Assembly (NCBI GenBank): GCA_001563305.1
Contig: CP013703.1
Coordinates: 1,103,773-1,167,772 of the forward strand
DNA: 64,000 nt
Origin: a methanogenic archaeon mixed culture ISO4-G1
GTDB lineage: Archaea; Thermoplasmatota; Thermoplasmata; Methanomassiliicoccales; Methanomethylophilaceae
Direction of reading: 5' to 3'
The first letter of the stretch is position 1. Each line of letters starts with the position of its first letter. Positions 1-64,000 of the stretch are shown here, piece after piece. A model generated the notes under the pieces. It was given only the letters and a program-made list of their open reading frames with translations. It made no database searches and had not been told where the DNA came from. Both the position numbers and the translations under genes were made by a program.

Positions 1-501
1 CCAGCATTCGATGGTCTCGAACGGGTCGGTGGAGTTCCCTCCGGTCATCGCGGTATTGAATCCGACATTTGCGAGGTTGTCCTTCTCAAGCATCGTATGC
101 TCATCCGTTCTGTTCCCTGTGTATATGACGAGATCCGGGTTGAGGGCCAGAAGAGAATCCTCGTTCACTGTGCTCCCTGAGACGAAGTCCGTAGGGATGC
201 TCGACAGGTTGTAAAGCTGTCCGAGGACACCGTTCTTCGCATAGGCGAGTCCACCGGAGTTGGCGCCGGCAAGGGTGTCGATTCCGGCCTTATAGTAGAT
301 GTATACGGGTACCATGGGGGTCTGCGATGTGATGGCAACCCTTGAAGGGTTGTCAGGGACAATGCAGACGTTCCCCTGCATATCCGTGACCTCATGGGTT
401 CCGGTACCTCCATTGCCCTGATCACGGAATGCGAAGATGCAGATGCCTGCCACAGCCACTATCAGGACCACGGCAACGGCGATTATTTGATTTCTGCTCA
501 T
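1..501 (-). CDS. Iron/cobalamin-type ABC substrate-binding protein (N-terminal part, cut by window)
   Basis: The first 167 codons are visible and the 3' end lies outside the window. After MSRNQI comes one hydrophobic segment (residues about 7-25) that should act as a signal or membrane anchor, then a FecB/BtuF-like domain with CIVPDNPSRVAI, a YKAGIDTLAGA stretch and ALNPDLVIYTGN, typical of periplasmic-binding-protein lobe 1. The family captures iron-siderophore, heme or corrinoid outside the cell for an ABC importer. It has no dockerin-like repeat at its N-terminus, unlike its three paralogues in this window. The start ATG at 501 has a GGAGTG ribosome-binding site just upstream and a TATA-like box near 531-540. 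Substrate cannot be told from sequence. Confidence 0.8.
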   Translation of the reverse strand, partial: MSRNQIIAVAVVLIVAVAGICIFAFRDQGNGGTGTHEVTDMQGNVCIVPDNPSRVAITSQTPMVPVYIYYKAGIDTLAGANSGGLAYAKNGVLGQLYNLSSIPTDFVSGSTVNEDSLLALNPDLVIYTGNRTDEHTMLEKDNLANVGFNTAMTGGNSTDPFETIECW

Positions 502-541
502 GATTCACTCCAAAATCACAATTTTGCTTTTGGTATATAGA

Positions 542-566
542 TAACACGAATTAGAATATCGTGTTA
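542..566. promoter_or_regulatory. Inverted repeat operator candidate before substrate-binding gene
   Basis: TAACACGA and TCGTGTTA form a perfect 8-bp inverted repeat with a 9-base spacer. It lies just upstream of the TATA-like box (about 531-540) of the minus-strand substrate-binding gene, where a repressor or activator could control the promoter. The half-site, read on the minus strand as AGTAACAC, recurs in the promoter of the related gene starting at 53541. Confidence 0.5.
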
Positions 567-654
567 CTGAATACATTGTTCGATAATTGGATGAATCTGG
601 TTAATTGTAGATGAACAAGATATCTGGAAATAGGAGGAAAGACGCGGACCGGGA

Positions 655-1074
655 TCATTTCCTCTTGTAAAGTTCGTCACCTTTCTTGAAAGCGTCGAAA
701 CCGCCTTGGGCGTCCCCTTTCTTGAACAATAATTCACCGAGATCGTACCAGGCCTTGGCATCGTCGGGATTCAGCTCCAGACGCAGCCTGAGGTGAGCGA
801 TCGCATCATCCAACTTCCCCTTGTCGGCAAGGGTCTTGCTGTACTCGCGGCCGTTGGTCTCCTCGTCCCTGACGCGCATCATCTCCATCTGGGCCTTGTT
901 CAGGATGACGTTGACCGCATTGTCAGTGATCCACGGATACCTGCTCTGAATGATCCTCTTGAACGGTGGCACCTCGTCCCAATCTATCCTGCACTCCTTG
1001 CCCTTGAAGATACTCCTCGGGACGTCCACGACCATGCTGCCGTGGACCACTGAGATGTGGTTCGCCTGCGTCAT
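655..1074 (-). CDS. Small TPR-repeat protein
   Basis: This 139-residue protein starts with MTQANHIS at 1074, one base after the pyrK stop. Its C-terminal half carries about two TPR units (KLDDAIAHLRLRLELNPDD, then AKAWYDLGELLFKKGD), so it is probably a protein-protein adaptor. The N-terminal half (VVDVPRSIFKGKECRIDWDE) has no family I recognise. The reading frame stays open further upstream, but that part is antisense-free overlap with pyrK and looks non-coding. It is probably translated with pyrD-pyrK. No function can be assigned beyond the repeat type. Confidence 0.75.
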   Translation of the reverse strand: MTQANHISVVHGSMVVDVPRSIFKGKECRIDWDEVPPFKRIIQSRYPWITDNAVNVILNKAQMEMMRVRDEETNGREYSKTLADKGKLDDAIAHLRLRLELNPDDAKAWYDLGELLFKKGDAQGGFDAFKKGDELYKRK

Positions 1075-1075
1075 T

Positions 1076-1840
1076 TCATCTGAACTTGACCACGCGTCCG
1101 CAGGCATCCCTTCTGGACACCCCGAACTCGGTGAGCTGGGCGATCTGGTCCCTCGTGAATACGGGCCCGTCCTTGCAGATGCGCTTGTCATCCATGACAC
1201 AGCATCCGCATACGCCGGCTCCGCACTTCATGTACCTCTCCAGCGAGAGCTGGCAGTCCTGATCCGCATCCTGGCATGCCTTGAACATGAAGTACAGCAT
1301 GACCTCGGGCCCGCACGATATGACATAATCATAGGATTTCTCCTTCAGCTTCTCGTTCATCAGCTGAACGGCGTTGCCGTGAAATCCCGCGCTGCCGTCA
1401 TCCGTGGCGATCCAGAGGTTGGCCGCATGCTTCCTTGCAGTGTCCAACATGATGAGGTCCCTGTCGGAACGGGCAGCGATGATGGTGTCCGCCCCGGTCT
1501 CGACCACGGCAGGCATGATGGCCGCTGTTCCTACACCTCCTCCGATGATCAGGATGTTCCTGCTCTTGAGGTCGAATCCGTTCCCGTAGGGTCCCCTGAT
1601 GGTCAGCCTGTCGCCGACCTTGTACTCGTGGAGCCTCTTGGTGGCATCACCGATGGCCTTGACTGTGATGCTCTTCGTGGTGTCCGATATGCCCGAAACC
1701 GACATGGGGATCTCATCAGTGCCAGGTATCCATATCATGATGAACTGTCCGGGCCTGACCTCGGCGTCCCAGTCGAAGACGAAGGTCTTGGTGTCATAGG
1801 CCTCGTCGATGATCTGCTTGATCCTAACGGTGTCACTCAT
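1076..1840 (-). CDS. pyrK: Dihydroorotate dehydrogenase electron-transfer subunit
   Basis: PyrK passes electrons from PyrD flavin to NAD through FAD and a 2Fe-2S cluster in UMP synthesis. The 254-residue protein has the ferredoxin-reductase layout: an FAD-binding barrel (RPGQFIMIWIPGTDEIPMS), a nucleotide-binding glycine loop (ILIIGGGVGTAAIMP) and a C-terminal cysteine cluster CGAGVCGCC followed by C in RICKDGP, fitting the 2Fe-2S ligands. The ATG at 1840 overlaps the end of pyrD and has AGGTG upstream; a GTG three codons earlier is possible. The order pyrD-pyrK-TPR, with overlaps, points to one operon. Confidence 0.93.
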   Translation of the reverse strand: MSDTVRIKQIIDEAYDTKTFVFDWDAEVRPGQFIMIWIPGTDEIPMSVSGISDTTKSITVKAIGDATKRLHEYKVGDRLTIRGPYGNGFDLKSRNILIIGGGVGTAAIMPAVVETGADTIIAARSDRDLIMLDTARKHAANLWIATDDGSAGFHGNAVQLMNEKLKEKSYDYVISCGPEVMLYFMFKACQDADQDCQLSLERYMKCGAGVCGCCVMDDKRICKDGPVFTRDQIAQLTEFGVSRRDACGRVVKFR

Positions 1841-2738
1841 GGGCAGCACCTACCATGGAACGGATGGAGCCGTAACCGTACTCCTCCATGAAGGCGCTCA
1901 GGCCCTCGTTGATGTTCTTGAAGACGCACAGTCCCTCTGTGCCGACCGCACTTCCGACCTGGAACGCGGATGCCCCGGCCATTATGTACTCAGCCGCATC
2001 CCTCCAGTTGGATATCCCCCCGACCCCGACCAGCGGGATGTCGAGGACGGTAGCGAGATCGTATATCGCACGCACCCCGACAGGCTTGACCGCCTCTCCG
2101 GAGAGACCGCAGAACTTGTTGCTCATGATCGGTCTGGCGAACTCCGGCGAGATGACCATGGCCTTCAGCGTGTTGATGGCCACAACTGCATCCCCTCCGG
2201 CCTCCTGAACGGCCAATCCAATCTGCGTGAGTATGTGTGTGTTGGGCGTGAGCTTTGCCCATACCGGGATCGATACGGAAGATTTCACCGCCGATACGAT
2301 GGCCTTGACCATCGCTGGATCCGTTCCGACCTCCATGCCGTATCCCTTCGCGTGGGGACATGAGAGGTTCAGTTCCACGGCGCATGCACCGTAGTCCTCC
2401 ATCCTCGCAGCTAGCTTGGAGAAGTCCTCGGGGCCGGCCCCGTAGATGGAACCGATGATCTTCCCTTCCTTGACGGCCTCCTCCATCTCCTCCCTGAAGA
2501 GCTCTATTCCCGGGTTCGGAAGGCCCATGGCGTTGACGTAGCCGCCCCTGACCTCCATGAAGCAGGGGTTGTCGTGTCCCGGCTTGGGTTCGAGTCCGAT
2601 CGATTTCGTAACGGCCGCTCCTGCCCCCGAGCGCAGCACGCGCACCAGGGACTTTCCGGTCTCATCCATGATGCCCGAAGCGATCATTCCCGGGTTCTCG
2701 AGGGAGATGCTTCCGACATCGGTCTTCAGGGATACCAT
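1833..2738 (-). CDS. pyrD: Dihydroorotate dehydrogenase, class 1B catalytic subunit
   Basis: This enzyme oxidises dihydroorotate to orotate with FMN in cytosolic pyrimidine synthesis. The 301-residue length fits class 1B, which pairs with PyrK, and pyrK follows directly with an 8-base overlap. Visible motifs are ELNLSCPHAKGYG (substrate and FMN region), VWAKLTPNTH, VAINTLKAM and the glycine-rich phosphate-binding stretch VGVGGISNWRDAAEYIMAGA near the C-terminus. The start ATG at 2738 lies about 95 bases from the divergent gene at 2833. Confidence 0.95.
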   Translation of the reverse strand: MVSLKTDVGSISLENPGMIASGIMDETGKSLVRVLRSGAGAAVTKSIGLEPKPGHDNPCFMEVRGGYVNAMGLPNPGIELFREEMEEAVKEGKIIGSIYGAGPEDFSKLAARMEDYGACAVELNLSCPHAKGYGMEVGTDPAMVKAIVSAVKSSVSIPVWAKLTPNTHILTQIGLAVQEAGGDAVVAINTLKAMVISPEFARPIMSNKFCGLSGEAVKPVGVRAIYDLATVLDIPLVGVGGISNWRDAAEYIMAGASAFQVGSAVGTEGLCVFKNINEGLSAFMEEYGYGSIRSMVGAAHE

Positions 2739-2832
2739 GGTTGACCGATACAGTCCATCGATATTATTCTGTTCATCAATCGGGCGCGCATTCAGGCAAT
2801 ACCCTTATTAAGAGCACCACGGATTGAGAGAC

Positions 2833-4038
2833 ATGGACATGTCTGAGGTCCGCAAGGACTTCCCCACCATCCGCAAGAATCTCGGGATATACCTGGACAA
2901 CGCCTGTCAGTCCCTGAGGCCCGATCAGGTCATCAAGGCGATGGACGAGTATTATGAGGAGTATCCCGCGTGCGGAGGACGCAGCGTCCATTCCATGGCC
3001 ACCAGGGTATCGGTGGCGATAGACGACACCAGGTCGTCCCTGGCCGATTTCTTTGGGACCGACGACCCGGACTGCTACATATTCACGAAGAACACGACCG
3101 AGGGCCTCAACACAGCCGCTTACGGACTGGGCCTGAAGAAGGGGGATGTTGTGGTCACAACGGACACCGAGCACAACTCCAACCATGTGCCGTGGCTTTT
3201 CCTGGAGGAGAACACCGGGATCAAGCGCAGGATGTCCAAGTCCGGCGAGGACGGGGTGTTCGACATGGAGTCCTTCAAGGCCTGCATGAACAGGGACGTG
3301 AAGGTCGTATCAGTCCAGCACACCAGCAACGTGACCGGGAGCTCGGTTCCCGTCAAGGCCGTCACGGAGATCGCCCACGACTACGGCGCTACGGTCATCA
3401 TCGACGGCGCCCAGGCGGCCCCGCACATGCCCGTGGACCTGAAGAAGATCGATGCGGACATCTACTGCCTCTCCGTGCACAAGATGCTCGGGCCCTCCGG
3501 CATGGGGATCATGTACGGCAAGAAGGAGGTCCTGAAGAAGCTCAGACCGCTGACGCTGGGAGGAGGGACCGTCGGTCTCGCCACATACGACAGCGTGTCC
3601 TTGGCACCCGTTCCAGACAGGTTCGAGGCGGGTCTCCTTAACTATGCCGGGATCATCGGCACCAAGGCAGCTATCGATTACCTCTCCAAGGTCGGCATGG
3701 AGAACGTCGAGAGGTGGGACGCGGAGCTTCTGAAGAGGGCGTTCGCCAACCTCGAGGACGTCAAAGGGCTCCACATCGTCGGACCCGACCAGCCCGGCAA
3801 GAGGTGCGGAATCCTTTCGTTCAACATCGACGGACTGGTCTCCCACGACATCGCAATGATGCTGGACAGCATGTCCGGTGTCATGATCCGCTCCGGAATG
3901 CACTGTGCACATCCATTCTACGTGTCCAGGGCCATAGATGGGAGCGCGAGGGCCTCCACGTACCTGTACAACTCGCCGGAGGAGATCGACATCTTCACCG
4001 ACACCGTCAGGAAAATCGCCGAAACGTTCGGCGAATGA
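2833..4038 (+). CDS. Class V aminotransferase, SufS-like cysteine desulfurase
   Basis: This is a 401-residue PLP enzyme of the SufS/CsdA group, which removes sulfur from cysteine (or selenium from selenocysteine) for Fe-S and other sulfur cofactors. YLDNACQSLRPDQV is the N-terminal substrate loop, VIIDGAQAAPH holds the cofactor aspartate and the histidine-lysine pair in LSVHKMLGPSGMG gives the Schiff-base lysine. SGMHCAHPF supplies the likely catalytic cysteine near the C-terminus. I chose ATG 2833; a TTG lies three codons upstream. No suf genes are adjacent. Its 3' end overlaps the convergent gene by 32 bases. Confidence 0.87.
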   Translation: MDMSEVRKDFPTIRKNLGIYLDNACQSLRPDQVIKAMDEYYEEYPACGGRSVHSMATRVSVAIDDTRSSLADFFGTDDPDCYIFTKNTTEGLNTAAYGLGLKKGDVVVTTDTEHNSNHVPWLFLEENTGIKRRMSKSGEDGVFDMESFKACMNRDVKVVSVQHTSNVTGSSVPVKAVTEIAHDYGATVIIDGAQAAPHMPVDLKKIDADIYCLSVHKMLGPSGMGIMYGKKEVLKKLRPLTLGGGTVGLATYDSVSLAPVPDRFEAGLLNYAGIIGTKAAIDYLSKVGMENVERWDAELLKRAFANLEDVKGLHIVGPDQPGKRCGILSFNIDGLVSHDIAMMLDSMSGVMIRSGMHCAHPFYVSRAIDGSARASTYLYNSPEEIDIFTDTVRKIAETFGE

Positions 4039-4366
4039 CCGTGACGGCCTCTCCGAACTCCAGCGTGAAATCCCCTTCATAGCATGTCTCCGCCACATAC
4101 GTCCTTTCACCGTGATGCAGTTCCACGAAGCCGTCGCGGACTGTCACGTACATGCCTTCTGTCAGTATCCTCGAGCCGTCCAGCCTGATCTCGTCCAGAT
4201 GCGCGAACTGGAAATAGTCCAACAGCGACGCGATCCTCTCGACGGTCTCGCCGTCCATCTCCTTCTGGTCCATATCGTATGCTCCCTCGATGACTGAGAC
4301 CGTCGATGCCAGCAATATGAATCCGCAGGCGCACACCGTCACCCTGGACAGTGTGAACTCAATCAA
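4007..4366 (-). CDS. Small membrane-anchored protein, third gene of pilin-like cluster
   Basis: This 119-residue product begins at a TTG (LIEFTLSRVTVCACG) placed 7 bases after GGAGGTGA, a strong ribosome-binding site inside the end of the preceding gene. A single hydrophobic stretch (VCACGFILLASTVSVIEG) near the N-terminus is followed by a charged domain that ends with GEAVTVIRRTFRRFS. It sits last in a three-gene overlapping set of proteins with one N-terminal membrane helix, so a minor pilin or surface-appendage role is possible. I do not recognise a family. The 3' end overlaps the convergent SufS-like gene. Confidence 0.6.
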   Translation of the reverse strand: MIEFTLSRVTVCACGFILLASTVSVIEGAYDMDQKEMDGETVERIASLLDYFQFAHLDEIRLDGSRILTEGMYVTVRDGFVELHHGERTYVAETCYEGDFTLEFGEAVTVIRRTFRRFS

Positions 4367-4770
4367 ATCTCGGTCACCTCCACACCGTCCTCGGTGCTGC
4401 ACAGCTGAAGCAGACAGCGTCCGTGGACCGCGAAGTCCGGACCGGTGACCGGATGGTCCATGAGGGCCCGTCCCACCTGCCTGTCGTCCGAATAGACCCT
4501 GACGACCCAACCGTCGGAACCCCCTATCATCAGATACCCGTCATCCGGTACCGAGAACTCGGTCCTGAGCGTGTAGCCCGTTCCCCTGTTCCCCACGGAA
4601 TCCACGAGACCGGCGAGCTCGTCCGCCGCATCCGAGAGGCCTCTGGTACATATGTCGTCCCTGATGTTGTCCACCATCCCCATGACCGGGGGCACCATGA
4701 GAGCCACTATCAGGAAGGATACCGCCAACCTTATGGGCATCCCGATGACCCCGCTGCGGGAACCTATCAT
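4363..4770 (-). CDS. Pilin-like single-helix protein
   Basis: This 135-residue protein starts at ATG 4770, overlapping the previous stop as ATGA. The N-terminus MIGSRSGVIGMPIRLAVSF followed by a hydrophobic stretch (LIVALMVPPVMGM) resembles archaeal type IV pilin-like signal segments, in which a short positively charged leader precedes the helix. The remainder holds a predicted beta-rich outer domain with three cysteines (CTRGLSD, GRCLLQLCST). Gene order and overlaps indicate translation coupling with its neighbours. Family membership is inferred from architecture only; no enzyme motif is present. Confidence 0.62.
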   Translation of the reverse strand: MIGSRSGVIGMPIRLAVSFLIVALMVPPVMGMVDNIRDDICTRGLSDAADELAGLVDSVGNRGTGYTLRTEFSVPDDGYLMIGGSDGWVVRVYSDDRQVGRALMDHPVTGPDFAVHGRCLLQLCSTEDGVEVTEI

Positions 4771-5201
4771 ACAATCAGTCCCTCCACGTTCTCCGAGCAT
4801 TCAGTGTAACCGGACAGGAAGGCCGTCACGGTGAGCCTGATGGACGACTTCGGATAATCATCCAGCGTCCAGCCGCTCAGCGTCGCCCTCCCGTTGCGGT
4901 CCGTGGTCACATACAAATACGGCCCGTCCACCTGCTTGTTCGCGATCAGTACGCTCGCACCCTCCAGCGGATTCCCGTTCTGATCCGTAATGCATACGTG
5001 TATGTCCCCGATGACCCCGTCCTGGATCGATACCACGTTCTCCTCGATCCCCAGGTCCCTGATATAGTGGGGAGAGTCTATGCTCCCCATCCAGCCCATT
5101 ATCACCGCGGTGCCCATCGTGGCCACCAGGATCACGATCATCAGCTGGAGGGGCATACCCTCTATGCTTCCCCTGTTGTCGTTCCTAAGATTCCCGATCA
5201 A
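4767..5201 (-). CDS. Pilin-like protein with outer Ig/carboxypeptidase-regulatory-like domain
   Basis: The leader LIGNLRNDNRGSIEGMPLQL followed by a membrane helix fits a class III (type IV pilin-like) signal: basic leader, glycine, then the hydrophobic segment. The following domain (GDIHVCITDQNGNPLEGASV, later DRNGRATLSGWT) looks like a carboxypeptidase-regulatory or Ig-like fold often found on surface proteins. The only sensible start is TTG at 5201, since no in-frame ATG or GTG precedes the signal. It is first in the overlapping set 4767-4363-4007, and the upstream frame overlaps thpR and is non-coding. Confidence 0.65.
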   Translation of the reverse strand: MIGNLRNDNRGSIEGMPLQLMIVILVATMGTAVIMGWMGSIDSPHYIRDLGIEENVVSIQDGVIGDIHVCITDQNGNPLEGASVLIANKQVDGPYLYVTTDRNGRATLSGWTLDDYPKSSIRLTVTAFLSGYTECSENVEGLIV

Positions 5202-5254
5202 GAAATCACCGGGAACGGTTTCGCCCCATCGGTTTAAAACGCAAACTGCTGCAG

Positions 5255-5806
5255 TCAATATGCATCTCGGATCGGGACCCTCTCGAGGACTATGTGCTTC
5301 GCACCCTTGGGGCCCAATTCGGACTTCATGACCAGGACCTCGTCGCACAGGAAGGATCCGAATTCCATATCGCCGTACCTGTCTAGGAAATCCCTCACAT
5401 CGGCAGGGCCCTTGCATCTCCCGACGGTTATGTGACTCTTGAACGGCTTGTCGTCGAAGCTTATGTTCACGGCCTTGAGGTTCGCTGCGATGGAATCGGA
5501 GATCCTCTTCAGGACATCCGCCGGCTCGGCCCCTATCCAGATTACGTGAGGGTCTCTGGGCCTGGGGAAGCACCCCGCCCCGCGGATGGTCACGGTGAAC
5601 GGTTCCATACCGCTGACCGCTTCCTGCACGCACCTCGTGACCTTCTTGGTCTTCCCGTCGTCGATATCCCCGACGAACCTCATTGTGATGTGCATCTGGC
5701 TCATAGGGGATGCCTTGACATTGTCGATACGATCCACATCCGCCAGGAGTTCCTTCAGGATCGATGGGTCCTTCAGCGGGACCGATATGAACATCCTGAT
5801 CTTCAT
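5255..5806 (-). CDS. thpR: RNA 2',3'-cyclic phosphodiesterase (LigT/ThpR family)
   Basis: Members hydrolyse 2',3'-cyclic phosphate RNA ends to 2'-phosphate and were once called 2'-5' RNA ligases. The 183-residue protein has both HxTx motifs: QMHITMRFVGD near residue 40 and SHITVGRC near residue 130, the pair of catalytic histidines of the 2H phosphoesterase fold. The start ATG 5806 overlaps the upstream phosphatase stop (ATGA), and AAAGAGGGG just upstream serves as ribosome-binding site. The gene probably shares a transcript with the phosphatase. Confidence 0.9.
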   Translation of the reverse strand: MKIRMFISVPLKDPSILKELLADVDRIDNVKASPMSQMHITMRFVGDIDDGKTKKVTRCVQEAVSGMEPFTVTIRGAGCFPRPRDPHVIWIGAEPADVLKRISDSIAANLKAVNISFDDKPFKSHITVGRCKGPADVRDFLDRYGDMEFGSFLCDEVLVMKSELGPKGAKHIVLERVPIRDAY

Positions 5807-6258
5807 AGTCCCCTCTTTATCTCCTCTAGGAGCCCCTTGCATCCGGCCTCGATATCACTGTAGGCCTTGTCGAAATCCAGTGTGAAATAGGGATCGTCGA
5901 CCTCTCCGCCCCCGACATAATCCATGAGCATCGCGACCTTGCATCCGGGGTTCGGACACAGCCACCTGATATCCTCCATGTTCTGACGGTCCATGGTGAT
6001 TATGTAGTCGAACTCCTTGAAATCGTCCCTGGTGATCTGCCTGCTCCTCTTGCCGTCGCACGAGATGCCGTGCTTCTTCATGACGGCCACGGACCTCCTG
6101 TCCACGTAGTCCCCGAGGTGCTCCCCGCTGGTCCCCGCTGATTCGATGTAGATCCTTCCCTGCAGTCCTGCCTTCTCCACCATATCCTTGAAGACGAACT
6201 CGGCCAAGGGACTGCGGCATATGTTGCCGTAACATACGAAAAGGACGCTCACCGTCAT
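5803..6258 (-). CDS. Low-molecular-weight protein-tyrosine phosphatase
   Basis: The 151-residue protein carries the LMW-PTP signature VCYGNICRSP right after the start (C-x5-R-S loop) and the general-acid DPYF near residue 120, the full catalytic set. The family dephosphorylates phosphotyrosine or acts in arsenate reduction. Nothing in the sequence picks one; the adjacent genes give no arsenic context. MTVSVLF at 6258 is chosen as start because it places the P-loop at the usual distance from the N-terminus; an earlier in-frame ATG would add ten residues. Confidence 0.88.
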   Translation of the reverse strand: MTVSVLFVCYGNICRSPLAEFVFKDMVEKAGLQGRIYIESAGTSGEHLGDYVDRRSVAVMKKHGISCDGKRSRQITRDDFKEFDYIITMDRQNMEDIRWLCPNPGCKVAMLMDYVGGGEVDDPYFTLDFDKAYSDIEAGCKGLLEEIKRGL

Positions 6259-6321
6259 GATGCGATCTCCGTCGGGACAACAGCACACATAGATTTATAT
6301 GTGGACCTCTTTCCAGAGAAC

Positions 6322-6426
6322 ATGCAGCCTGAACTCTCGAAGCAGGACAAGATCGTCAACGCGATGCCTTTCCTTGCCTTCATCTCGATCATGGCCCTCG
6401 CAGTGGTCTTCATCTTCTGCCACTGA
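6322..6426 (+). CDS. 34-residue single-helix membrane peptide
   Basis: The peptide MQPELSKQDKIVNAMPFLAF continues as a hydrophobic helix ending FIFCH. A TATA-like box (TTTATAT, about 6292-6298) lies 24 bases before ATG 6322, the distance seen for leaderless genes throughout this window. A hairpin CCCTTT-CGC-AAAGGG follows at 6445-6459. A charged N-terminus followed by one helix is what small membrane regulators look like, but the function is unknown. It is divergent from the phosphatase gene. Confidence 0.5.
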   Translation: MQPELSKQDKIVNAMPFLAFISIMALAVVFIFCH

Positions 6427-6444
6427 TCCAGGGATCTATTCCGG

Positions 6445-6459
6445 CCCTTTCGCAAAGGG
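6445..6459 (+). terminator. Stem-loop after the 34-residue peptide gene
   Basis: CCCTTT and AAAGGG pair perfectly around CGC, 18 bases after the small gene stop. There is no clear T-run, so terminator function is tentative. Confidence 0.3.
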
Positions 6460-6507
6460 ACCAGCCTCGGCTATGCCGATCCGGTCCGTTCAATAAGTGT
6501 AAAAAGA

Positions 6508-6523
6508 GAGGGGTCTCCCCCTC
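6508..6523 (-). terminator. Terminator of the Sel1-repeat gene
   Basis: GAGGGG and CCCCTC pair around TCTC just past the stop of the minus-strand gene. On that strand the hairpin is followed by CTTTTTAC, a T-rich tail. Confidence 0.55.
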
Positions 6524-6532
6524 GTGTTGTTT

Positions 6533-8341
6533 TCAGATTCCCTTGTTCCTCATCTGGAGCAAGGCCCTCTTGGATGCGAGGTTGCCTCCTGCGGCACCCC
6601 TGTTGAACCACTTCTTGGCCTCGGCAGGATCCTTCTCGGTCCCGACTCCGTCGAGGTAGCAGCGTCCCACGATGAACATCGCATCGGGATCGCCGTTGTT
6701 CGCCGAGAACAGGTACGACTGGAAGGGCGATTCGTCTCCCTTGAGCTCGACCTTCTTCCCGGTCGCCCCTTCGACGATCTGCCTGGAGACGATGTGTCCC
6801 TGCTCCGCTGCACGGGTGTACCAGATCAGGGCCTTCTTCTCGTCGGCCTTCGTCCCGATACCGTTCGCGAGACAGTATCCGGTGTAGTACTGGCACAGTA
6901 CATTCCCTCCGTCCGCTCCCTTGAGGAACCACTCGTATGCGAGCTTGTCGTTCTTGGTCGTCCCGACACCCTCGAAGTAAGCGTAGGCGACATGGTACTG
7001 CGACTTGCCGAAACCGTTGTTGGCGAGCTTGTTGTGGAGTTCGAAGGCCTTCTCGTTGTTCCTCTCGACTCCCCTTCCCTTGGAATAGGCCTCGGCCACG
7101 GAGAACATGGCCTTCATGAAGTTGTCCTCCGCCGCACGGCTGAGCCAATCGAAGGCCTTCTCGTTGTTCCTCTCGACCCCCTTCCCTAAGGAGTACGCGG
7201 TACCGACGTTGTAACATGCCACGGTGTTGCCGTGGGCCGCCGACATCATGTAGTATCTCAGGGCCGCCTTGGCGTCCTTCTTGAATCCGACTCCCTCCGT
7301 GAGGTTGTCTCCCGTGATGAGCTGTGCGTATCCGTCACCGAGGTCGGCCGCCAGTCTGAACCATTCCGCCGAGGTCTTGGTGCTCTTGGGCACCTGCTTG
7401 CCCTTGGCGTAGAGCTGACCGAACATGATCATGGCATCGGTCTGTCCGAGATCCGCCGCCCTCTGGAGGAACTCCAGTCCCTTGTCCCTGTTCTTGTCCT
7501 CCCCGACTCCGCCGAGGAAGCATCTGGCCATTCCGTACAGTCCGTCGCGGCTCCCTCTGAGGACGGCGGCCGTGTACCATGCGTTGGAATAGTTGCCGTC
7601 CTTCTCCACGCCGATACCGTCCATGTAGCACTTTCCGAGCTCGTACATGGCGTCGACCGAACCGAGGCTGACTGCCTCATCGTAGAGCGAGAATGTCCTC
7701 TTCGCATCGCGCTCGACACCGAATCCGTACTCGTAGCACTTGGCGAGGGCGAGATACGCTGGCGCGAACTTCTTGTCGACCAGCGCCTGCAGCAGCTTAG
7801 CACCCTGTCCGCGATCCCTCTTCATCCCGGTACCGTTCAGGGTGCACATCGCGACCTGGAGCGCCCCGTAAGGGCTGCCCATGGACTCGGACCTCCTGTA
7901 TGCGTCGAGTGCCTTGGCGGGGTTGAATGCCGATCCGACACCGAGCTCATACAGCCTTCCGAGGATGTAGGCCGCATCGGCATCCTGCTCGGATGCCTTT
8001 AAGAAATATTCGAAAACCGCAGAATCCTCCTGCGTATCGTGTGTCTTGTAGTAGTCGGACAGAGCGAGGAACGAATCCAGGTCGCCCTTGAGAACCGCGC
8101 GGAGGAACCACATGCAGGCCTCATCCGAGTCCTGTCCCACGATGATTCCGTTCTGATAGCAGGTACCTACGACAAACGCGGACGTCTGGTGACCCAACTG
8201 GGCCGCCTTCTTGTACCATCCAAAAGCCGTCTCATCGTCCTGCTCTGCGCCTTCTCCGAGTGCGAACATCTGCCCCAGCTTGAAGCAGGAACACACGTCT
8301 CCCGCTTCAGCCATGGAAGTCAATTGCTCTAAGGATTGCAT
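6533..8341 (-). CDS. Sel1-like repeat (SLR) protein
   Basis: This 602-residue cytoplasmic protein consists almost wholly of Sel1-type repeats of about 36 residues, with recurring patterns such as AWYTAAVLRGS, GLYGMARCFLGGVGEDKNR and AMFIVGRCYLDGVGTEKDPAEA. There are roughly fourteen to sixteen copies. Sel1 repeats form an alpha-solenoid that holds protein partners. No catalytic domain, signal peptide or membrane helix is visible. ATG 8341 is preceded in frame by a GTG. A terminator follows at 6508-6523. The gene stands alone, so its partners are unknown. Confidence 0.88.
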   Translation of the reverse strand: MQSLEQLTSMAEAGDVCSCFKLGQMFALGEGAEQDDETAFGWYKKAAQLGHQTSAFVVGTCYQNGIIVGQDSDEACMWFLRAVLKGDLDSFLALSDYYKTHDTQEDSAVFEYFLKASEQDADAAYILGRLYELGVGSAFNPAKALDAYRRSESMGSPYGALQVAMCTLNGTGMKRDRGQGAKLLQALVDKKFAPAYLALAKCYEYGFGVERDAKRTFSLYDEAVSLGSVDAMYELGKCYMDGIGVEKDGNYSNAWYTAAVLRGSRDGLYGMARCFLGGVGEDKNRDKGLEFLQRAADLGQTDAMIMFGQLYAKGKQVPKSTKTSAEWFRLAADLGDGYAQLITGDNLTEGVGFKKDAKAALRYYMMSAAHGNTVACYNVGTAYSLGKGVERNNEKAFDWLSRAAEDNFMKAMFSVAEAYSKGRGVERNNEKAFELHNKLANNGFGKSQYHVAYAYFEGVGTTKNDKLAYEWFLKGADGGNVLCQYYTGYCLANGIGTKADEKKALIWYTRAAEQGHIVSRQIVEGATGKKVELKGDESPFQSYLFSANNGDPDAMFIVGRCYLDGVGTEKDPAEAKKWFNRGAAGGNLASKRALLQMRNKGI

Positions 8342-8388
8342 CACGTTCGGATAGCCTTGGATAAGTAATAAAAACTATGGCGGTACGC

Positions 8389-8673
8389 TCAGTCTTTAGC
8401 GCCTTTCATACGGTCCAATCTGCCGTTGCGGATGTAGATCATCACTCCTGCGAACACCAGCAGGAAATCGAAGACGTAGAACGCGAGGACGTAGGTTATG
8501 TCATCGTTCACAATCTTATTAGCGATGCCGAAGAGATATCCTATCAATATAGCCAGCATGAAGACTACGCTGGTACCGATGTTCGTGCGCGCCCTGTACG
8601 CCTTGGTGAGGTTGAAAGGCCATGAGACCGCGAAACAGACAAGCATCGCGGCCTCCAACAATCCGAATGCCAT
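8389..8673 (-). CDS. Small PQ-loop/SemiSWEET-like membrane protein
   Basis: The 94-residue protein has three hydrophobic helices: residues about 4-20, 33-52 and 60-80. After helix 1 it reads WPFNLTKAYRARTNIGTS, which resembles the PQ-loop pattern (P-x-x-x-K-x-x-x-x-x-T-x-G-x-S) of SemiSWEET sugar transporters and related three-helix proteins. SemiSWEETs work as dimers. A substrate cannot be inferred. The gene is a monocistron between the Sel1 gene and the acnX operon. Confidence 0.6.
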   Translation of the reverse strand: MAFGLLEAAMLVCFAVSWPFNLTKAYRARTNIGTSVVFMLAILIGYLFGIANKIVNDDITYVLAFYVFDFLLVFAGVMIYIRNGRLDRMKGAKD

Positions 8674-8802
8674 GGCACCTCGATGTGAGGACTAGGATAT
8701 ATCTGTGACCGTCCCCGGTGATGCAGGTATCTATACCTGATATTCGACTCGTGTCGAACACTTCGTTTGCATCCTTATTATATCCGACCCCTATTGCGGT
8801 TC

Positions 8803-9978
8803 ATGGATCTCACGAGAGAGGAAGAGGCCATACTGAATGGCGAGGAAGGAGAGGGCAGGCAGAAGGCCATGGAGCTGGTCACCGCCCTCGGTAAGATCTA
8901 CGGGGCGGACAGTCTCATCGACATCACGTCCGCACACCTCTCGGGAGCGTCCTACAAGACGATCGGCGACGGCGGCCTGAAGTACCTCGAGGACCTGGTC
9001 GGCGGAGGCGCCACCGTATCGGTCCCGTCCACCCTGAACCCCGTCGGGATGGACAGGGACAGATGGAGGGAGATGCACATATCCGAGGAGTTCGCCGAGA
9101 AGCAGCTGAGGATCATCGACCTCTACGGGCAGATGGGCATCAAGAAGACCTGCTCATGCACCCCGTACGTGGGCCCGAACGTTCCCTCCATGGGGGACCA
9201 TGTGGCCTGGGCGGAATCCTCTGCACTCAGTTTCGTCAATTCATACATCGGAGCAAGGACCAACAGAGAGGGTGGCCCGGGAGCACTCGCCGCGGCGATC
9301 CTCGGGAAGACCGCCAACTACGGGCTGCACCTCGACGAGAAGAGGGTGCCCACCGTGGTCATCGATGCGGACATAGACGGCTCCGTATTCTCATATTCGC
9401 TGCTGGGACAGGCCGTGGGAATGGCCATCGGCTCCGGCATCCCATACTTCAGGAACATCTCTCCGGAGGTCGAGGAAGCCAAGGCACTGTGCGCGGCGAT
9501 GGCCGCATCGGGATCCATCGCACTCTACCATGTGGAGGGCGTCACCCCCGAGGCCGGCAACTACGACGTCTCCGGACTGGAGACGATCCACATCGGCAAG
9601 AAGGAACTGGAGAACGCGTACGACAAGCTCAACCGCACCGAGGACGTTCAGCTGATCGCCATCGGGTGCCCCCACCTCACCGAGAAGGAGATGCATCAGA
9701 TCGCATCGTTCCTCAAGGACAAGGAGAAGAAGAACAAGGACGTCGAGGTCTGGTTCTGCACCTCCGCTGAGATCAGGGAGAAATGCCCCGAGGATGTCAG
9801 GATAATGGAGAGGTTCGGACCCGTTCTGGCGGACACATGCATGGTCGTCGCCCCCATCGAAGGAGTGTTCGAGAAGACCGGTACCAACTCCGCCAAGGCG
9901 GGGAACTACCTTCCGACCCTGTGCTCGCAAAAGGCGATGTGCAGGGACATCGCAGCACTCATGGAGGTGGTGATGTGA
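8803..9978 (+). CDS. Aconitase X / phosphomevalonate dehydratase large subunit
   Basis: The 391-residue protein matches the aconitase X catalytic subunit (AcnX, DUF521). In archaea, phosphomevalonate dehydratase made of AcnX large and small subunits turns mevalonate 5-phosphate into trans-anhydromevalonate phosphate with an iron-sulfur cluster. Cysteines that could ligate the cluster are in KKTCSCTPYVG, in AIGCPHLTEKE and at VWFCTSAE. HLSGASYKTIGDGGLKYLEDL and VSVPSTLNPVGMD are typical N-terminal stretches. ATG 8803 sits 20-25 bases after a TATTATAT box, so it is likely leaderless. The small subunit overlaps its stop. Confidence 0.88.
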   Translation: MDLTREEEAILNGEEGEGRQKAMELVTALGKIYGADSLIDITSAHLSGASYKTIGDGGLKYLEDLVGGGATVSVPSTLNPVGMDRDRWREMHISEEFAEKQLRIIDLYGQMGIKKTCSCTPYVGPNVPSMGDHVAWAESSALSFVNSYIGARTNREGGPGALAAAILGKTANYGLHLDEKRVPTVVIDADIDGSVFSYSLLGQAVGMAIGSGIPYFRNISPEVEEAKALCAAMAASGSIALYHVEGVTPEAGNYDVSGLETIHIGKKELENAYDKLNRTEDVQLIAIGCPHLTEKEMHQIASFLKDKEKKNKDVEVWFCTSAEIREKCPEDVRIMERFGPVLADTCMVVAPIEGVFEKTGTNSAKAGNYLPTLCSQKAMCRDIAALMEVVM

Positions 9979-10745
9979 TCTTCCAGGGACGCAGCATATC
10001 CAACGGCAGGGCCAAGGGAGAGGTTATCAAGCTCGACGAGCCCCTCAGCTTCCTGGGAGGGGTGGACGGATCCACCGGGGACCTCAGGGTCAGGGACGGC
10101 AACGTCGCAGGGAAGATCCTGGTATTCCCCAAGGGAAAGGGCAGCACTGTAGGTTCCTATGTCATGTACGACCTCATGGTCCACGGCAAAGAGCCAGCTG
10201 CGGTAATCAACGAGTCCGCCGAGACCATCGTGGCAACGGGTGCGGTCATCTCCTCCATACCCATGGTGGACATGATCCCGTCCGTCAGGCTGTTCGAGGA
10301 CGGGGACATCGTCACCGTCGACGCGACCAACGGGACGGTGGAGATCGAAGGCATCGTCTACAAGGAGATCGTATCGTCCGTTGTCTCCAAAGGCAACAAG
10401 TGCATCCTGGAGAAGCGCCCGGAGACCAACCATTCCTATCCCGGTTTCTGGTCCCTCGTGGCGGGCAAGATCGAGGAGGGAGAGACCGCGCTCGAGGCTG
10501 CACGCAGGGAGATCCTCGAGGAGACATCCATCAAGGTGAATGAGCCCCTTGGCACAATGGAGCCCCTGTACGTACGCGAGGGCAAGACGCTGTTCAAGGT
10601 CTATCCGTTCCACTTCGACTCCGAAGGGCAGGAGCCCGTTCTCAACGAGGAGAATGAGGGTTACGTGTGGGCATCGGTCGAGGATGCCAAGGAAATGAAG
10701 ACCGTCACCGATACCGTCAAGGTCATGTCAGCATTCCTCAGCTGA
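9975..10745 (+). CDS. Aconitase X small subunit (DUF126) fused to a Nudix hydrolase domain
   Basis: The 256-residue protein starts at GTG 9975, overlapping the AcnX large-subunit stop and preceded by GGAGGTG. Residues 1 to about 125 form the swivelling DUF126 small subunit (FQGRSISNGRAKGEVIKLDE; KGKGSTVGSYVMYDLM; PMVDMIPS). Residues about 130-256 form a Nudix domain: GKIEEGETALEAARREILEE is the G-x5-E-x7-RE-x2-EE metal site, with the usual final G replaced by S. The small subunit normally ends near residue 130, so this is a real fusion with no stop or shift between. A Nudix role in prenyl-phosphate turnover is inference. Confidence 0.85.
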   Translation: MIFQGRSISNGRAKGEVIKLDEPLSFLGGVDGSTGDLRVRDGNVAGKILVFPKGKGSTVGSYVMYDLMVHGKEPAAVINESAETIVATGAVISSIPMVDMIPSVRLFEDGDIVTVDATNGTVEIEGIVYKEIVSSVVSKGNKCILEKRPETNHSYPGFWSLVAGKIEEGETALEAARREILEETSIKVNEPLGTMEPLYVREGKTLFKVYPFHFDSEGQEPVLNEENEGYVWASVEDAKEMKTVTDTVKVMSAFLS

Positions 10746-10760
10746 CGTCGCGCGCGCTCA

Positions 10761-10770
10761 AGTATATATA
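10761..10770 (+). promoter_or_regulatory. TATA box of rpoL-truD
   Basis: AGTATATATA lies 24 bases before the rpoL ATG at 10794, and no ribosome-binding site separates them, fitting a leaderless transcript. Confidence 0.65.
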
Positions 10771-10793
10771 GCGCGAGCATATCACAACATCCC

Positions 10794-11039
10794 ATGCAGA
10801 CCTATGTTATCGAGAAGACGAAGACCTCGGTCAGACTGGGATTCAAAGATGCCAACCTCACGCTGATCACTCCTCTCATGAAGGAGCTGAACGCGGACCC
10901 CAACGTCGCTCTCGTCAGATACATCGATGAGCACCCGGAGCTCAAGGACCGCGTACTCTACGTTGAGGTCAAGAAGGGCGACGTGATGAAGGTCATCGAT
11001 AAGGCAGCAAAGGCTGTTTCTGAATACTACTCCAACTGA
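10794..11039 (+). CDS. rpoL: DNA-directed RNA polymerase subunit L (Rpo11)
   Basis: The 81-residue protein is the small archaeal polymerase subunit that pairs with Rpo3 to form the alpha-like assembly platform. It is short, beta-alpha in pattern (GFKDANLTLITPLMKEL, VALVRYIDEHPE, VLYVEVKKGD) and ends with a helix, as in Rpb11/RpoL. It overlaps truD by one base (TGATG), so the two are translated together. Confidence 0.9.
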   Translation: MQTYVIEKTKTSVRLGFKDANLTLITPLMKELNADPNVALVRYIDEHPELKDRVLYVEVKKGDVMKVIDKAAKAVSEYYSN

Positions 11040-12346
11040 TGTACCGCAAGTGCACCACGGCCGAAACCAAGATCGGGATGCACAACTACCTGTGCGACAC
11101 CGACGGTACCGGCGGACATCTGAAGACCCTCCCGGAGGACTTCGTCGTCAGGGAGATCTCCGACCCACCAAGGCAGAAGGACAACGGCGATTATTCCATA
11201 GCCACAGTCACCGCCAGGAACTGGGAGACCAACCGCATGGTCAGGCTCATGTCCCGTTCCATGGGCGTCTCCAGGGACAGGATAGGCTTCGCGGGGACGA
11301 AGGACAAGAGGGCCGTCACCACACAACTCATGTCCGTCTACGGGCCCCCGGAACTGTTCGACAAGATCGACCTCAAGGACCTCGAGGTCAGGGACGTCTA
11401 CAGGGGTGCAAGGGGCATCAGCATAGGCGACCTGATCGGCAACGAGTTCGAGATCACCGTCAGGGACTGCACGATGGACCCTGCGATGATCAAGGACACC
11501 GTGGATGCGGACATCTCCACCATCAGGAAGACCAGCGGATTCCCCAACTACTTCGGGGTCCAGAGGTTCGGCGCCGTCAGGCCTGTGACGCATCTCGTCG
11601 GCGAGAGGCTGGTCCGCGGGGACATCGAAGGAGCCGTCAGGACATACATCTCATTCACCACCCCCGAGGAGGACGAGGTCCTTCAGCTCAAGAGGAAGGA
11701 ACTGGAGGACACCCCGGTCTCCGATTGGGGGAAGGTCTTCGGATCGATCCCTCCAGCCATGGCCTTCGAGCGCATGATGGTCGGCGTCCTCATGAACGAC
11801 CCCGAGGATTGGATAGGGGCCATCAGCATTGTGCCAGCTAACCTTCAGATGATGTTCACCCACGCATATCAGTCATGGCTGTTCAACGAGATGCTCAGCA
11901 GGAGGATGAATGCGGGACTCCCCCTCAACGCACCCGTGGAAGGGGACATCATAATCCCGCTGGATGCCAACAGGATACCTCAGCACGAGAATCCGATCCT
12001 CACCACCGCCAAGAACATAGACCTCGTGACGAGGCAGGTCAGGGCGGGAAGGGCGTTCGTTACCATAACCCTCTTCGGTTCCGACGGGGAACTGGCAGAG
12101 GGCGAGATGGGTGAAATCGAGCACAAGGTCATCGAGGAGAACAGGCTGAGCCACGAGGACTTCGTCATCCCCGGACTGCCCAGATGCACCTCCAAGGGCA
12201 GCAGGAGGGAGATCCTCTGTCCCCTGAAACAGATCGATTATTCCATCAAGGACGAGGGTTATTCCCTCAGCTTCTCGCTTCCCAAGGGCAACTACGCCAC
12301 ATGTCTCCTAAGGGAGTTCATGAAGTCCGAGATGAGGGATTACTGA
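11039..12346 (+). CDS. truD: tRNA pseudouridine(13) synthase TruD
   Basis: TruD isomerises U13 of tRNA. The 435-residue length fits the archaeal form. The catalytic motif is FAGTKDKRAVTTQLMSVYG, with the aspartate in KDKRAVT, and NYFGVQRFGAVRP is the conserved N-x-x-G-x-Q-R-F-G block. The C-terminal insertion domain is present (HAYQSWLFNEMLS). It starts with ATG overlapping the rpoL stop. The 3' end overlaps the convergent TPR gene by seven bases. Confidence 0.95.
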   Translation: MYRKCTTAETKIGMHNYLCDTDGTGGHLKTLPEDFVVREISDPPRQKDNGDYSIATVTARNWETNRMVRLMSRSMGVSRDRIGFAGTKDKRAVTTQLMSVYGPPELFDKIDLKDLEVRDVYRGARGISIGDLIGNEFEITVRDCTMDPAMIKDTVDADISTIRKTSGFPNYFGVQRFGAVRPVTHLVGERLVRGDIEGAVRTYISFTTPEEDEVLQLKRKELEDTPVSDWGKVFGSIPPAMAFERMMVGVLMNDPEDWIGAISIVPANLQMMFTHAYQSWLFNEMLSRRMNAGLPLNAPVEGDIIIPLDANRIPQHENPILTTAKNIDLVTRQVRAGRAFVTITLFGSDGELAEGEMGEIEHKVIEENRLSHEDFVIPGLPRCTSKGSRREILCPLKQIDYSIKDEGYSLSFSLPKGNYATCLLREFMKSEMRDY

Positions 12347-15300
12347 CCCTTCAGTAGCAGCTGTATCTGCCTGGCCTGGTAAATCCCGACCTTGCAGGCA
12401 CGCATGATCTCGAACAACGTTGAACCCTGGACCCTGTCCAGGACCATCTTCAGCGAATCGTCGCGGCCGACCTCGCATCTGAGGGCCTTGCCCATGTATG
12501 CGGACAGACGCTTGGCCTCATCCACATCCTTGAACGATCCCGAGACGAATATCTTCTCCAACGAAGGCTTCTGGCCGGATTCCAGGTCCTTCCAGTTGAG
12601 TTTCAGTACGACCTCGTTGGAGGCGCGTTCCATCTTCTGGAAGTCCGGCGAGCCGGGTATGATGTCCCCGAACGGCGCATCCCTCACGATGTAATCGCGG
12701 ATCTCCTCCAGTTCCGGGCCCTCGAATCCCATCGCCAACAGGAGATCCTCGTCATCCGGGGCCATCCTGGATACGTATGCACGGCGCAGCACCTTCTCGG
12801 CAGACCTCTTGACCCTAAGGTCCTCTATAGGTTCCGGCTCCGCCTTCTTGAGGCTCCTGGCCTCCTCGTCGTGACCGGCACTGACCAGCACTTCGGACAT
12901 CTCCTTCAGGAGGGCCTCGTCCTGCACGTTGCACGCTCTGAATAGTTTGTATGCCTCCGTGACGCCCGAGTCCTTACGGGAATCCTTCCTGATCCTCGCC
13001 AGCAAGATCGCGGTCTCGGGGTCGTTCGGGGTCTTCTCAAGGATCATCACCGCCTGGGCGTCGGCACGGGAGAGGTATCCCCTCTCGAACAGCTTGACTG
13101 CCAGTATGTAACGCAGGTCCCTGTTCGTGGGATCGCGGTTGACCGCCATGGAGTAGCTGTCGATGGACCTGTCGTAGTAACCGAGTCCCTCCTGGGCATC
13201 GCCCTTCTTCGCCAGGATCTCCGGGAGGTTGAGGCCAAGCGCCATCGCCTTCTCGTATTCCTGGAGGGCTCCCCTGAACTCGGATTTGGCCAGTTTCACG
13301 TCACCCATCGCCTCATGGAACTTGGCGCTCTTGGGGTTGGACTTCAATGCCTCCGTGGCAAGGTCCTGCGCCCCTCTGACATCGCCGTCCAGCAGGAGGA
13401 TGGAGACCTTCATGCAGACATACCTCGGCTCCTCGCCGTCGATGGCTATCGCACGGTCGATCGCCCTGAGGGCCCCCTTGTAATCCTTGATGGATATCAT
13501 GGAATCCGCTATGGCGGCGGCAGCAGCGGCATCCTCCGATGAGAGGGCCTCCTCTCCGGGCTCCTGTTCCTCCGATGTGCTCTCGATTCCCTGCGAACCC
13601 TCCTCGATGGAATCTATGGCCATCCTTATCCTTGCGGAGGTCTCGTCCTTGGCCAGGGCCTCCTCGAGGACCTTCAGGGCATCATACCTCTTGTAATTGG
13701 CCAGATAGCAGTTCGCCAGCTCCAGTGCCGAATCCTCCGACGGCACCGCGGCATGGACCTCAAGGGCCACCGCCAGCCCATCGGAGGGCTTCCCCGATTC
13801 CCTCAGGACCCTTGCCCTCAGCAATGCGACATCAGGATTGGACGGGTCGGTGACCGAGCATATGTCGATGAAGAACATCGCCTCATCGTACCTGCCGTCC
13901 TTCTCCAGTATGACGGCCTTCCTCGCCATCGGATACACGGAATCGGGATCGAGCTCGATCGCCCTGTTAAGGGATTCCACCGCACCGTACAGGTCGTCGA
14001 ACCTCTCCTGTATCGCCGCCTTGGATATCCAATACTCCGAATTGTTCAGGTCGAACAGGACGGCACGGTTGTAGGAGGTCTCCGCGGATTCGAAATCGCC
14101 CCTCGCCTCATCGGCCATACCCTTGGAGTGCCAGATGACGGGATCGTTGGGTGCCAGCTCGGCCGCTGCGGCGTATGAGATGGACGCTTTCACGTACTCT
14201 CCGAGGTTGTATTCCGCGTTGCCCCTGAGCATGCGTATCTCCGGGTCCGGGGCCATATCCTTCTCTATGTCATAGCAGAGGTACATGGCCTCCCTGTACT
14301 GTCCCGCCTCCATCATGGAGCAGAGTACCTTCAAGACGTTCTCCCTGCTGGGGTCCAACCTCAGGACGTTCCTGAGGGTGAGCATGGAACCGTTCATGTC
14401 CCCGCTCTCGCTCATCGCCCCGGAGAGGGTCATCATCGTCGTCACGTCGCCCGGATCCGACTCCAGTATGCGGCGGCAGATCTCGAGAGCGCCCTGGACG
14501 TCGTTCTTCTTCACCAGGATGTCCTTCTTGAGGACCAACGCATCGATGTTGTCAGGATCCTCGGTCAGGATCCTGTCGATGTCCTTCTCGGCCCCTTTGA
14601 CATCCTCGGATATGAAACGGATCCTCGCTGCCAGTATCTCCACCGGCAGGTCTCCCTTGCCGACACGGGCCGCGGCCCTGGATGTGGCCTTGGCCCCGCG
14701 GATGTCCCCTTTGGAGAGAAGGTATTTGGAATAGATCACAAGATAAGCGGGATCCTTCCTGTTGGATGCCTCCATCCTGTCCATGACGGTCTTGGCATCG
14801 TCGTACCTGCCCATGGACATGAGCATACCTGCCATCTCCGAATAGTCCAGTGTGCCCGTGTATTCGCTGTCCAGGTACTCGCTGATGGCGATCATCAGGT
14901 CCCCTGCGGAGTCCTTCTGTGCGTAGGCCGATATGCGGCCCTTCATGGACCTCGGTGAGGTCATGTCGATACCGTCGTAGATGTCCAGGGCCGAATCGGG
15001 ATCGTGACCCGCTATGAACGCCTCCGCCGCCTCGTACCTCACGAAGACTGGTGAGTCGGGGACGAGCTTGTCGAAGACCATCTTGGCCGAGTGCCAGTCC
15101 TTCTCGTCCGCGTTCAGCCTCGCGGATGCGAGCAGAAACTCCCAGTCCCCGTTCTTGTAATACTCTGAATTGACGAGCTTGTCGGTGGCGGCCTCCTTGT
15201 CGCCCTTGAACCAGCTGTCGTACACCGAATAGAGGTCCCTGAGCCTTGGGTCCTTCGGGACACGCATCCCCTTGCCCCTGTATGCCTCCTGGACGGACTT

Positions 15301-15786
15301 CCTCTCGGACCACAGTCCGCTGGGATCGTCCTCGTTGAGCATATCATAGAGCTCCATCGCATCAGGATCGATCTCCAGTGCGCGCCTGGCACTGTCCACC
15401 GCATCGATGGTGTCCCCTTCCCCGTGGTAGATCTTGGCCTCCGCCGCGTACCTGTGGAACATATCCTTGGACGTGTTGTTGGCCAGTATCTCTGCCGCTG
15501 CGGTGATCTCGTTGTTGGCCACCAGCAGTTCCGCGGCCCTGATGGCCGGCGTGCAGTCCTGCGAACGCGATTTCGAGACCAGGAGCTTCATGGTGGTCCC
15601 GGATACTGAGCCGTATTCCGCCTGGAGGGCGTTCATGAGGCTGATGAGTATCGCGGGATGTATCCCCACGGGAGCGGACTGGATCTTGGATGAAATCAGA
15701 TCGAGCTTCTGTTTGGTCAACTTGCCGTTAAGGGTCTTCCAGATGTGATACCCCTCGAATGAATCAAAGACCGGCAGATTGTCCAT
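12340..15786 (-). CDS. Very large TPR-repeat protein
   Basis: The 1148-residue protein is built mainly of tetratricopeptide repeats over residues about 60-950, such as AEYNLGEYVKASISYAAAAEL, SYNRAVLFDLNNSEYWISKA and AIELDPDSVYPMARKAVILE. An acidic low-complexity linker (EEQEPGEEALSSEDAAAAAA) splits the array near residue 760. The last part (from about 960) is not TPR and ends in a helical VGIYQARQIQLLLKGQ segment resembling a small DNA- or RNA-binding helix-hairpin. No signal peptide or membrane helix is seen, so it is cytoplasmic. Similar giant TPR proteins occur in Thermoplasmata-related archaea; the role is unknown. Confidence 0.85.
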   Translation of the reverse strand: MDNLPVFDSFEGYHIWKTLNGKLTKQKLDLISSKIQSAPVGIHPAILISLMNALQAEYGSVSGTTMKLLVSKSRSQDCTPAIRAAELLVANNEITAAAEILANNTSKDMFHRYAAEAKIYHGEGDTIDAVDSARRALEIDPDAMELYDMLNEDDPSGLWSERKSVQEAYRGKGMRVPKDPRLRDLYSVYDSWFKGDKEAATDKLVNSEYYKNGDWEFLLASARLNADEKDWHSAKMVFDKLVPDSPVFVRYEAAEAFIAGHDPDSALDIYDGIDMTSPRSMKGRISAYAQKDSAGDLMIAISEYLDSEYTGTLDYSEMAGMLMSMGRYDDAKTVMDRMEASNRKDPAYLVIYSKYLLSKGDIRGAKATSRAAARVGKGDLPVEILAARIRFISEDVKGAEKDIDRILTEDPDNIDALVLKKDILVKKNDVQGALEICRRILESDPGDVTTMMTLSGAMSESGDMNGSMLTLRNVLRLDPSRENVLKVLCSMMEAGQYREAMYLCYDIEKDMAPDPEIRMLRGNAEYNLGEYVKASISYAAAAELAPNDPVIWHSKGMADEARGDFESAETSYNRAVLFDLNNSEYWISKAAIQERFDDLYGAVESLNRAIELDPDSVYPMARKAVILEKDGRYDEAMFFIDICSVTDPSNPDVALLRARVLRESGKPSDGLAVALEVHAAVPSEDSALELANCYLANYKRYDALKVLEEALAKDETSARIRMAIDSIEEGSQGIESTSEEQEPGEEALSSEDAAAAAAIADSMISIKDYKGALRAIDRAIAIDGEEPRYVCMKVSILLLDGDVRGAQDLATEALKSNPKSAKFHEAMGDVKLAKSEFRGALQEYEKAMALGLNLPEILAKKGDAQEGLGYYDRSIDSYSMAVNRDPTNRDLRYILAVKLFERGYLSRADAQAVMILEKTPNDPETAILLARIRKDSRKDSGVTEAYKLFRACNVQDEALLKEMSEVLVSAGHDEEARSLKKAEPEPIEDLRVKRSAEKVLRRAYVSRMAPDDEDLLLAMGFEGPELEEIRDYIVRDAPFGDIIPGSPDFQKMERASNEVVLKLNWKDLESGQKPSLEKIFVSGSFKDVDEAKRLSAYMGKALRCEVGRDDSLKMVLDRVQGSTLFEIMRACKVGIYQARQIQLLLKGQ

Positions 15787-15894
15787 GCGTCATGAAATCG
15801 CTTGCAAACGTATAATCCTATCATCTGGAATCAGGTCCCGCGGGGATCCGTTTTTAAGATGCTGGACAGTATGCTGCGATCCACCTAGATAAGG

Positions 15895-15901
15895 TTAAAT
15901 A
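15895..15901 (+). promoter_or_regulatory. TATA box of tRNA-Gly
   Basis: TTAAATA lies 27 bases before the tRNA 5' end, the archaeal distance. Confidence 0.6.
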
Positions 15902-15927
15902 CTTCACTCCAATAAGGGAGTTTCAGT

Positions 15928-16000
15928 GCAGCTGTGATCTAGTTGGTTAGGATCTGACCCTTCCAAGGTCATTGCCCGGGTTCGAATCCCGGCGGCTGCA
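15928..16000 (+). tRNA. tRNA-Gly (anticodon TCC)
   Basis: The 73-base cloverleaf is complete. Acceptor arms GCAGCTG and CGGCTGC pair with one G-U. The D arm is ATCT/GGAT around AGTTGGTTA. The anticodon stem is TGACC/GGTCA, with loop CTTCCAA giving anticodon TCC. The variable loop is four bases and the T arm is CCGGG-TTCGAAT-CCCGG. The discriminator is A and CCA is not encoded. There is no intron. Confidence 0.95.
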
Positions 16001-16082
16001 CTCATTCTTCTATCCACTTATCAGGAATCGACCTTCATACCGATAGCTATCGCTAACGTGATTCTCTGAAGAACTTTCCAAT

Positions 16083-16580
16083 TCACTTAATAAGGACGCT
16101 GTCGACACCGCGGCAGGATTTGATCATCATTATGACATTCTCCTGCAACTTCCCGTCAACCACGATCTGAAGGGTCGAGTGCTCCCTGTCCCCCTCGTCG
16201 CTGACCATCGCCTGTCTAAGGGTGATACCGGAGTTGTAGAGTACCGTCGTGACGTCGGCGATGATGCCTGGCACTCTTGCATCGGTGGGTATGATGACTA
16301 TCGCGGAACAATTGATCTGCTCCGCCATATCGACCATGGACAGCATCGGCCTGAGCTTGGAGAATATGCAGTCAAGCTCCGGTGTGGCGGAGATGTGCTC
16401 GAGCGTGGTCCTGACGACCCTCCTGTCCACATCGCAGGCGCGTGCTATGCCCGCATCGGTCTGCTCGATGTCGCCGCAATAGGCGACACCGTTGCTCACC
16501 CTGATACCGTATTCCAGAAGCTTCTGTGCGACCTTGCGCTGGGACGGATATCTCCTGAGCATCGATGCGATCTGATCCAT
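16083..16580 (-). CDS. ACT-domain regulator of amino-acid metabolism with N-terminal HTH-like region
   Basis: The protein has a helical N-terminal half with a winged-HTH-like pattern (YPSQRKVAQKLLEYGIRV; DAGIARACDVDRRVVRTTLE) and a C-terminal ACT domain (CSAIVIIPTDARVPGIIADV; YNSGITLRQAMVSDE), which binds amino acids. It fits the archaeal family annotated as predicted regulators of amino-acid metabolism (COG2150-like). A TATA-like TATTTAT at 16603-16609 (minus strand) sits about 24 bases before ATG 16580, so MDQIASM is the preferred start (165 residues); an in-frame ATG at 16628 would place the TATA inside the gene. Confidence 0.75.
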   Translation of the reverse strand: MDQIASMLRRYPSQRKVAQKLLEYGIRVSNGVAYCGDIEQTDAGIARACDVDRRVVRTTLEHISATPELDCIFSKLRPMLSMVDMAEQINCSAIVIIPTDARVPGIIADVTTVLYNSGITLRQAMVSDEGDREHSTLQIVVDGKLQENVIMMIKSCRGVDSVLIK

Positions 16581-16640
16581 GTATCTGTTATCGACTAGTG
16601 GGTATTTATGATGCACCCTTACGGTCATCAGCCGATATTA

Positions 16641-17339
16641 TCATAACATGCTGAACCAAAACGTACAATCGAGTACCAGGTGTGGCATGACCACCAGGGG
16701 GCCGGAATTCCAGAGGAACGCGGAGAAGATCACCGCGGTGATCATGTATCCGACCATGGCACCCATCACCAGCTGGAGAGGCGTGTGCTTCCTGAGGACG
16801 TAACGGCTCCAGGCCACCGGGAACAGCAATATGAAATACAGCGCACCGAACGGCCAGAAGGCATAGGTCATCGCCATGCTGGGCCCTATGACGCCGCATG
16901 AGTGGACGCTGATCTTCCAGTACGGCGTGATGAGCATGAAGACGAAGGTCACCATCATGTAGCAGAACATCAGGACCGTCGCAAGCTTCGGAGCCTGGAA
17001 GTAGTACAACAGAGCGGTACCCAACATGTATCCGAGGACTCCGCATACCAACGGCATGAGCCTGTCATCCTTGTTCACGACATCCAGCTTATCCTCGTTG
17101 CCCGTCCTCCTTGAGAAGTACATGATGTTCACGATCGGGAGCACCGTCGCTGCGAAGAACGATATGCCGAAGAACTTCAGGAATTCCCCGGTATCGTACG
17201 TCTGGTACAGGCAGATGAGGAGGAACACTGGAATCGACAGGAACGGGGGCGTTCCGACCAGGGAGACGATCTTGGCGACCTTCTCCGTCCTGGGGGAGAG
17301 CACTCCATCGAATTTCCTTGATGGATCACGCACGGCCAT
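16641..17339 (-). CDS. PAP2-superfamily membrane protein
   Basis: The 232-residue integral membrane protein has about six helices. The stretch PYWKISVHSCGVIGPSMAM resembles the K-x-S-x-H-x-x-G part of PAP2-type lipid phosphatases, and SRYVLRKHTPLQLVMGAMVGY resembles the later R-x5-H-x3-D/E region, although its acidic residue is not clear. The start overlaps the end of the thymidylate-kinase-like gene by 14 bases, so it belongs to the lipid-related cluster with the polyprenol kinase. A role in recycling polyprenyl or archaeol phosphates is inference; it may also be a non-catalytic relative. Confidence 0.72.
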   Translation of the reverse strand: MAVRDPSRKFDGVLSPRTEKVAKIVSLVGTPPFLSIPVFLLICLYQTYDTGEFLKFFGISFFAATVLPIVNIMYFSRRTGNEDKLDVVNKDDRLMPLVCGVLGYMLGTALLYYFQAPKLATVLMFCYMMVTFVFMLITPYWKISVHSCGVIGPSMAMTYAFWPFGALYFILLFPVAWSRYVLRKHTPLQLVMGAMVGYMITAVIFSAFLWNSGPLVVMPHLVLDCTFWFSML

Positions 17340-17913
17340 TTCTCCTCACCTCCTCGAGTATCCTCTTGGTCTGCTCGTGGGTCTCCTCCACCGAGCCTGA
17401 ATTGTCAATCTTGATCCACGAATCCGTGATCATGGCCATCCTCCTGCGGGTCTTGGCCAGCTCATCGACGGACTCGAACGTCTCGAGTGCCTCCCCTCTC
17501 TCGTAGATGCGCTTCATCGCGATCTCCGGCTCGATGTCCACGTAGATCTTGACATCCGGGACGGGGAGGACCATCTCTATGATTTTAAATGCGGGTCTGC
17601 ACAGACTGTCCGGCAGATATGCGGCCGCCAGACTGTAGCGTACGAATATAACGTCATCGTACTCCTTTCCGTGCTTCCTCTTGAACCTGAGCGAATGCAG
17701 GACGTCGAACACGTAGTACAGGGTGGCAATGAGCACCGCGACCTTTCCGTCCTCGCAGAGGTACTTGGCCGCTGTCCTTCCGTATGCGGTGCCCGAATTG
17801 GGATGGGTGATCTCCAGGACCCTGCGTCCTTCCGCGATGAGCTGCTCCCTGATGAAATCTGACGATGTGGTCTTTCCCGACCCGTCCATTCCATCCACAG
17901 CGTACCAGGTCAT
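17326..17913 (-). CDS. Thymidylate-kinase-like P-loop kinase
   Basis: The 195-residue protein opens with MTWYAVDGMDGSGKTTSSDF, a Walker A loop in the context typical of dTMP kinases, and later has VIFVRYSLAAAYLPDS (DR(Y)-like region) and KIYVDIEPEIAMKRI followed by the lid. The canonical substrate motif DRY is altered to VRY, so the substrate may not be dTMP. It lies between a polyprenol kinase (4-base gap) and a PAP2 protein (overlap), which suggests a lipid or nucleotide-lipid phosphate role. Assignment as Tmk would need comparison with another tmk in the genome. Confidence 0.75.
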   Translation of the reverse strand: MTWYAVDGMDGSGKTTSSDFIREQLIAEGRRVLEITHPNSGTAYGRTAAKYLCEDGKVAVLIATLYYVFDVLHSLRFKRKHGKEYDDVIFVRYSLAAAYLPDSLCRPAFKIIEMVLPVPDVKIYVDIEPEIAMKRIYERGEALETFESVDELAKTRRRMAMITDSWIKIDNSGSVEETHEQTKRILEEVRRNGRA

Positions 17914-17917
17914 GTTA

Positions 17918-18646
17918 TCACAATCCGAGGAGTATCATGACGCCGGTCACGGCCATGCAGTTGACGATGTTGTCCACAGCCCCGGGGGTGAACGTCTCCG
18001 TTAAGGCGACCGTTCCTCCCGCCACCAGGCAGCATGCCCAGATGGGGATGATCGCATCGAAGTGTATTCCGGATGCCGGCGAGAGCGGCATGCATCCCAG
18101 GAAGACCACCAGGACGATCGAGACCAGTGCGGTGACGGTGAGGACCGCTAGGGTGCCTTCGATCGATTTGCCGTTGACGGACTTGTGCCTCCCGTACTTC
18201 TTACCGACAATGCTCCCGAATCCGTCACCCCAGGTCATGGCGACGATACCGATGGATGCCGCCAGCCAGTGATCGCTGAAGCACAATGCGACCAGGATCA
18301 CGATGCTGACCACGTACAGGAACAGTCCCTGCTTGTGGCCCTTGTTCTGCGATATGTCCCCGAGCGCGGAATTGGAGATGGCATTGTCCTTCAGCATCGC
18401 GAAGAAAAGGATTATCGCGAACGGTACTGCAAAGAAGGCCTCCATCACCCAAGCGTTATCGAACATCCACCAGATGAACACGAAGTTACCGATTCCGATG
18501 TGGATGATCTTACGGATGTCAAACCTGTCGCCGGCTCTCTTCTGGATAAAGAGCGCGATTCCGAGAACAGCGACAATGAGCGCATAGACTAGGACGAGGG
18601 CGATGATGTCATTCATCGAAATCTGGAATATCCCTTCGTTTCCCAT
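17918..18646 (-). CDS. SEC59/dolichol-kinase-like polyprenol kinase family protein
   Basis: The 242-residue protein has about seven membrane helices and the signature MTWGDGFGSIVGKKYGRHK near residue 165, found in CTP-dependent polyprenol, dolichol and phytol kinases. It would phosphorylate an isoprenoid alcohol at the membrane, supplying carriers for glycosylation or feeding geranylgeraniol back to lipid synthesis. It heads the three-gene set that continues with the kinase-like and PAP2 genes and is divergent from the DGGGP synthase gene, another isoprenoid-lipid enzyme. Confidence 0.82.
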   Translation of the reverse strand: MGNEGIFQISMNDIIALVLVYALIVAVLGIALFIQKRAGDRFDIRKIIHIGIGNFVFIWWMFDNAWVMEAFFAVPFAIILFFAMLKDNAISNSALGDISQNKGHKQGLFLYVVSIVILVALCFSDHWLAASIGIVAMTWGDGFGSIVGKKYGRHKSVNGKSIEGTLAVLTVTALVSIVLVVFLGCMPLSPASGIHFDAIIPIWACCLVAGGTVALTETFTPGAVDNIVNCMAVTGVMILLGL

Positions 18647-18810
18647 GCGCGCGCACCCGTTTTAATCACGTATTGTCCCACTCGTAATAAATGTAACGGC
18701 GATTGTTCGACAAACGTACCAAACAGCCAGCAGTCAAAAATGATCCGTTCAGACAATATCGCCATCCCTCTCCCGCAAAATGAATTATAAAGGATTCGCG
18801 ATGAACATGC

Positions 18811-19641
18811 ATGAACAAGTACCTTCAGCTGTTCAGATTGAACAATGCGCTCATCGGTTCGTTCGCCATCCTGATAGCAGCGTTCATGGCTGCAGGTACG
18901 TCAATGGTCGACTACAGTGTTAATCTTTTGATAGGGTTCTTCATCGTGTTCACCTTCATCGCCGGAGGCAACTCGCTCAACGATTACATCGATGTCGAGA
19001 TTGACAGGACTGCCCATCCTGACCGTCCAGTCCCCTCCGGGAAGCTCACACCCATTCAGGCGAGGAACACCGGGGTAGCGATGCTCATCCTGAGCACCCT
19101 GCTGTCATTCCTGACCATAGATGTCCCATGCATCGTCATAGTGGTCGTGGCGGTCATCCTCATGGCCGCATACGAGATGGTTCTCAAGCAGAGGGGATTC
19201 GTCGGGAACCTGACCATAGCTCTTCTTACCGGGATGGTCTTCCTCCTCGCAGGCGCCCTCGTCGGCGACCCTATGAAGAACATCGCCGTCGGCGGCATGG
19301 CCGCTCTCGTCTCCGTCGGAAGGGAGATCTCCAAGGACATCGAGGACATGGCCTCTGACGAGGGAAGGAAGACCCTGCCCATGAGCATCGGTGTCAGGAA
19401 CGCATCCATCATCGCGGCGGTCTTCTATATCGCAGGACCCATCCTCAGCTGGTACCCGATCTATCTGGATCCGGCCAACTACCTGTACTACATCGTGCTC
19501 CTGTCGGATGTGACGTTCTTCTACTGCGCGTACAAGGTCTTCTCGGATCCGCGCAAGGCGGAGAAGAAGGCAAAGGTAGGTATGCTGCTCGGTCTTCTGG
19601 CATTCATCATGAGCGCCATCTACTACAGCTTCCTCGTGTGA
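18811..19641 (+). CDS. Digeranylgeranylglyceryl phosphate synthase (UbiA family)
   Basis: The 276-residue membrane prenyltransferase adds the second geranylgeranyl chain to GGGP in archaeal ether-lipid synthesis. Both Asp-rich motifs are clear: NSLNDYIDVEIDRTAHPDRP in the first cytoplasmic loop and GREISKDIEDMASDEG in the second. Nine hydrophobic segments follow the UbiA plan. A TATA-like ATTATAAAG lies about 25 bases before ATG 18811. The MazF-like gene starts four bases after its stop. Confidence 0.92.
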   Translation: MNKYLQLFRLNNALIGSFAILIAAFMAAGTSMVDYSVNLLIGFFIVFTFIAGGNSLNDYIDVEIDRTAHPDRPVPSGKLTPIQARNTGVAMLILSTLLSFLTIDVPCIVIVVVAVILMAAYEMVLKQRGFVGNLTIALLTGMVFLLAGALVGDPMKNIAVGGMAALVSVGREISKDIEDMASDEGRKTLPMSIGVRNASIIAAVFYIAGPILSWYPIYLDPANYLYYIVLLSDVTFFYCAYKVFSDPRKAEKKAKVGMLLGLLAFIMSAIYYSFLV

Positions 19642-19645
19642 TCCC

Positions 19646-19994
19646 ATGAGGTTCACGAAGGACAATTCCGAACCAAGACCCATGGAGGTCTGGAACGCAA
19701 AGGTGGATTTCGACGGCTCGGATGGAGCTAAGAACAGGCCCGTGATCGTACTCGAAAAGGGGAATTCTGGCTATGTTGTTTTCATGGTCACCTCGCACGG
19801 CCACCATCCGGAGACGGACATCAAGCTCGTCGACCCCTACGAGGTCATGCTCGACAAGTCCTCCACGGTCCGCACGGACCGCACATTCTCGGTGAAGAGG
19901 GAACGCTTCAACTACAAGCTCGGAGACCTCGTACCTGACGACGTGGAGATGATAACGATGTTCTACGGACGCGTCAGGGGCGGCAGGCGCATAA
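19646..19994 (+). CDS. PemK/MazF-like protein, 3' end unresolved
   Basis: The first about 110 residues match the PemK/MazF fold: EVWNAKVDFDG at the first strand, KNRPVIVLEKGNSGYVVFMV, TDRTFSVKRERFNYKLGDL and a final DDVEMITMFYGRV helix. These proteins are mRNA-cutting toxins or relatives. The frame has no stop where the domain ends and stays open to 21157, deep in antisense of the phosphate-transporter gene. A +1 shift near the GGGG at 19976-19982 would end the protein at TAA 19992-19994, which I use as end. No antitoxin gene is adjacent; the upstream gene is a membrane enzyme. Either a frameshift or a long C-terminal overlap exists. Confidence 0.6.
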
Positions 19995-20011
19995 AAACGG
20001 ATTATGTCCGA

Positions 20012-21772
20012 TCACGAGTACAGCCTGATGACCTTGCCCATGTTGATGAGATGGTCCGCTACCCTTTCCGAATCGGACGTCATCGAGAGGAACTCCGAAC
20101 CCACGTCCAGCTTGCAGATCCCCTGGTTGAGCCTCTCCACATGGTTCTCGGCCATCTCGTCGGTGATGATGTCGACCTGCTCCTCGATGTCGTATGCCTC
20201 CTCCAGCGCGGCCTCGTTGTGCTCCGTGTAAGCCTGGACGATCTTCTCGTAGAGCCTGTCGATGAGACCCTGCATCGACACGATCTCGCTAATGGCATTG
20301 TCGGAGAACCTGACCCCGTCCGCCTCCATCTTCTGGGCATACTCCATGATGTTCTTGGAATAATCGCCGATGCGCTCCAAGTCGGAGATCGTGTGGTAGA
20401 CGGTGGAGATGTAGATCTGATCCCTCTCGCTGAGCTTGTTCTCCGACAGTTTAACGAGGAACCTCGCGATCTCCTTGTTGAGGAAGTTGAGCTCCTATTC
20501 GTTGTTGCAGAAGCGCTCCATTCCCCTGAAATCGAGCTCGCGTATCATGTGACAGGCGATGCGATAGTTCTCGATCGCCATGACGGACATGTTCTTGACC
20601 TCGTTCATGACCTGCTGGACGGCGACTGGCGGCGTCCTCAGCATGTAATCGTTGATGAAATGGAGCTTGGGGGTGAACTCCTTGTCCTCCTCCTCTCCCG
20701 GCTTCTCGGGCACTATCCTCATGACCAGCGAGATCAGCTTTCCGGTCAGGGGCAGCATGATGAGGACGGTGACCACGTTGAAGAACGTGTGGAACATCGC
20801 CAGCTGGGTCGAGGGCATATCGGGGAACAGGGCCTCGAACATTCCCGCATAATGTATGTCCCAGAGCCCGAGGACGAGTCCGGCGACCACGAAGATCATC
20901 ACTCCGAACACGTTGAACAGAAGGTGGATGACCGCGGTCCTCTTCGCGTTCAGCCCTCCGGAGAATCCTGCCAGGATCGCGACCACGCACGATCCTATGT
21001 TGGAACCGAGGGTGAGGTAGATTCCCTGCTCGAGGGAGATCAGCCCGGTGACCACCATGGTTATGGCCAGGGTCGTCACGACGGAGGAGCTCTGCACCAG
21101 TGCAGTGAGGACGATTCCTATCAGGAGAAGGACTATGATGTTCTCGATGCCTGCTAGGAAATCCTTGACCTCATCCAGCTGCGCGAAGTCGGTCATGGAC
21201 GATGCCATCATCGTCAGTCCGACGAAGAGGAGTCCGAATCCTGTCAGGATCCCTGCCCAAATCTTAGTGGACTCCTTCTTGGTGAATGTCATTAAGAAAG
21301 CGCCGATTCCGGCGATGGCCGAGAAGATGACGGCCAGGGAGATCGTGTCCCCTCCGAACATACCGATAGCGGCCATCTGTGCGGTGATGGTCGTACCGAT
21401 GTTCGCTCCGTAGATGATGGTCGCCGCGAGGGGCAGCGTCATGATCCCCGCATTCACGAATCCTATGACCATGACGGTCATGGCTCCGGAACTCTGGATC
21501 GCAGCGGTTCCGACGGTACCGATACCGACTCCGTACCATTTGCTCTTCGAGGCTTTGGTGAACATGCTTTTGAGCCTGCCGCTGCTCATGGATTCTAAGT
21601 TGGAACTGAGCATGTTGCATGCGGTGAGGAAGACACCGATACCCGCCATGAGGGTAAGAATCGCTGTGATCATCAACATGTCGTCCAAGAGACCAGGCCC
21701 CAGGGTCGTAAAGCCGACCGCTTTGAGAAACAGTAGCAGTCTATCGTAGAAAAAGTAAACGATTGAACGCAC
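20012..21772 (-). CDS. Na+/phosphate cotransporter with C-terminal PhoU domain and in-frame TAG codon
   Basis: The N-terminal two thirds is a NptA-type Na/Pi-cotransporter with paired QSS motifs (AAIQSSGAMTVMVIGF and ALVQSSSVVTTLAITM). After GMERFCNNE a TAG occurs at 20497-20495 (codon about 426), and the same frame goes on with ELNFLNKEIARFLVKLSENK and ISDLERIGDYSKNI, the conserved PhoU-like tail found in full-length family members, ending at TGA 20012. The join sits inside a conserved domain, so reading through is required for a normal protein, about 586 residues. Pyrrolysine decoding of TAG is the natural explanation. Start GTG 21772 follows a TATA-like box by about 25 bases. Confidence 0.8.
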
Positions 21773-21820
21773 GCCCACGCGTCCGCACAAGTTTATTAGG
21801 GTTGGTTCGATTCGCCATCT

Positions 21821-22942
21821 ATGGACATCCGCGGATTCGTGAAGAAGGAATACCTTCTGATGATATCCGCGGTGCTCGCGATCCTATCCCTTTTCCTGGT
21901 GCCGTTCGAGACGGTGCTGACCTACGATTACATGAGGATACTGAGGACGATCTGCACACTCCTGTTCTTCCTGCTGATCGTAGCGGGGCTCAAGGAATGC
22001 AAAGCACTGAAGAAACTGGCACAGTTGTCAGTCAAGAGGATAAGGACGAGCTTCCTGCTATGCGCCGTCCTGATCTTCCTTCCCTTCTTCTACGCCATGC
22101 TCTTCTCCAACGACGTTGCCCTTCTGACATTCGTGCCCCTTGCTGTCGCGATACTGAAGTTCGCCGACATGAGGAATGCCATGGCGCCGGTCATGATCCT
22201 TCAGACCCTGGCGGCCAATGTCGGCAGCTACCTCACGCCCTTCGGGAATCCGCACAACCTGTACATCTTCAACATGATGGACGACTACGGCTTCACCCTG
22301 TGGGAGTACGAATCCGCATTGATCCCGATAGTCGTCGCAGGTGCGGCCGTGATCCTCGCGTTGATGATGGTCCTGCCCAAGAGGAAGCTGGAGATACGCG
22401 AGATCAAACCGGTGGAGCTGGAGCACATCAAGTGTATCTATGTTATACTGGCACTGTTCATCCTGTCCGTGATTACGGTCTTCGGGCTCATACCGTTCTA
22501 CATAACATTGGTGATAGTCATCATAGCGTTCGTCATCATGATGCCCCAGATATTCGCCAAGGTGGATTACAGCATCCTGCTGATCTTCTTCTTCCTGTTC
22601 GTGTTCGCGAACGGCCTGACCAACATGGATGACGTGCATGCGGTCCTGTCGGACCTGATGTCAAACGACCCGATGCTCACAACCGTCATAGTATCGCAGT
22701 TCACCAGCAACGTGCCGTCGACCATCCTGCTCCAGCCGTTCACCGATAACTGGGCGGCTGTTTTAGTCGGAGCGGACATAGGAGGATTCGGAACCCCCAT
22801 GGCATCCATGGCCAGCGTCATCACGCTGAAGTTCTACATGGAGGAAGAGGATCAGTCCGTGAGAAGATACCTTGGGATCTTCCTGGTGTTCAATATCATC
22901 ATGCTGGCGGCACTGATCCCCACGTACTACCTGTTCGGATGA
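21821..22942 (+). CDS. SLC13/ArsB-superfamily anion permease
   Basis: The 373-residue protein has about ten helices. TPFGNPHNLYIFN after helix 5 and TSNVPSTILLQPF with GADIGGFGTPMASMAS near the end match the two-fold TxFGNPxN and SNVP motifs of the ion transporter superfamily containing NhaD, ArsB and CitM. Such carriers move dicarboxylates, citrate, arsenite or Na+/H+; the substrate is open. A TTTATTA box lies about 25 bases before ATG 21821. It is divergent from the Na/Pi cotransporter and shares a short promoter region with it. Confidence 0.82.
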   Translation: MDIRGFVKKEYLLMISAVLAILSLFLVPFETVLTYDYMRILRTICTLLFFLLIVAGLKECKALKKLAQLSVKRIRTSFLLCAVLIFLPFFYAMLFSNDVALLTFVPLAVAILKFADMRNAMAPVMILQTLAANVGSYLTPFGNPHNLYIFNMMDDYGFTLWEYESALIPIVVAGAAVILALMMVLPKRKLEIREIKPVELEHIKCIYVILALFILSVITVFGLIPFYITLVIVIIAFVIMMPQIFAKVDYSILLIFFFLFVFANGLTNMDDVHAVLSDLMSNDPMLTTVIVSQFTSNVPSTILLQPFTDNWAAVLVGADIGGFGTPMASMASVITLKFYMEEEDQSVRRYLGIFLVFNIIMLAALIPTYYLFG

Positions 22943-23713
22943 TCATCTCTTGGGCTTGTAGGCCCTGAGGTACTTCAGCACATCCTCGTCCTTGTCGGTC
23001 CACTCCGGGGTGTACCCGCCCTTGATGTACTCGTTGTACCAGTCCTCGCACTGCTTCATGTAGCCGGACATCTCCAGCTTGGGCTTCACGACGACCTTCG
23101 TGTTCTCCGGCGTGGGGACCCACTGGCGGGGGCGGTCGTAATCAGGCTCCTCCAGGAATCCGACGAGGAACACGATCCTGTCCAGATTGGACAGCTCGGC
23201 GTAGAGGGAGGCCTGCAGCATGTAGGACATCGGGACGTTGGAATAACCGCCCTCGTCATCCTTCCACTTCTCCATGTCATGGGAAGTCTTTATCTCCAGG
23301 ATGGTGTCCCTAATGCCGTCGACTTGGATGTAGCCGTCCACGAGTCCGCCGAAGACCTTGTTGTTATGGAAATGGTCGTATCCGCACTGCTCCTTCGCGA
23401 CTGGTTCCTCGACCCCGACCTTGCTCCCCTCCGGGATCTGCAACGCGTCCCTGAGCAGAGAGGGCCTCTCCGAAAGGTAATCCCTCAGGACCGGTTCCAG
23501 GATGTTGCCGGCGTCGATGTACTTGTTGGCCTTGTCTCCGGGATACAGTCCGGCGAGCTCGCATGCAACCTTGAAAGGCGTGGAGAACTCGCTCATCCCG
23601 AGGATCGGTCCGACCTTGGTGCCGGTGATCTTCTTGAACCTGTAAATGTCGAAGATGACGGTCTTCTCCTCGTCGTCGATCTCTACGATGCTCGCCCTTC
23701 CGTCGAATGCCAT
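22943..23713 (-). CDS. YqaJ-like PD-(D/E)XK nuclease
   Basis: The 256-residue protein resembles YqaJ/lambda-exonuclease-type recombinases. ILGMSEFSTPFKVACELAGL matches the conserved G-x-S-E start of the fold, NILEPVLRDYLSE follows, and GGLVDGYIQVDG then ILEIKTSHD give the D...E-x-K metal site. Such nucleases resect double-strand ends in phage and mobile elements or repair pathways. No recombinase partner or phage gene is adjacent. ATG 23713 is chosen; the frame is open further upstream without homology. Confidence 0.72.
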   Translation of the reverse strand: MAFDGRASIVEIDDEEKTVIFDIYRFKKITGTKVGPILGMSEFSTPFKVACELAGLYPGDKANKYIDAGNILEPVLRDYLSERPSLLRDALQIPEGSKVGVEEPVAKEQCGYDHFHNNKVFGGLVDGYIQVDGIRDTILEIKTSHDMEKWKDDEGGYSNVPMSYMLQASLYAELSNLDRIVFLVGFLEEPDYDRPRQWVPTPENTKVVVKPKLEMSGYMKQCEDWYNEYIKGGYTPEWTDKDEDVLKYLRAYKPKR

Positions 23714-23781
23714 GATGGAGGATTCGTAAGGGGGTTTAAGAAACTTGACGTGAGCCGTCTGTGAGGGTAACCATGTGATTA

Positions 23782-24489
23782 TCAAAGACCCAGCAGTCTG
23801 AAAAGTTCCTCGCGTTCCTGCTTTGTGATGTTGCGGTAGCGGCCTTCCTTCAGCTTCCCGAGCTCGATGTTCATGATCCTTATCCTCTCGAGTCTCACCA
23901 CATCGTAACCGAAGTACTCGCACATGCGGCGGATCTGCCGGTTGAGCCCCTGCTTCAGGATTATCCTGAACTCATCGTCCGAGATGCGCTCCACGAAGCA
24001 TTTCTTCGTGACCCTGTCCTCGAGGATTGGAACGCCGTTGGCCATCCCCCTGATGAACTTGTCGTCGAAGGGTTTGTTGACCCTGACAACGTACTCCTTC
24101 TCGTGCTCCCCCCTGGAACGCATGATGCGGTTGGCCAGCTCCCCATTGTTGGTCATCAGCAGAAGGCCCTGCGAATCCTTGTCCAACCTACCCACGGAAT
24201 AGATCCTCTTCGGATAGTTGATGAAATCTATGACGTTGTCCTTGTCGTCGGGATTGGAGGTGCAGGTTATCCCCCTGGGCTTGTTGAAGGCCAGGATGAT
24301 GTCCTCTTCCTCCTTCTTCAGCTGCTTTCCGTCCACTGCGACGACATCGCCTTCCATGACCTTGTCGCCCACGACGGCGGTCCTGCCGTTGATGGTGACC
24401 CTGCCTTCCTCGATCAGCCTGTCGGCGGCCCTGCGGGAGGCCACGCCGGCCTCGCTGATGTACTTGTTCAGACGGGTGCCTTCGGACAC
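23782..24489 (-). CDS. Bacterial-type rRNA pseudouridine synthase (RsuA/RluB/RluF family)
   Basis: The 235-residue protein has an N-terminal S4 RNA-binding domain (LNKYISEAGVASRRAADRL) and a catalytic domain with SVGRLDKDSQGLLLMTN (catalytic aspartate), then QGLNRQIRRMCEYFGYDV, as in RluF and RluB. These modify 23S rRNA in bacteria; the family is rare in archaea, which usually rely on guide RNAs. The gene starts four bases after the ACT protein stop, so the two are co-transcribed. A lateral origin is inferred. Confidence 0.9.
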   Translation of the reverse strand: MSEGTRLNKYISEAGVASRRAADRLIEEGRVTINGRTAVVGDKVMEGDVVAVDGKQLKKEEEDIILAFNKPRGITCTSNPDDKDNVIDFINYPKRIYSVGRLDKDSQGLLLMTNNGELANRIMRSRGEHEKEYVVRVNKPFDDKFIRGMANGVPILEDRVTKKCFVERISDDEFRIILKQGLNRQIRRMCEYFGYDVVRLERIRIMNIELGKLKEGRYRNITKQEREELFRLLGL

Positions 24490-24493
24490 CTGA

Positions 24494-25177
24494 TCAATCC
24501 TTTACGGTGGCCTCTGCCGACTGGATGCACTTGGTGAGGACGGAGTACGCGTTGATCATGTCGCTCTCACCGACTATGAAGATGGTGTCGGTGTGGCAGC
24601 TGACCGTCTCCTCGATGTTGATACCCGCATCGGAGAGGTTGGTGATCAGATATGCGATGACTCCGCTGGTGTCGACGATCTTCTCCGGGGACTTCACGGC
24701 GATCTCCACGAGGTTCTCCCTGATCTTGATGATGTTGAACCTTCCCACGGTGTCGGTGATCCTGTCCTTGAGCATGCGGTCGGCGATGATGGTGACCGCG
24801 GAGGCCGACTGTACGCACTGCATGATCGAGTTCTCGTTCCAGAGGTCCTTGAAGAGGTTGTCCATCTTGTGCAGGACGGACCAGTCATTCTTTGCGGTGA
24901 CGATGCAGGTCTTCGTCCTCATCTCCAGTCTGCTGTCCTTGAGGATCCTCAGAATGTTCAGTTCGTGATCGGTCGTGACGTTGAGCTTGGACGCGTAACG
25001 GCGGCAGGCGATCATCACCGCCTCCTCGTTGTCGACATCGATATCCTTCATGATCATCCTCGCCAGGGAGGAGTAGTTGATCAATCCCTTGGCGACACAA
25101 TCCTTCACGCTGGGATGTGCATCGATGTAGATCCTCGTCTTCTCCGCAAGACTCTCTTTCATCTCGCCTTTTGCCAT
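24494..25177 (-). CDS. ACT-domain protein paired with pseudouridine synthase
   Basis: The 227-residue cytoplasmic protein has a helical N-terminal region (AKGLINYSSLARMIMKDIDV) followed by two ACT-like halves: ENLVEIAVKSPEKIVDTSG and AYLITNLSDAGINIEETVSC with TDTIFIVGESDMINAYSVL. It resembles archaeal ACT-domain proteins related to the aspartate-kinase regulatory part but has no kinase domain. It probably senses an amino acid and regulates another protein or a promoter. ATG 25177 is preceded in frame by GTG two codons upstream. Confidence 0.72.
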   Translation of the reverse strand: MAKGEMKESLAEKTRIYIDAHPSVKDCVAKGLINYSSLARMIMKDIDVDNEEAVMIACRRYASKLNVTTDHELNILRILKDSRLEMRTKTCIVTAKNDWSVLHKMDNLFKDLWNENSIMQCVQSASAVTIIADRMLKDRITDTVGRFNIIKIRENLVEIAVKSPEKIVDTSGVIAYLITNLSDAGINIEETVSCHTDTIFIVGESDMINAYSVLTKCIQSAEATVKD

Positions 25178-25286
25178 AGACACTAGATGTCTTGCTTAGT
25201 ATATTATGTCTATCTTTAGACATTTAAACGAGTAAAAGTCTCAGTATACCACCAACATATCCAAGAACAGACAAGTATTGGACGGA

Positions 25287-28200
25287 TTATGGCCTTGTTT
25301 CTCCACCCATTCTTTTCCTGATGATCTCAATGGTCCTGGAGACATCACGCCCTATGGAGTACTCCTCCGTCATCTTCGTAACGATGACCTCTCCGCGCTG
25401 GCAATCCGGATCGTCAGTGACATCCTCCATCATTCCTTCAATATCCAGATAGTCCTGTTTGAGTGCCTCGAGGATCTCGGGGTCAGGCTTCCACAACCCC
25501 CTTCCCTCCAATTCAAGCAATCTGCGCTCGAGATCCTCCATAGCGAACTGGGTGTTCTCCTTTAGGAAGTCCCTGACCCTCTCGTCCATCACATACTTCC
25601 TGGTTATGCCATCGAATATCCTGTCGTCGACATCCTTAGAGGTTATCTGCCATCCGTACAATCTCTGGACGGCCCTCATCATTGCGGTCCCTCCGTCATA
25701 ACCCTGCTCAATGTTGGACTCGATCCATTGCGGATTGAGGATCTTCGCGGTCGACAGACGGCTGATCTCATCGGACAGTGTGCGGACGGATGTATTCGAG
25801 GAATTTCTGGTGTCCCCATAATAAGATTTCACCTTTTTCCCGGTGAGGTACTCTGAGGCCATTGCCATTCCTCCCTGAGAGGTAAAGAACCCTCCGCTCA
25901 GGAGCAGATCCTTGTCATCCGAAACTATCTTGTTGAACGTGGCCGACACCTTTGACAGCTGATATCCAAACTGTCCGTGCATCTCCATACCGTTCTTTCC
26001 GACACCGTAAGCATATCCGTTGTTGTTCAGGAATAGCTCCGCAAGGTCCGAATCCTTCTCCCATGCTGACGCCATTATCGCGTAATAGAGACCAGACGAC
26101 TGCCCGGGACCGATACCGAAGATACGTGAGGTTGCTTCGATTTGCGAAACTCCTGCTGATATGGATTCTGCCGTGTGCGAGTGTATATAATTCACATCAT
26201 CTGGCTCATCTAACATCGCCACTTCGGAGATCATCCTGTCCACCAGATCGATACGGTCCTTGAAGACCGATACTATCGTTCCTGCGGGACGGATGAGGAC
26301 ATCAATGCGGGGATGCTTCAGCTCCCCCGCAGGGATTATCCTGAAATCGTTGATCTTGCCGTCCACCGACCAGATCGGTTCAGTACCGATCAGCGACATT
26401 ACCTGTCCGATCATCTCACCGTCCGCGATTACAAGATCGTTGCTCATCCATGACAGGGCGAGCTCCTTCGGGTATTCGCCGTGCTCTTCGACGTATGATT
26501 CGAGCAGTCTGTCTGCCAGGTCACATCCGATAGCGTATGATGTCTTAGTAGGAAGGAGTTCGGGGTTGGCACTGTGAAGGTTGCGGCCTGTGGGGTAGAT
26601 CGAGGTCTTTCCTCTGAATATGTTCCCCGCTGGCCCCGGCATGGTGTATTCTCCTGCCGAAGCTGACACCAGAGACTCCATCTCATGACATGCCTTCATC
26701 GAATCCGACAACTGCCTGCATGCGGATACAAAACCATCTAAAAATCCCCTGTCCAAATCAGGGAACTGTTCGCCGATACCATCTGGATCATCCAAGGATG
26801 AATCGATCAACTTACGGATGGTGTCACCTTCCATCTCCCTGTGCTCGTTTACCATCAGAAGATAGAGCGTATCCCTGATTTCCTCGTCACTCGGCACATC
26901 CCCGTAGACATGGGCATCAGTCTCGATAAACGTAGATACCACAGATTCGAGTTGACGCCTCACACGCCCCACATACTTGGAAAGCGGTTCATACTCCCCT
27001 TTGTCCAATACAAGGTCCGTCTTCTGGATGGCGGCGGTCAACTGCTTCGTGTACTCCCTTATATAAGCTGCGTCTTTGTTCTCCGGATCGAATGAACCGA
27101 CGACATTGGACAGCTCCATCAATTCCGGAATCGGCTCCATGGATTCAACGCGCGACGGACAGTGGCTCAGTATCGTGGCATAACCCCTGCGTTTGGCTAT
27201 CGTCGCATGGACGCCATCGCATGCGTCAAAGAGATAGAGGCTCACCATGTCGCCTATGCAGATGTCCGGATAACAGGTAGGGCCAAGCCCATTTATCTTA
27301 CCAGGAAGATGCTCCATCGAACCGTGAGAACCCATGCCGAATACGATATCGGCATCGAGTATCCTGTTGAGGTAAAAATACGACGCCAGATAATGGTGGT
27401 TAGGAGGGCAGTTCGGATCCGTGAGAATCTTACAGTATTTCCCGCTGCATTCTCTTCCTACACATCCGCGTTTCGGCTGGACCATGATGGTCGCATTCCC
27501 AAGCTGTATCCCAGCGATGATTATGTCATCCTCATACAGCATACCCTCCCCCGGAGGCTCTCCCCACACACGGATCATATCCTCCTGCACGCTGTCATCC
27601 AGTGATTCGAAGAATCCTCTGTATTCGTCCTTTGACATCCTGTAAAGGACGCCTCCCTTGGATACCGTATCGCCTACGGAGGTCCATCTGAACTCCGGAT
27701 ATGCACGACGGTCGATGATCATCTGCCTCAGCTCATCACCGGATGACGGCACTATCACATCATACCCTTCATCCTTCAGACTCCTGAGCATCCTCGCCGC
27801 ACTCTCCATGGCTGCCAGACCATGTGCCAGACCCAATGTGGCCTCTACGGTGGAGCAGGGCCCAATGTTCAGCATTATAACGGCCTTTTTTTCGGAATTC
27901 GGCTTATAGCGCAGCATGATGCGCCTGTGGATCCTTCCGGCCAGGCGATCGCATCTATCCTTTATGGGCATGTAGTCGGCCTGAGGGGAATAGTCTCCAA
28001 CGACGGCAATCGGTATTGGTTCTATGAACCCCTTGATCTCTGGAATGGTTATCCTCGTCGGAGTCAGACCTCCAATGCTGCTGCACTCCTTCCATTCATC
28101 TTCGGTCATGTTGCGGAGTTCCATCGGGCAGAAGATCGGTATCCTCATCTTCTGGACCAATTCCTTCTCGCTCATGATGCTCATCGGACCATCCATGACA

Positions 28201-28949
28201 TCGAACTGCATGTACGAGTTGGCAATGAAGCAATCCACCTTCGACACTCCTTCATCGGTGAGTAGCCTGTACAGGCATGTGGTCTGCCCCCAGGCATTCA
28301 GATTGGGATCGTCCTTCGGTTTTGACATGACGGATACCACGTTCATCCCAGCGTTCTCCAGCGCTTTGAACAGATACCCGCGCATCCCGTAGTTGTCGGA
28401 GACCCAGGCCTCCCTGGTTATCGGAAAGGCCACCGAGGGTTTGGAATCATCCCAACAGTAATCTTCCTTGTATGATTCCAGATTGTTGAAGACGATGCCG
28501 GGTTTGTTGAGATTGACCAGGCCATGCATCGGCACGATAACCGGTTCCCTGACAGGGATGTCCTTTGAACAGAGTCTGTTCAATATGAATTCCAATACCC
28601 TATCATAGTTCTCCTGACCGCTGTTCGATATGTATTCGTAGGTCTTGAGCGAGACGTCCTTGTCAACGTTGTTGAGGACCCAGATCCTGGGATCCTTCCC
28701 CACGGAGATGACCTTGCTGTCCGGTGAAAGGCTTAGGATACGGCTCATCTCCGCCATTTCGCCTATCAGCGGGAGCATAATCAAGATTATGTCGGGCTTG
28801 TCATTGTTTCTCAGGAATAATTCAACAACAGACAGCTGGGATCTTGCCAGATTAATGAAATGGAAATCTACATCGTCGAATCTGGAGACTGATGACTCCA
28901 TCATTAGTATCTGATTGTTCGTGGCCAATGTCAGCATAGAGATGGTCAT
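25287..28949 (-). CDS. CobN/ChlH-like cobaltochelatase large subunit
   Basis: The 1220-residue protein is a full-length CobN-family subunit (cobalt or magnesium chelatase large subunit, or the related HmuS type). Landmarks include GIVFNNLESYKEDYCWDD, DAVVMLNIGP-like AVIMLNIGPCSTVEATLGL, VFGMGSHGSMEHLPGKINGL and IWSVDGKINDFRIIPAGELK, with a C-terminal SSNTSVRTLSDEI region. No CobS/CobT or ChlI/ChlD partner lies nearby. It follows the ABC substrate-binding gene on the same strand with its own promoter, so tetrapyrrole metal loading or removal linked to uptake is plausible. Base composition is visibly richer in A+T than the flanking genes. Confidence 0.87.
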   Translation of the reverse strand: MTISMLTLATNNQILMMESSVSRFDDVDFHFINLARSQLSVVELFLRNNDKPDIILIMLPLIGEMAEMSRILSLSPDSKVISVGKDPRIWVLNNVDKDVSLKTYEYISNSGQENYDRVLEFILNRLCSKDIPVREPVIVPMHGLVNLNKPGIVFNNLESYKEDYCWDDSKPSVAFPITREAWVSDNYGMRGYLFKALENAGMNVVSVMSKPKDDPNLNAWGQTTCLYRLLTDEGVSKVDCFIANSYMQFDVMDGPMSIMSEKELVQKMRIPIFCPMELRNMTEDEWKECSSIGGLTPTRITIPEIKGFIEPIPIAVVGDYSPQADYMPIKDRCDRLAGRIHRRIMLRYKPNSEKKAVIMLNIGPCSTVEATLGLAHGLAAMESAARMLRSLKDEGYDVIVPSSGDELRQMIIDRRAYPEFRWTSVGDTVSKGGVLYRMSKDEYRGFFESLDDSVQEDMIRVWGEPPGEGMLYEDDIIIAGIQLGNATIMVQPKRGCVGRECSGKYCKILTDPNCPPNHHYLASYFYLNRILDADIVFGMGSHGSMEHLPGKINGLGPTCYPDICIGDMVSLYLFDACDGVHATIAKRRGYATILSHCPSRVESMEPIPELMELSNVVGSFDPENKDAAYIREYTKQLTAAIQKTDLVLDKGEYEPLSKYVGRVRRQLESVVSTFIETDAHVYGDVPSDEEIRDTLYLLMVNEHREMEGDTIRKLIDSSLDDPDGIGEQFPDLDRGFLDGFVSACRQLSDSMKACHEMESLVSASAGEYTMPGPAGNIFRGKTSIYPTGRNLHSANPELLPTKTSYAIGCDLADRLLESYVEEHGEYPKELALSWMSNDLVIADGEMIGQVMSLIGTEPIWSVDGKINDFRIIPAGELKHPRIDVLIRPAGTIVSVFKDRIDLVDRMISEVAMLDEPDDVNYIHSHTAESISAGVSQIEATSRIFGIGPGQSSGLYYAIMASAWEKDSDLAELFLNNNGYAYGVGKNGMEMHGQFGYQLSKVSATFNKIVSDDKDLLLSGGFFTSQGGMAMASEYLTGKKVKSYYGDTRNSSNTSVRTLSDEISRLSTAKILNPQWIESNIEQGYDGGTAMMRAVQRLYGWQITSKDVDDRIFDGITRKYVMDERVRDFLKENTQFAMEDLERRLLELEGRGLWKPDPEILEALKQDYLDIEGMMEDVTDDPDCQRGEVIVTKMTEEYSIGRDVSRTIEIIRKRMGGETRP

Positions 28950-28978
28950 GATAGCCCTTCAAAATCACGATGAGTTAT

Positions 28979-28993
28979 TGGATTATATATCCA
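28979..28993. promoter_or_regulatory. TGGAT/ATCCA palindrome in the cobN-like promoter
   Basis: TGGAT-TATAT-ATCCA encloses a TATA-like sequence 30 bases before the cobN-like ATG. It is related in sequence to the operators at 30357 and 33901, so one regulator may cover the island. Confidence 0.4.
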
Positions 28994-29070
28994 TCATCGT
29001 AACAGAATTGTGGATAGGGAACCACAAACTGAGCATAGTCTACCAGATACCAAAAATATTGAAAGGAAAG

Positions 29071-29088
29071 ACCCCGGCTTCCCGGGGT
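29071..29088 (-). terminator. Terminator of ABC operon 1
   Basis: ACCCCGG and CCGGGGT pair around CTTC nine bases after the substrate-binding gene stop. On the minus strand it is followed by CTTTCCTTTC. Confidence 0.6.
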
Positions 29089-29096
29089 TTATTGTT

Positions 29097-30347
29097 TCAG
29101 GCCTTGACAATGTCAGCCTTGATCAGGAAGATACCATCCACACCGGCCTTGAAGTCTTTGAGGTTCGGAATGAACTTATCAATCCAGTCCTGGACCAGCT
29201 TGGTAGCGTATCCTTCCTCGAACACTTCGGGATAGTACATCTCCACCTGGTATGCAACCCTTATGATATTGGGGACGTTGCTGTTGAAGATGAAATAATG
29301 TCCAGCTTTGTAGGCATCGGTATCCTTGAAGTAAACTCCATATTTGTCCCATATCTTCTGGACATCATCGCCAACGGTTGCGAAGGTGTAGTTGCAGGTG
29401 TGAGCAATGAAATCAGAGCTGTACTTCTCGGAGAGAATCCACTCGTCTCCGATCTCCGCTTTCTTGGAAGTGGGGAAATCGGCAAGGTTCTTTGCACCGG
29501 TACACTCTGAGGTAGCGAAAGCAGAGCCCTCGTAACCAGCTACGGAGTTGGTCATCGTTACTGCAAGTGTTGTAACCTTCTTGTCGATCTTGGCAATCTT
29601 ATTCTGCATGTCCTTGTACACATTATCGGACCACTTCACGAAATCCTGTGAACTCTTCTCGTGACCACAGAGGTATCCGACGGTCAGTGCCCAATTGAGG
29701 GAATCCAGTCCACCTGCTGCATCGATCCTGACGACATCGATGTTCGCAGCCTCGAACTTCTTGTAATCCTTGAGATAGGCGGAATTGTAATCGACGACGA
29801 CACAGTCGATTCCGAGATCGATACACCTGTCTAAATCTAGTGTGGTCATCGAAGAACTGATAACCTCTGCATTCTCGAGAAGATCTCCGAACATCGTAGA
29901 GTCGTATGATCCACCAGAGATCGCCTTGATCATGTCGGTGACTCCGATAGATTTCATGAGGGCGAGAGTGGTGTTAGGAAGTGCAGAAAGAGTTGTCTCG
30001 GGGTAGTGGGCACTCTTGACTTCCTTGTCATTGTTCATGTAATAGATGGTCATCTTCTCGCGGTTGATCATGCGCTTGACAAAGTCGATATCCTTGGAAT
30101 CGACGGCCCCGTCCTGATTTGCGTCGGCGAACGGAGTGGTATCCATCTCTTTGTTTATGATTTTCTCAAGTGCTTTGATGTCCTCATTGTCTATGTAATC
30201 GTCATTGTTGGCGTTTCCATAGATCATAAGACGGCCAGTGTCATCATCAGATTTGTATTCGGAACCGCCACCGAGTGCGAAAAAGATTCCCACTCCGGCG
30301 ACCGCTACAATCGCAATGGCGACGACGGCGATTACTTTTGTATCCAT
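29097..30347 (-). CDS. ABC substrate-binding protein with dockerin-like EF-hand pair (system 1)
   Basis: The 416-residue protein has an N-terminal hydrophobic anchor (MDTKVIAVVAIAIVAVAG), then two dockerin/EF-hand-like calcium loops (YGNANNDDYIDNEDI and ADANQDGAVDSKD, residues about 42-90), and then a FecB-type ligand-binding domain (TTLALMKSIGVTDMI, LGIDCVVVDYNS, IFNSNVPNIIRVAYQ). It should sit outside the cell, anchored by the helix, and deliver an iron chelate, heme or corrinoid to the permeases upstream in the same operon. It is the last gene of the minus-strand set and has a perfect palindrome before its start. Confidence 0.85.
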   Translation of the reverse strand: MDTKVIAVVAIAIVAVAGVGIFFALGGGSEYKSDDDTGRLMIYGNANNDDYIDNEDIKALEKIINKEMDTTPFADANQDGAVDSKDIDFVKRMINREKMTIYYMNNDKEVKSAHYPETTLSALPNTTLALMKSIGVTDMIKAISGGSYDSTMFGDLLENAEVISSSMTTLDLDRCIDLGIDCVVVDYNSAYLKDYKKFEAANIDVVRIDAAGGLDSLNWALTVGYLCGHEKSSQDFVKWSDNVYKDMQNKIAKIDKKVTTLAVTMTNSVAGYEGSAFATSECTGAKNLADFPTSKKAEIGDEWILSEKYSSDFIAHTCNYTFATVGDDVQKIWDKYGVYFKDTDAYKAGHYFIFNSNVPNIIRVAYQVEMYYPEVFEEGYATKLVQDWIDKFIPNLKDFKAGVDGIFLIKADIVKA

Positions 30348-30356
30348 GATATCACA

Positions 30357-30373
30357 TTGGATGATACATCCAA
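30357..30373. promoter_or_regulatory. Perfect 17-bp palindrome TTGGATG-ATA-CATCCAA
   Basis: Seven-base arms flank ATA ten bases before the substrate-binding gene start. The core GGATG-ATA-CATCC recurs exactly at 33901-33913 before the paralogous system. It probably binds a homodimeric regulator. Confidence 0.6.
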
Positions 30374-30402
30374 GGATTGATGGCCACTATTGTATTTTAT
30401 GC

Positions 30403-31470
30403 TTACCAAGCGGACTTCCTCTGTTTTATCAACAAGAATAGGAATACAGGGCCACCGACACAAGCAGTAATCACACCCACTGGCAGACCTGTACCGATAT
30501 TCCTCGCGAGAACATCAGAGCATATCAGCATCATCGCCCCGAAAGCAGCTGATGCAGGAATCAGGTAGCGATTGTCAGAACCAATGATGATACGCACCAT
30601 ATGCGGGGCGACCAATCCAACAAATCCTATCGTTCCGGTGAATGAAACCAGGAATGCCGTCACGATAGATGTGACTACAAGGATTATCAGCCTACACCTC
30701 TTAGGATTAACGCCCAATGAAACGGCACAGGAATCGCTGGTAATCATGACATTGATCTTCTTGGCAAATGTGGCGAACACGAATATTCCAAAGAAGGCTG
30801 CAAGGACCAAGAACCAGACATTATTCCAATTCGCCTTTCCCAGTGTACCCACGCTCCACATATAAACATCAGCCAGCGATTCATCCGAAGCAGTCAGCTT
30901 GATCAATGTTGTCATAGCGGTGAATACATACATCACAGCGATTCCAATCAGGATCATCATAGCAGGTGTAATCCTCCTCTTCAACGAAGAGAACAATATG
31001 ATTACCAGAGAAGGGATTAAAGCGAACACGAATGCATCGACTATGATAGATGCCTGACCATATATCCCCGGGATTATGCATATGCCCAGAACCAGAGATA
31101 TGGTTGCTCCCAATCCCGCACCTGCCGAAATCCCTGTAGTATATGGATCGGCAAGGGGATTCTTCAGTGTACTCTGCATCGCAGCACCGCACACTCCAAG
31201 TCCCGCACCCACTGCCATGGACGCGATCGCACGCGGAAATCTTAAGTCCCAGACAATGTGATCCTTCTTGATTCCAATGGGGGTATCTGGGATAATCCCA
31301 CAGATATGGTCCCAAAGAATCTGGTATGATTCGAAGAAACCGACATCGTAATATCCAAAGGAAAGCTGAAGACCTACCACTAGGAATGCCACGACGATGC
31401 AGATAATTACGAACATCATCTTGCGTGACACAGATGCATGATATGTCGATTTGAAATCAGCGTTGCTCAT
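30403..31470 (-). CDS. FecCD-type ABC permease (system 1, second permease)
   Basis: The 355-residue membrane protein of the FecCD/BtuC family has about ten helices. VWDLRFPRAIASMAVGAGLG, NPLADPYTTGISAGAGLG and FVGLVAPHMVRIIIG are the family hallmarks. It likely pairs with the permease encoded just before it (one-base gap) as a heterodimer. The gene is visibly A+T-rich compared with the equivalent genes of system 2. Confidence 0.92.
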   Translation of the reverse strand: MSNADFKSTYHASVSRKMMFVIICIVVAFLVVGLQLSFGYYDVGFFESYQILWDHICGIIPDTPIGIKKDHIVWDLRFPRAIASMAVGAGLGVCGAAMQSTLKNPLADPYTTGISAGAGLGATISLVLGICIIPGIYGQASIIVDAFVFALIPSLVIILFSSLKRRITPAMMILIGIAVMYVFTAMTTLIKLTASDESLADVYMWSVGTLGKANWNNVWFLVLAAFFGIFVFATFAKKINVMITSDSCAVSLGVNPKRCRLIILVVTSIVTAFLVSFTGTIGFVGLVAPHMVRIIIGSDNRYLIPASAAFGAMMLICSDVLARNIGTGLPVGVITACVGGPVFLFLLIKQRKSAW

Positions 31471-31471
31471 C

Positions 31472-32575
31472 TCACCACACCCCCTTCTTGGACTTGAGGA
31501 TCAGAATAAGGAACAATGGTCCGCCGATGAACGACATGATGACACCGACAGGCAACTCTCCGGGGTCTATCGCGGCCCTTGCGAGGAGATCGGCTGCAAG
31601 TAAGAACAAAGCACCGAATATGGCCGATGCGGGTATCACATACTTATTATCCGAACCGAGAATCGTACGGACAATGTGAGGCGATACCAGACCAAGGAAT
31701 CCGACTATTCCGATGAACGACACTACAGCTGATGTCATTAGCGAAAGAACCACAAGGACGAGCAGACGATAGTTGTCCGCATTAAGACCGAGACTCTTTG
31801 CACTCTCATCGCCCAAGGTCAGTATGTTCAACTGTTTCGATGTGAATGTTAATATCACACTACCTACGGCCACTATTATGAACATCAGTGGGAAATCATC
31901 CCATGTCGTCCATTGGAGCGTACCGATCTGCCACAAGAACGCCTCCTGGATCTTTCCTGCTTCTGAGGAAATCAGGATAAGCGTGCTCATCGCATTGAAC
32001 AGGTATGACATAGCAACTCCAGCCAAAATGATCGTGGCCGGCGAGGTCTTGGATATCCTTGATACAACAATCGTGACCGCGGTTGGGATCATCCCAAAGA
32101 GGAATGCGTTAGCAACAAGCCCGTAATTACCGGTAATAGACCCAGCTGTGATTCCCAATGCCAGTGCTATGGTCACACCGAGGACCGCTCCCGAGGAGAT
32201 TCCCGTAGTATATGGGTCGGCCAATGGATTCTTCACAACACTCTGCATTGCAGCTCCGCCAATAGCCAGGCCTACTCCCGCCACTATAGCGATTGCTTCC
32301 CTAGGCAGACGATCTTCCCAAAGCAGATAGTCGTTAGTCCATTCAGGCGTACCTATTGGATAGGTTACCCCTATGATGTGATTCCATAACGTAGAGAATA
32401 CAGTGAAGAAATCTATTTCGTGACTTCCAATGGTGAGAGCATAGCCAAATAGAACGATCAGGCTTATGGCACAGCCCAACATGAAGAGGACCTTGCGAAG
32501 AATATACCTGTGATACTCCTCTTTCATCTCCTCCCTGAAAGATCCCGGGACATCGACTCTGTTCTCAGCACTCAT
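31472..32575 (-). CDS. FecCD-type ABC permease (system 1, first permease)
   Basis: The 367-residue protein has a cytoplasmic N-terminal extension of about 30 residues (EEMKEEYHRYILRKVLF), then about ten helices with LWEDRLPREAIAIVAGVGLA, NPLADPYTTGISSGAVLG and FLGLVSPHIVRTILG. The ATPase gene ends 16 bases upstream. Two different permeases in one operon imply a heterodimeric channel, as in FecC/FecD and FepD/FepG. Confidence 0.92.
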   Translation of the reverse strand: MSAENRVDVPGSFREEMKEEYHRYILRKVLFMLGCAISLIVLFGYALTIGSHEIDFFTVFSTLWNHIIGVTYPIGTPEWTNDYLLWEDRLPREAIAIVAGVGLAIGGAAMQSVVKNPLADPYTTGISSGAVLGVTIALALGITAGSITGNYGLVANAFLFGMIPTAVTIVVSRISKTSPATIILAGVAMSYLFNAMSTLILISSEAGKIQEAFLWQIGTLQWTTWDDFPLMFIIVAVGSVILTFTSKQLNILTLGDESAKSLGLNADNYRLLVLVVLSLMTSAVVSFIGIVGFLGLVSPHIVRTILGSDNKYVIPASAIFGALFLLAADLLARAAIDPGELPVGVIMSFIGGPLFLILILKSKKGVW

Positions 32576-32591
32576 AAGATCCTTCTCTTGT

Positions 32592-33461
32592 TTAGCTCAA
32601 AACGATTTCTTCCGTCTCTCTGGTAGATGTAACTGGATCGGTCTGTTCCTTCTCGGAGATGGAATCCTTGAGTATCACATGTGGCGCCCCATCATCATCG
32701 ATCACTTTAGAATCAACACCGTACACTATTCTGAGATTCTCGCTAGTGATAACCTCATTTGGAGTGCCTACATCGAACACACTGCCACCATGCATGAGGA
32801 TTATCTCATCCGAATACTTCGCTGCGATGTTGATGTCGTGACAGATCATGATGACAAGGATGTCCTTCTCTCTGGACAGGCGTTTGAGCATCTTCGCCAC
32901 CTCAAGCTGATGACGGACATCCAAATTGGATGTAGGCTCGTCCAGCAGCAGAATCTTGGGCTCCTGAGCGAGACCTCTAGCCAACATCACTTTCTGATGT
33001 TGTCCTGCAGATAGTTCATTGAATGAACGCATGGCCAAATCCAAGATGCCAAGCATTTCTAGAGTATCATAAACAATATCCAAATCAGAATCCAATGATC
33101 CTCTGTGACTATGAGGATGCCTTCCCATGAGCACTGTATCCACAACCGTCAATGGAAATGTATCGTTGGCTGAATACGGAACATATCCAACCATCTTCGA
33201 CATCTCTTTGATTGTTATTTCCTTGACGTCTCTACCATCAATCATCACTGTCCCCGTATCAGGGGTCAGGATCTTGTTGATACAGTGTATCAGTGTAGAT
33301 TTTCCCACTCCGTTTGGTCCGAGTATAGAAATGAACTTCGGTCCTTTCAATACAGCGGTGACATCTTTCAAAACTGGAGTACTGGAATACCCAAACTCGA
33401 TACCGTCAATATTAATTATCAAAGGCTCACCCATTCTATTAGGATAAGATGGAGTAATCAT
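32592..33461 (-). CDS. FecE-type ABC ATPase (system 1)
   Basis: The 289-residue ATPase has Walker A GPNGVGKST, signature LSAGQHQKVMLARGLAQEP and Walker B ILLLDEPTSNLD, followed by the switch histidine in MICHDINIAAKYSDEI. The order and spacing fit FecE/BtuD. A short C-terminal tail (DSKVIDDDGAPHVILKD) is shared with the system 2 ATPase. ATG 33461 may be nine codons early: MGEPLI at 33434 is an alternative start. It is the first gene of the minus-strand operon. Confidence 0.93.
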   Translation of the reverse strand: MITPSYPNRMGEPLIINIDGIEFGYSSTPVLKDVTAVLKGPKFISILGPNGVGKSTLIHCINKILTPDTGTVMIDGRDVKEITIKEMSKMVGYVPYSANDTFPLTVVDTVLMGRHPHSHRGSLDSDLDIVYDTLEMLGILDLAMRSFNELSAGQHQKVMLARGLAQEPKILLLDEPTSNLDVRHQLEVAKMLKRLSREKDILVIMICHDINIAAKYSDEIILMHGGSVFDVGTPNEVITSENLRIVYGVDSKVIDDDGAPHVILKDSISEKEQTDPVTSTRETEEIVLS

Positions 33462-33871
33462 CCAACTATTAAAAAAGTTGACATGTGAGCCCTAATTGGA
33501 CAAAACTGAAAGTCTGTCTAACTTTTACTAGCATCAATACACAGGAGTGTGCATAGACATTTTGATCCGCTACACATATTCCTCCTGTCTTTGACACATC
33601 GGATAAAGTGTAGGGCTTTGTACATGCTAGGCGATGGAAAGAACAAATGCTCCTGTATGCTCATTGATGTCTCACAAACATAAAGCCAAACAAGTGTGGC
33701 ATATCAGACCAAACGACAATAATCGAATACTGTCAGGAATGTGCTGCTTCCGGAAGCCCTCTTCAATTAATACAGTCTTTTCAATCATTTGATCAATAAG
33801 CTCGTTTTACGGCTAATTTTTGAATATTAATGTCCAATTTCCAATCTTTTAACAATATATTGGATGTATAT
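33462..33871. other. Long intergenic region between divergent ABC operons, with nested inverted repeats
   Basis: No gene was found in this A+T-rich stretch. AGCCCTA (33488-33494) and TAGGGCT (33611-33617) form an outer inverted repeat, and ACAGGAG (33541-33547) with CTCCTGT (33582-33588) an inner one, so a folded RNA or remnant mobile sequence about 130 bases long is possible. The remaining part is promoter-like and rich in T/A runs. It contains the regulatory start of both transport operons. Confidence 0.4.
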
Positions 33872-33913
33872 GGATATAATATCCTACATTAAAAATTGTA
33901 GGATGATACATCC
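33872..33913. promoter_or_regulatory. Two palindromic sites before system 2 substrate-binding gene
   Basis: GGATA-TAA-TATCC lies at 33872-33884 and GGATG-ATA-CATCC at 33901-33913. Both have five-base arms and a three-base spacer, and the second is identical to the core of the 30357-30373 palindrome. Two copies could let regulator dimers bind together. The TATA-like AATATATA follows at 33917-33924. Confidence 0.55.
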
Positions 33914-33959
33914 ATCAATATATAGGAGTTCGACAATGAGTCAACGAGTTGTGATTATC

Positions 33960-35393
33960 ATGGTTTCGACAAAAGTAATTGCAGTCGCTATCATCGCAAT
34001 CGTCGCCGTTGCAGGTGTTGCAGCGCTCGTCCTCCTTGGAGGCCAGGGCGGCGGGAACAACAACAGCGTCGACACGGCCCTCGCCGTGTACGGTAACGCG
34101 AACAACGACAACACGATTGATCAGAAGGATATCGACATCATCAACGATATCATAGCAGAGAAGAAAGAGCTGAAGGACTATCCCTTCGCCGATGCCAACA
34201 ACGACGCAAAGGTCAATGAGGCCGATGTCGATGTGGTAAAGGCCATAATGAACAAGTCCACCACCACCGTGCTCATTCAGTGTTTGGACCCCTCCGGAAA
34301 TGCAACAGCTAAAGACGTCGCATACCCGCTCAAGAACTTCGCGGTCATTGGTACCAACATGGTCCCTGTGACCATCAATGCGGGAGCGGTTTCCTCATCC
34401 GTTGCATGGTATGAGGGAAGCACCGCCTACCCGAACCTTGAGAAAGAGATGAAGGACAAAGCATTCAGCCTCGGAAAGTCAGGCCGTGGTGCCATATCCG
34501 ACGCCCTTTGGAAGAACTTCACGGACAGGGATGCGGAACTCAGGACCAGCACAGGAACCGGAATCCAGGCATTCTTCGTCGACCACAGTCTCGGAAGCGC
34601 AATAACCTCCAAGATCAGGGAGGACCTCGCTGCGATCGGAATCCCCGAGATCCGTCTTGCGGTCGCAGACCCGTACAAGGACATCTCATCCACAATGATG
34701 ATCGGATTCCTCGTCGGAGGAGACGCGGAGAAAACCGCGAAGAACTATTCTGACAAGAGCATCGCTGTCCTGAACGCCATCGAGAAGAAGGTCTCTGGAA
34801 TCAAGGATGCAGACAAGAAGACATACATCGGAATCACCATGTCCAACTACATCTGCCAGAACGAGTCGACCTTCGGTCAGCTTGGAGCATATGTCGCAGG
34901 TATCCCTTACTACCAGGCCAACTCAGAGTTCGCAGAGCTCTACAAAGGAACGGGTTCCACCGTCATGAGCAGTTTCGAGGCACTCTCCAACTTCGCCATC
35001 AAAGAAAAGCTCGGTGACAAGGCTGGAATCGATGTGATCTTCAGCAACCGTTCAGTTGACTTCAAGATGGGCGAGGAGAACAGAGGAGCTACGGTCATCG
35101 CCGAGTGGGAGAAATCCGTCTCCGGCGGTGCGAAAGGAAAGGCCATGGACTACTTCAAGGACCTGGACTGCTACGAACAGCTCTACTACATCAACAACCT
35201 CCTGCCTGGAGCATGCAAGCTGGCATACGCCGCGGCCTGCCTCTACCCTGGACAGTACTCGATGAGCGATGCGGACAACGTCGTGAAGGACTTCGCGAAG
35301 TTCTGCATCACCCTCAAGGATGTAGACAACAAGAACTCGGCTCTCTGCTTCGGATACACCGACTACACTGAGGCCAAGAAGGCGGCTGCCTGA
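33960..35393 (+). CDS. ABC substrate-binding protein with degenerate dockerin-like pair (system 2)
   Basis: The 477-residue protein begins MVSTKVIAVAIIAIVAVAG, the same anchor style as its paralogues, then two EF-hand-like loops (YGNANNDNTIDQKD and ADANNDAKVNEAD, the second lacking the usual G and third D), then a FecB-type domain. I prefer ATG 33960 because the bases before it match those before the system 1 start; ATG 33936 with GGAG eight bases upstream would add eight residues. The ligand is unknown. A stem-loop separates it from the permeases. Confidence 0.83.
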   Translation: MVSTKVIAVAIIAIVAVAGVAALVLLGGQGGGNNNSVDTALAVYGNANNDNTIDQKDIDIINDIIAEKKELKDYPFADANNDAKVNEADVDVVKAIMNKSTTTVLIQCLDPSGNATAKDVAYPLKNFAVIGTNMVPVTINAGAVSSSVAWYEGSTAYPNLEKEMKDKAFSLGKSGRGAISDALWKNFTDRDAELRTSTGTGIQAFFVDHSLGSAITSKIREDLAAIGIPEIRLAVADPYKDISSTMMIGFLVGGDAEKTAKNYSDKSIAVLNAIEKKVSGIKDADKKTYIGITMSNYICQNESTFGQLGAYVAGIPYYQANSEFAELYKGTGSTVMSSFEALSNFAIKEKLGDKAGIDVIFSNRSVDFKMGEENRGATVIAEWEKSVSGGAKGKAMDYFKDLDCYEQLYYINNLLPGACKLAYAAACLYPGQYSMSDADNVVKDFAKFCITLKDVDNKNSALCFGYTDYTEAKKAAA

Positions 35394-35399
35394 ACAAAC

Positions 35400-35418
35400 A
35401 GGGGGATGATTTCCCCCT
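35400..35418 (+). terminator. Stem-loop with T-run between substrate-binding and permease genes
   Basis: AGGGGGA and TCCCCCT pair around TGATT, followed by TTTCTTTTT just before the permease ATG. It looks like a partial terminator or transcript-end stabiliser that would keep the binding protein more abundant than the permeases. Confidence 0.55.
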
Positions 35419-35427
35419 TTCTTTTTC

Positions 35428-36498
35428 ATGACCGCGACCGTTGACATCCAGACGAAATACCACATCCTCACCATGAGGAAGGTGATGGTCCTAGCCATAT
35501 CCATAGTCGGAGTCATACTGGCCGTTGGATTCTTATCCCTATCCGTATGCCCGGACATATCACTAGGCGAAGCATACGGCCTCATATGGAACCATCTGAT
35601 AGGGACGGAGTACGTCCCAGGTTCACAGGACTGGTGGAATGACCGTTTCATATGGAACCGTTCCCTGCCGAGATCCGTCTGCGCGATCGTTGCCGGAATC
35701 GGATTGGCAGCATCCGGTGTAATGATGCAGTCTCTGATGAACAACCCCCTCGCCGACCCGTACAGTACCGGAATATCCTCCGGTGCCTGCTTCGGAGCCG
35801 TTGCATCTATTGTTATGGCATCGCTATTCAACGCTGCTTACGGCGACGGTACCACTATCATATTCGCATTCCTCGGAGCGATGATCCCTGCGATGATCAT
35901 CATACTGATATCGTCCAGGATCCTTGTGACTCCGGCCACTCTGATCCTTCTGGGAACGGCCATATCATACTTCTTCAACTCGATGATAACGTACATGATG
36001 GTCACGACCGATGCCGACACGCTTCAGAACGCATACATCTGGCAGATCGGTACACTGGACACCGTCACATGGTCGCAGATGCCCATCATCGCATCGATAT
36101 CGATCGCAGGCGCAGCGGTCGTACTGCTGCTATCAAAGAAGCTCAACCTTCTGGCGCTGGGAGACAACAGCGCGAAGACCCTCGGTCTCGACGTCGAATC
36201 GTTCAGGATCGTCTGCCTCATGGTAATGGCGGTCATGACCGCAGGGATCGTCAGTTTCACCGGTATACTAGGATTCGTCGGTCTCGTCACCCCCCATATC
36301 GTCAGATTCCTGGTGGGTTCAGACAACAAGTTCGTCACACCCATATCCATGGCCTTCGCCGCATTCCTGCTGCTGATATCGGATTATCTGTCACAGACTG
36401 TGTTCGACGTTCAAGTCGGTGCGGTCCTGGCTCTGATCGGAAGCCCGATCTTCTTCATACTCATAGTGACCCAGAGAAAAGGGAGGGGGATGTATTGA
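35428..36498 (+). CDS. FecCD-type ABC permease (system 2, first permease)
   Basis: The 356-residue membrane protein shows about ten helices and the family motifs IWNRSLPRSVCAIVAGIGLA, NNPLADPYSTGISSGACFG and FVGLVTPHIVRFLVG. It overlaps the second permease start by one base (TGATG), supporting coupled translation. It begins at ATG 35428 right after the stem-loop T-run, so translation may depend on read-through of that structure. Confidence 0.92.
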   Translation: MTATVDIQTKYHILTMRKVMVLAISIVGVILAVGFLSLSVCPDISLGEAYGLIWNHLIGTEYVPGSQDWWNDRFIWNRSLPRSVCAIVAGIGLAASGVMMQSLMNNPLADPYSTGISSGACFGAVASIVMASLFNAAYGDGTTIIFAFLGAMIPAMIIILISSRILVTPATLILLGTAISYFFNSMITYMMVTTDADTLQNAYIWQIGTLDTVTWSQMPIIASISIAGAAVVLLLSKKLNLLALGDNSAKTLGLDVESFRIVCLMVMAVMTAGIVSFTGILGFVGLVTPHIVRFLVGSDNKFVTPISMAFAAFLLLISDYLSQTVFDVQVGAVLALIGSPIFFILIVTQRKGRGMY

Positions 36499-37556
36499 TG
36501 AATACATCCGAATTTGTCTCTGGATACTTCGCCAAGAACAGGGGCAAGGTTATCGCCATCATTATCCTATGCATCTTGGCGATTGCCTGTATATTCATCA
36601 CACTGGGATTCGGAGTGTATCGCATCTCCGTGCCCGATGCGATAATGGTGGTCATAGACAAACTGATGGGAAAGGATGTGAACTACCACGATGAACTCTA
36701 CATCTGGGATGCACGTCTCCCCCGCGGCATCCTCGCGGTAGTGGTAGGTGCAGGCCTAGCACTATGCGGTGTCGTGATGCAGAACGTCATGCACAACCCT
36801 ATGGCCGAACCGTACACGATGGGAGTGTCCTCAGGTGCGTTCTTCGGTGTGGTCATCTCTATGGTATTCAACGTCTCGATCGTACCCTGGTTCGGTGAAT
36901 ACGTCGCGAACATTGCCAATGCGTTCATATGCGCACTGATCCCGGTGGCGGTCATACTGCTGATAACGATGTTCAAGAAGCTGACATCGACAGCGATGAT
37001 CCTGGTGGGAATCGCGTTGCTGTTCCTGTTCTCATCCATCACCCAGATGATCCTGCTGTCCGCCTCGGCCGAGACCCTAGCCCAAGCATACTCGTGGAGG
37101 GTCGGTTCTCTCTCCAACATGAGTTGGTCAGACGTAGCAGTGGTGACACCCATCGTCATACTGGTGTCCATTTTGATATTCACACTGTCCAGAAAACTGG
37201 ATATGATGTACATGGGGGACCGCAACGCCCAGACCGTCGGTATTAACCCCAACGCGATACGTATCATCTCAATGACCCTGGTCTCGGTGATGACCGCGAC
37301 AGTGGTCTGTTTCACAGGAACCATCGGTTTCATAGGACTGGTGGCTCCTCACGTGGCCCGCATGATCGTGGGTTCCGTCAACAAGTACCTCATGCCGTTC
37401 AGCATGGCATTCGGTGCATTCTTCCTGGTAGCGGCCGACACCGTGGCCAAGGTATCAGGTGCTAACGGTCTTCCGGTAGGGGTCATAAGCTCCCTGGTCG
37501 GAGGACCGATGTTCGTATACATCCTAATCAAACGCGGAAAGAAGGTGTGGAGCTGA
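36498..37556 (+). CDS. FecCD-type ABC permease (system 2, second permease)
   Basis: The 352-residue permease starts at ATG 36498, which overlaps the previous stop. Motifs are IWDARLPRGILAVVVGAGLA, HNPMAEPYTMGVSSGAFFG and FIGLVAPHVARMIVG. NPLADPYTTG is altered to NPMAEPYTMG, so it differs more from BtuC-type channels than its partner does. The frame stays open far upstream as antisense-like overlap of the first permease and is not coding there. Confidence 0.92.
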   Translation: MNTSEFVSGYFAKNRGKVIAIIILCILAIACIFITLGFGVYRISVPDAIMVVIDKLMGKDVNYHDELYIWDARLPRGILAVVVGAGLALCGVVMQNVMHNPMAEPYTMGVSSGAFFGVVISMVFNVSIVPWFGEYVANIANAFICALIPVAVILLITMFKKLTSTAMILVGIALLFLFSSITQMILLSASAETLAQAYSWRVGSLSNMSWSDVAVVTPIVILVSILIFTLSRKLDMMYMGDRNAQTVGINPNAIRIISMTLVSVMTATVVCFTGTIGFIGLVAPHVARMIVGSVNKYLMPFSMAFGAFFLVAADTVAKVSGANGLPVGVISSLVGGPMFVYILIKRGKKVWS

Positions 37557-38416
37557 TGCAGTTACACAAAGAGATTGATGAGACACTGTTGACCGCGGAC
37601 CTCGACGTCCACCTCGAAGGACTTGACTTCACGTACAAGGGCAGCACGAATTCCGTACTGGATTCCCTGTCCATCGACATAAAGGGCCCACAGCTCGTGT
37701 CCATTCTCGGTCCGAACGGAGCGGGGAAATCCACCCTCATCCATTGCATGAACAAGATCCTCGAGCCTACCGGCGGAACGGTCATGGTCAACGGCAAGAA
37801 CGTCGAGGACATCACCGTGAAGGAGATGGCCAAGATCTCCAGCTATGTCCCGTACACATCCACCGACAGCTTCCCGCTGACCGTCGTGGACACCATCCTC
37901 ATGGGCCGCCATCCGCATGCCAAATGGGGTTCCATCAAAGATGATCTAGAGATCGTCCATGAAGCGCTGCAGCTCCTCGACATTGAGGATCTTGCGGATT
38001 CCATGTTCAACGAGCTGTCGGCCGGGCAGCATCAGAAGGTCATGCTCGCCAGGGGATTCGCCCAGGAACCGCGCATCCTGTTCCTCGACGAACCCACTTC
38101 CAACCTGGATATCAAGTACCAGCTGGAGATCACCCGTATCCTGAGGAGGATGTCGCGCGAGAAGAAGGTCCTCGTGATCATGATCAGTCACGACATCAAC
38201 ATAGCCGCGAAGTACTCCGACAACATCATCGTCCTGCATAACCACAAGATTCACTCCGTGGGCACACCGGAGGAGGTCATAACCTCCGAGATGCTTAAGG
38301 AGGTCTACGATGTGGATGCGAAGATCACGATGGACAACGGCAAACCCCATCTGGTCCTCTGTGACGACTGCACCTATGAGCCTCTCCCCGAGGATTCCGG
38401 TGTATATCTGCCTTGA
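37556..38416 (+). CDS. FecE-type ABC ATPase (system 2)
   Basis: The 286-residue ATPase has Walker A GPNGAGKST, LSAGQHQKVMLARGFAQEP and Walker B ILFLDEPTSNLD, then MISHDINIAAKYSDNI. It is closely related to the system 1 ATPase, with the same C-terminal tail pattern (DAKITMDNGKPHLVL) that is not part of the standard fold. ATG 37556 overlaps the permease stop by one base; a GTG three codons upstream is possible. A hairpin follows at 38431. Confidence 0.93.
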   Translation: MQLHKEIDETLLTADLDVHLEGLDFTYKGSTNSVLDSLSIDIKGPQLVSILGPNGAGKSTLIHCMNKILEPTGGTVMVNGKNVEDITVKEMAKISSYVPYTSTDSFPLTVVDTILMGRHPHAKWGSIKDDLEIVHEALQLLDIEDLADSMFNELSAGQHQKVMLARGFAQEPRILFLDEPTSNLDIKYQLEITRILRRMSREKKVLVIMISHDINIAAKYSDNIIVLHNHKIHSVGTPEEVITSEMLKEVYDVDAKITMDNGKPHLVLCDDCTYEPLPEDSGVYLP

Positions 38417-38430
38417 TGAAAAGGATGATC

Positions 38431-38446
38431 CCGTGCTTTCGCACGG
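38431..38446 (-). terminator. Terminator shared by argD and the ABC operon
   Basis: CCGTGC and GCACGG pair around TTTC between convergent genes. The minus-strand tail (ATCATCCTTTTC) is T-rich, so it mainly ends the arginine operon. Confidence 0.5.
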
Positions 38447-38455
38447 TAAGGAATT

Positions 38456-39628
38456 TCAGAGACACTCTTTCAAGAGCTTCGTGAAGACGTCCTTCTGCGA
38501 ATCCTTCAGGATGAGCGGCGGGATGAGACGGATCGTGTTCCCGTGGCAGACGTTCACCAGCACGCCATTGTCGCGGCAGTACTTCTGGACCTCGGATGCG
38601 GTGACGTTCGTGTCCATCTCGATTCCGATGATCAGACCGTATCCGCGGACGTCTTTGATCTTGGGGGAATCGATGTTTCTGAGATCGGTCATCCACTTGG
38701 TACCCACGTCGCAGGCGTTCTGCACCAGATTCTCCTTCTTCATGATGTCGAGGACTGCGCATCCGGATGCGGTCACCAGAGGGTTCCCTCCGAATGTCGT
38801 ACCGTGGGTCCCGGGCGTCATGACCTTGGAGATCTCCTCGGTGGTCGTGACGGCTCCGATGGGTGCTCCGCCTCCGAGTGCCTTCGCCATCGTTATAATG
38901 TCTGGTACAACGTCGAAGTTCTGTATCCCATACCATTTTCCGGTACGTCCGAGACCAGTCTGCACCTCGTCGACGATCATCATCGCGCCGTTGTCCGTGC
39001 ACACGTCGCGGATGGTCTTGAAGAACTCCTTCGATGCTGTGCGCACCCCGCCTTCGCCCTGGATGGGCTCGACGATTATGGCGGCCGTATCCTTGGATAC
39101 CATGCTCTTCACCGACTCGCAGTCGCCGTACTCATAGTACTGGTATGCATCGCTGATCAGGGGCTCGAATGACGCCTGGTATTTGGTCTGACCCGTCGCT
39201 CCCAATGCTGCGGCGGTACGGCCGTGGAAACCGTTCAGGGCAGCCATGACCTTCTTCTTTCCCGTGTATCTCACGGCGACCTTCAGGGCACCCTCGTTGG
39301 CCTCCGCCCCGCTGTTCACGAACAGCGTGCGGTCCATGCCGACCGGTGTGATCGATGCTATCTTCTCGGCGAGCTTCGCCTGCTCCTCCACGTAATAGAG
39401 GTTGGACACGTGGATCAGCTTGGCCACCTGTTCCTGCATGGCCTTGACCCAGTCAGGATGGGAGTAACCTATCGAGTTGACGGCTATCCCCGCAACGAGG
39501 TCGAGATACTCCTTCCCCTCCGTATCGTACAGATAGCATCCGCTACCGTGGGTGAACGACAGGTCGATGCGGCCGTAGTTCTGGAAAAGGTATCTGGAGC
39601 TCAGATCCTTCACTTCTTCGAATTTCAT
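38456..39628 (-). CDS. argD: Acetylornithine aminotransferase
   Basis: ArgD moves an amino group from glutamate to N-acetylglutamate semialdehyde, giving N-acetylornithine; the same family also serves lysine synthesis. The 390-residue PLP enzyme shows YLDLVAGIAVNSIGYSHPD, FVNSGAEANEGALKVA, MMIVDEVQTGLGRTG and the Schiff-base lysine in ITMAKALGGGAPIGA. It is the last gene of the argC-argJ-argB-argD operon on the minus strand, four bases after argB. Confidence 0.95.
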   Translation of the reverse strand: MKFEEVKDLSSRYLFQNYGRIDLSFTHGSGCYLYDTEGKEYLDLVAGIAVNSIGYSHPDWVKAMQEQVAKLIHVSNLYYVEEQAKLAEKIASITPVGMDRTLFVNSGAEANEGALKVAVRYTGKKKVMAALNGFHGRTAAALGATGQTKYQASFEPLISDAYQYYEYGDCESVKSMVSKDTAAIIVEPIQGEGGVRTASKEFFKTIRDVCTDNGAMMIVDEVQTGLGRTGKWYGIQNFDVVPDIITMAKALGGGAPIGAVTTTEEISKVMTPGTHGTTFGGNPLVTASGCAVLDIMKKENLVQNACDVGTKWMTDLRNIDSPKIKDVRGYGLIIGIEMDTNVTASEVQKYCRDNGVLVNVCHGNTIRLIPPLILKDSQKDVFTKLLKECL

Positions 39629-39632
39629 TTCA

Positions 39633-40451
39633 TCACTTCACTATGATCGTTCCGTGGAGGTTCCCCTCCTTCATCACATCGGCAACGATACACTCGGGGT
39701 CGGTACCGTTGACCATGCGTACGGTGGACACACCGGACTCTATCGCCTTGCGGCATGCATCCACCTTGGGGATCATCCCTCCGGAGATGATTCCCGATTC
39801 TATGAGTTCGTCTATCTTCGCCAGGTCGACCCTATCCAGCTTGGAGCCGGGATCATGGACGTCCATCAGTATGCCTGGCACATCTGTGATCGCTATCATT
39901 TCCTTGCAGGGTACGGCGGCCGCGATCCCTGCTACCATGGTATCAGCGTTGACGTTGAGCCTCTTGCCGTCCTTGTCCTTACCGATGGGGTAGATGACAG
40001 GGACGATGCCGTTCTCGACGAGGTCCAGGAGCACGTTAGGATCGCAATCCTCGACCTCTCCCACATGACCCACGTCCACCTCAATCTCCTTCCCGTCCTC
40101 GACCGCCTTCACAGGCTTCTTTCTGACGCACAGGGTGCAGTGGTATCCGGGCATGCCAATGGCCTTGACCCCCGCCTCCTCGAGACAGGAGACGACCTCT
40201 CTGTTGAGGTTGCTCAGTACCTTCTCCGCCACATCCAATGCATCCAGGTCGGTGACCCTGATGCCTGCGACCTTCTTCGGTTTCAGGCCGCGCCTTTCCA
40301 TCTCCTCGGAGATCTCGGGACCGCCTCCGTGCACCAGTATCACGCTGGCGCCCTGGGACATCATCTGGGATATCTCTCTGGCGAGGCGCATCATGGCCTC
40401 GCGGCCCCTGATGGCGTTCCCTCCGAACTTAAGGACGTACAGGTTGTTCAT
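39633..40451 (-). CDS. argB: Acetylglutamate kinase
   Basis: ArgB phosphorylates N-acetylglutamate in arginine synthesis. The 272-residue protein starts MNNLYVLKFGGNAIRG with the lysine-containing phosphate loop, then VILVHGGGPEISEEM, NVNADTMVAGIAAAV and the C-terminal GGMIPKVDACRKAIESGV. The start ATG 40451 is chosen because the upstream frame lies within argJ. It is five bases from the argJ stop. Confidence 0.95.
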   Translation of the reverse strand: MNNLYVLKFGGNAIRGREAMMRLAREISQMMSQGASVILVHGGGPEISEEMERRGLKPKKVAGIRVTDLDALDVAEKVLSNLNREVVSCLEEAGVKAIGMPGYHCTLCVRKKPVKAVEDGKEIEVDVGHVGEVEDCDPNVLLDLVENGIVPVIYPIGKDKDGKRLNVNADTMVAGIAAAVPCKEMIAITDVPGILMDVHDPGSKLDRVDLAKIDELIESGIISGGMIPKVDACRKAIESGVSTVRMVNGTDPECIVADVMKEGNLHGTIIVK

Positions 40452-40456
40452 CCGGA

Positions 40457-41683
40457 TCACGTTGCGTATTCCGCGTTGATGCGGACGTAGTCGTACGTGA
40501 GATCGCATCCCCATCCCGTGGCGGATTCCTTTCCGACACCCAGGTCCACGAGGATCGTGACCTCCTTGTTGTCCATCGCCATGCGGACGACCTCGACCGA
40601 GCGCTCGTCCTGGAACACCGGTGCTCCGGAATCCAGGATCGGGACCTCCATGTCGCCTCCCTTGATGGTCAGCCTGACATCCTCGAGGTTGAACTTACAG
40701 CCGCTGTTACCTACGGCCATCATGATACGGCCGTAGTTCGGGTCGGATCCGAATATTGCGGATTTAACCAGCGGGGAGTTGATGATCTCCTTGACCAGGA
40801 TCTTGGCGTCCTCCTTGGTCTCCGCTCCAGTGACCTTGACCTCGATGAGCTTCGTGGCTCCCTCTCCGTCCGCGGCGACGTCGCGGGCGATCTTTGTCAT
40901 GACGAACTTGAGGGCCTCGAAGAACTCGGGGTCGTCATCGGCGCACTTCCCTCCGGCGAGACCGTTGGCGAGCAGGATGCTGGTGTCGTTGGTGGACTGG
41001 TCACCGTCGACGGAGACCATGTTCAGGGATTCGTCGAGGATCTGTCCCCACTTCTCACGGAAGTTCACCGACAGGTTGGCATCGGTTGTGATGACAGAGA
41101 GGGTGGTACCATGGAGCACCTTCATGTGGGGCTCGATCATTCCGCTCCCCTTGCATATCGCTCCGATGTACACCAGTGTCCCGTCCGTGAGGCGGACGCG
41201 CACCGCGCATTCCTTCTTGATGGTGTCGGAGGTCATGATGGCCTTGGCGAAGTTGTCGTCGGCCTGACGCCCGTCGAAGAGCTCCCTGGCGGCACGGGAG
41301 ATACCGTAGCGGATCTTGTGCATATCCATGAAGCGCCCGATGAGCCCGGTGGACATGACACCGACCATGGTCGGGTCCAGTCCCAGCTCCGTCGCCGTGA
41401 CCTTCTTCATCTCGAGGGCATCCTCGATACCGCGGCGTCCGGTCAGCGCATTGGCGTTACCGCTGTTCACGACCACCGCCTGCAGTTTCTCGGAGTTCTC
41501 CTTCATCATCACCTGTACGGGCGCAGACTTGACGTTGTTGCTGGTGTATCCCACGCATGCCGTCGCCGGCACCTCGGAATAGACCAGCCCCAGGTCCAGC
41601 GAGCGGTACTTGACACCGCTGTGGACGCCTGCTGCCTTGTAGCCCTGCGGGGTTGTCACCCCTCCGTCTATGATCTCTACCAT
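40457..41683 (-). CDS. argJ: Glutamate N-acetyltransferase (ornithine acetyltransferase) ArgJ
   Basis: ArgJ recycles acetyl from N-acetylornithine to glutamate after self-cleavage into alpha and beta chains. The 408-residue protein has AVVVNSGNANALTGRRG, AICKGSGMIEPH, DGEGATKLIEVKVTGA and GSDPNYGRIMMAVGNSG. At the cleavage site the usual M-A-T-M-L sequence aligns with HGTTL: the catalytic threonine is kept but the preceding alanine is glycine, and about four extra residues come before it. Because argJ is present, the cyclic pathway is likely. Confidence 0.94.
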   Translation of the reverse strand: MVEIIDGGVTTPQGYKAAGVHSGVKYRSLDLGLVYSEVPATACVGYTSNNVKSAPVQVMMKENSEKLQAVVVNSGNANALTGRRGIEDALEMKKVTATELGLDPTMVGVMSTGLIGRFMDMHKIRYGISRAARELFDGRQADDNFAKAIMTSDTIKKECAVRVRLTDGTLVYIGAICKGSGMIEPHMKVLHGTTLSVITTDANLSVNFREKWGQILDESLNMVSVDGDQSTNDTSILLANGLAGGKCADDDPEFFEALKFVMTKIARDVAADGEGATKLIEVKVTGAETKEDAKILVKEIINSPLVKSAIFGSDPNYGRIMMAVGNSGCKFNLEDVRLTIKGGDMEVPILDSGAPVFQDERSVEVVRMAMDNKEVTILVDLGVGKESATGWGCDLTYDYVRINAEYAT

Positions 41684-41685
41684 TT

Positions 41686-42705
41686 TCAGACCCCCAATCC
41701 GGGTATGTTCAATCCTTTCTTCTCATCCAGTCCGAGCATCAGGTTCATGCACTGCACGGCCTGCCCGGATGCTCCTTTGACCAGGTTGTCCAGGACTCCG
41801 AAGGAGACCACCTTGTCCCCGAGGACCTTGGACGACACCTGTGCGTGGTTGGACGCCACCACGGCGCGTATGGACGGCTCGGGGACGTAGTGTACGAACG
41901 TCTCGTTGCCGTACTGCTTACTGTAAATCGAATCCACCTCTTCCTGGGTGACTTCCTCCTTCGTGCTGAAGTAGCATGACGACAGGATGCCGCGGACTAT
42001 CGGGAGCAGCTGGGGCACGAACGTGACCTTCACATGCGAGCCCGCGAACTTGTCCACCGCCATCTCGATCTCGGGCGTGTGGCGGTGCTTCCCCACGCTG
42101 TAGGGGATGATCGTCTCGCCGCAGGTGGAGTGATGGGTGCGCTCGGTCGGGACCATCCCCGCTCCGGACGTTCCGGACTTGGCATCGACGATGATGTCCT
42201 GTCCTACAATGCCCGCCTTCATGAGCGGAGCTATCGCCAGTATGATCGATGTCGCATAGCATCCGGGGTTCGCCACCAGGTCGGCCCCCTTGATCTCGTC
42301 GCGGAAGAACTCCGGGAGGCCGTAGACCGCCTTCTGCAGGTTCTCCACATCCGTGTGCTGGTGCCCGTACCATTTCTCGTAGGCGGACACATCGTGCAGG
42401 CGGTAGTCGCCCGACAGGTCGATCGCCTTGATGCCCTGCTCCAGGAGTGCAGGCACTTCCTTCATGGCGACACCGTGGGGTGTGGCCACGAACACGAAGT
42501 CCAGATCCTTGGTGTCGGATATCTTCTCGGTGAACTCCAGGTCGCCCACGTATCCCTTGAGGAAGGTGTGCACATCCTGGACCTTGCGTCCCGCGTTCTG
42601 ACGGGACGTGAGCGCGGCTATCTCAACATCAGGATGGGTGCACAAGAGACGTGACAGTTCCCCTCCCGTGTATCCGGTTCCGCCTATTATTCCGACTTTT
42701 ACCAT
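41686..42705 (-). CDS. argC: N-acetyl-gamma-glutamyl-phosphate reductase
   Basis: ArgC reduces N-acetylglutamyl phosphate with NADPH. The 339-residue protein begins MVKVGIIGGTGYTGGELSRL (nucleotide-binding loop) and has LVANPGCYATSIILAIAPL with the catalytic cysteine, plus the TSGAGMVPTERTHHSTCGE region. ATG 42705 is chosen over an upstream GTG. It is first in the argCJBD operon and divergent from argGH across a 420-base control region. Confidence 0.95.
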   Translation of the reverse strand: MVKVGIIGGTGYTGGELSRLLCTHPDVEIAALTSRQNAGRKVQDVHTFLKGYVGDLEFTEKISDTKDLDFVFVATPHGVAMKEVPALLEQGIKAIDLSGDYRLHDVSAYEKWYGHQHTDVENLQKAVYGLPEFFRDEIKGADLVANPGCYATSIILAIAPLMKAGIVGQDIIVDAKSGTSGAGMVPTERTHHSTCGETIIPYSVGKHRHTPEIEMAVDKFAGSHVKVTFVPQLLPIVRGILSSCYFSTKEEVTQEEVDSIYSKQYGNETFVHYVPEPSIRAVVASNHAQVSSKVLGDKVVSFGVLDNLVKGASGQAVQCMNLMLGLDEKKGLNIPGLGV

Positions 42706-43125
42706 GATCCTCACTCTTTTTTGGATTCATCAGGCCCATGTTTTCCCCTATATTAAGAATGATGTTTCAAATAAGACATATCTTGTTTGTTTTGAAACAT
42801 ACAGTAGGTACCAGACCTTCTGCGACCGAATCATAACACCATTAATGACTGAGTTCGTAAGGATATGATGCCCCGTTTCATCACACCGATTGTATGGTGC
42901 AAAACATATTTTCTCAGTTCTGCTCCTAGTTTAGCCTAGCTAGAAATCAGGTTTCACATTGGTGGTTCTTGCAATTACACCGCATACTGATCACCGTATC
43001 CACGATGACCACTATCGGACAAATCTTGTCCATCTCTTTACAACAGAGCCCTGAGACAGTCCCACTGGACACATCTCCTATCTTTACCTATTAATAACGC
43101 GATGTGCATCATTTCGCCGGTTAAT
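42706..43125. promoter_or_regulatory. Divergent arginine control region with inverted repeat
   Basis: No gene was found. ATGTTTCAA (42762-42770) and TTGAAACAT (42792-42800) form a 9-bp inverted repeat with AAGACATATCTT between them, upstream of the argC TATA-like TATATT (about 42749). A second promoter, TATTAATAA (about 43087-43095), precedes argG. The repeat may bind an arginine repressor, but I see no ARG-box consensus that I can name. Confidence 0.45.
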
Positions 43126-44463
43126 ATGGCAGTAGCTAAGAAAACAACTGCAAAGAAAACGAGTGCCCCCAAGGCGACCAAAGAAGCCCCCAAGGCACAG
43201 AGAGACAAGGTCGTCCTGGCCTATTCCGGAGGTCTCGACACATCGGTCGACATCCACTGGCTCCAGGAGAACTACAATGTCGATGTCATCGCCATCGCGG
43301 TGAACGTCGGACAGCCCCCCAGCAAGGACGACATCGTCGCCCGTGCACTCAGGAACGGAGCCATCAAGGCGGATTTTATCGATGTCAGGAAGGAGTTCGT
43401 CGAGGACTACATCTGGCCCGCACTCAAGGCGAACGCCATGTATCAGAACGTCTACCCCCTCAGCACGGCTGTGGCAAGACCCCTCATCACGAAGGTCCTC
43501 GCCGATGTGGCCAAGAAGGAAGGGGCGAAGTTCATCGCACACGGATGCACCGCTAAAGGAAACGACCAGGTCAGATTCGATGTCGGACTGATCTCTCAGA
43601 ACCCCGACCTCAAGATCATCGCACCCATGAGGGAATGGATCACCACCAGAGAGGAGGAGATCGACTACGCCAAGAAGAACGGCATCGAGATCATCGTGAA
43701 GAAGTCCAGCCCCTACTCCCGTGACGAGAACCTCTGGGGCAACTCATGCGAGTGCGGAGTACTGGAGGATCCGTGGGAGGAGCCCCCCGCAGGAGTCTGG
43801 GCATACACTGTCGATCCCGCGAAGGCACCTGCCGCACCCAAGTACATCGAGATCGGATTCGAGAAGGGTGTGCCGGTCTGCCTCGACGGGGTCAGGATGG
43901 ACGGCGTCAAGCTCATCGAGACACTCAACGAGCTCGCAGGGAAGTACGGTGTAGGAAGGATCGACCACGTCGAGGATCGTCTCGTCGGAATCAAGAGCCG
44001 TGAGACCTACGAGTGCCCCGCGGCCATCACCCTCATCACGGCGCACAGGGCCCTCGAGTCCCTCACGCTGCCCAAGAACACCATCGAGTTCAAGCGCATC
44101 ATCGAGCAGAAGTTCAGCGAGATCATCTACGACGGACTCTGGTACGAGGGACTCCGCGAGAACCTCCAGGCATTCATCGATTCGAGCCAGGAGTACGTCA
44201 CCGGTGTCGTCAGGATGAAGCTCTACAAGGGAACCGCGACGGTCGTCGGAAGGAGATCCCCGTACTCGCTGTACGATGTCGGTCTCAGCACCTACGCCAA
44301 GGGGGACGAGTTCGACCACAACTCCGCTGTCGGATTCATCTATTGCTGGGGACTGCCCGGCAAGACCGCAGCCAAGGCCCGTGCCGCTGCGACGAAGAAG
44401 AAAGCGCCGGCTAAGAAGGCACCCGCCAAGAAGACGGCGGCCAAGAAACCCGCGAAGAAGTGA
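43126..44463 (+). CDS. argG: Argininosuccinate synthase with lysine/alanine-rich tails
   Basis: ArgG joins citrulline and aspartate with ATP. The core shows VVLAYSGGLDTSVDIHWL (ATP loop), YPLSTAVARPLITKVL, GCTAKGNDQVRFDVGL and SPYSRDENLWGNSCECGVLE. Both ends carry unusual basic low-complexity extensions: about 27 residues at the N-terminus (KKTTAKKTSAPKATKEAPKA) and about 30 at the C-terminus (KKKAPAKKAPAKKTAAKKPA), like histone H1 or HU tails. I start at ATG 43126 because the TATA-like box is about 30 bases before it; an ATG 24 bases earlier is in frame. argH follows four bases after the stop. Confidence 0.93.
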   Translation: MAVAKKTTAKKTSAPKATKEAPKAQRDKVVLAYSGGLDTSVDIHWLQENYNVDVIAIAVNVGQPPSKDDIVARALRNGAIKADFIDVRKEFVEDYIWPALKANAMYQNVYPLSTAVARPLITKVLADVAKKEGAKFIAHGCTAKGNDQVRFDVGLISQNPDLKIIAPMREWITTREEEIDYAKKNGIEIIVKKSSPYSRDENLWGNSCECGVLEDPWEEPPAGVWAYTVDPAKAPAAPKYIEIGFEKGVPVCLDGVRMDGVKLIETLNELAGKYGVGRIDHVEDRLVGIKSRETYECPAAITLITAHRALESLTLPKNTIEFKRIIEQKFSEIIYDGLWYEGLRENLQAFIDSSQEYVTGVVRMKLYKGTATVVGRRSPYSLYDVGLSTYAKGDEFDHNSAVGFIYCWGLPGKTAAKARAAATKKKAPAKKAPAKKTAAKKPAKK

Positions 44464-44467
44464 TCCT

Positions 44468-45910
44468 GTGAAGCAAGCCCTCTGGTCAGGAAGGTTCAAG
44501 GACGGGATGGACGACTCCACGCTGGAGTTCACGTCCTCGCTGGCGGTGGATTCCAAGATGGCATTCTACGATGTCATGGGGTCCCTCGCCCACGTCAACA
44601 TGCTGAAGGCATGCAAGATCATCCCGCCGGAGGATGCGGACAGCATCATAAACGGCCTGAAGGTCATCCTCGTGGAGATAGAGGAGGGCAGGTTCGAACT
44701 CGATTACAAGCTGGAGGACATCCACACCAACATCGAGTTCACCCTCACCGAGAGGATCGGCCCGGCAGGCGGCAAACTCCACACGGGCAGGAGCAGGAAC
44801 GACCAGGTCGCAGTGGACTTCAGGATGTACCTGAGGGACAAGGCGCTGGAGGCATCCGAGGCCATCGACGGCCTCATAACATCCCTGCTCAAGATCGCGG
44901 AGGGCAACGCCGACACGATCATGCCCGGATTCACACATATGCAGCATGCGCAGCCGGTCACTCTGGCACAGCACATGCTCGCATACGTGTTCAAGTTCTC
45001 GCGTGACGCGGACAGGTTCCTGGATGCGTTCGAGAGGATGGACAAGTGCCCCCTCGGATCCGCGGCATTGGCAGGTACCACCTACCCCATAGACAGGTTC
45101 ATGACCGCTAAGGCCCTCGGATTCAGGGAACCCACGGAGAACTCCATGGATTCCGTCAGCGACAGGGACTTCGTCAACGAGCTCGCGTTCTGCTCCGCAC
45201 AGACCCAGCTCCACCTCTCCTCGCTCTGCGAGGAGCTCGTCCTGTGGTCATCCCAGGAGTTCGGATTCGTGGAGATGGACGACAAGTACACCACTGGATC
45301 GTCCATCATGCCCCAGAAGAAGAACCCGGACATAGCGGAGCTCGTCAGGGGGAAGACCGGAGGTGTCGTGGGATCGCTCATGACCATGATGGTCCTCACG
45401 AAAGGACTCCCGCTCACATACAACCGCGACCTCCAGGAGGACAAGGCCCCCGTCATGGAGTCCATCGACACCGTGATCACCTGCCTCAACATCATGGCGA
45501 AGGTCGTGGCCACATCCAAGTTCAGGACCGACAGGATGTCCGACGTCACCGTCAGGGGACAGATCAACGCGACGGATCTGGCCGATTATCTTGTAACGAA
45601 GGGCATCCCCTTCCGCGAGGCCCACGCGATAGTCGGGGCAGCGGTCAGGGAGAGCATCGACACCGGCATCGGTCTCGAGGACATGCCGCTCGACAAGCTG
45701 AGGACGTTCTCCAACAAGATCGACAAGGACGTCTACGGATTCATATCCGTGAAGAGCTGCGTTGACAGAAGGGAATCGTACGGAGGAACCTCACCGTCTT
45801 CCACCGATGTCCAGATGTCCAAGGCCATCGAGCAGCTCATGGCCCGCGAAGAGGTCATCCGTCAGGAGACACAGCTCATCGAGGGCTGCTGGAAGGAACT
45901 CAAGAAGTGA
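44468..45910 (+). CDS. argH: Argininosuccinate lyase
   Basis: ArgH cleaves argininosuccinate to arginine and fumarate. The 480-residue protein has LHTGRSRNDQVAVDFRMYL, FTHMQHAQPVTLAQHML, and the fumarase-superfamily signature GSSIMPQKKNPDIAELVRG. The start is GTG at 44468 (VKQALWSGRF), four bases after the argG stop; the frame is open further upstream but only as overlap of argG. The stop abuts the convergent small gene. Confidence 0.95.
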   Translation: MKQALWSGRFKDGMDDSTLEFTSSLAVDSKMAFYDVMGSLAHVNMLKACKIIPPEDADSIINGLKVILVEIEEGRFELDYKLEDIHTNIEFTLTERIGPAGGKLHTGRSRNDQVAVDFRMYLRDKALEASEAIDGLITSLLKIAEGNADTIMPGFTHMQHAQPVTLAQHMLAYVFKFSRDADRFLDAFERMDKCPLGSAALAGTTYPIDRFMTAKALGFREPTENSMDSVSDRDFVNELAFCSAQTQLHLSSLCEELVLWSSQEFGFVEMDDKYTTGSSIMPQKKNPDIAELVRGKTGGVVGSLMTMMVLTKGLPLTYNRDLQEDKAPVMESIDTVITCLNIMAKVVATSKFRTDRMSDVTVRGQINATDLADYLVTKGIPFREAHAIVGAAVRESIDTGIGLEDMPLDKLRTFSNKIDKDVYGFISVKSCVDRRESYGGTSPSSTDVQMSKAIEQLMAREEVIRQETQLIEGCWKELKK

Positions 45911-46276
45911 TCAGTCGTAATCGACGCGATCGTTCTCTTTGATCTCGAATTTGACACCTGCAGCGGTCAGCATCTCGCTGATGTTGTCCGCGAGGGGTTT
46001 GAGCTCTGATGCCTTGGAGTAGGTCTTGAGGTAGAACTCCTTGGAGTCCATGGGGAAGACCATCCTGACCTTTCCCTTCCTGTTGTAACCCTCGGGCTTC
46101 CTGTTGAGCTCCAGGTCCGTCATGTTGAGTTCGATCAGCATCTGGAGAAGCTCCTCCTCTTCCGGCATCTGGTCGATGGATTCGAGGAACATCTTGAGGA
46201 TGTCCGGGAACACCGGTGCCAGGTCCTTGTAATCGGATTTGCCTTTCAGAACAAAATGAACGCTGCTGACCTTCAT
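45911..46276 (-). CDS. Hypothetical cytoplasmic protein
   Basis: The 121-residue protein (MKVSSVHFVLKGKSDYKDL...) has alternating charged helices and strands (ELNMTDLELNRKPEGYNRKG, VRMVFPMDSKEFYLKTYSKA) and no membrane segment or enzyme motif. I do not recognise a family. It is convergent with argH, meeting it without spacing, and divergent from thiDN. ATG 46276 follows an in-frame TTG. Confidence 0.65.
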   Translation of the reverse strand: MKVSSVHFVLKGKSDYKDLAPVFPDILKMFLESIDQMPEEEELLQMLIELNMTDLELNRKPEGYNRKGKVRMVFPMDSKEFYLKTYSKASELKPLADNISEMLTAAGVKFEIKENDRVDYD

Positions 46277-46328
46277 CAAAGGTCGTCAGTTGATACACTT
46301 TATTTATTGCTTTTCATATGGGTAAACG

Positions 46329-47615
46329 ATGAGAACAGCACTTACAGTCGCAGGGTCTGACTCCGTAGGCGGAGCCGGCATACAGGCGGATATCAAGGCC
46401 ATGGCGGCCGTCGGTATCCATGCCGCATCGGTGATCACGGCGGTCACGGCCCAGAACACCCAGGGCGTCGACGGGATATTCCCCATACCGACCGATTTCA
46501 TACAGACCCAGCTGGAGTCCGTTCTCAGTGATTGCGACATCAAGGCCGTCAAGACAGGAATGCTCTACAGCGCCGACATCGTCGAGACCGTGGCTGACGT
46601 CCTGGAGGACCATGACGTGCCGCTCATCGTGGATCCGGTCATGGTATCCGGAACGGGCTGCTCCCTCTGCGACGACGATTTCGTGAGGGCTCTGAAGAAG
46701 AAGCTCCTGCCCATATGCGAGCTCGTGACCCCCAACATGTACGAGGCCGAGGTCCTGGCGGGAATGAAGATCAGGAACGAAGACGACATCACCCTGGCAT
46801 GCGAGCTAATCGGTAAACAGGGATCCTCCGTGCTGTTCAAAGGAGGGCACCTGAAAGGCCCCAAGGTGGTGGACTACCTCTACCTGTCATCGGAGTTCAA
46901 CAAAATGGAGTACCCCCGTCTCAACAAGGCCGGGCACGGAAGCGGATGCACGCTCTCGGCATACATCACCGCCAACATGGCGAAGGGCCTAGACATAGTC
47001 AACGCCGTCATGAAGTCCAGGGACATGATACAGGAATCCATAGCGACACAGTACGCCATCGGCCAGGGGGACGTGGTCGTCAACCCCATGGTGAAGGTCA
47101 AAGGCGAATCGGACAAGTTCAAGATCCTGGATGCGCTCGATTCCGCATCCGCGAGGATCGTGGACATGGTCCCGGATGAGTTCGTTCCCAACAGCGGTAT
47201 GAACATCGCATACGCCCTGAAGGACGCCGCGGGACCGGAGGAGATCGCGGCCATCGACAAGCGCATGACCGTCCACAACGGCATCCTCAGGAAGAACGGC
47301 CCTGCAAAGTTCGGTGCCGCCGAGCACCTCTCGTACATGCTCCTGGAGGTCATGAAGCGCGACCCGAAGACCAGATGCATCATGAGCCTCGCTTACCGCG
47401 AGGACATCATCGACGTCATGGAGGAGGTCGGATTCGAGACCGTATCCGCCGAGATCCGGAAGGACAGGATATCGGAGTCCACCGCCAAGGCCCTGGGCAA
47501 GAGCAACAAAATGCCCGATGCCATCATCGACAAGGGCTCGTCCAAAGGCAGGCTCATCAGGATGCTGGCACATGACCCTGAGGACATGCTCTCGAAGCTG
47601 GAGTACATCCTCTGA
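46329..47615 (+). CDS. thiDN: Bifunctional HMP(-P) kinase and thiamine-phosphate synthase (ThiD-ThiN fusion)
   Basis: The 428-residue protein makes thiamine phosphate. Residues 1 to about 255 are ThiD, phosphorylating hydroxymethylpyrimidine twice: TVAGSDSVGGAGIQADIKA, DPVMVSGTGCSLC and NKAGHGSGCTLSAYITANMA (catalytic cysteine/aspartate area). Residues about 265-428 are ThiN, the archaeal thiamine phosphate synthase domain (ARIVDMVPDEFVPNSGMNIA; KARLDP-like region; PDAIIDKGSSKGRLIRMLA). A TATTTATT box lies 25 bases upstream of ATG 46329. ThiE, an unrelated enzyme for the same step, is encoded at 49284, so the step is duplicated. Confidence 0.92.
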   Translation: MRTALTVAGSDSVGGAGIQADIKAMAAVGIHAASVITAVTAQNTQGVDGIFPIPTDFIQTQLESVLSDCDIKAVKTGMLYSADIVETVADVLEDHDVPLIVDPVMVSGTGCSLCDDDFVRALKKKLLPICELVTPNMYEAEVLAGMKIRNEDDITLACELIGKQGSSVLFKGGHLKGPKVVDYLYLSSEFNKMEYPRLNKAGHGSGCTLSAYITANMAKGLDIVNAVMKSRDMIQESIATQYAIGQGDVVVNPMVKVKGESDKFKILDALDSASARIVDMVPDEFVPNSGMNIAYALKDAAGPEEIAAIDKRMTVHNGILRKNGPAKFGAAEHLSYMLLEVMKRDPKTRCIMSLAYREDIIDVMEEVGFETVSAEIRKDRISESTAKALGKSNKMPDAIIDKGSSKGRLIRMLAHDPEDMLSKLEYIL

Positions 47616-47656
47616 TCCGTCGTTCTTATTCTGAAAAAGAAGAGGTTTCAGGGGCC

Positions 47657-48181
47657 TCATTGGACCCAATAGACCCTGCCGGGCTTCCTCTCCGGGGGCT
47701 TCGGCAGCTCGCAGTTCATGTATCCGACCGCACAATGGCCGATGCCTTCCCACTCGCCCTTGATGCCGATATCGCTGAGGAACTCCTTCCATTCTGGCAT
47801 CTCGAACTCCTGCTTGGCCCTGTTGATCCAGATGCTTCCCAGCCCCAGTGAGTGGGCGGCGAGCATCATGTTCCCTATGACGAGGCTGCCGTCGTAGACA
47901 CGGTTCCTCCAATCCGACCTGGAGAGCACTATGAAGATGACCGGAGCACCGTAGAACGGATCGGATCCCTCCTCTCCGAGGATCCTCCCGTTGATCTGCG
48001 AGAGCCTGTCCCTGACCGCCTTGTCGGTCACCGCCACGATGATGGGGTCCTGAGTGCTCATACCGTTGGCTGCGTACAGACCGGCCTCGATTATCTGTTC
48101 CAGGTCCTCCTTCTCGGGCATGTCGGGCTTGAAATCCCTGATGCTCCTCCTCTCGATCATTGCCTTGATGACGTCGTTCAT
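47657..48181 (-). CDS. Nitroreductase-family FMN protein
   Basis: The 174-residue protein has IERRSIRDFKPDMPEKEDLEQII, typical of the FMN-binding start, AAHSLGLGSIWINRAKQEF in the middle and a final VGYMNCELPKPPERKPGRV tail. The family reduces nitro-compounds, flavins or quinones with NAD(P)H as homodimers; the substrate is unknown. It starts at ATG 48181 and is transcribed opposite to thiDN. No operon partner is clear. Confidence 0.87.
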   Translation of the reverse strand: MNDVIKAMIERRSIRDFKPDMPEKEDLEQIIEAGLYAANGMSTQDPIIVAVTDKAVRDRLSQINGRILGEEGSDPFYGAPVIFIVLSRSDWRNRVYDGSLVIGNMMLAAHSLGLGSIWINRAKQEFEMPEWKEFLSDIGIKGEWEGIGHCAVGYMNCELPKPPERKPGRVYWVQ

Positions 48182-48259
48182 CGTGCCCTCCTCCAGAATA
48201 TGGATGGTAAAGGCCGAATCCAGTAGAAAAGAGAGATGGAACGAATAAAGAAATGGTAA

Positions 48260-48276
48260 CCCGGGCAGAGCCCGGG
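48260..48276 (-). terminator. Terminator of the FKBP gene
   Basis: CCCGGGC and GCCCGGG pair around AGA just after the gene stop. On the minus strand the tail is CCATTTCTTTATT. Confidence 0.55.
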
Positions 48277-48287
48277 GAATGACTGTT

Positions 48288-49184
48288 TCAAGCGATCTTT
48301 ACGATCTCGATCTGGAAGTAGAGGGTCTCGTTGACCTTCTCTGCATTGTTTCCGGACTTGTATGTGATGGTGCCGTCCGTGTCGATCTCGGTGATGTAGA
48401 TGACCTGTCCGCCGAGGTCCAGCTTGATCATCTGGATCTCGTTCCCGTCGACCTTCTTGGCTCCCTTGATGTCGATGTCGTAGACGATCTTTCCGTCATC
48501 GATGGATGTCACGATGTACTTGACGACGGTCTCCCCGCTCTCGTAGACCTTGTATCCGTCGGAGTTGACGGTGGGGAGGTAGGTGATGACGACGGTCTTG
48601 TTCTCGACGAGGGTGGCCTGTGCGTCCCATCCGTATTTGGTCGTGAATGTCTTGGATTCTCCGTTGACGAGCTTGACATCGGAGTATGCCGACTGGAACT
48701 GCGTCAGGGGCATCTCGAAGGATGCGGACATCTCGTTGCCCTTCGCGTTGAGGGTACCGACGTCCGTCGCTCCGTAGTAGGACTCGTTGGCAGGGCAGGT
48801 GACCATGTATCTGTCGCCGACCTTGTGGCCTACGATCGAATCCTCGAATCCGCGGATCATGGTGTTCGATCCGATGGTGACATCCAGGGGTGAGTAGGAT
48901 GTCTTCTTGGTAAAGTCGTTGGACTTGGCGTAGCTGTCGTTGTTCGCGACATCGGACTTGCTGGTGTCAAACACGACAGCATTCTCTTTGCCGAATTCGT
49001 CATAGTAGGTACCGATGTAGTTGACGGTAACCTTGTCACCAACAGATGCCGTTTCGTCGCCCATGGGGAAGCACGTCTTCTGGACGTAGATCCCTGTCAC
49101 GATAACGGCTGCGATCAAGAATACTACGAGACAGACCGTGAAGATCGGGTCCCTATCCTTTTTGGCAGTCCTTTCGCCAGTCAT
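48288..49184 (-). CDS. Membrane-anchored FKBP-type peptidyl-prolyl isomerase
   Basis: The 298-residue protein has an N-terminal helix (PIFTVCLVVFLIAAVIVTGI) followed by an outer FKBP domain with the typical GDKVTVNYIGTYYDE and GSNTMIRGFEDSIVGHKVGD, plus an insert and a C-terminal extension (residues about 180-299) with repeated beta strands. This resembles archaeal FKBPs with an insert-in-flap domain. It should fold or chaperone proteins outside the membrane. A TATA-like TTTTATATGG lies about 27 bases before ATG 49184, so it is leaderless; an earlier in-frame TTG is unlikely. Confidence 0.85.
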   Translation of the reverse strand: MTGERTAKKDRDPIFTVCLVVFLIAAVIVTGIYVQKTCFPMGDETASVGDKVTVNYIGTYYDEFGKENAVVFDTSKSDVANNDSYAKSNDFTKKTSYSPLDVTIGSNTMIRGFEDSIVGHKVGDRYMVTCPANESYYGATDVGTLNAKGNEMSASFEMPLTQFQSAYSDVKLVNGESKTFTTKYGWDAQATLVENKTVVITYLPTVNSDGYKVYESGETVVKYIVTSIDDGKIVYDIDIKGAKKVDGNEIQMIKLDLGGQVIYITEIDTDGTITYKSGNNAEKVNETLYFQIEIVKIA

Positions 49185-49219
49185 TTTACCGAGCAACCGA
49201 TTCGAAACCCCATATAAAA

Positions 49220-49242
49220 GTCCTATGTTATTATTATAGGAC
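49220..49242. promoter_or_regulatory. Inverted repeat between FKBP and thiE promoters
   Basis: GTCCTAT and ATAGGAC form a 7-bp inverted repeat with a 9-base spacer between the two divergent starts, next to the FKBP TATA box. It may be an operator. Confidence 0.4.
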
Positions 49243-49283
49243 GATTCGCAACCTGTTATCTATCAGTACATCCTCGTCGGGTC

Positions 49284-49907
49284 ATGTTCGACCTCTATGT
49301 GATCACGGACGAATCGCTTTCCAAGGGCCGCTCCAACGTCGAGATCGCACGCATGGCGTACGAGGGCGGGGCGGATGTCGTACAGCTGAGGATGAAGGGA
49401 GCATCCAAGGAGGACATGCTCCGGGACGCGCTGAAGATCAAGGAGATCGCCGACGATTACAACAGGTTCTTCATAGTCAACGACAGCGTCGAAGTGGCAC
49501 TAGAATCCGGAGCGGACGGGGTACATCTGGGACAGTCGGATATGCCGCTCGAGGAGGCGATCGATATCCTCGGCCACAGGGCCATCATAGGCATATCGGC
49601 GAACACCGTGGAGAAGGCCGTCGAGGCCGAGCAGGGAGGAGCATCGTACATAGGGGTGGGCGCCATCTTCAAGACATCCACGAAACCCGATGCGACCCAG
49701 GGCATCGGACTCGATGCGATATTCAGGATCAGGCAGGCCGTGGACATTCCTATCGTGGCCATCGGGGGCATCAACCAGGGCAACATCCAGGAAGTGATCA
49801 GGGCCGGAGCGGACTCCGCCGCGGTCGTGTCCGCCGTGGTGTCCAAGGACGATGTCGTGAAAGCGGCCCACGATCTCAGAGACCTCATCCTGAAGGCCCG
49901 CCTGTAA
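49284..49907 (+). CDS. thiE: Thiamine-phosphate synthase ThiE
   Basis: The 207-residue TIM-barrel enzyme couples HMP-PP with HET-P. Seen are DLYVITDESL at the start, DVVQLRMKGASKED, FFIVNDSVEVALESGADGVHLGQ, YIGVGAIFKTSTKPDA and VAIGGINQGNIQEVI for the phosphate site. No thi-box riboswitch was seen upstream (no CTGAGA-type core). The ThiD-ThiN fusion encodes an alternative enzyme for the same step nearby. Confidence 0.95.
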   Translation: MFDLYVITDESLSKGRSNVEIARMAYEGGADVVQLRMKGASKEDMLRDALKIKEIADDYNRFFIVNDSVEVALESGADGVHLGQSDMPLEEAIDILGHRAIIGISANTVEKAVEAEQGGASYIGVGAIFKTSTKPDATQGIGLDAIFRIRQAVDIPIVAIGGINQGNIQEVIRAGADSAAVVSAVVSKDDVVKAAHDLRDLILKARL

Positions 49908-50025
49908 GTGCCAGCAGCGAGAATCTGTTCCCATCCCTCTCGTACTTTCACTAGAAGATGAACTGTGTTCGGTAATTCGCTGGAATAGGGTCCAGCAGGA
50001 CTATCTTCTCTGAACTCATACCAAT

Positions 50026-50271
50026 ATGTGTCGTTCCCGATCTGGGATACGTCCCCGCGGAACGGGGACGGCCGGCCAGTTGGGGCGGCCGTTCGTGTTC
50101 ACCGGGAAGATGATCGAGTGGGGCAACCGGCTGAAGCACGCATTGGGCATAAGCTACCGTCTGGCCAAAGGGTTCCTTAATCATTTCTTGAGGGAGAAGG
50201 GGCTCAGGGGGATAAACCTCACCCAGTTCTACGACAGGTGCAGGGATGTATCCGCCGTCGGCGGGTCCGGC
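50026..50271 (+). pseudogene. Possible transposase N-terminal remnant
   Basis: The plus frame reads GRPFVFTGKMIEWGNRLKHA then LGISYRLAKGFLNHFLREKG, which resembles the N-terminal part of IS5/IS4-type transposases (G-R-P, an aromatic, then L-x-Y-R-x-x-x-G-F-L). The frame then runs into antisense of the ATPase gene, so any gene is truncated. The region 49908-50271 also has a hairpin GTCCCCG-CGGAA-CGGGGAC (about 50051). This could also be a non-coding stretch; no catalytic DDE part remains. Confidence 0.4.
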
Positions 50272-51054
50272 TCACCAGAGCGTGTTTATCGAACCCCACA
50301 TCATGTGCGGGCGTCCGTTGTCCTCGATGACCCTGCATCCGATGTCGTATACGTCCATAATCATCTTCTCCGTGAACACCTCCTTGGGCGTTCCCATGGA
50401 ATAGATGACCCCGGGCTTCGACATCACGATGACCTCGTGGGAATACTTCGCTGCTATGTTGAGGTCGTGGCTTATCATGACGATTATCATCCCCTCCTGC
50501 ACCGCCAGTGCGCGGAGGAGTTCGGAGACGTACACTTGATGCTTCACATCCAGGTTCGCCGTGGGCTCGTCCAGTATGAGCATCTCGGTCTCCTGCACCA
50601 TGCCCCTTGCAAGATTCACCTTCTGCTGCTGTCCGGCGGACAGTTCGGAACAGCTGCGCATTGCAAGATCGGATATCCCCATCGTCTCCATCGCACGGTT
50701 GGACATTTCGATGTCCCTTTCGGTGGTCCTCCATCTGCTCTTGTTGTGCCTCCCGAGGAGGATGGCGTCAAGGATTGGTACGGAGAAGCTTATCTCCGAC
50801 GATACTGGCACATATCCGATCCGCTCGGAGATCTCCTTGGATCCCATCGACGCGATGTCCCTGCCGTCGATGAGCACCTCACCGGACGTAGGCGTCAGGA
50901 TCCTGTTCATGCATTTCACGAGGGTGGATTTCCCCACCCCGTTGGGACCCACTATGCAGTAGAGTCCCGGACGTTCCATCCTGAGCGATATGTCCTGTAT
51001 GATCGGGGTATGCCCGTCGTAGCTGAAGGAAACGTCTCTCATCTCGAATATCAT
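50272..51054 (-). CDS. FecE-type ABC ATPase (system 3)
   Basis: The 260-residue ATPase has Walker A GPNGVGKST, the signature LSAGQQQKVNLARGMVQET and Walker B MLILDEPTANLD, with MISHDLNIAAKYSHEV. It begins immediately after the permease stop. Its C-terminus (CRVIEDNGRPHMMWGSINTL) again shows the D-N-G-x-P-H tail found in systems 1 and 2, which suggests a shared origin. The operon is binding protein, permease, ATPase with only one permease gene, so the permease may act as homodimer. Confidence 0.93.
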   Translation of the reverse strand: MIFEMRDVSFSYDGHTPIIQDISLRMERPGLYCIVGPNGVGKSTLVKCMNRILTPTSGEVLIDGRDIASMGSKEISERIGYVPVSSEISFSVPILDAILLGRHNKSRWRTTERDIEMSNRAMETMGISDLAMRSCSELSAGQQQKVNLARGMVQETEMLILDEPTANLDVKHQVYVSELLRALAVQEGMIIVMISHDLNIAAKYSHEVIVMSKPGVIYSMGTPKEVFTEKMIMDVYDIGCRVIEDNGRPHMMWGSINTLW

Positions 51055-52194
51055 TCAATCCCACACCTTTTTGTTGGACCTCAGGATCAGCCAGAGGAAC
51101 AGCGGTCCGCCCAGGAACGATGTGACCACACCCACCTCCAGGACCGCTGGGGCGACGATGAGCCTGCCTACCATATCCGCTATGATGAGCAGGAAGGCAC
51201 CGAAGATGGCCGAGGCAGGTACCAGGAACCTGTTGTCGGACCCTATGAATATCCTCGTTATGTGCGGAGCGACCAGTCCGACGAACCCTATCAGCCCCGT
51301 CACGCTGACGACGGCCGCGGTGGTCAGGGAGACCACAAGGAGGGTGAGCCTCCTTATCAGGCCGGTGTTCACCCCCAGGCCCTTGGCGTTCTCCTCGCCG
51401 GATGCCAGTACGTTGAGCTTGCGGGAGAGGAACTGTATGACCGCCATCCCGCCTATTACGAATCCCAGGAGCATCGGGATGTCCGACCATGTAGAGAAGT
51501 ACAGCGTGCCGACGCTCCACTCGTACAGCGCCTTGAGGTCGTTGGGATCGGCGCTGAGCTTGATCAGTGCGGTGAGGGCGTTGAATATGTACATCACCGC
51601 GATCCCTGCCATGATCATCGTGGTGGGTGAGCTGTTCCTCACCTTGGATACCAGCATGATCGCCGCCATCGGGATCAGGGCGAAGACGAAGGCGTTCAGC
51701 ACTATCCCTCCGCTGCCCAGCAGGCTGATGTGGAGGATCATGCCCAACGTGGCCCCGAACAGCGCTCCGGAGGACACTCCGGTGGTGTACGGGTCGGCCA
51801 GCGGGTTCAGCAGGGAGCTCTGCATAGCGACGCCGCAGACGGCGAGCCCCACGCCCGCCAGTATCGCGGTCACGATCCTTGGGAGGCGCAGGTTGATGAT
51901 GATGTGGTCTTTTAGCGGATCCGCCACATCGCCGACGATGTGATCCCACACGATCTGGAAGGTCTCTAGGAAACCTATGGAATATCCTCCCAGCGTCAGC
52001 GAGTAACCGAATACCAGAACGGTAAGGGTCAGGCATGCGGCCATGAAGACCCATTTCCTCCAGGTGTACCTGCGGTACCCTTCAAGGGTCTCGGAGAGCC
52101 GTTCCGATTCGAGCGGCCTGCTCCATCTGTCCACGGATTGACGGACGACGCCGTCGATCAGGGGATCGTTGGTTACATCGTCGGAAAGGGTCAT
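51055..52194 (-). CDS. FecCD-type ABC permease (system 3)
   Basis: The 379-residue permease has a hydrophilic N-terminal extension of about 50 residues (ESERLSETLEGYRRYTWRKW) followed by about ten helices with INLRLPRIVTAILAGVGLA, LNPLADPYTTGVSSGALFG and FVGLVAPHITRIFIG. It is the only permease in its operon. It follows the binding-protein gene after a stem-loop (52209-52226), an arrangement repeated in system 2. Confidence 0.93.
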   Translation of the reverse strand: MTLSDDVTNDPLIDGVVRQSVDRWSRPLESERLSETLEGYRRYTWRKWVFMAACLTLTVLVFGYSLTLGGYSIGFLETFQIVWDHIVGDVADPLKDHIIINLRLPRIVTAILAGVGLAVCGVAMQSSLLNPLADPYTTGVSSGALFGATLGMILHISLLGSGGIVLNAFVFALIPMAAIMLVSKVRNSSPTTMIMAGIAVMYIFNALTALIKLSADPNDLKALYEWSVGTLYFSTWSDIPMLLGFVIGGMAVIQFLSRKLNVLASGEENAKGLGVNTGLIRRLTLLVVSLTTAAVVSVTGLIGFVGLVAPHITRIFIGSDNRFLVPASAIFGAFLLIIADMVGRLIVAPAVLEVGVVTSFLGGPLFLWLILRSNKKVWD

Positions 52195-52208
52195 GGGGTC
52201 AAGGTAAT

Positions 52209-52226
52209 GGGGGCGCGGACGCCCCC
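52209..52226 (-). terminator. Intercistronic stem-loop in ABC operon 3
   Basis: GGGGGCG and CGCCCCC pair around CGGA, between the binding-protein stop and the permease start. There is no strong T-run, so it may stabilise the upstream mRNA rather than terminate. Confidence 0.45.
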
Positions 52227-52230
52227 GGTT

Positions 52231-53541
52231 TCAGAGCGCGTAGATCTGAGCCCCCGCGAGGGTCTTGACATTCACGTCCTTGTACAGGGTGAACTGGTCG
52301 TAGTACTCCTGGATGTAGTTCCATCCCTTCTCCGAGTCGAAGTCGTTCGGCCACAGGTAGGAACAGATCAGCGGGAGCTGGGCTATTCCGCTGACGTTTC
52401 CGAGGACGTAGTAGTTCACACCGAACACCATCTTGTTCTTGTAGGCGTTGGTCTCCTTGAAGAAGTCCGCGGACTCCTTGAACTCGGCCTTGCCCTCGTC
52501 CACGGTGTCGTTGGTACCGCTCAGCGAGACGTAGAAGATGACGTCGGGATTGAGGTTGTACACCTCCTCCATCTCGAGCTCCGGATACATTATGTCGGCG
52601 CTGGGGTGGAAGGCGTCCTTCACGTTGATGAACGAGAGGGTGAACAGCTCCCCGTACATTGTGCCGTCGTCGTACGTAACGTCAACCTCGGTGGATGCCG
52701 CGGTGGGGTAGAGCGCGCAGAGACAGGTCTTGGCCGCGAGGCTCTTGCCCTTGATCTCTTCGGTGATCTTGTCCATGAACTTCACGTACTTCTCGGCCTT
52801 ATCCTCGACCTGGAACATGACTCCGAGCATCAGCATGGAACCATTCCTGTCGGGTCCGTCGGGATCGTAGAGGCTGAGGTTTAGCTGTACGACGTTGACG
52901 TCGAGGTGTCCTGCCTCGATCGCCGTTTCGAGCTTGGATAGGTCGGACTCGCTGTGGTTGAGGATGGTCTTCACGCCGCTCTGGAGGGCGGGCTCGGGAT
53001 CGGTCTGGGGCTTCCCGATGTCTGTGAAGGCGTGGGTCTCGGGGTACTTGGCCTTGTCCCCCCACTGGACGTTGGTGATAACGTTGTGCGTGACCGCCTT
53101 GACGTCCTCGTAAAGTCCGAGTGCGATGCACGCGTCGATGGGGTACATGTGGATGCATCCGATGTTCTTCGAGAGGGGGTAGGTGATCTTGTCGACCTCT
53201 CCGCTTGCGCTCACAAAGTACATGGTAGCGGATTCCTTGTTGACGAACTTCTGAAGGAGGTCAGCATCGGCCTGATCGATCTTCCCGTCGTGGTTGGTGT
53301 CCGCGTAGGGGTTCTTGGTCTTGTCCCATTTGCTGGGGTCCTTAACCAGGTCCTTCACGAGATCGAGGTCGTCCCCATCGAGATAGTCGTTGTTGTCAGC
53401 GTTGCCGTATATGAGCAGCCTTCCGGTCTTATCCAGATGGTCGTTCGAACTGTTGTTGCCGCCGAATGTGATAGCAACGGCGACAGCCGCGCCGACGACT
53501 ACGATACCTGCTGCGATAATTGCGATAAGTTTCGTATTCAT
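52231..53541 (-). CDS. ABC substrate-binding protein with dockerin-like EF-hand pair (system 3)
   Basis: The 436-residue protein starts MNTKLIAIIAAGIVVVGAAV, has two calcium-loop repeats, YGNADNNDYLDGDDL and ADTNHDGKIDQAD (residues about 45-95), then a FecB-type domain (NIGCIHMYPIDACIALGL, YNLNPDVIFYVSL). The loops resemble dockerin type I, which could tether the receptor to another surface protein or simply stabilise it with calcium. A TATA-like CTAATATA lies about 25 bases before ATG 53541, overlapped by the repeated operator at 53567-53600. The ligand is unknown. Confidence 0.85.
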   Translation of the reverse strand: MNTKLIAIIAAGIVVVGAAVAVAITFGGNNSSNDHLDKTGRLLIYGNADNNDYLDGDDLDLVKDLVKDPSKWDKTKNPYADTNHDGKIDQADADLLQKFVNKESATMYFVSASGEVDKITYPLSKNIGCIHMYPIDACIALGLYEDVKAVTHNVITNVQWGDKAKYPETHAFTDIGKPQTDPEPALQSGVKTILNHSESDLSKLETAIEAGHLDVNVVQLNLSLYDPDGPDRNGSMLMLGVMFQVEDKAEKYVKFMDKITEEIKGKSLAAKTCLCALYPTAASTEVDVTYDDGTMYGELFTLSFINVKDAFHPSADIMYPELEMEEVYNLNPDVIFYVSLSGTNDTVDEGKAEFKESADFFKETNAYKNKMVFGVNYYVLGNVSGIAQLPLICSYLWPNDFDSEKGWNYIQEYYDQFTLYKDVNVKTLAGAQIYAL

Positions 53542-53566
53542 GCGGCGGTTGATTAGTTGACCTGTA

Positions 53567-53600
53567 TATTAGTGTTACTAATTTTTTATTAGTGTTACTA
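53567..53600. promoter_or_regulatory. Twin operator: two TATTAGTGTTACTA copies 20 bp apart
   Basis: Identical 14-base copies occupy 53567-53580 and 53587-53600. Each contains an inverted repeat TAGT-GTT-ACTA, extended to TTAGT/ACTAA in the first. The 20-bp spacing puts both on one face of the helix, and the first overlaps the TATA box of the minus-strand operon. A regulator could bind cooperatively and block transcription. Confidence 0.6.
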
Positions 53601-53696
53601 CCGATGGGGGTATATGTACACGCAGATTCGCATGAGGTGTCAGAGGTCAGAGTGAATACCGAACACAGTTGAGAAGATGGTTAGGTTTAAAATAAC

Positions 53697-53714
53697 ACAC
53701 GCAAATAGTCGTGT
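53697..53714. promoter_or_regulatory. ACACG/CGTGT inverted repeat at the regulator start
   Basis: ACACG and CGTGT flank CAAATAGT directly before ATG 53715, over the likely transcription start (TATA-like TTTAAAATAA at about 53686-53695). The arms match those within the repeat at 542-566, so self-regulation is possible. Confidence 0.4.
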
Positions 53715-56141
53715 ATGGGCGCCCAGGACGAGTATCTGCGCAACTTCTGCATCCTGCTCACGAGCAAAGGAGCTGTGCCGCTGACGGATCCGTTACAGAT
53801 CACGGTCTACCAGAGCCTTCTGAAAGGCATGAAGAGGCCCAGCGACCTCGCTGAAGAGCTGAACCTCAGTTCTTCCTCCCTTCACTTCATCATCGACAAG
53901 ATGGTCGAATCTGGGATCATAGACAGGACGAAGTCGGAGCACGACAAGAAGACGGTCTACTATTCCACCAAGGCAAGGATCCTGGCCTGCTCGGCAGACA
54001 CGGACGATGCTCGCAGGGACGAATGCACTAGGAATTTCACGGATCCGCTGAAGAACTACAACGGACTCGGATCGCTCTCCAACATGCTCGACTGCTACGT
54101 ATCCGAGATCGGACTCGACATGGAGTATCTGAAGGAGAGCTACGCGGAGGCGTTGGCGGACTGCATCGACATCCAGAAGGCAGGCATGGAGGATGCCGTC
54201 CTCGAGATCAGGGACGTGTTCACCAAGCTCACCGGATTCACTTTCACGGTATACTCGTTCTCACCGCTGACGCTGGTCGTGAAGGGCGACAACGAAATCA
54301 TGAAGAGATCGCCTCCGATGATGAGGTTCATCGCGAAGATGATCGAGAACGCCACAGGACGCTGGTACAACACCACCGGTATCGAACCGTTCAACGGCTC
54401 AGAGGACATGGTGAAGGTCACCATGGAACGTGCGGAGAAGCCGGAGTCCGAGTACATCAACACCACCCTGAACCATCTGGACAAGGACCGTTTCCTGGTC
54501 GTCGACCTCGACGGTAACGCCGGGCTCATGACGAGCGAGGTCCAGATGCAGATTGTGGATGCGGTCTACGAGAGGCCGCTGTGCATCACAGACATAGTCA
54601 ACTGCGTGGACTTCCCGAGGTCCACAATCACCTCGAACCTCCTCAGGATGGTCGAGGAAGGAGTCATATCGGTGTTCTATTCCGAATCAGGCTCCGCATA
54701 CTACGGGCTGGCATGCTCCATCCTGTTCAAGAAGGTCCGCGAGATATCCAGCGACAGCGCGGAGATCTACGAGGCCCTGGAATCCGTGAAGGACAAGGAG
54801 AACGCCTACATGGAGGGTCAGCTCCTGTACATCCTGGCCTACCTTAGGAAGCTGGGATTCGACTCGCACTACATCATGGTCGTCCTCGGAGCGAAATACA
54901 TGAGGGCATCCGGTTCGCTGGATGTCCGCGAGGACTTCGACACGTACTTCGGGAAGATGTCCGACGTCGCGAAGACCATCGGTCTCTCGCTGAGCATCGT
55001 ATCCGTCTACCCGCTCACCATAGGCATCTCCAACACGGACCCGGAGATACAGATGTCGCAGGCGATGACGTTCATCACCGGCATGGCGCATCAGGGTCTG
55101 GAGATGGCCAGCAGCGGTATATTCGTCAGGAGCACGGAATCCCGTCAGTCCGACGAGAACGTATCCTTCAAGGAGATCTATCCGGCCCTCAGCATGAACC
55201 CGGTCAAGGGGATAAAGGTCGAGAACCTGGCCTCCGCTCCCAAGGCGAGCAAGCGCACATCCTCGGTCAAGACCGCCCTGCTGAACCGCAGCAAGAAGGA
55301 CAACGGGAAACCCGCAAGGACCGTCAGGTACATCACGTCGGCTGCCTTCATGCTTGCCTTGGCAGGTATGCTGTTCCTTGGATTCGCCGACCCGAACACC
55401 TCGGAACTCAGCGCAGACACGTTCAGCCTCTACATAGGCGACGACCTCGACGCCACGATCACCGACTCGTACGGCAACGAATTGACGTACCCGTACGGCT
55501 CCATAGAATCCGGCCAGGTCCTGACGCTCACGCTGTCGGAACCCAAGGACATCGGACTGATAACGGACGGATACGCATACCTGATGGAACCGACGGACGG
55601 CAAGTACGTGCTGACCATGGACTCCAACAAGTTCATCGAGGAGCTCGTGGACATATCGGCCCTCGAGAACGGCAAGTGCGACTTCTTCATCGAGGTCTCG
55701 GACACCAACGTCGTCAAGCCCTCGGACTACAAGGACATGACCGGCGGACTCTTCGTCAGCAAGAAGACCGACGTGAGGGTCGTACCCTACTCCGACTTCG
55801 CCATCCAGATCGGCGATGCGGGATTCGAGGGGAGCCTGAACAACTACACGTTCACCCCCCAGGTGTGCAACGACGTCACATTCATCTCCAAACCCGTGCA
55901 GATGAAGAAGGTCATCCTCGACAACGTGTTCATCTACGGCGGACAGCGCGTCGACGGAGGCATCATCGAGGTCGACGGAAAGGTCTCGTCCATCGAGCTT
56001 AAGTGGGCCAAGGACACCTATGTGACCGTCAAGGCCAACGGCGTCCCCATGAAACTTGACTGCGACAAGCGCTTCATCCTCGAACTCCCGGCGAACGGCG
56101 ATGTCGTCATCACCAGCGAGGAGGAGCGCCTGCTGGCCTGA
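53715..56141 (+). CDS. Membrane-anchored regulator with two HTH-sensor modules and an outer domain
   Basis: The 808-residue protein has a duplicated cytoplasmic part. A first winged HTH (residues about 20-75, RPSDLAEELNLSSSSLHFII) is followed by a sensor-like stretch (TFTVYSFSPLTLVVKGDNEI). A second HTH (about 270-325, ITDIVNCVDFPRSTITSNLL) is followed by a matching stretch (LSLSIVSVYPLTIGISNTDP). After a basic linker comes one membrane helix (about 538-556) and then a 250-residue beta-rich domain outside. It could bind DNA while sensing a signal through the membrane, like one-component ToxR-type regulators. It faces ABC system 3 across their promoters. Start: leaderless ATG 53715. Confidence 0.75.
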   Translation: MGAQDEYLRNFCILLTSKGAVPLTDPLQITVYQSLLKGMKRPSDLAEELNLSSSSLHFIIDKMVESGIIDRTKSEHDKKTVYYSTKARILACSADTDDARRDECTRNFTDPLKNYNGLGSLSNMLDCYVSEIGLDMEYLKESYAEALADCIDIQKAGMEDAVLEIRDVFTKLTGFTFTVYSFSPLTLVVKGDNEIMKRSPPMMRFIAKMIENATGRWYNTTGIEPFNGSEDMVKVTMERAEKPESEYINTTLNHLDKDRFLVVDLDGNAGLMTSEVQMQIVDAVYERPLCITDIVNCVDFPRSTITSNLLRMVEEGVISVFYSESGSAYYGLACSILFKKVREISSDSAEIYEALESVKDKENAYMEGQLLYILAYLRKLGFDSHYIMVVLGAKYMRASGSLDVREDFDTYFGKMSDVAKTIGLSLSIVSVYPLTIGISNTDPEIQMSQAMTFITGMAHQGLEMASSGIFVRSTESRQSDENVSFKEIYPALSMNPVKGIKVENLASAPKASKRTSSVKTALLNRSKKDNGKPARTVRYITSAAFMLALAGMLFLGFADPNTSELSADTFSLYIGDDLDATITDSYGNELTYPYGSIESGQVLTLTLSEPKDIGLITDGYAYLMEPTDGKYVLTMDSNKFIEELVDISALENGKCDFFIEVSDTNVVKPSDYKDMTGGLFVSKKTDVRVVPYSDFAIQIGDAGFEGSLNNYTFTPQVCNDVTFISKPVQMKKVILDNVFIYGGQRVDGGIIEVDGKVSSIELKWAKDTYVTVKANGVPMKLDCDKRFILELPANGDVVITSEEERLLA

Positions 56142-56162
56142 TGCGCCGGCGCGCTATGGCCG

Positions 56163-57452
56163 ATGTCCGCGGACAAGAACTCCGAGAAGATATTCTGCCC
56201 GTTCTGCGGAAGGGCCTTCTCAGGCAACTACAAGGACTGCCCGTTCTGCGGACAGGACATCAGACAGTACAAGGACGATCTCGGTCCGGTGCTGGGGAAG
56301 ATCCAGACCGCGACCAACATAGACATGAAGAGCACGAAGGTCCGCGTCACCATGGCGGCGGTCATGTTCGTGCTGGTATTCGCCGGTGCTTTGGTGGTCT
56401 TCGACTACTACGAGGCGACCAGGGCCGAGGACACCGCACCACCCGTCCCCGAAGGGATCATCGTGGACCTCGGCGGGAACGAGTACCTCGATCTCATGGG
56501 GGACTTCGTCACCCAGAAGCTGTCCCTGACCCCCAGGACCGAATCGGACCTGACTCTGGACATCTCGATTTCGGAGGACCACAGGAATGACTTCACGAAG
56601 GTCATCTGGATGGTCAGGACGGACACGTACAACAGCAACCCCCAGACCCCGTTCTTCCTGAAGGTCACCAAGGAGGCTTCTGACGGCGTCGATGTATGCA
56701 CCGTGACCTGGAACGACGTCACGATGGGAGCGTTCGAGGTCATAGCCGAATGCTTCACGGAGGGCGGCGAGAGCACGGTGTTCACCGGGAACGGAGTGCA
56801 TTACGGCAGATTGGCCACGAGCTACGCCTGGACATACGGGGAGACGGCATACACGTTCGACTACGAGATGTCATCCGCGGACGTCAGAGAGTGCCTGGAC
56901 GTGGATCTGAAGGAGAGGCTGAAGGCCCAATCTGTATCATCGATGGAGGACTATATCAACGACGGTGCGGCGGTATCCGACATCGAATCAAAGCTCAGGT
57001 CGCTGTTCTACAAGGTCAGATACACCGAGTCCGGTTATGCGGAGTTCGTCCTGTCCTTCGTGCAGTCCTGCTTCCCCTTGGAATACGACAGCTACAACTA
57101 CCGCACCGAGGACTACTGGGCCTATCCGACGGAGACCCTTCTGAACGGTTGCGGCGATGACGAGGACAGGGCGATACTGTTCTGCTCGATCATGCGCGCT
57201 GCGGGCTTCGGCACCGGCATCGTTCACCTCCCTGGCACTGTAATGGCCGCGGTGAACGTGGACCTCAGCGACAGTTTCATTCAGACGTATGCGAAGACCC
57301 AGAGCTCGGGCGGCAAGCAGTACACCGTCGCGGACACCGGTTCCGACCTCGGACTGGGCCTCATGAGAGAGCGCTACGACGTGGACAGCAGGGGAAGGCT
57401 GACCTTTGACGGTGATGTGCTCGGCAAGGAATACGGGCTAGTGACGGCGTGA
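56163..57452 (+). CDS. Zinc-ribbon, membrane-anchored transglutaminase-like protein lacking catalytic residues
   Basis: The 429-residue protein has an N-terminal zinc ribbon (FCPFCGRAFSGNYKDCPFCG, two C-x2-C), one membrane helix (about 62-80) and an outer part. Residues about 310-365 match a transglutaminase-like core: PTETLLNGCGDDEDRAILFC and HLPGTVMAAVNV. In active members the motif is G-D-C-E-D and the second motif has G-H-V; here the cysteine is D and the histidine T, so it is likely a non-catalytic relative. It starts 21 bases after the regulator stop and shares its zinc-ribbon/membrane design, so the two may form a sensor pair. Confidence 0.75.
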   Translation: MSADKNSEKIFCPFCGRAFSGNYKDCPFCGQDIRQYKDDLGPVLGKIQTATNIDMKSTKVRVTMAAVMFVLVFAGALVVFDYYEATRAEDTAPPVPEGIIVDLGGNEYLDLMGDFVTQKLSLTPRTESDLTLDISISEDHRNDFTKVIWMVRTDTYNSNPQTPFFLKVTKEASDGVDVCTVTWNDVTMGAFEVIAECFTEGGESTVFTGNGVHYGRLATSYAWTYGETAYTFDYEMSSADVRECLDVDLKERLKAQSVSSMEDYINDGAAVSDIESKLRSLFYKVRYTESGYAEFVLSFVQSCFPLEYDSYNYRTEDYWAYPTETLLNGCGDDEDRAILFCSIMRAAGFGTGIVHLPGTVMAAVNVDLSDSFIQTYAKTQSSGGKQYTVADTGSDLGLGLMRERYDVDSRGRLTFDGDVLGKEYGLVTA

Positions 57453-57489
57453 GCACACCCTTTTATAGACGGATCAGGTCTGAGTAACC

Positions 57490-57870
57490 ATGGCATTCGG
57501 CATTTTCAAGGCTACCGGCGAATACAAGCTGGTCGTTCTGGTGAGGAACGACCTCAAGATGGGTAAGGGCAAGATCGCCGCCCAGGTCGGACACGCCGCC
57601 GTCGAATGCGCCCTGTTCACCGAGAAGAAGGACAGGAAGTCCTTCGACGCCTGGTACAGATGCGGACAGCCCAAGATAGTCCTCAAGGTCGACTCCATGG
57701 AGGAGCTGGATAAGTACAGGATGATCGCCAGCAGCAACAAGATTCACATCGCCGTCATTACCGATGCCGGAAGGACGCAGGTGGACCCCGGGACCGTCAC
57801 ATGCATGGGACTCGGCCCCGCTCCCGCCTCGGAGCTCGACAAGATCACCGGCGAACTCAAGATGCTCTGA
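57490..57870 (+). CDS. pth2: Peptidyl-tRNA hydrolase Pth2
   Basis: The archaeal/eukaryal enzyme frees tRNA from peptidyl-tRNA. The 126-residue protein has VLVRNDLKMGKGKIAAQVGH, the conserved lysine-rich N-terminal block, then GQPKIVLKVDSMEEL and ITDAGRTQVDPGTVTCMGLG with the catalytic Asp/Thr region. It uses a TATA-like box (TTTTATAG, about 57461-57468) about 25 bases before ATG 57490. It is the usual size. Confidence 0.95.
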   Translation: MAFGIFKATGEYKLVVLVRNDLKMGKGKIAAQVGHAAVECALFTEKKDRKSFDAWYRCGQPKIVLKVDSMEELDKYRMIASSNKIHIAVITDAGRTQVDPGTVTCMGLGPAPASELDKITGELKML

Positions 57871-57907
57871 GCATCCTTTTATTATCACGCCCAGCTATCC
57901 TACGGTC

Positions 57908-58306
57908 ATGGCATTGATCGAGATCGAATACAGGCACACCGATGCGGAACTCGACGACCCCACCATCAGGAGGGTCACCACAGGCAAGATGACGGCTTAC
58001 ATCCAAGGACTGATATACGAGATGAAGTCCGCGGACATATCGTGCGACTTCAAGGAGATCGTCGTCAAGGAGGGCCCCAACACGGTCCTCATCAACGGCA
58101 GGACGATCCCCGAGATCATCGACGGACTGGAGATACGCTACCTGGATGCCGACGAGAGCTGCGACCACGGGAAGCCCAGCAGGATCTCATTCGGACGCCC
58201 CACGCTCGACTGGAAGAAGGAGTACGTGGAGGATGTGCCGGACACGATCATGAAGAACGCCATCGCCAAGGTCTACGCCGACGAGAGGCAGAAACAGACG
58301 GATTGA
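57908..58306 (+). CDS. DUF2703-like small protein
   Basis: The 132-residue protein begins MALIEIEYRHTDAEL and later has CDFKEIVVKEGPNTVLINGR followed by TIPEIIDGLEIRYLDADESC. This matches the pattern of DUF2703 proteins (L-x-I-E-x-R-H start; N-T-x-L-I-N-G-R-x-I-E). The usual N-terminal cysteine pair (C-x2-C-x3-T) is replaced by DDPTIRRVTTGK, and only a later cysteine remains. A TTTATTAT box is about 25 bases upstream of ATG 57908. Function unknown. Confidence 0.6.
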   Translation: MALIEIEYRHTDAELDDPTIRRVTTGKMTAYIQGLIYEMKSADISCDFKEIVVKEGPNTVLINGRTIPEIIDGLEIRYLDADESCDHGKPSRISFGRPTLDWKKEYVEDVPDTIMKNAIAKVYADERQKQTD

Positions 58307-58346
58307 GTGTCAATCTCTATAAACAGCATCTGTATGGTGAGTGACG

Positions 58347-60277
58347 ATGTTCGAGATCATCAGAAGAGACGGGATGGCCCGCATAGGAAAGTTCACGACC
58401 AATTCGGGCCGTACCATGGAGACGCCGGCGCTGTTCCCAGTCATCAATCCGAAGATCAACACCGTTCCGGCCAGGGAGCTCTACGACACGTTCGGTTTCA
58501 AGTCCCTGATCACGAACTCCTACATCATCAAGAACACTCCCGATCTCAGGGAGAAGGCTCAGGCCGTCGGACTCCACGAGATGCTGGACTTCCCCGGGAT
58601 CATCATGACCGACTCGGGAACATTCCAGAGCCACATGTACGGGGAGGTCGAACTCACCAACGAGGAGATAGTCGAGTTCCAGAAATCCATCGGAACGGAC
58701 ATCGGTACCGTTCTGGACATCTTCACGGAACCCTACTGGACCAAGGAGCAGACCGCGGAATCCATCGAGGTCACCCTCGAGAGGACGCAGCAGGCCTGCG
58801 ACATGAAGGGCGAGATGATGATCAACGGTGTCGCTCAGGGATCCATCTATCCCGACCTCAGGGAGGACTGTGCCAGGCGCATGGCGGCCATGGACATCGA
58901 CGTCCACCCCATCGGCGGTGTCGTACCTCTCATGGAGCAGTACAGGTACGCAGAGCTCGTCGACGTCATCATGTCGAGCAAGAAGGGCCTGAACCCCAAC
59001 CGCCCCGTCCACCTGTTCGGAGCCGGACATCCTATGATCCTTGCGTTCGCAGCCCTCATGGGATGCGATTTCTTCGATTCAGCATCATACGCCAAATTCG
59101 CCCGTGACGACAGGATGATGTTCGTCGACGGCACATTCCGCCTGGCCGACATGGAGTCCCTGGACTGCAACTGCCCGGCATGCAGGGGCCACACCCTCGA
59201 AGAGCTCAGGAAGATGGAGAAGGCCAAGAAGACCAAGCTCATCGCCGAGCACAACCTCTACCAGATCGTGCAGGAGCTGAACCTCGTCAGGAGATACATC
59301 CGCGAGGGCCGCCTCTGGGAACTGGCGGAGATCAGGTGCAGGGCGCACCCGGCGCTCCTGGAGGCTCTGAGGAAGCTCAGGGACTACCAGGACATGATGG
59401 AGCAATACGATCCCATCAGCCGTGACGGTGCGATATTCTACACGGGATCCGAGACAGGAACCGCCCCGTTTTCAAGAGGTATCTCGACAGGCTCGGGACC
59501 AGATACGTCCTCCCTACGGACAAGGTCGCACTGTTCGTGGACACGAAGGGCAAACCGTACAGCAGGCCTTACGAGCAGGAGTTCGACAAGGCACGCAGGG
59601 CAGGGTACACGCCCATAGTCGTCACACCCTTCGGACCGGTACCTGCCGAATTGGATGAACTGTACCCTCTGGCACAATCCCTTTTCCCGCAGATAATGGA
59701 CGCCGAGACCGAGAACGAATCCGAGAGGCTTACCTATCAGTTCCTCAGCATGATGGGGGTCAAGGAGGTCATCCTCCAGGACCAGATCCCCGAGGGGGGA
59801 ACGGAGGAATACAACGCCGACATGCTCAGAGCCAAGGCGGTCGCCAGGTACCAGTTCGGTATCGAGGCCGCAGATGCCCTGTTCAGGGAACCTGTGGAGC
59901 TCGTGACCAGCCGCAAGACCGGCAAGATAAGGAACGTCATCTCGGACGGCGAGCACGTCCTCTCGATGCGTGCCGGGGACGGATTGTACACGCTGAAGCT
60001 CGAAGGTGCCAAGAGGATCGTCGCCGCGGTGCCCAAACCCCACATGAGGGTGCAGGTCGCCCAGGATGCGGCCCCGTTCGCCGCCGAAGGGCGCAACGTC
60101 TTCGCACAGTTCGTTACGGAATGCGATCCAGAGATACGCCTGATGGAGGAAGTGATAGTCACTGACCCCGAGGACAACCCTGTGGCGACCGGACGCGCAT
60201 TCCTGATACCTTTCGAGATCAGACAGATGAAGAAGGGTATGGCCGTAAAGGTCCGTTCCGGATCCAGCGACGAATGA
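58347..60277 (+). pseudogene. tgtA: tRNA-guanine(15) transglycosylase TgtA, split by one frameshift
   Basis: TgtA puts preQ0 at position 15 of tRNA on the way to archaeosine. The first frame (58347 to about 59455) holds the catalytic barrel: MTDSGTFQSHMYGEVEL, DIFTEPYW, NGVAQGSIYPDLRED and the zinc site CNCPACRGHTLEEL. After FYTGSETG the homology goes on in another frame with NRPVFKRYLDRLGTRYVLPT, then the C-terminal domains and PUA (GKIRNVISDGEHVLSMRAGD, GRNVFAQFVTECDPEI). One base is missing near 59455; no slippery heptamer is seen. A sequencing error, a mutation or a recoding event are possible. Start ATG 58347 is leaderless. Confidence 0.85.
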
Positions 60278-60308
60278 GACCTCTGGCCCGTTGGGCAGGC
60301 TCTTCAGA

Positions 60309-60953
60309 TCACGCCTTCGTCGCCGGCTGATCCTCGTACATGTACTTCTGGCACACGGGGATTATGACCCCTCCGATCGCATTCCCGATCGCCACGAGGA
60401 TGATGAAGAACAGAGCATCCAGGCTGAACACTCCTGCCGCGCAGAAGTAGTACATGTCGGCGATGCTGTGCTCCGAACCCGCCAGGATGAAGACGGGGAC
60501 GCAGATGAAGGCTCCCAGATAGGACTGCTTCTTCTTGTAGACGTCCGCCGCGATGAACATCAGCATACCGCAGAAGATTCCCTTGAGGATAATCCTCACG
60601 GGGTCGTCCAGCATGGCCAGCCTTCCGTCGATGAAACCAGGCACGAAAGCGTCGGCCATCGGCATGCAGAATGAGATGAACAGCGTTCCGATGAAGTTCC
60701 CCACGAGCATGATCAGGAGATCGATGCCGTATGTCCAGGGCTTGTCATCGAACATGTATCCGACCTTTCCCGTGTACAGGTCCAGACCGAACGTGAAGAC
60801 TGTGAACAGACCGATTGCGAACAGGATCGCCCCCACCCACTTGAGCTGCGGATCGATACCCATGGTCCCCAGGAGGACCGCTCCTCCGAGTCCGATCGCC
60901 ATTCCGGCCAGGATTGATCTCACAAAACATTTCGAATAATGCTGGGTGTCCAT
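60309..60953 (-). CDS. Formate/nitrite transporter (FNT) family channel
   Basis: The 214-residue protein has six helices. FVRSILAGMAIGLGGAVLLG at the start, VGYMFDDKPWTYG before helix 3 and AGSEHSIADMYYFCAAG resemble FocA/NirC signatures (G-x-E-H-x-x-A-x-M). It is shorter than many FNT proteins, mainly at the N-terminus. FNT pentamers move formate, nitrite, lactate or hydrosulfide; no partner gene tells which. In a methanogen formate or acetate release is plausible but unproved. Confidence 0.85.
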   Translation of the reverse strand: MDTQHYSKCFVRSILAGMAIGLGGAVLLGTMGIDPQLKWVGAILFAIGLFTVFTFGLDLYTGKVGYMFDDKPWTYGIDLLIMLVGNFIGTLFISFCMPMADAFVPGFIDGRLAMLDDPVRIILKGIFCGMLMFIAADVYKKKQSYLGAFICVPVFILAGSEHSIADMYYFCAAGVFSLDALFFIILVAIGNAIGGVIIPVCQKYMYEDQPATKA

Positions 60954-61034
60954 GTTCACATCTCTGCGAAAGGTGTTAGACCTGACACCGATATAACCGT
61001 TACCGTTATTCCCGATGAGATTGATGTCCCCCTC

Positions 61035-61544
61035 ATGAGAGGGGACCTACACACCCTGAAGAATGTCTGCAGATACGCCTCCGTCGTGATGCTCGCCGGG
61101 GAGATAGCGTTCCTGGTGCTGATTGCCGCCACCCTGGTGCTCGGGGCCATGTCGTTCGGATCCGCCGAGATGAGGGAATTCTTCGTCGGACTCGTCAGAT
61201 GCGGAGGATCGGACCTCTCGCTCATCGCCGCTACCCTGGAGATGGCACTGATATTCGTGGCCATGTTCATTACCGTCAAGGCAATCCACGACATCATGGT
61301 ATCAATACAGAACGAGCACAGCCCGTTCCTGGTGGCCAACGCCGACCGCTTCAAGACGGTATGCCTGGCATATCTGATCCTGTCGGTCCCCCTGACCCTT
61401 CTGGAATACCTTAACAGGGAAGACGCGGTCATGGCCGTCATCGTCCTTCTCGTATGCATGCTAATAGCCGTCTGCCTGTACTGCCTAACCATCGTATTCC
61501 GCTACGGATCGATGCTCCAGACCGAATCCGATCAGACACTGTGA
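61035..61544 (+). CDS. DUF2975 membrane protein
   Basis: The protein of about 169 residues from ATG 61035 has four hydrophobic helices (VVMLAGEIAFLVLIAATLVL, IAATLEMALIFVAMFITVKA, AYLILSVPLTLLEYL, VIVLLVCMLIAVCLYCLTIV) and the signature IMVSIQNEHSPFLVANADRF between helices 2 and 3, which resembles DUF2975 proteins of Firmicutes. A small XRE regulator follows four bases after its stop, the usual partner. The start is uncertain: the frame stays open to 60939 across the divergent fnt promoter. Confidence 0.75.
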   Translation: MRGDLHTLKNVCRYASVVMLAGEIAFLVLIAATLVLGAMSFGSAEMREFFVGLVRCGGSDLSLIAATLEMALIFVAMFITVKAIHDIMVSIQNEHSPFLVANADRFKTVCLAYLILSVPLTLLEYLNREDAVMAVIVLLVCMLIAVCLYCLTIVFRYGSMLQTESDQTL

Positions 61545-61548
61545 TAAC

Positions 61549-61767
61549 ATGGCGATAATCCTCAGGCTCGACAGGGTGATGGCGGACAGGAAGATGTCCC
61601 TCAACGAGCTAGCCGAGAAGGTGGGCATCTCCAATGTCAACCTGTCCAACATCAAGACCGGGAAGATCTGCGCCATCAGGTTCTCTACCCTCAACGGGAT
61701 CTGCAAGGCCCTGGACTGTCAGCCGGGGGACATCCTCGAGTACATCGAGGAGGACGATCAGGACTGA
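61549..61767 (+). CDS. Cro/CI-type HTH regulator
   Basis: The 72-residue protein is a single XRE helix-turn-helix: MADRKMSLNELAEKVGISNV NLSNI for the turn and FSTLNGICKALDCQPGDILE at the end, the YozG-like class paired with DUF2975 proteins. The pair is best known from Firmicutes, so lateral origin is likely. It overlaps the convergent transporter gene by ten bases. Confidence 0.85.
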   Translation: MAIILRLDRVMADRKMSLNELAEKVGISNVNLSNIKTGKICAIRFSTLNGICKALDCQPGDILEYIEEDDQD

Positions 61768-62714
61768 GTCTCGGAACCGATCTCCCTTTCCATCCTCTTC
61801 TTCGAGAACAGCACGGAATCCATGAATGCGACCCACGTGATCTCCACGAGGATGGATGTCGCGATGGCGACCATTCCCTGAGGGAAGAGCGCGACGCAGA
61901 GCGCTATTGCGACCCCCTTGTTCTTGTATGAGGCCATCAGGATGTCGGTGACCCTCTGCTTCCAGGGGACCCCTGACTTCTTCTCCACGAGTTCCACGCA
62001 GAGACCCAGACCGAACGACCTGAGGATCGCGATGACTATGAACACGACGAAGATCCACAGCGGGAATCCGGCGAAGGGGGTGGAACCTACAGAGAGCCAG
62101 ACCATGAAGAATATACAGCAGTTCAGGAAGACCGCGATGACGGTCCTGTCGATCTCGAACCTCGCAAGGAGCCTTGACAGGACCAGCGGGATTCCGATGA
62201 GCTCGATGACGGTGATGATCAGGAACTGCATGTCGACGGATCCGGCCAGTGCGAACCACACGATGAACGGGATCCATGCGAGTGAAAGGATGTAGACAGC
62301 GATTGTTCCCCTTGCCGCGTGCTCCGGGTCCCCACGAAGGATAATGGACAGGGGGAGGACGGAACCCGCGAAGGGGGTGGCTGCGATGAACACGAGTCCG
62401 ACCGCCTGGTTAGCGTACTCGGTGTCCTTGAGAAGGAAGTACCCGATCAGGGGGATGAGGGAAGCGATGACCATACCGAGCATTATGGCCCTGGCCAGGG
62501 ACTTTCCGTATTTCATCGGGTTCAGATTCTGCAGGGGGATCCTGGACATGGAAAGCGTCAGCATGACGACCAGCGTACCGATGGTCAGGTTCGAACGGAG
62601 TCCGGCATCCAGTACGTCGGAGGGGAACCATCCGCAGAAGTTGGTCATGAGTGCAACGGCCATGGCGGCCATCATCATGAATGCACTGCTGGTCAGCAGG
62701 TCTATCGCTTTCAT
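61758..62714 (-). CDS. Bile acid:sodium symporter (BASS)-family transporter
   Basis: The 318-residue protein has about nine to ten helices. GLVFIAATPFAGSVLPLSII, PFIVWFALAGSVDMQFLIIT and YKNKGVAIALCVALFPQGMV match the BASS/ACR3 superfamily, with an N/Q-type sodium region in the ASYKNKG part. The ligand is unknown; homologues carry bile acids, pantoate, pyruvate or arsenite. MKAIDLL at 62714 lies about 25 bases after the TATA-like GATAAATAC inside the palindrome, so it is the preferred leaderless start over an earlier in-frame ATG at 62765. Confidence 0.78.
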   Translation of the reverse strand: MKAIDLLTSSAFMMMAAMAVALMTNFCGWFPSDVLDAGLRSNLTIGTLVVMLTLSMSRIPLQNLNPMKYGKSLARAIMLGMVIASLIPLIGYFLLKDTEYANQAVGLVFIAATPFAGSVLPLSIILRGDPEHAARGTIAVYILSLAWIPFIVWFALAGSVDMQFLIITVIELIGIPLVLSRLLARFEIDRTVIAVFLNCCIFFMVWLSVGSTPFAGFPLWIFVVFIVIAILRSFGLGLCVELVEKKSGVPWKQRVTDILMASYKNKGVAIALCVALFPQGMVAIATSILVEITWVAFMDSVLFSKKRMEREIGSETQS

Positions 62715-62736
62715 GACCGTGATATCCTTAAGCCTG

Positions 62737-62759
62737 TATTTATCGATTATCGATAAATA
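62737..62759. promoter_or_regulatory. Perfect 23-bp palindrome TATTTATCGAT-T-ATCGATAAATA
   Basis: Eleven-base arms flank one T in the divergent promoter region. It covers the TATA-like box of the minus-strand transporter gene, whose likely start is at 62714, and lies just upstream of the plus-strand TATA (ATTTATAA, about 62765-62772). A regulator binding here would mainly block the transporter. Confidence 0.55.
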
Positions 62760-62791
62760 ATTCATTTATAACATAAACATAATTAGGTCTC

Positions 62792-63721
62792 ATGGCCGAT
62801 GTAAGACCTGTAAAGGCAGGATGGCGGAACGTGTTCAGACCGTGGACCCTCCATGGTGCGATCATTCCCGTTCTCATAGGAGGAGCGGTAGCCTTCCAGA
62901 CCGCCGAACTGAACATCCTCAGCGCGGCCATATTCGTGATGATCCTCATCGGAGGGTGCCTGCTGCAGTCCGCAGCCAACATCCTGAACACATACGGTGA
63001 CTTCACCAGCGGAGTCGACACCGTGGAGAACGAGACCCGTTCCCCAGAGCTTGTCACCGGTGTCCTCAGCCCCAAGAAGGTACTGTTCGCCGGACTGACC
63101 TGTCTGGGGGTCACCGCTCTGCTCGGACTCATATTCATTTGGTACTCCGGATGGGACGTCCTCATATACGGACTGCTGGGGCTCCTGGGTGCGGGAACGT
63201 ACACCATCGGCCTCTCATACAAGTACCACGGAATGGGTCAGATCAGCGTATTCGTCATGATGGGCCTGCTGATGCCCCTCGGGACCAACTGTGTCCTCAC
63301 GGGGGAGATGTTCTCTCTGGAGGTCCTGCTCCTCAGCATCCCCAACACGTTCATGATCACCGGTGTCCTTGCAGGGAACGAGATGCGCGATTACTGGGAG
63401 GACAAGAAGGCAGGCGCCAGGACCCTCATAGGCAGGATGTCCTATGAAGGAGGGATGAGGCTGTACCTCTTCGAAGCCCTGGTCTCATTCCCGATACTCG
63501 TAGTCCTCGTCATCATAGGCGCGTCCCCGGTCGGATGCTTGCTGGCCCTGGTGACACTCTATGACGCCCGCATCCTCTACAACAACAGCAAGAGGGCACC
63601 CGAGGATGCCCACTGCAACTTCATGCTCGTACCGCTGTGCTTCAAACTGAACTGGCATTTCGGCCTGCTGCTCGTGATAGGATACATTTTTAGTATGGAT
63701 ATCATCCCGATGGTGATCTGA
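62792..63721 (+). CDS. MenA-like UbiA-family prenyltransferase
   Basis: The 309-residue membrane protein starts with MADVRPVKAGWRNVFRPWTLH and has NILNTYGDFTSGVDTVENET (first D-rich motif) and NEMRDYWEDKKAGARTLIGR (second), as in 1,4-dihydroxy-2-naphthoate prenyltransferases, with about nine helices. It would attach an isoprenoid chain to an aromatic head group. A UbiE-type methyltransferase follows one base after the stop. No menaquinone-forming men genes lie in the window; the product is open (menaquinone- or methanophenazine-like carrier). ATG 62792 is leaderless. Confidence 0.88.
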   Translation: MADVRPVKAGWRNVFRPWTLHGAIIPVLIGGAVAFQTAELNILSAAIFVMILIGGCLLQSAANILNTYGDFTSGVDTVENETRSPELVTGVLSPKKVLFAGLTCLGVTALLGLIFIWYSGWDVLIYGLLGLLGAGTYTIGLSYKYHGMGQISVFVMMGLLMPLGTNCVLTGEMFSLEVLLLSIPNTFMITGVLAGNEMRDYWEDKKAGARTLIGRMSYEGGMRLYLFEALVSFPILVVLVIIGASPVGCLLALVTLYDARILYNNSKRAPEDAHCNFMLVPLCFKLNWHFGLLLVIGYIFSMDIIPMVI

Positions 63722-63722
63722 A

Positions 63723-64000
63723 ATGACCGAGGATCTGAAAACCGGCAACCAGTTCGAGGGGAAGGAGGAGTTCGTCAAGGACGCCTTCACCGAGATCGCG
63801 GAGTACTACGACGAGATGAACGAGGTCATGTCCATGCACATGGTGCAGAAGTGGCACAAGTTCATGATGAAGAAGGCCGGCGACATCAGGGGCAAGACCT
63901 GCATCGACGTCGGTACCGGTACCGGGGAGATCGCTTTCCACGTTGCCAGGACCGCCGGTCCTGGATCCACGATCATTGGCATCGACCTGACCCCCGCGAT
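63723..64000 (+). CDS. UbiE/MenG-type methyltransferase, cut by window end
   Basis: The first 92 residues (MTEDLKTGNQFEGKEEFVKD...) show AFTEIAEYYDEMNEVMSMHM, the usual opening of UbiE proteins, and the SAM site TCIDVGTGTGEIAFHVA followed by IIGIDLTPA. The enzyme methylates a prenylated quinone or similar ring. It directly follows the MenA-like gene (overlapping transcription unit), so both are likely to make the same membrane redox carrier. The C-terminus is outside the window. Confidence 0.85.
   Translation, partial: MTEDLKTGNQFEGKEEFVKDAFTEIAEYYDEMNEVMSMHMVQKWHKFMMKKAGDIRGKTCIDVGTGTGEIAFHVARTAGPGSTIIGIDLTPA

Follow-up and report, generated by a model that had tools for sequence, protein, structure and literature searches.

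Gene content of the locus

The window, 64,000 nucleotides long, comes from a genome of 1.59 Mb (G000) and carries two neighbouring genes on the forward strand, here called REG and PTN, of 808 and 429 codons with a gap of 21 bp between them (Table 1). Both open reading frames are coding according to a codon-model gene caller, in agreement with the two-gene unit that an earlier note on this DNA had described.

Table 1. Coordinates in the window of REG, PTN, their domains and the neighbouring features.
Feature	Position	Strand	Basis
ThiD-ThiN fusion, in the same conserved thi cluster as ThiE	46329..47615	+	profile, neighbourhood
ThiE (thiamine-phosphate synthase)	49284..49907	+	profile, neighbourhood
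FecD-FecC-FecB ABC operon, separating ThiE from REG in the window genome alone	50272..53541	-	profile, neighbourhood
Direct repeat TTAGTGTTACTAA/C x2, attributed to the promoter of FecB rather than of REG	53569..53601	.	repeat and promoter comparison
Candidate operator/upstream element TACCGAACA	53657..53665	+	EM motif search
REG-PTN operon TATA box, located 30 bp upstream of the ATG, compared to about 32 bp in relatives	53685..53694	+	promoter comparison
REG, predicted membrane-anchored tandem MsvR-like regulator, 808 aa	53715..56141	+	ORF, duplication, model
Winged HTH 1, MarR/TrmB type, residues 8-95	53736..53999	+	profile match, model
V4R/H-NOX-like sensor domain 1, residues 98-240	54006..54434	+	model; H-NOX, YslB folds; HHalign
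Winged HTH 2, ArsR type, residues 258-342	54486..54740	+	profile match, alignment
V4R/H-NOX-like sensor domain 2, residues 349-490	54759..55184	+	profile, model, HHalign
Conserved basic juxtamembrane segment, residues 507-536, KRTSSVKTALLNRS...RTVRYIT	55233..55322	+	alignment
Predicted single transmembrane helix of REG, residues 537-555	55323..55379	+	prediction, model
Predicted outer all-beta domain of REG, residues 565-808, fast evolving	55407..56138	+	model, alignment
PTN, zinc ribbon, predicted transmembrane helix, outer Ig-like domain and pseudo-transglutaminase, 429 aa	56163..57452	+	ORF, model
Predicted cytoplasmic zinc ribbon CxxC-x10-CxxC (C12, C15, C26, C29)	56196..56249	+	alignment
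Predicted transmembrane helix of PTN, residues 62-80	56346..56402	+	prediction, model
Predicted outer Ig-like beta domain of PTN, residues 99-236	56457..56870	+	model, Foldseek, covariation
Transglutaminase/LapG-like fold lacking catalytic Cys (D333) and His (T359), residues 238-428	56874..57449	+	model, Foldseek, alignment

Domain anatomy of REG

Profile searches placed helix-turn-helix (HTH) matches at residues ~28-84 (MarR/TrmB) and ~273-320 (ArsR-type) of REG. HHalign comparison of the two modules, residues 7-250 and 258-498, resulted in an E-value of 1.4e-6 over 196 columns and paired exactly TVYSFSPLTLVVKGDNEI with SIVSVYPLTIGISNTDPEI, the segments that the earlier note had set against each other. 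An AlphaFold model (pLDDT 73.6, 18 sequences, low confidence at residues 490-567) showed in both modules a winged HTH, four helices, two strands, a helix and two further strands in the same order. REG arose by tandem duplication of an MsvR-like unit, each copy comprising a winged HTH and then a V4R/H-NOX-like sensor. The duplicated HTH and sensor-like segment claimed previously was thus recovered, while the MsvR/V4R-like nature of that segment had been missed.

Downstream of the second module a single membrane helix is predicted, and beyond it the AlphaFold model has an outer part made entirely of beta strands (~565-805), again as the earlier note had it. REG accordingly combines a DNA-binding domain with at least one predicted membrane span in one chain, as transmembrane transcription regulators (TTRs) do. 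Mean pairwise identity was 78% in HTH 2, 72% in the second V4R domain (residues 362-490) and 30% in the outer domain; for the cytoplasmic domains as a group it ranged from 50 to 78% by domain.

PTN and the loss of catalytic residues

The structure model of PTN (pLDDT 79.8) is consistent with the internal zinc ribbon, helix and outer domain read from the sequence earlier, and one membrane span followed by a large outer part is predicted for PTN as for REG; membrane position and orientation are predictions for both proteins. Foldseek returned putative cysteine proteases, LapG, TG2 and MD-1-like Ig folds, and a Transglut_core profile matched weakly. The PTN ectodomain therefore shares its fold with transglutaminase-like/LapG (peptidase C93) proteins, but the PTN orthologues all lack the catalytic Cys. 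In the window the Cys and His positions are occupied by Asp333 and Thr359, in line with the inactive transglutaminase-like partner proposed before. Among the 17 orthologues aligned, the Cys column held Asp in eight, Ser in five, Gln in two, Glu in one and Thr in one (Cys 0/17), a His was found at its catalytic position in five, and the Cys-His-Asp triad of an active transglutaminase-like protease was not found.

The catalytic Cys is in turn kept in 10/10 PTN2 proteins and in 7/7 zinc-ribbon paralogues, and the motif GDCED is found in the ten PTN2, in a paralogue from the same genome (L007) and in seven other zinc-ribbon transglutaminases. Judged by sequence, PTN arose once, its members all falling into a single clade (support 100/100) nested with active zinc-ribbon proteins in the tree, and the Cys has been lost throughout this clade. 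Lipid binding of the MD-1/MD-2 kind by the Ig-like domain was considered and is not claimed, the Foldseek probability being 1.0 but the TM-score 0.43. Genes of ~490 aa beside active zinc-ribbon transglutaminases were likewise considered as further regulators and rejected; by eye they encode mostly cardiolipin-synthase-type membrane proteins, not HTH proteins. PTN2 genes lie near ThiM.

Pairing, distribution and covariation

The unit was followed through 60 related genomes. A long membrane form of REG was found in 20 of these, all of the same genus, and in every one the best match to PTN was encoded downstream of it, which brings the count to 21/21 genomes with the window included. For the long membrane form no scattering of the two genes apart was seen, as the note's pair reading requires. 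The genes are adjacent except in three of the 20 relatives (G003, G024, G011), where a small PAS-domain gene lies between them, and two PTN copies (G028, G021) contain one in-frame stop. REG-PTN was found only in Methanomethylophilaceae; the named relatives of the regulator come from Methanomethylophilaceae/Methanomassiliicoccales MAGs, among them some with no label beyond Thermoplasmata and one under a bacterial label. Five further genomes (G001, G002, G017, G026, G034) encode shorter REG forms and no PTN orthologue was found in any of them. Among these forms are a soluble protein of 513 aa (G034) and one with a transmembrane helix and one short outer domain (G002).

The outer domains are fast evolving, and covariation between the two proteins was evaluated from pairwise distances. 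Distances of the REG outer domain and the PTN beta domain were correlated given REG cytoplasmic distances (partial r 0.54, Mantel p 0.001, phylogenetic effects not being wholly removed by the test), and the value for the PTN transglutaminase part was lower (partial r 0.19, p 0.024). Subject to these residual phylogenetic effects, the covariation hints at contact between the outer domains of REG and PTN.

These results bear on an alternative in which the outer parts serve solely as anchors or as parts of the cell surface, what is actually sensed is a cytoplasmic ligand bound by the V4R domains, for instance a thiamine intermediate, and PTN does something unrelated in the envelope. The higher conservation of the cytoplasmic part compared to the outer domain fits this alternative, as does the REG of G001, a soluble protein of 465 aa that occupies the same thi locus in the absence of PTN. 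The strict tie of PTN to the long outer form of REG and the covariation of the outer domains argue against it, and we regard it as unlikely.

Kinship of REG with MsvR

The NCBIfam MsvR profile matched residues 272-436 of REG (E 6.9e-11, 42 bits) and, end to end, a single-unit paralogue of 260 aa from the same genome (143 bits), to which module 1 of REG was aligned by HHalign with an E-value of 1.7e-15. Both scores lie below the equivalog cut-off of 220 bits. Each REG module nevertheless has the winged HTH followed by V4R arrangement of MsvR, is matched by HHalign and is homologous over its full length, which denotes kinship and not equivalence. The Pfam V4R model itself gave no score. Foldseek on REG returned MarR-type winged HTH, H-NOX and YslB structures, the latter two of which we take to represent the V4R/H-NOX/TRAPP fold class.

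REG differs from MsvR in having two units per chain, a predicted membrane helix, an outer domain and an obligate partner gene. MsvR is a homodimer (PMC3729527) and the two units within one REG chain may act as a pseudo-dimer. DNA binding by MsvR is redox-dependent and its key cysteines, C206, C232 and C240, reside in the V4R domain (PMC3729527). This kinship, together with two invariant cysteines in the second winged HTH of REG (C290 and C334), would be compatible with REG being a membrane-tethered redox regulator that uses cysteines in the manner of MsvR. In the alignment, however, neither V4R domain of REG has a cysteine that is conserved throughout, and such a role appears quite improbable.

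The REG promoter and the FecBCD operon

A TATA box lies about 30-34 bp before the REG start codon in nearly all genomes. REG has its own promoter and co-transcription with ThiE is not required. Upstream of the TATA boxes of the relatives a YCYGANCA element is conserved, at a distance of about 12 bp in most genomes and 19 bp in the window; its score in the EM search was 118, the highest among 20 shuffles being 99.7. This element is a candidate autoregulatory site. Binding to its own promoter is a trait of MsvR, and in the case of REG the conserved promoter element is what was observed in this respect. It had looked promising by eye as a thi-regulon motif in a few class-B promoters and failed as such, since no enrichment at thi promoters relative to control promoters was found (Mann-Whitney p 0.51 and 0.96).

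The earlier note had linked the pair to chelate uptake on account of the adjacent FecBCD operon and of related operator arms. The arms do exist, in the region of 542 and at 53569-53601. They belong to the FecB side, however: related repeats precede two FecB genes, and the arms AGTAACAC recur before FecB near 542 and at G000:C1:585000. The third proposed site, at 53697, falls between the REG TATA box and the ATG, and it shows no conservation among relatives. TTAGTGTTACTAA was discarded as a REG operator as it is not found in the REG promoters of relatives. FecBCD adjoins REG-PTN in the window genome and in 0/20 relatives, so the expected constant company of the pair and FecBCD operons, as in a FecBCD-linked regulator, was not observed. 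Regulation of the adjacent FecBCD chelate-uptake operon by REG-PTN is very improbable, as its divergent promoters and the related repeats upstream of both FecB genes in the window are outweighed by the lack of FecBCD beside the pair in all 20 relatives, of which only G008 has another FecC/FecD pair elsewhere in the surrounding region, upstream of ThiD, and by repeats that occur in no REG promoter of the relatives and only twice more in the own genome, each time with one mismatch.

Thiamine gene neighbourhood

In all 20 relatives REG directly follows a gene on the same strand that encodes ThiE or the ThiE paralogue TenI; where it is TenI, it forms the end of a ThiS-F-G-H operon, and in G004 ThiE and REG are a single open reading frame. 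ThiM is found on the REG contig in 20/20 relatives, mostly within 3 kb, and no ThiM scored over the cut-off in the window genome. The thi cluster of G009 lacks REG-PTN and keeps ThiD, FKBP, rSAM, ThiE, Pth2, ThiM and PTN2. REG-PTN is therefore a removable insert in the thi cluster and REG is not essential to the cluster; their co-location may be plain synteny.

ThiR, with an HTH-ThiN architecture, is the archaeal thiamine regulator and would have the same role as REG if REG controls thi genes, although REG has no ThiN domain. No ThiR-like HTH-ThiN gene was detected in the own genome, where the only ThiN is fused to ThiD, and no TPP riboswitch scored over the cut-off in the window or in 36 genomes, so that neither a ThiN-fused HTH nor a TPP aptamer was found. 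Given this location, and with no TPP riboswitch in the relatives and no ThiR-like gene in the window genome, thiamine control by REG-PTN is a sensible conjecture, still unproven, which the motif comparison at thi promoters did not support. The literature search yielded nothing on MsvR or on thiamine regulators in Methanomassiliicoccales. The fuller version, that vitamin B1 control in Methanomethylophilaceae is exercised by REG-PTN, as a membrane-tethered tandem MsvR with a pseudo-transglutaminase receptor that reads thiamine or a precursor at the surface and sets the expression of thi genes, replacing ThiR or the TPP riboswitch, is doubtful. Were the thiamine reading true, we know of no earlier archaeal co-component regulator with a pseudoenzyme partner, and REG-PTN may fill a gap in the known thiamine regulation of gut methanogens.

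Proposed mechanism and relation to known systems

As a whole, the explanation that we consider reasonably probable is that of a membrane-tethered one-component regulator with a pseudo-transglutaminase co-component and thiamine genes among its probable targets. REG would act as a one-component regulator of transcription, anchored in the cytoplasmic membrane, with two MsvR-like units that can bind DNA as a built-in pseudo-dimer. PTN would be its dedicated co-component, derived from an active zinc-ribbon transglutaminase-like protein through loss of catalysis and now serving as a binding or receptor part, with its outer domain touching that of REG as ToxS touches ToxR. DNA binding would then respond either to a signal from outside the membrane or to a ligand that the cytoplasmic V4R domains bind. 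Targets would include the promoter of REG itself, through the element ~12 bp upstream of the TATA box, and probably nearby genes of thiamine synthesis and salvage.

In ToxR/ToxS-type co-component regulators a one-pass regulator is likewise encoded together with a one-pass partner and both have outer domains (PMC10269533). In contrast to these, REG-PTN is archaeal, has MsvR/ArsR-type winged HTH units and two predicted cytoplasmic sensor domains, and its partner is a putative pseudo-transglutaminase with a cytoplasmic zinc ribbon. With a dedicated, co-encoded membrane partner in 21/21 genomes, REG-PTN is best described as a ToxR/ToxS-like co-component membrane regulator from archaea whose composition is new. 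ArnR and ArnR1 of Sulfolobus are archaeal membrane-bound one-component regulators as well, but control the archaellum/pilus (PMC6396743). Membrane-tethered regulators have been counted in the thousands and few have been studied, the known archaeal roles being in motility and pili. To our knowledge, neither a PTN-like partner nor tandem MsvR-like units are known for ArnR/ArnR1. REG-PTN offers a testable archaeal parallel to ToxR/ToxS and suggests a path of assembly in which a soluble tandem MsvR gained a transmembrane helix and an outer domain and a dead enzyme was then recruited as its partner.

Thiamine cluster and transglutaminase-like paralogues

The thi cluster of the window's own genome (G000) lacks ThiM and contains the ABC operon FecBCD instead. 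A search of the whole G000 genome for ThiM gave no match above the cut-off, in contrast to the relatives with membrane REG (the membrane-anchored tandem MsvR-like regulator), every one of which has ThiM. The PTN2 gene adjoins ThiM, even in genomes without REG (L128-L130). PTN2 (L074-L089, e.g. L077:16215-18134) is a secreted or anchored transglutaminase-like protein with an intact catalytic motif, and Listeria-Bacteroides repeats were found in all three of the PTN2 proteins scanned by Pfam. The GDCED motif is likewise intact in paralogues of zinc-ribbon-TM-transglutaminase architecture (L121-L127), most of these loci also encoding an adjacent cardiolipin-synthase-like membrane protein.

The recurring AGTAACAC / GTGTTACT arms are located 5' of two FecB genes and are perhaps a chelate-uptake operator for some other regulator.

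Coordinates of the features discussed
Feature	Position	Strand	Remark
AGTAACAC / GTGTTACT arms	window 542-575; window 53569-53601; G000:C1:585000		recurring
REG C290 + C334 codons	window 54582-54716	+	invariant in REG alignment
TgtA (archaeosine transglycosylase)	window 58347-60277		two frames, 423 + 246 aa

Variants of the regulator

C290 and C334 of REG were kept in 18/18 aligned REG proteins and, by eye, are also present in the distant soluble homologue of G034. The REG homologue of G017 (L088 9394) carries five in-frame TAG codons, four of them inside the matched stretch, and spans 481 aa on read-through; that of G026 has three. These reading frames suggest that TAG is a sense (pyrrolysine) codon in both, or else that the genes are decaying. 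ThiE and REG form a single uninterrupted 1056-aa ORF in G004 (L082 3974-7144), a MAG, reflecting either gene fusion or assembly error. A small PAS-domain gene separates REG from its partner PTN in three genomes (L068, L070, L072).

Two soluble tandem MsvR-like regulators of ~490 aa are encoded in G000 (L003 and L004; C1, ~745 kb and ~753 kb). Their N-termini match the MsvR profile, and a corrinoid methyltransferase-type protein is encoded beside one of them. Double MsvR-like regulators at methylotrophy loci may constitute an undescribed family.

TgtA is one ORF of about 641-650 aa in most relatives with a complete copy; its split in the window is either a frameshift or a sequencing error.
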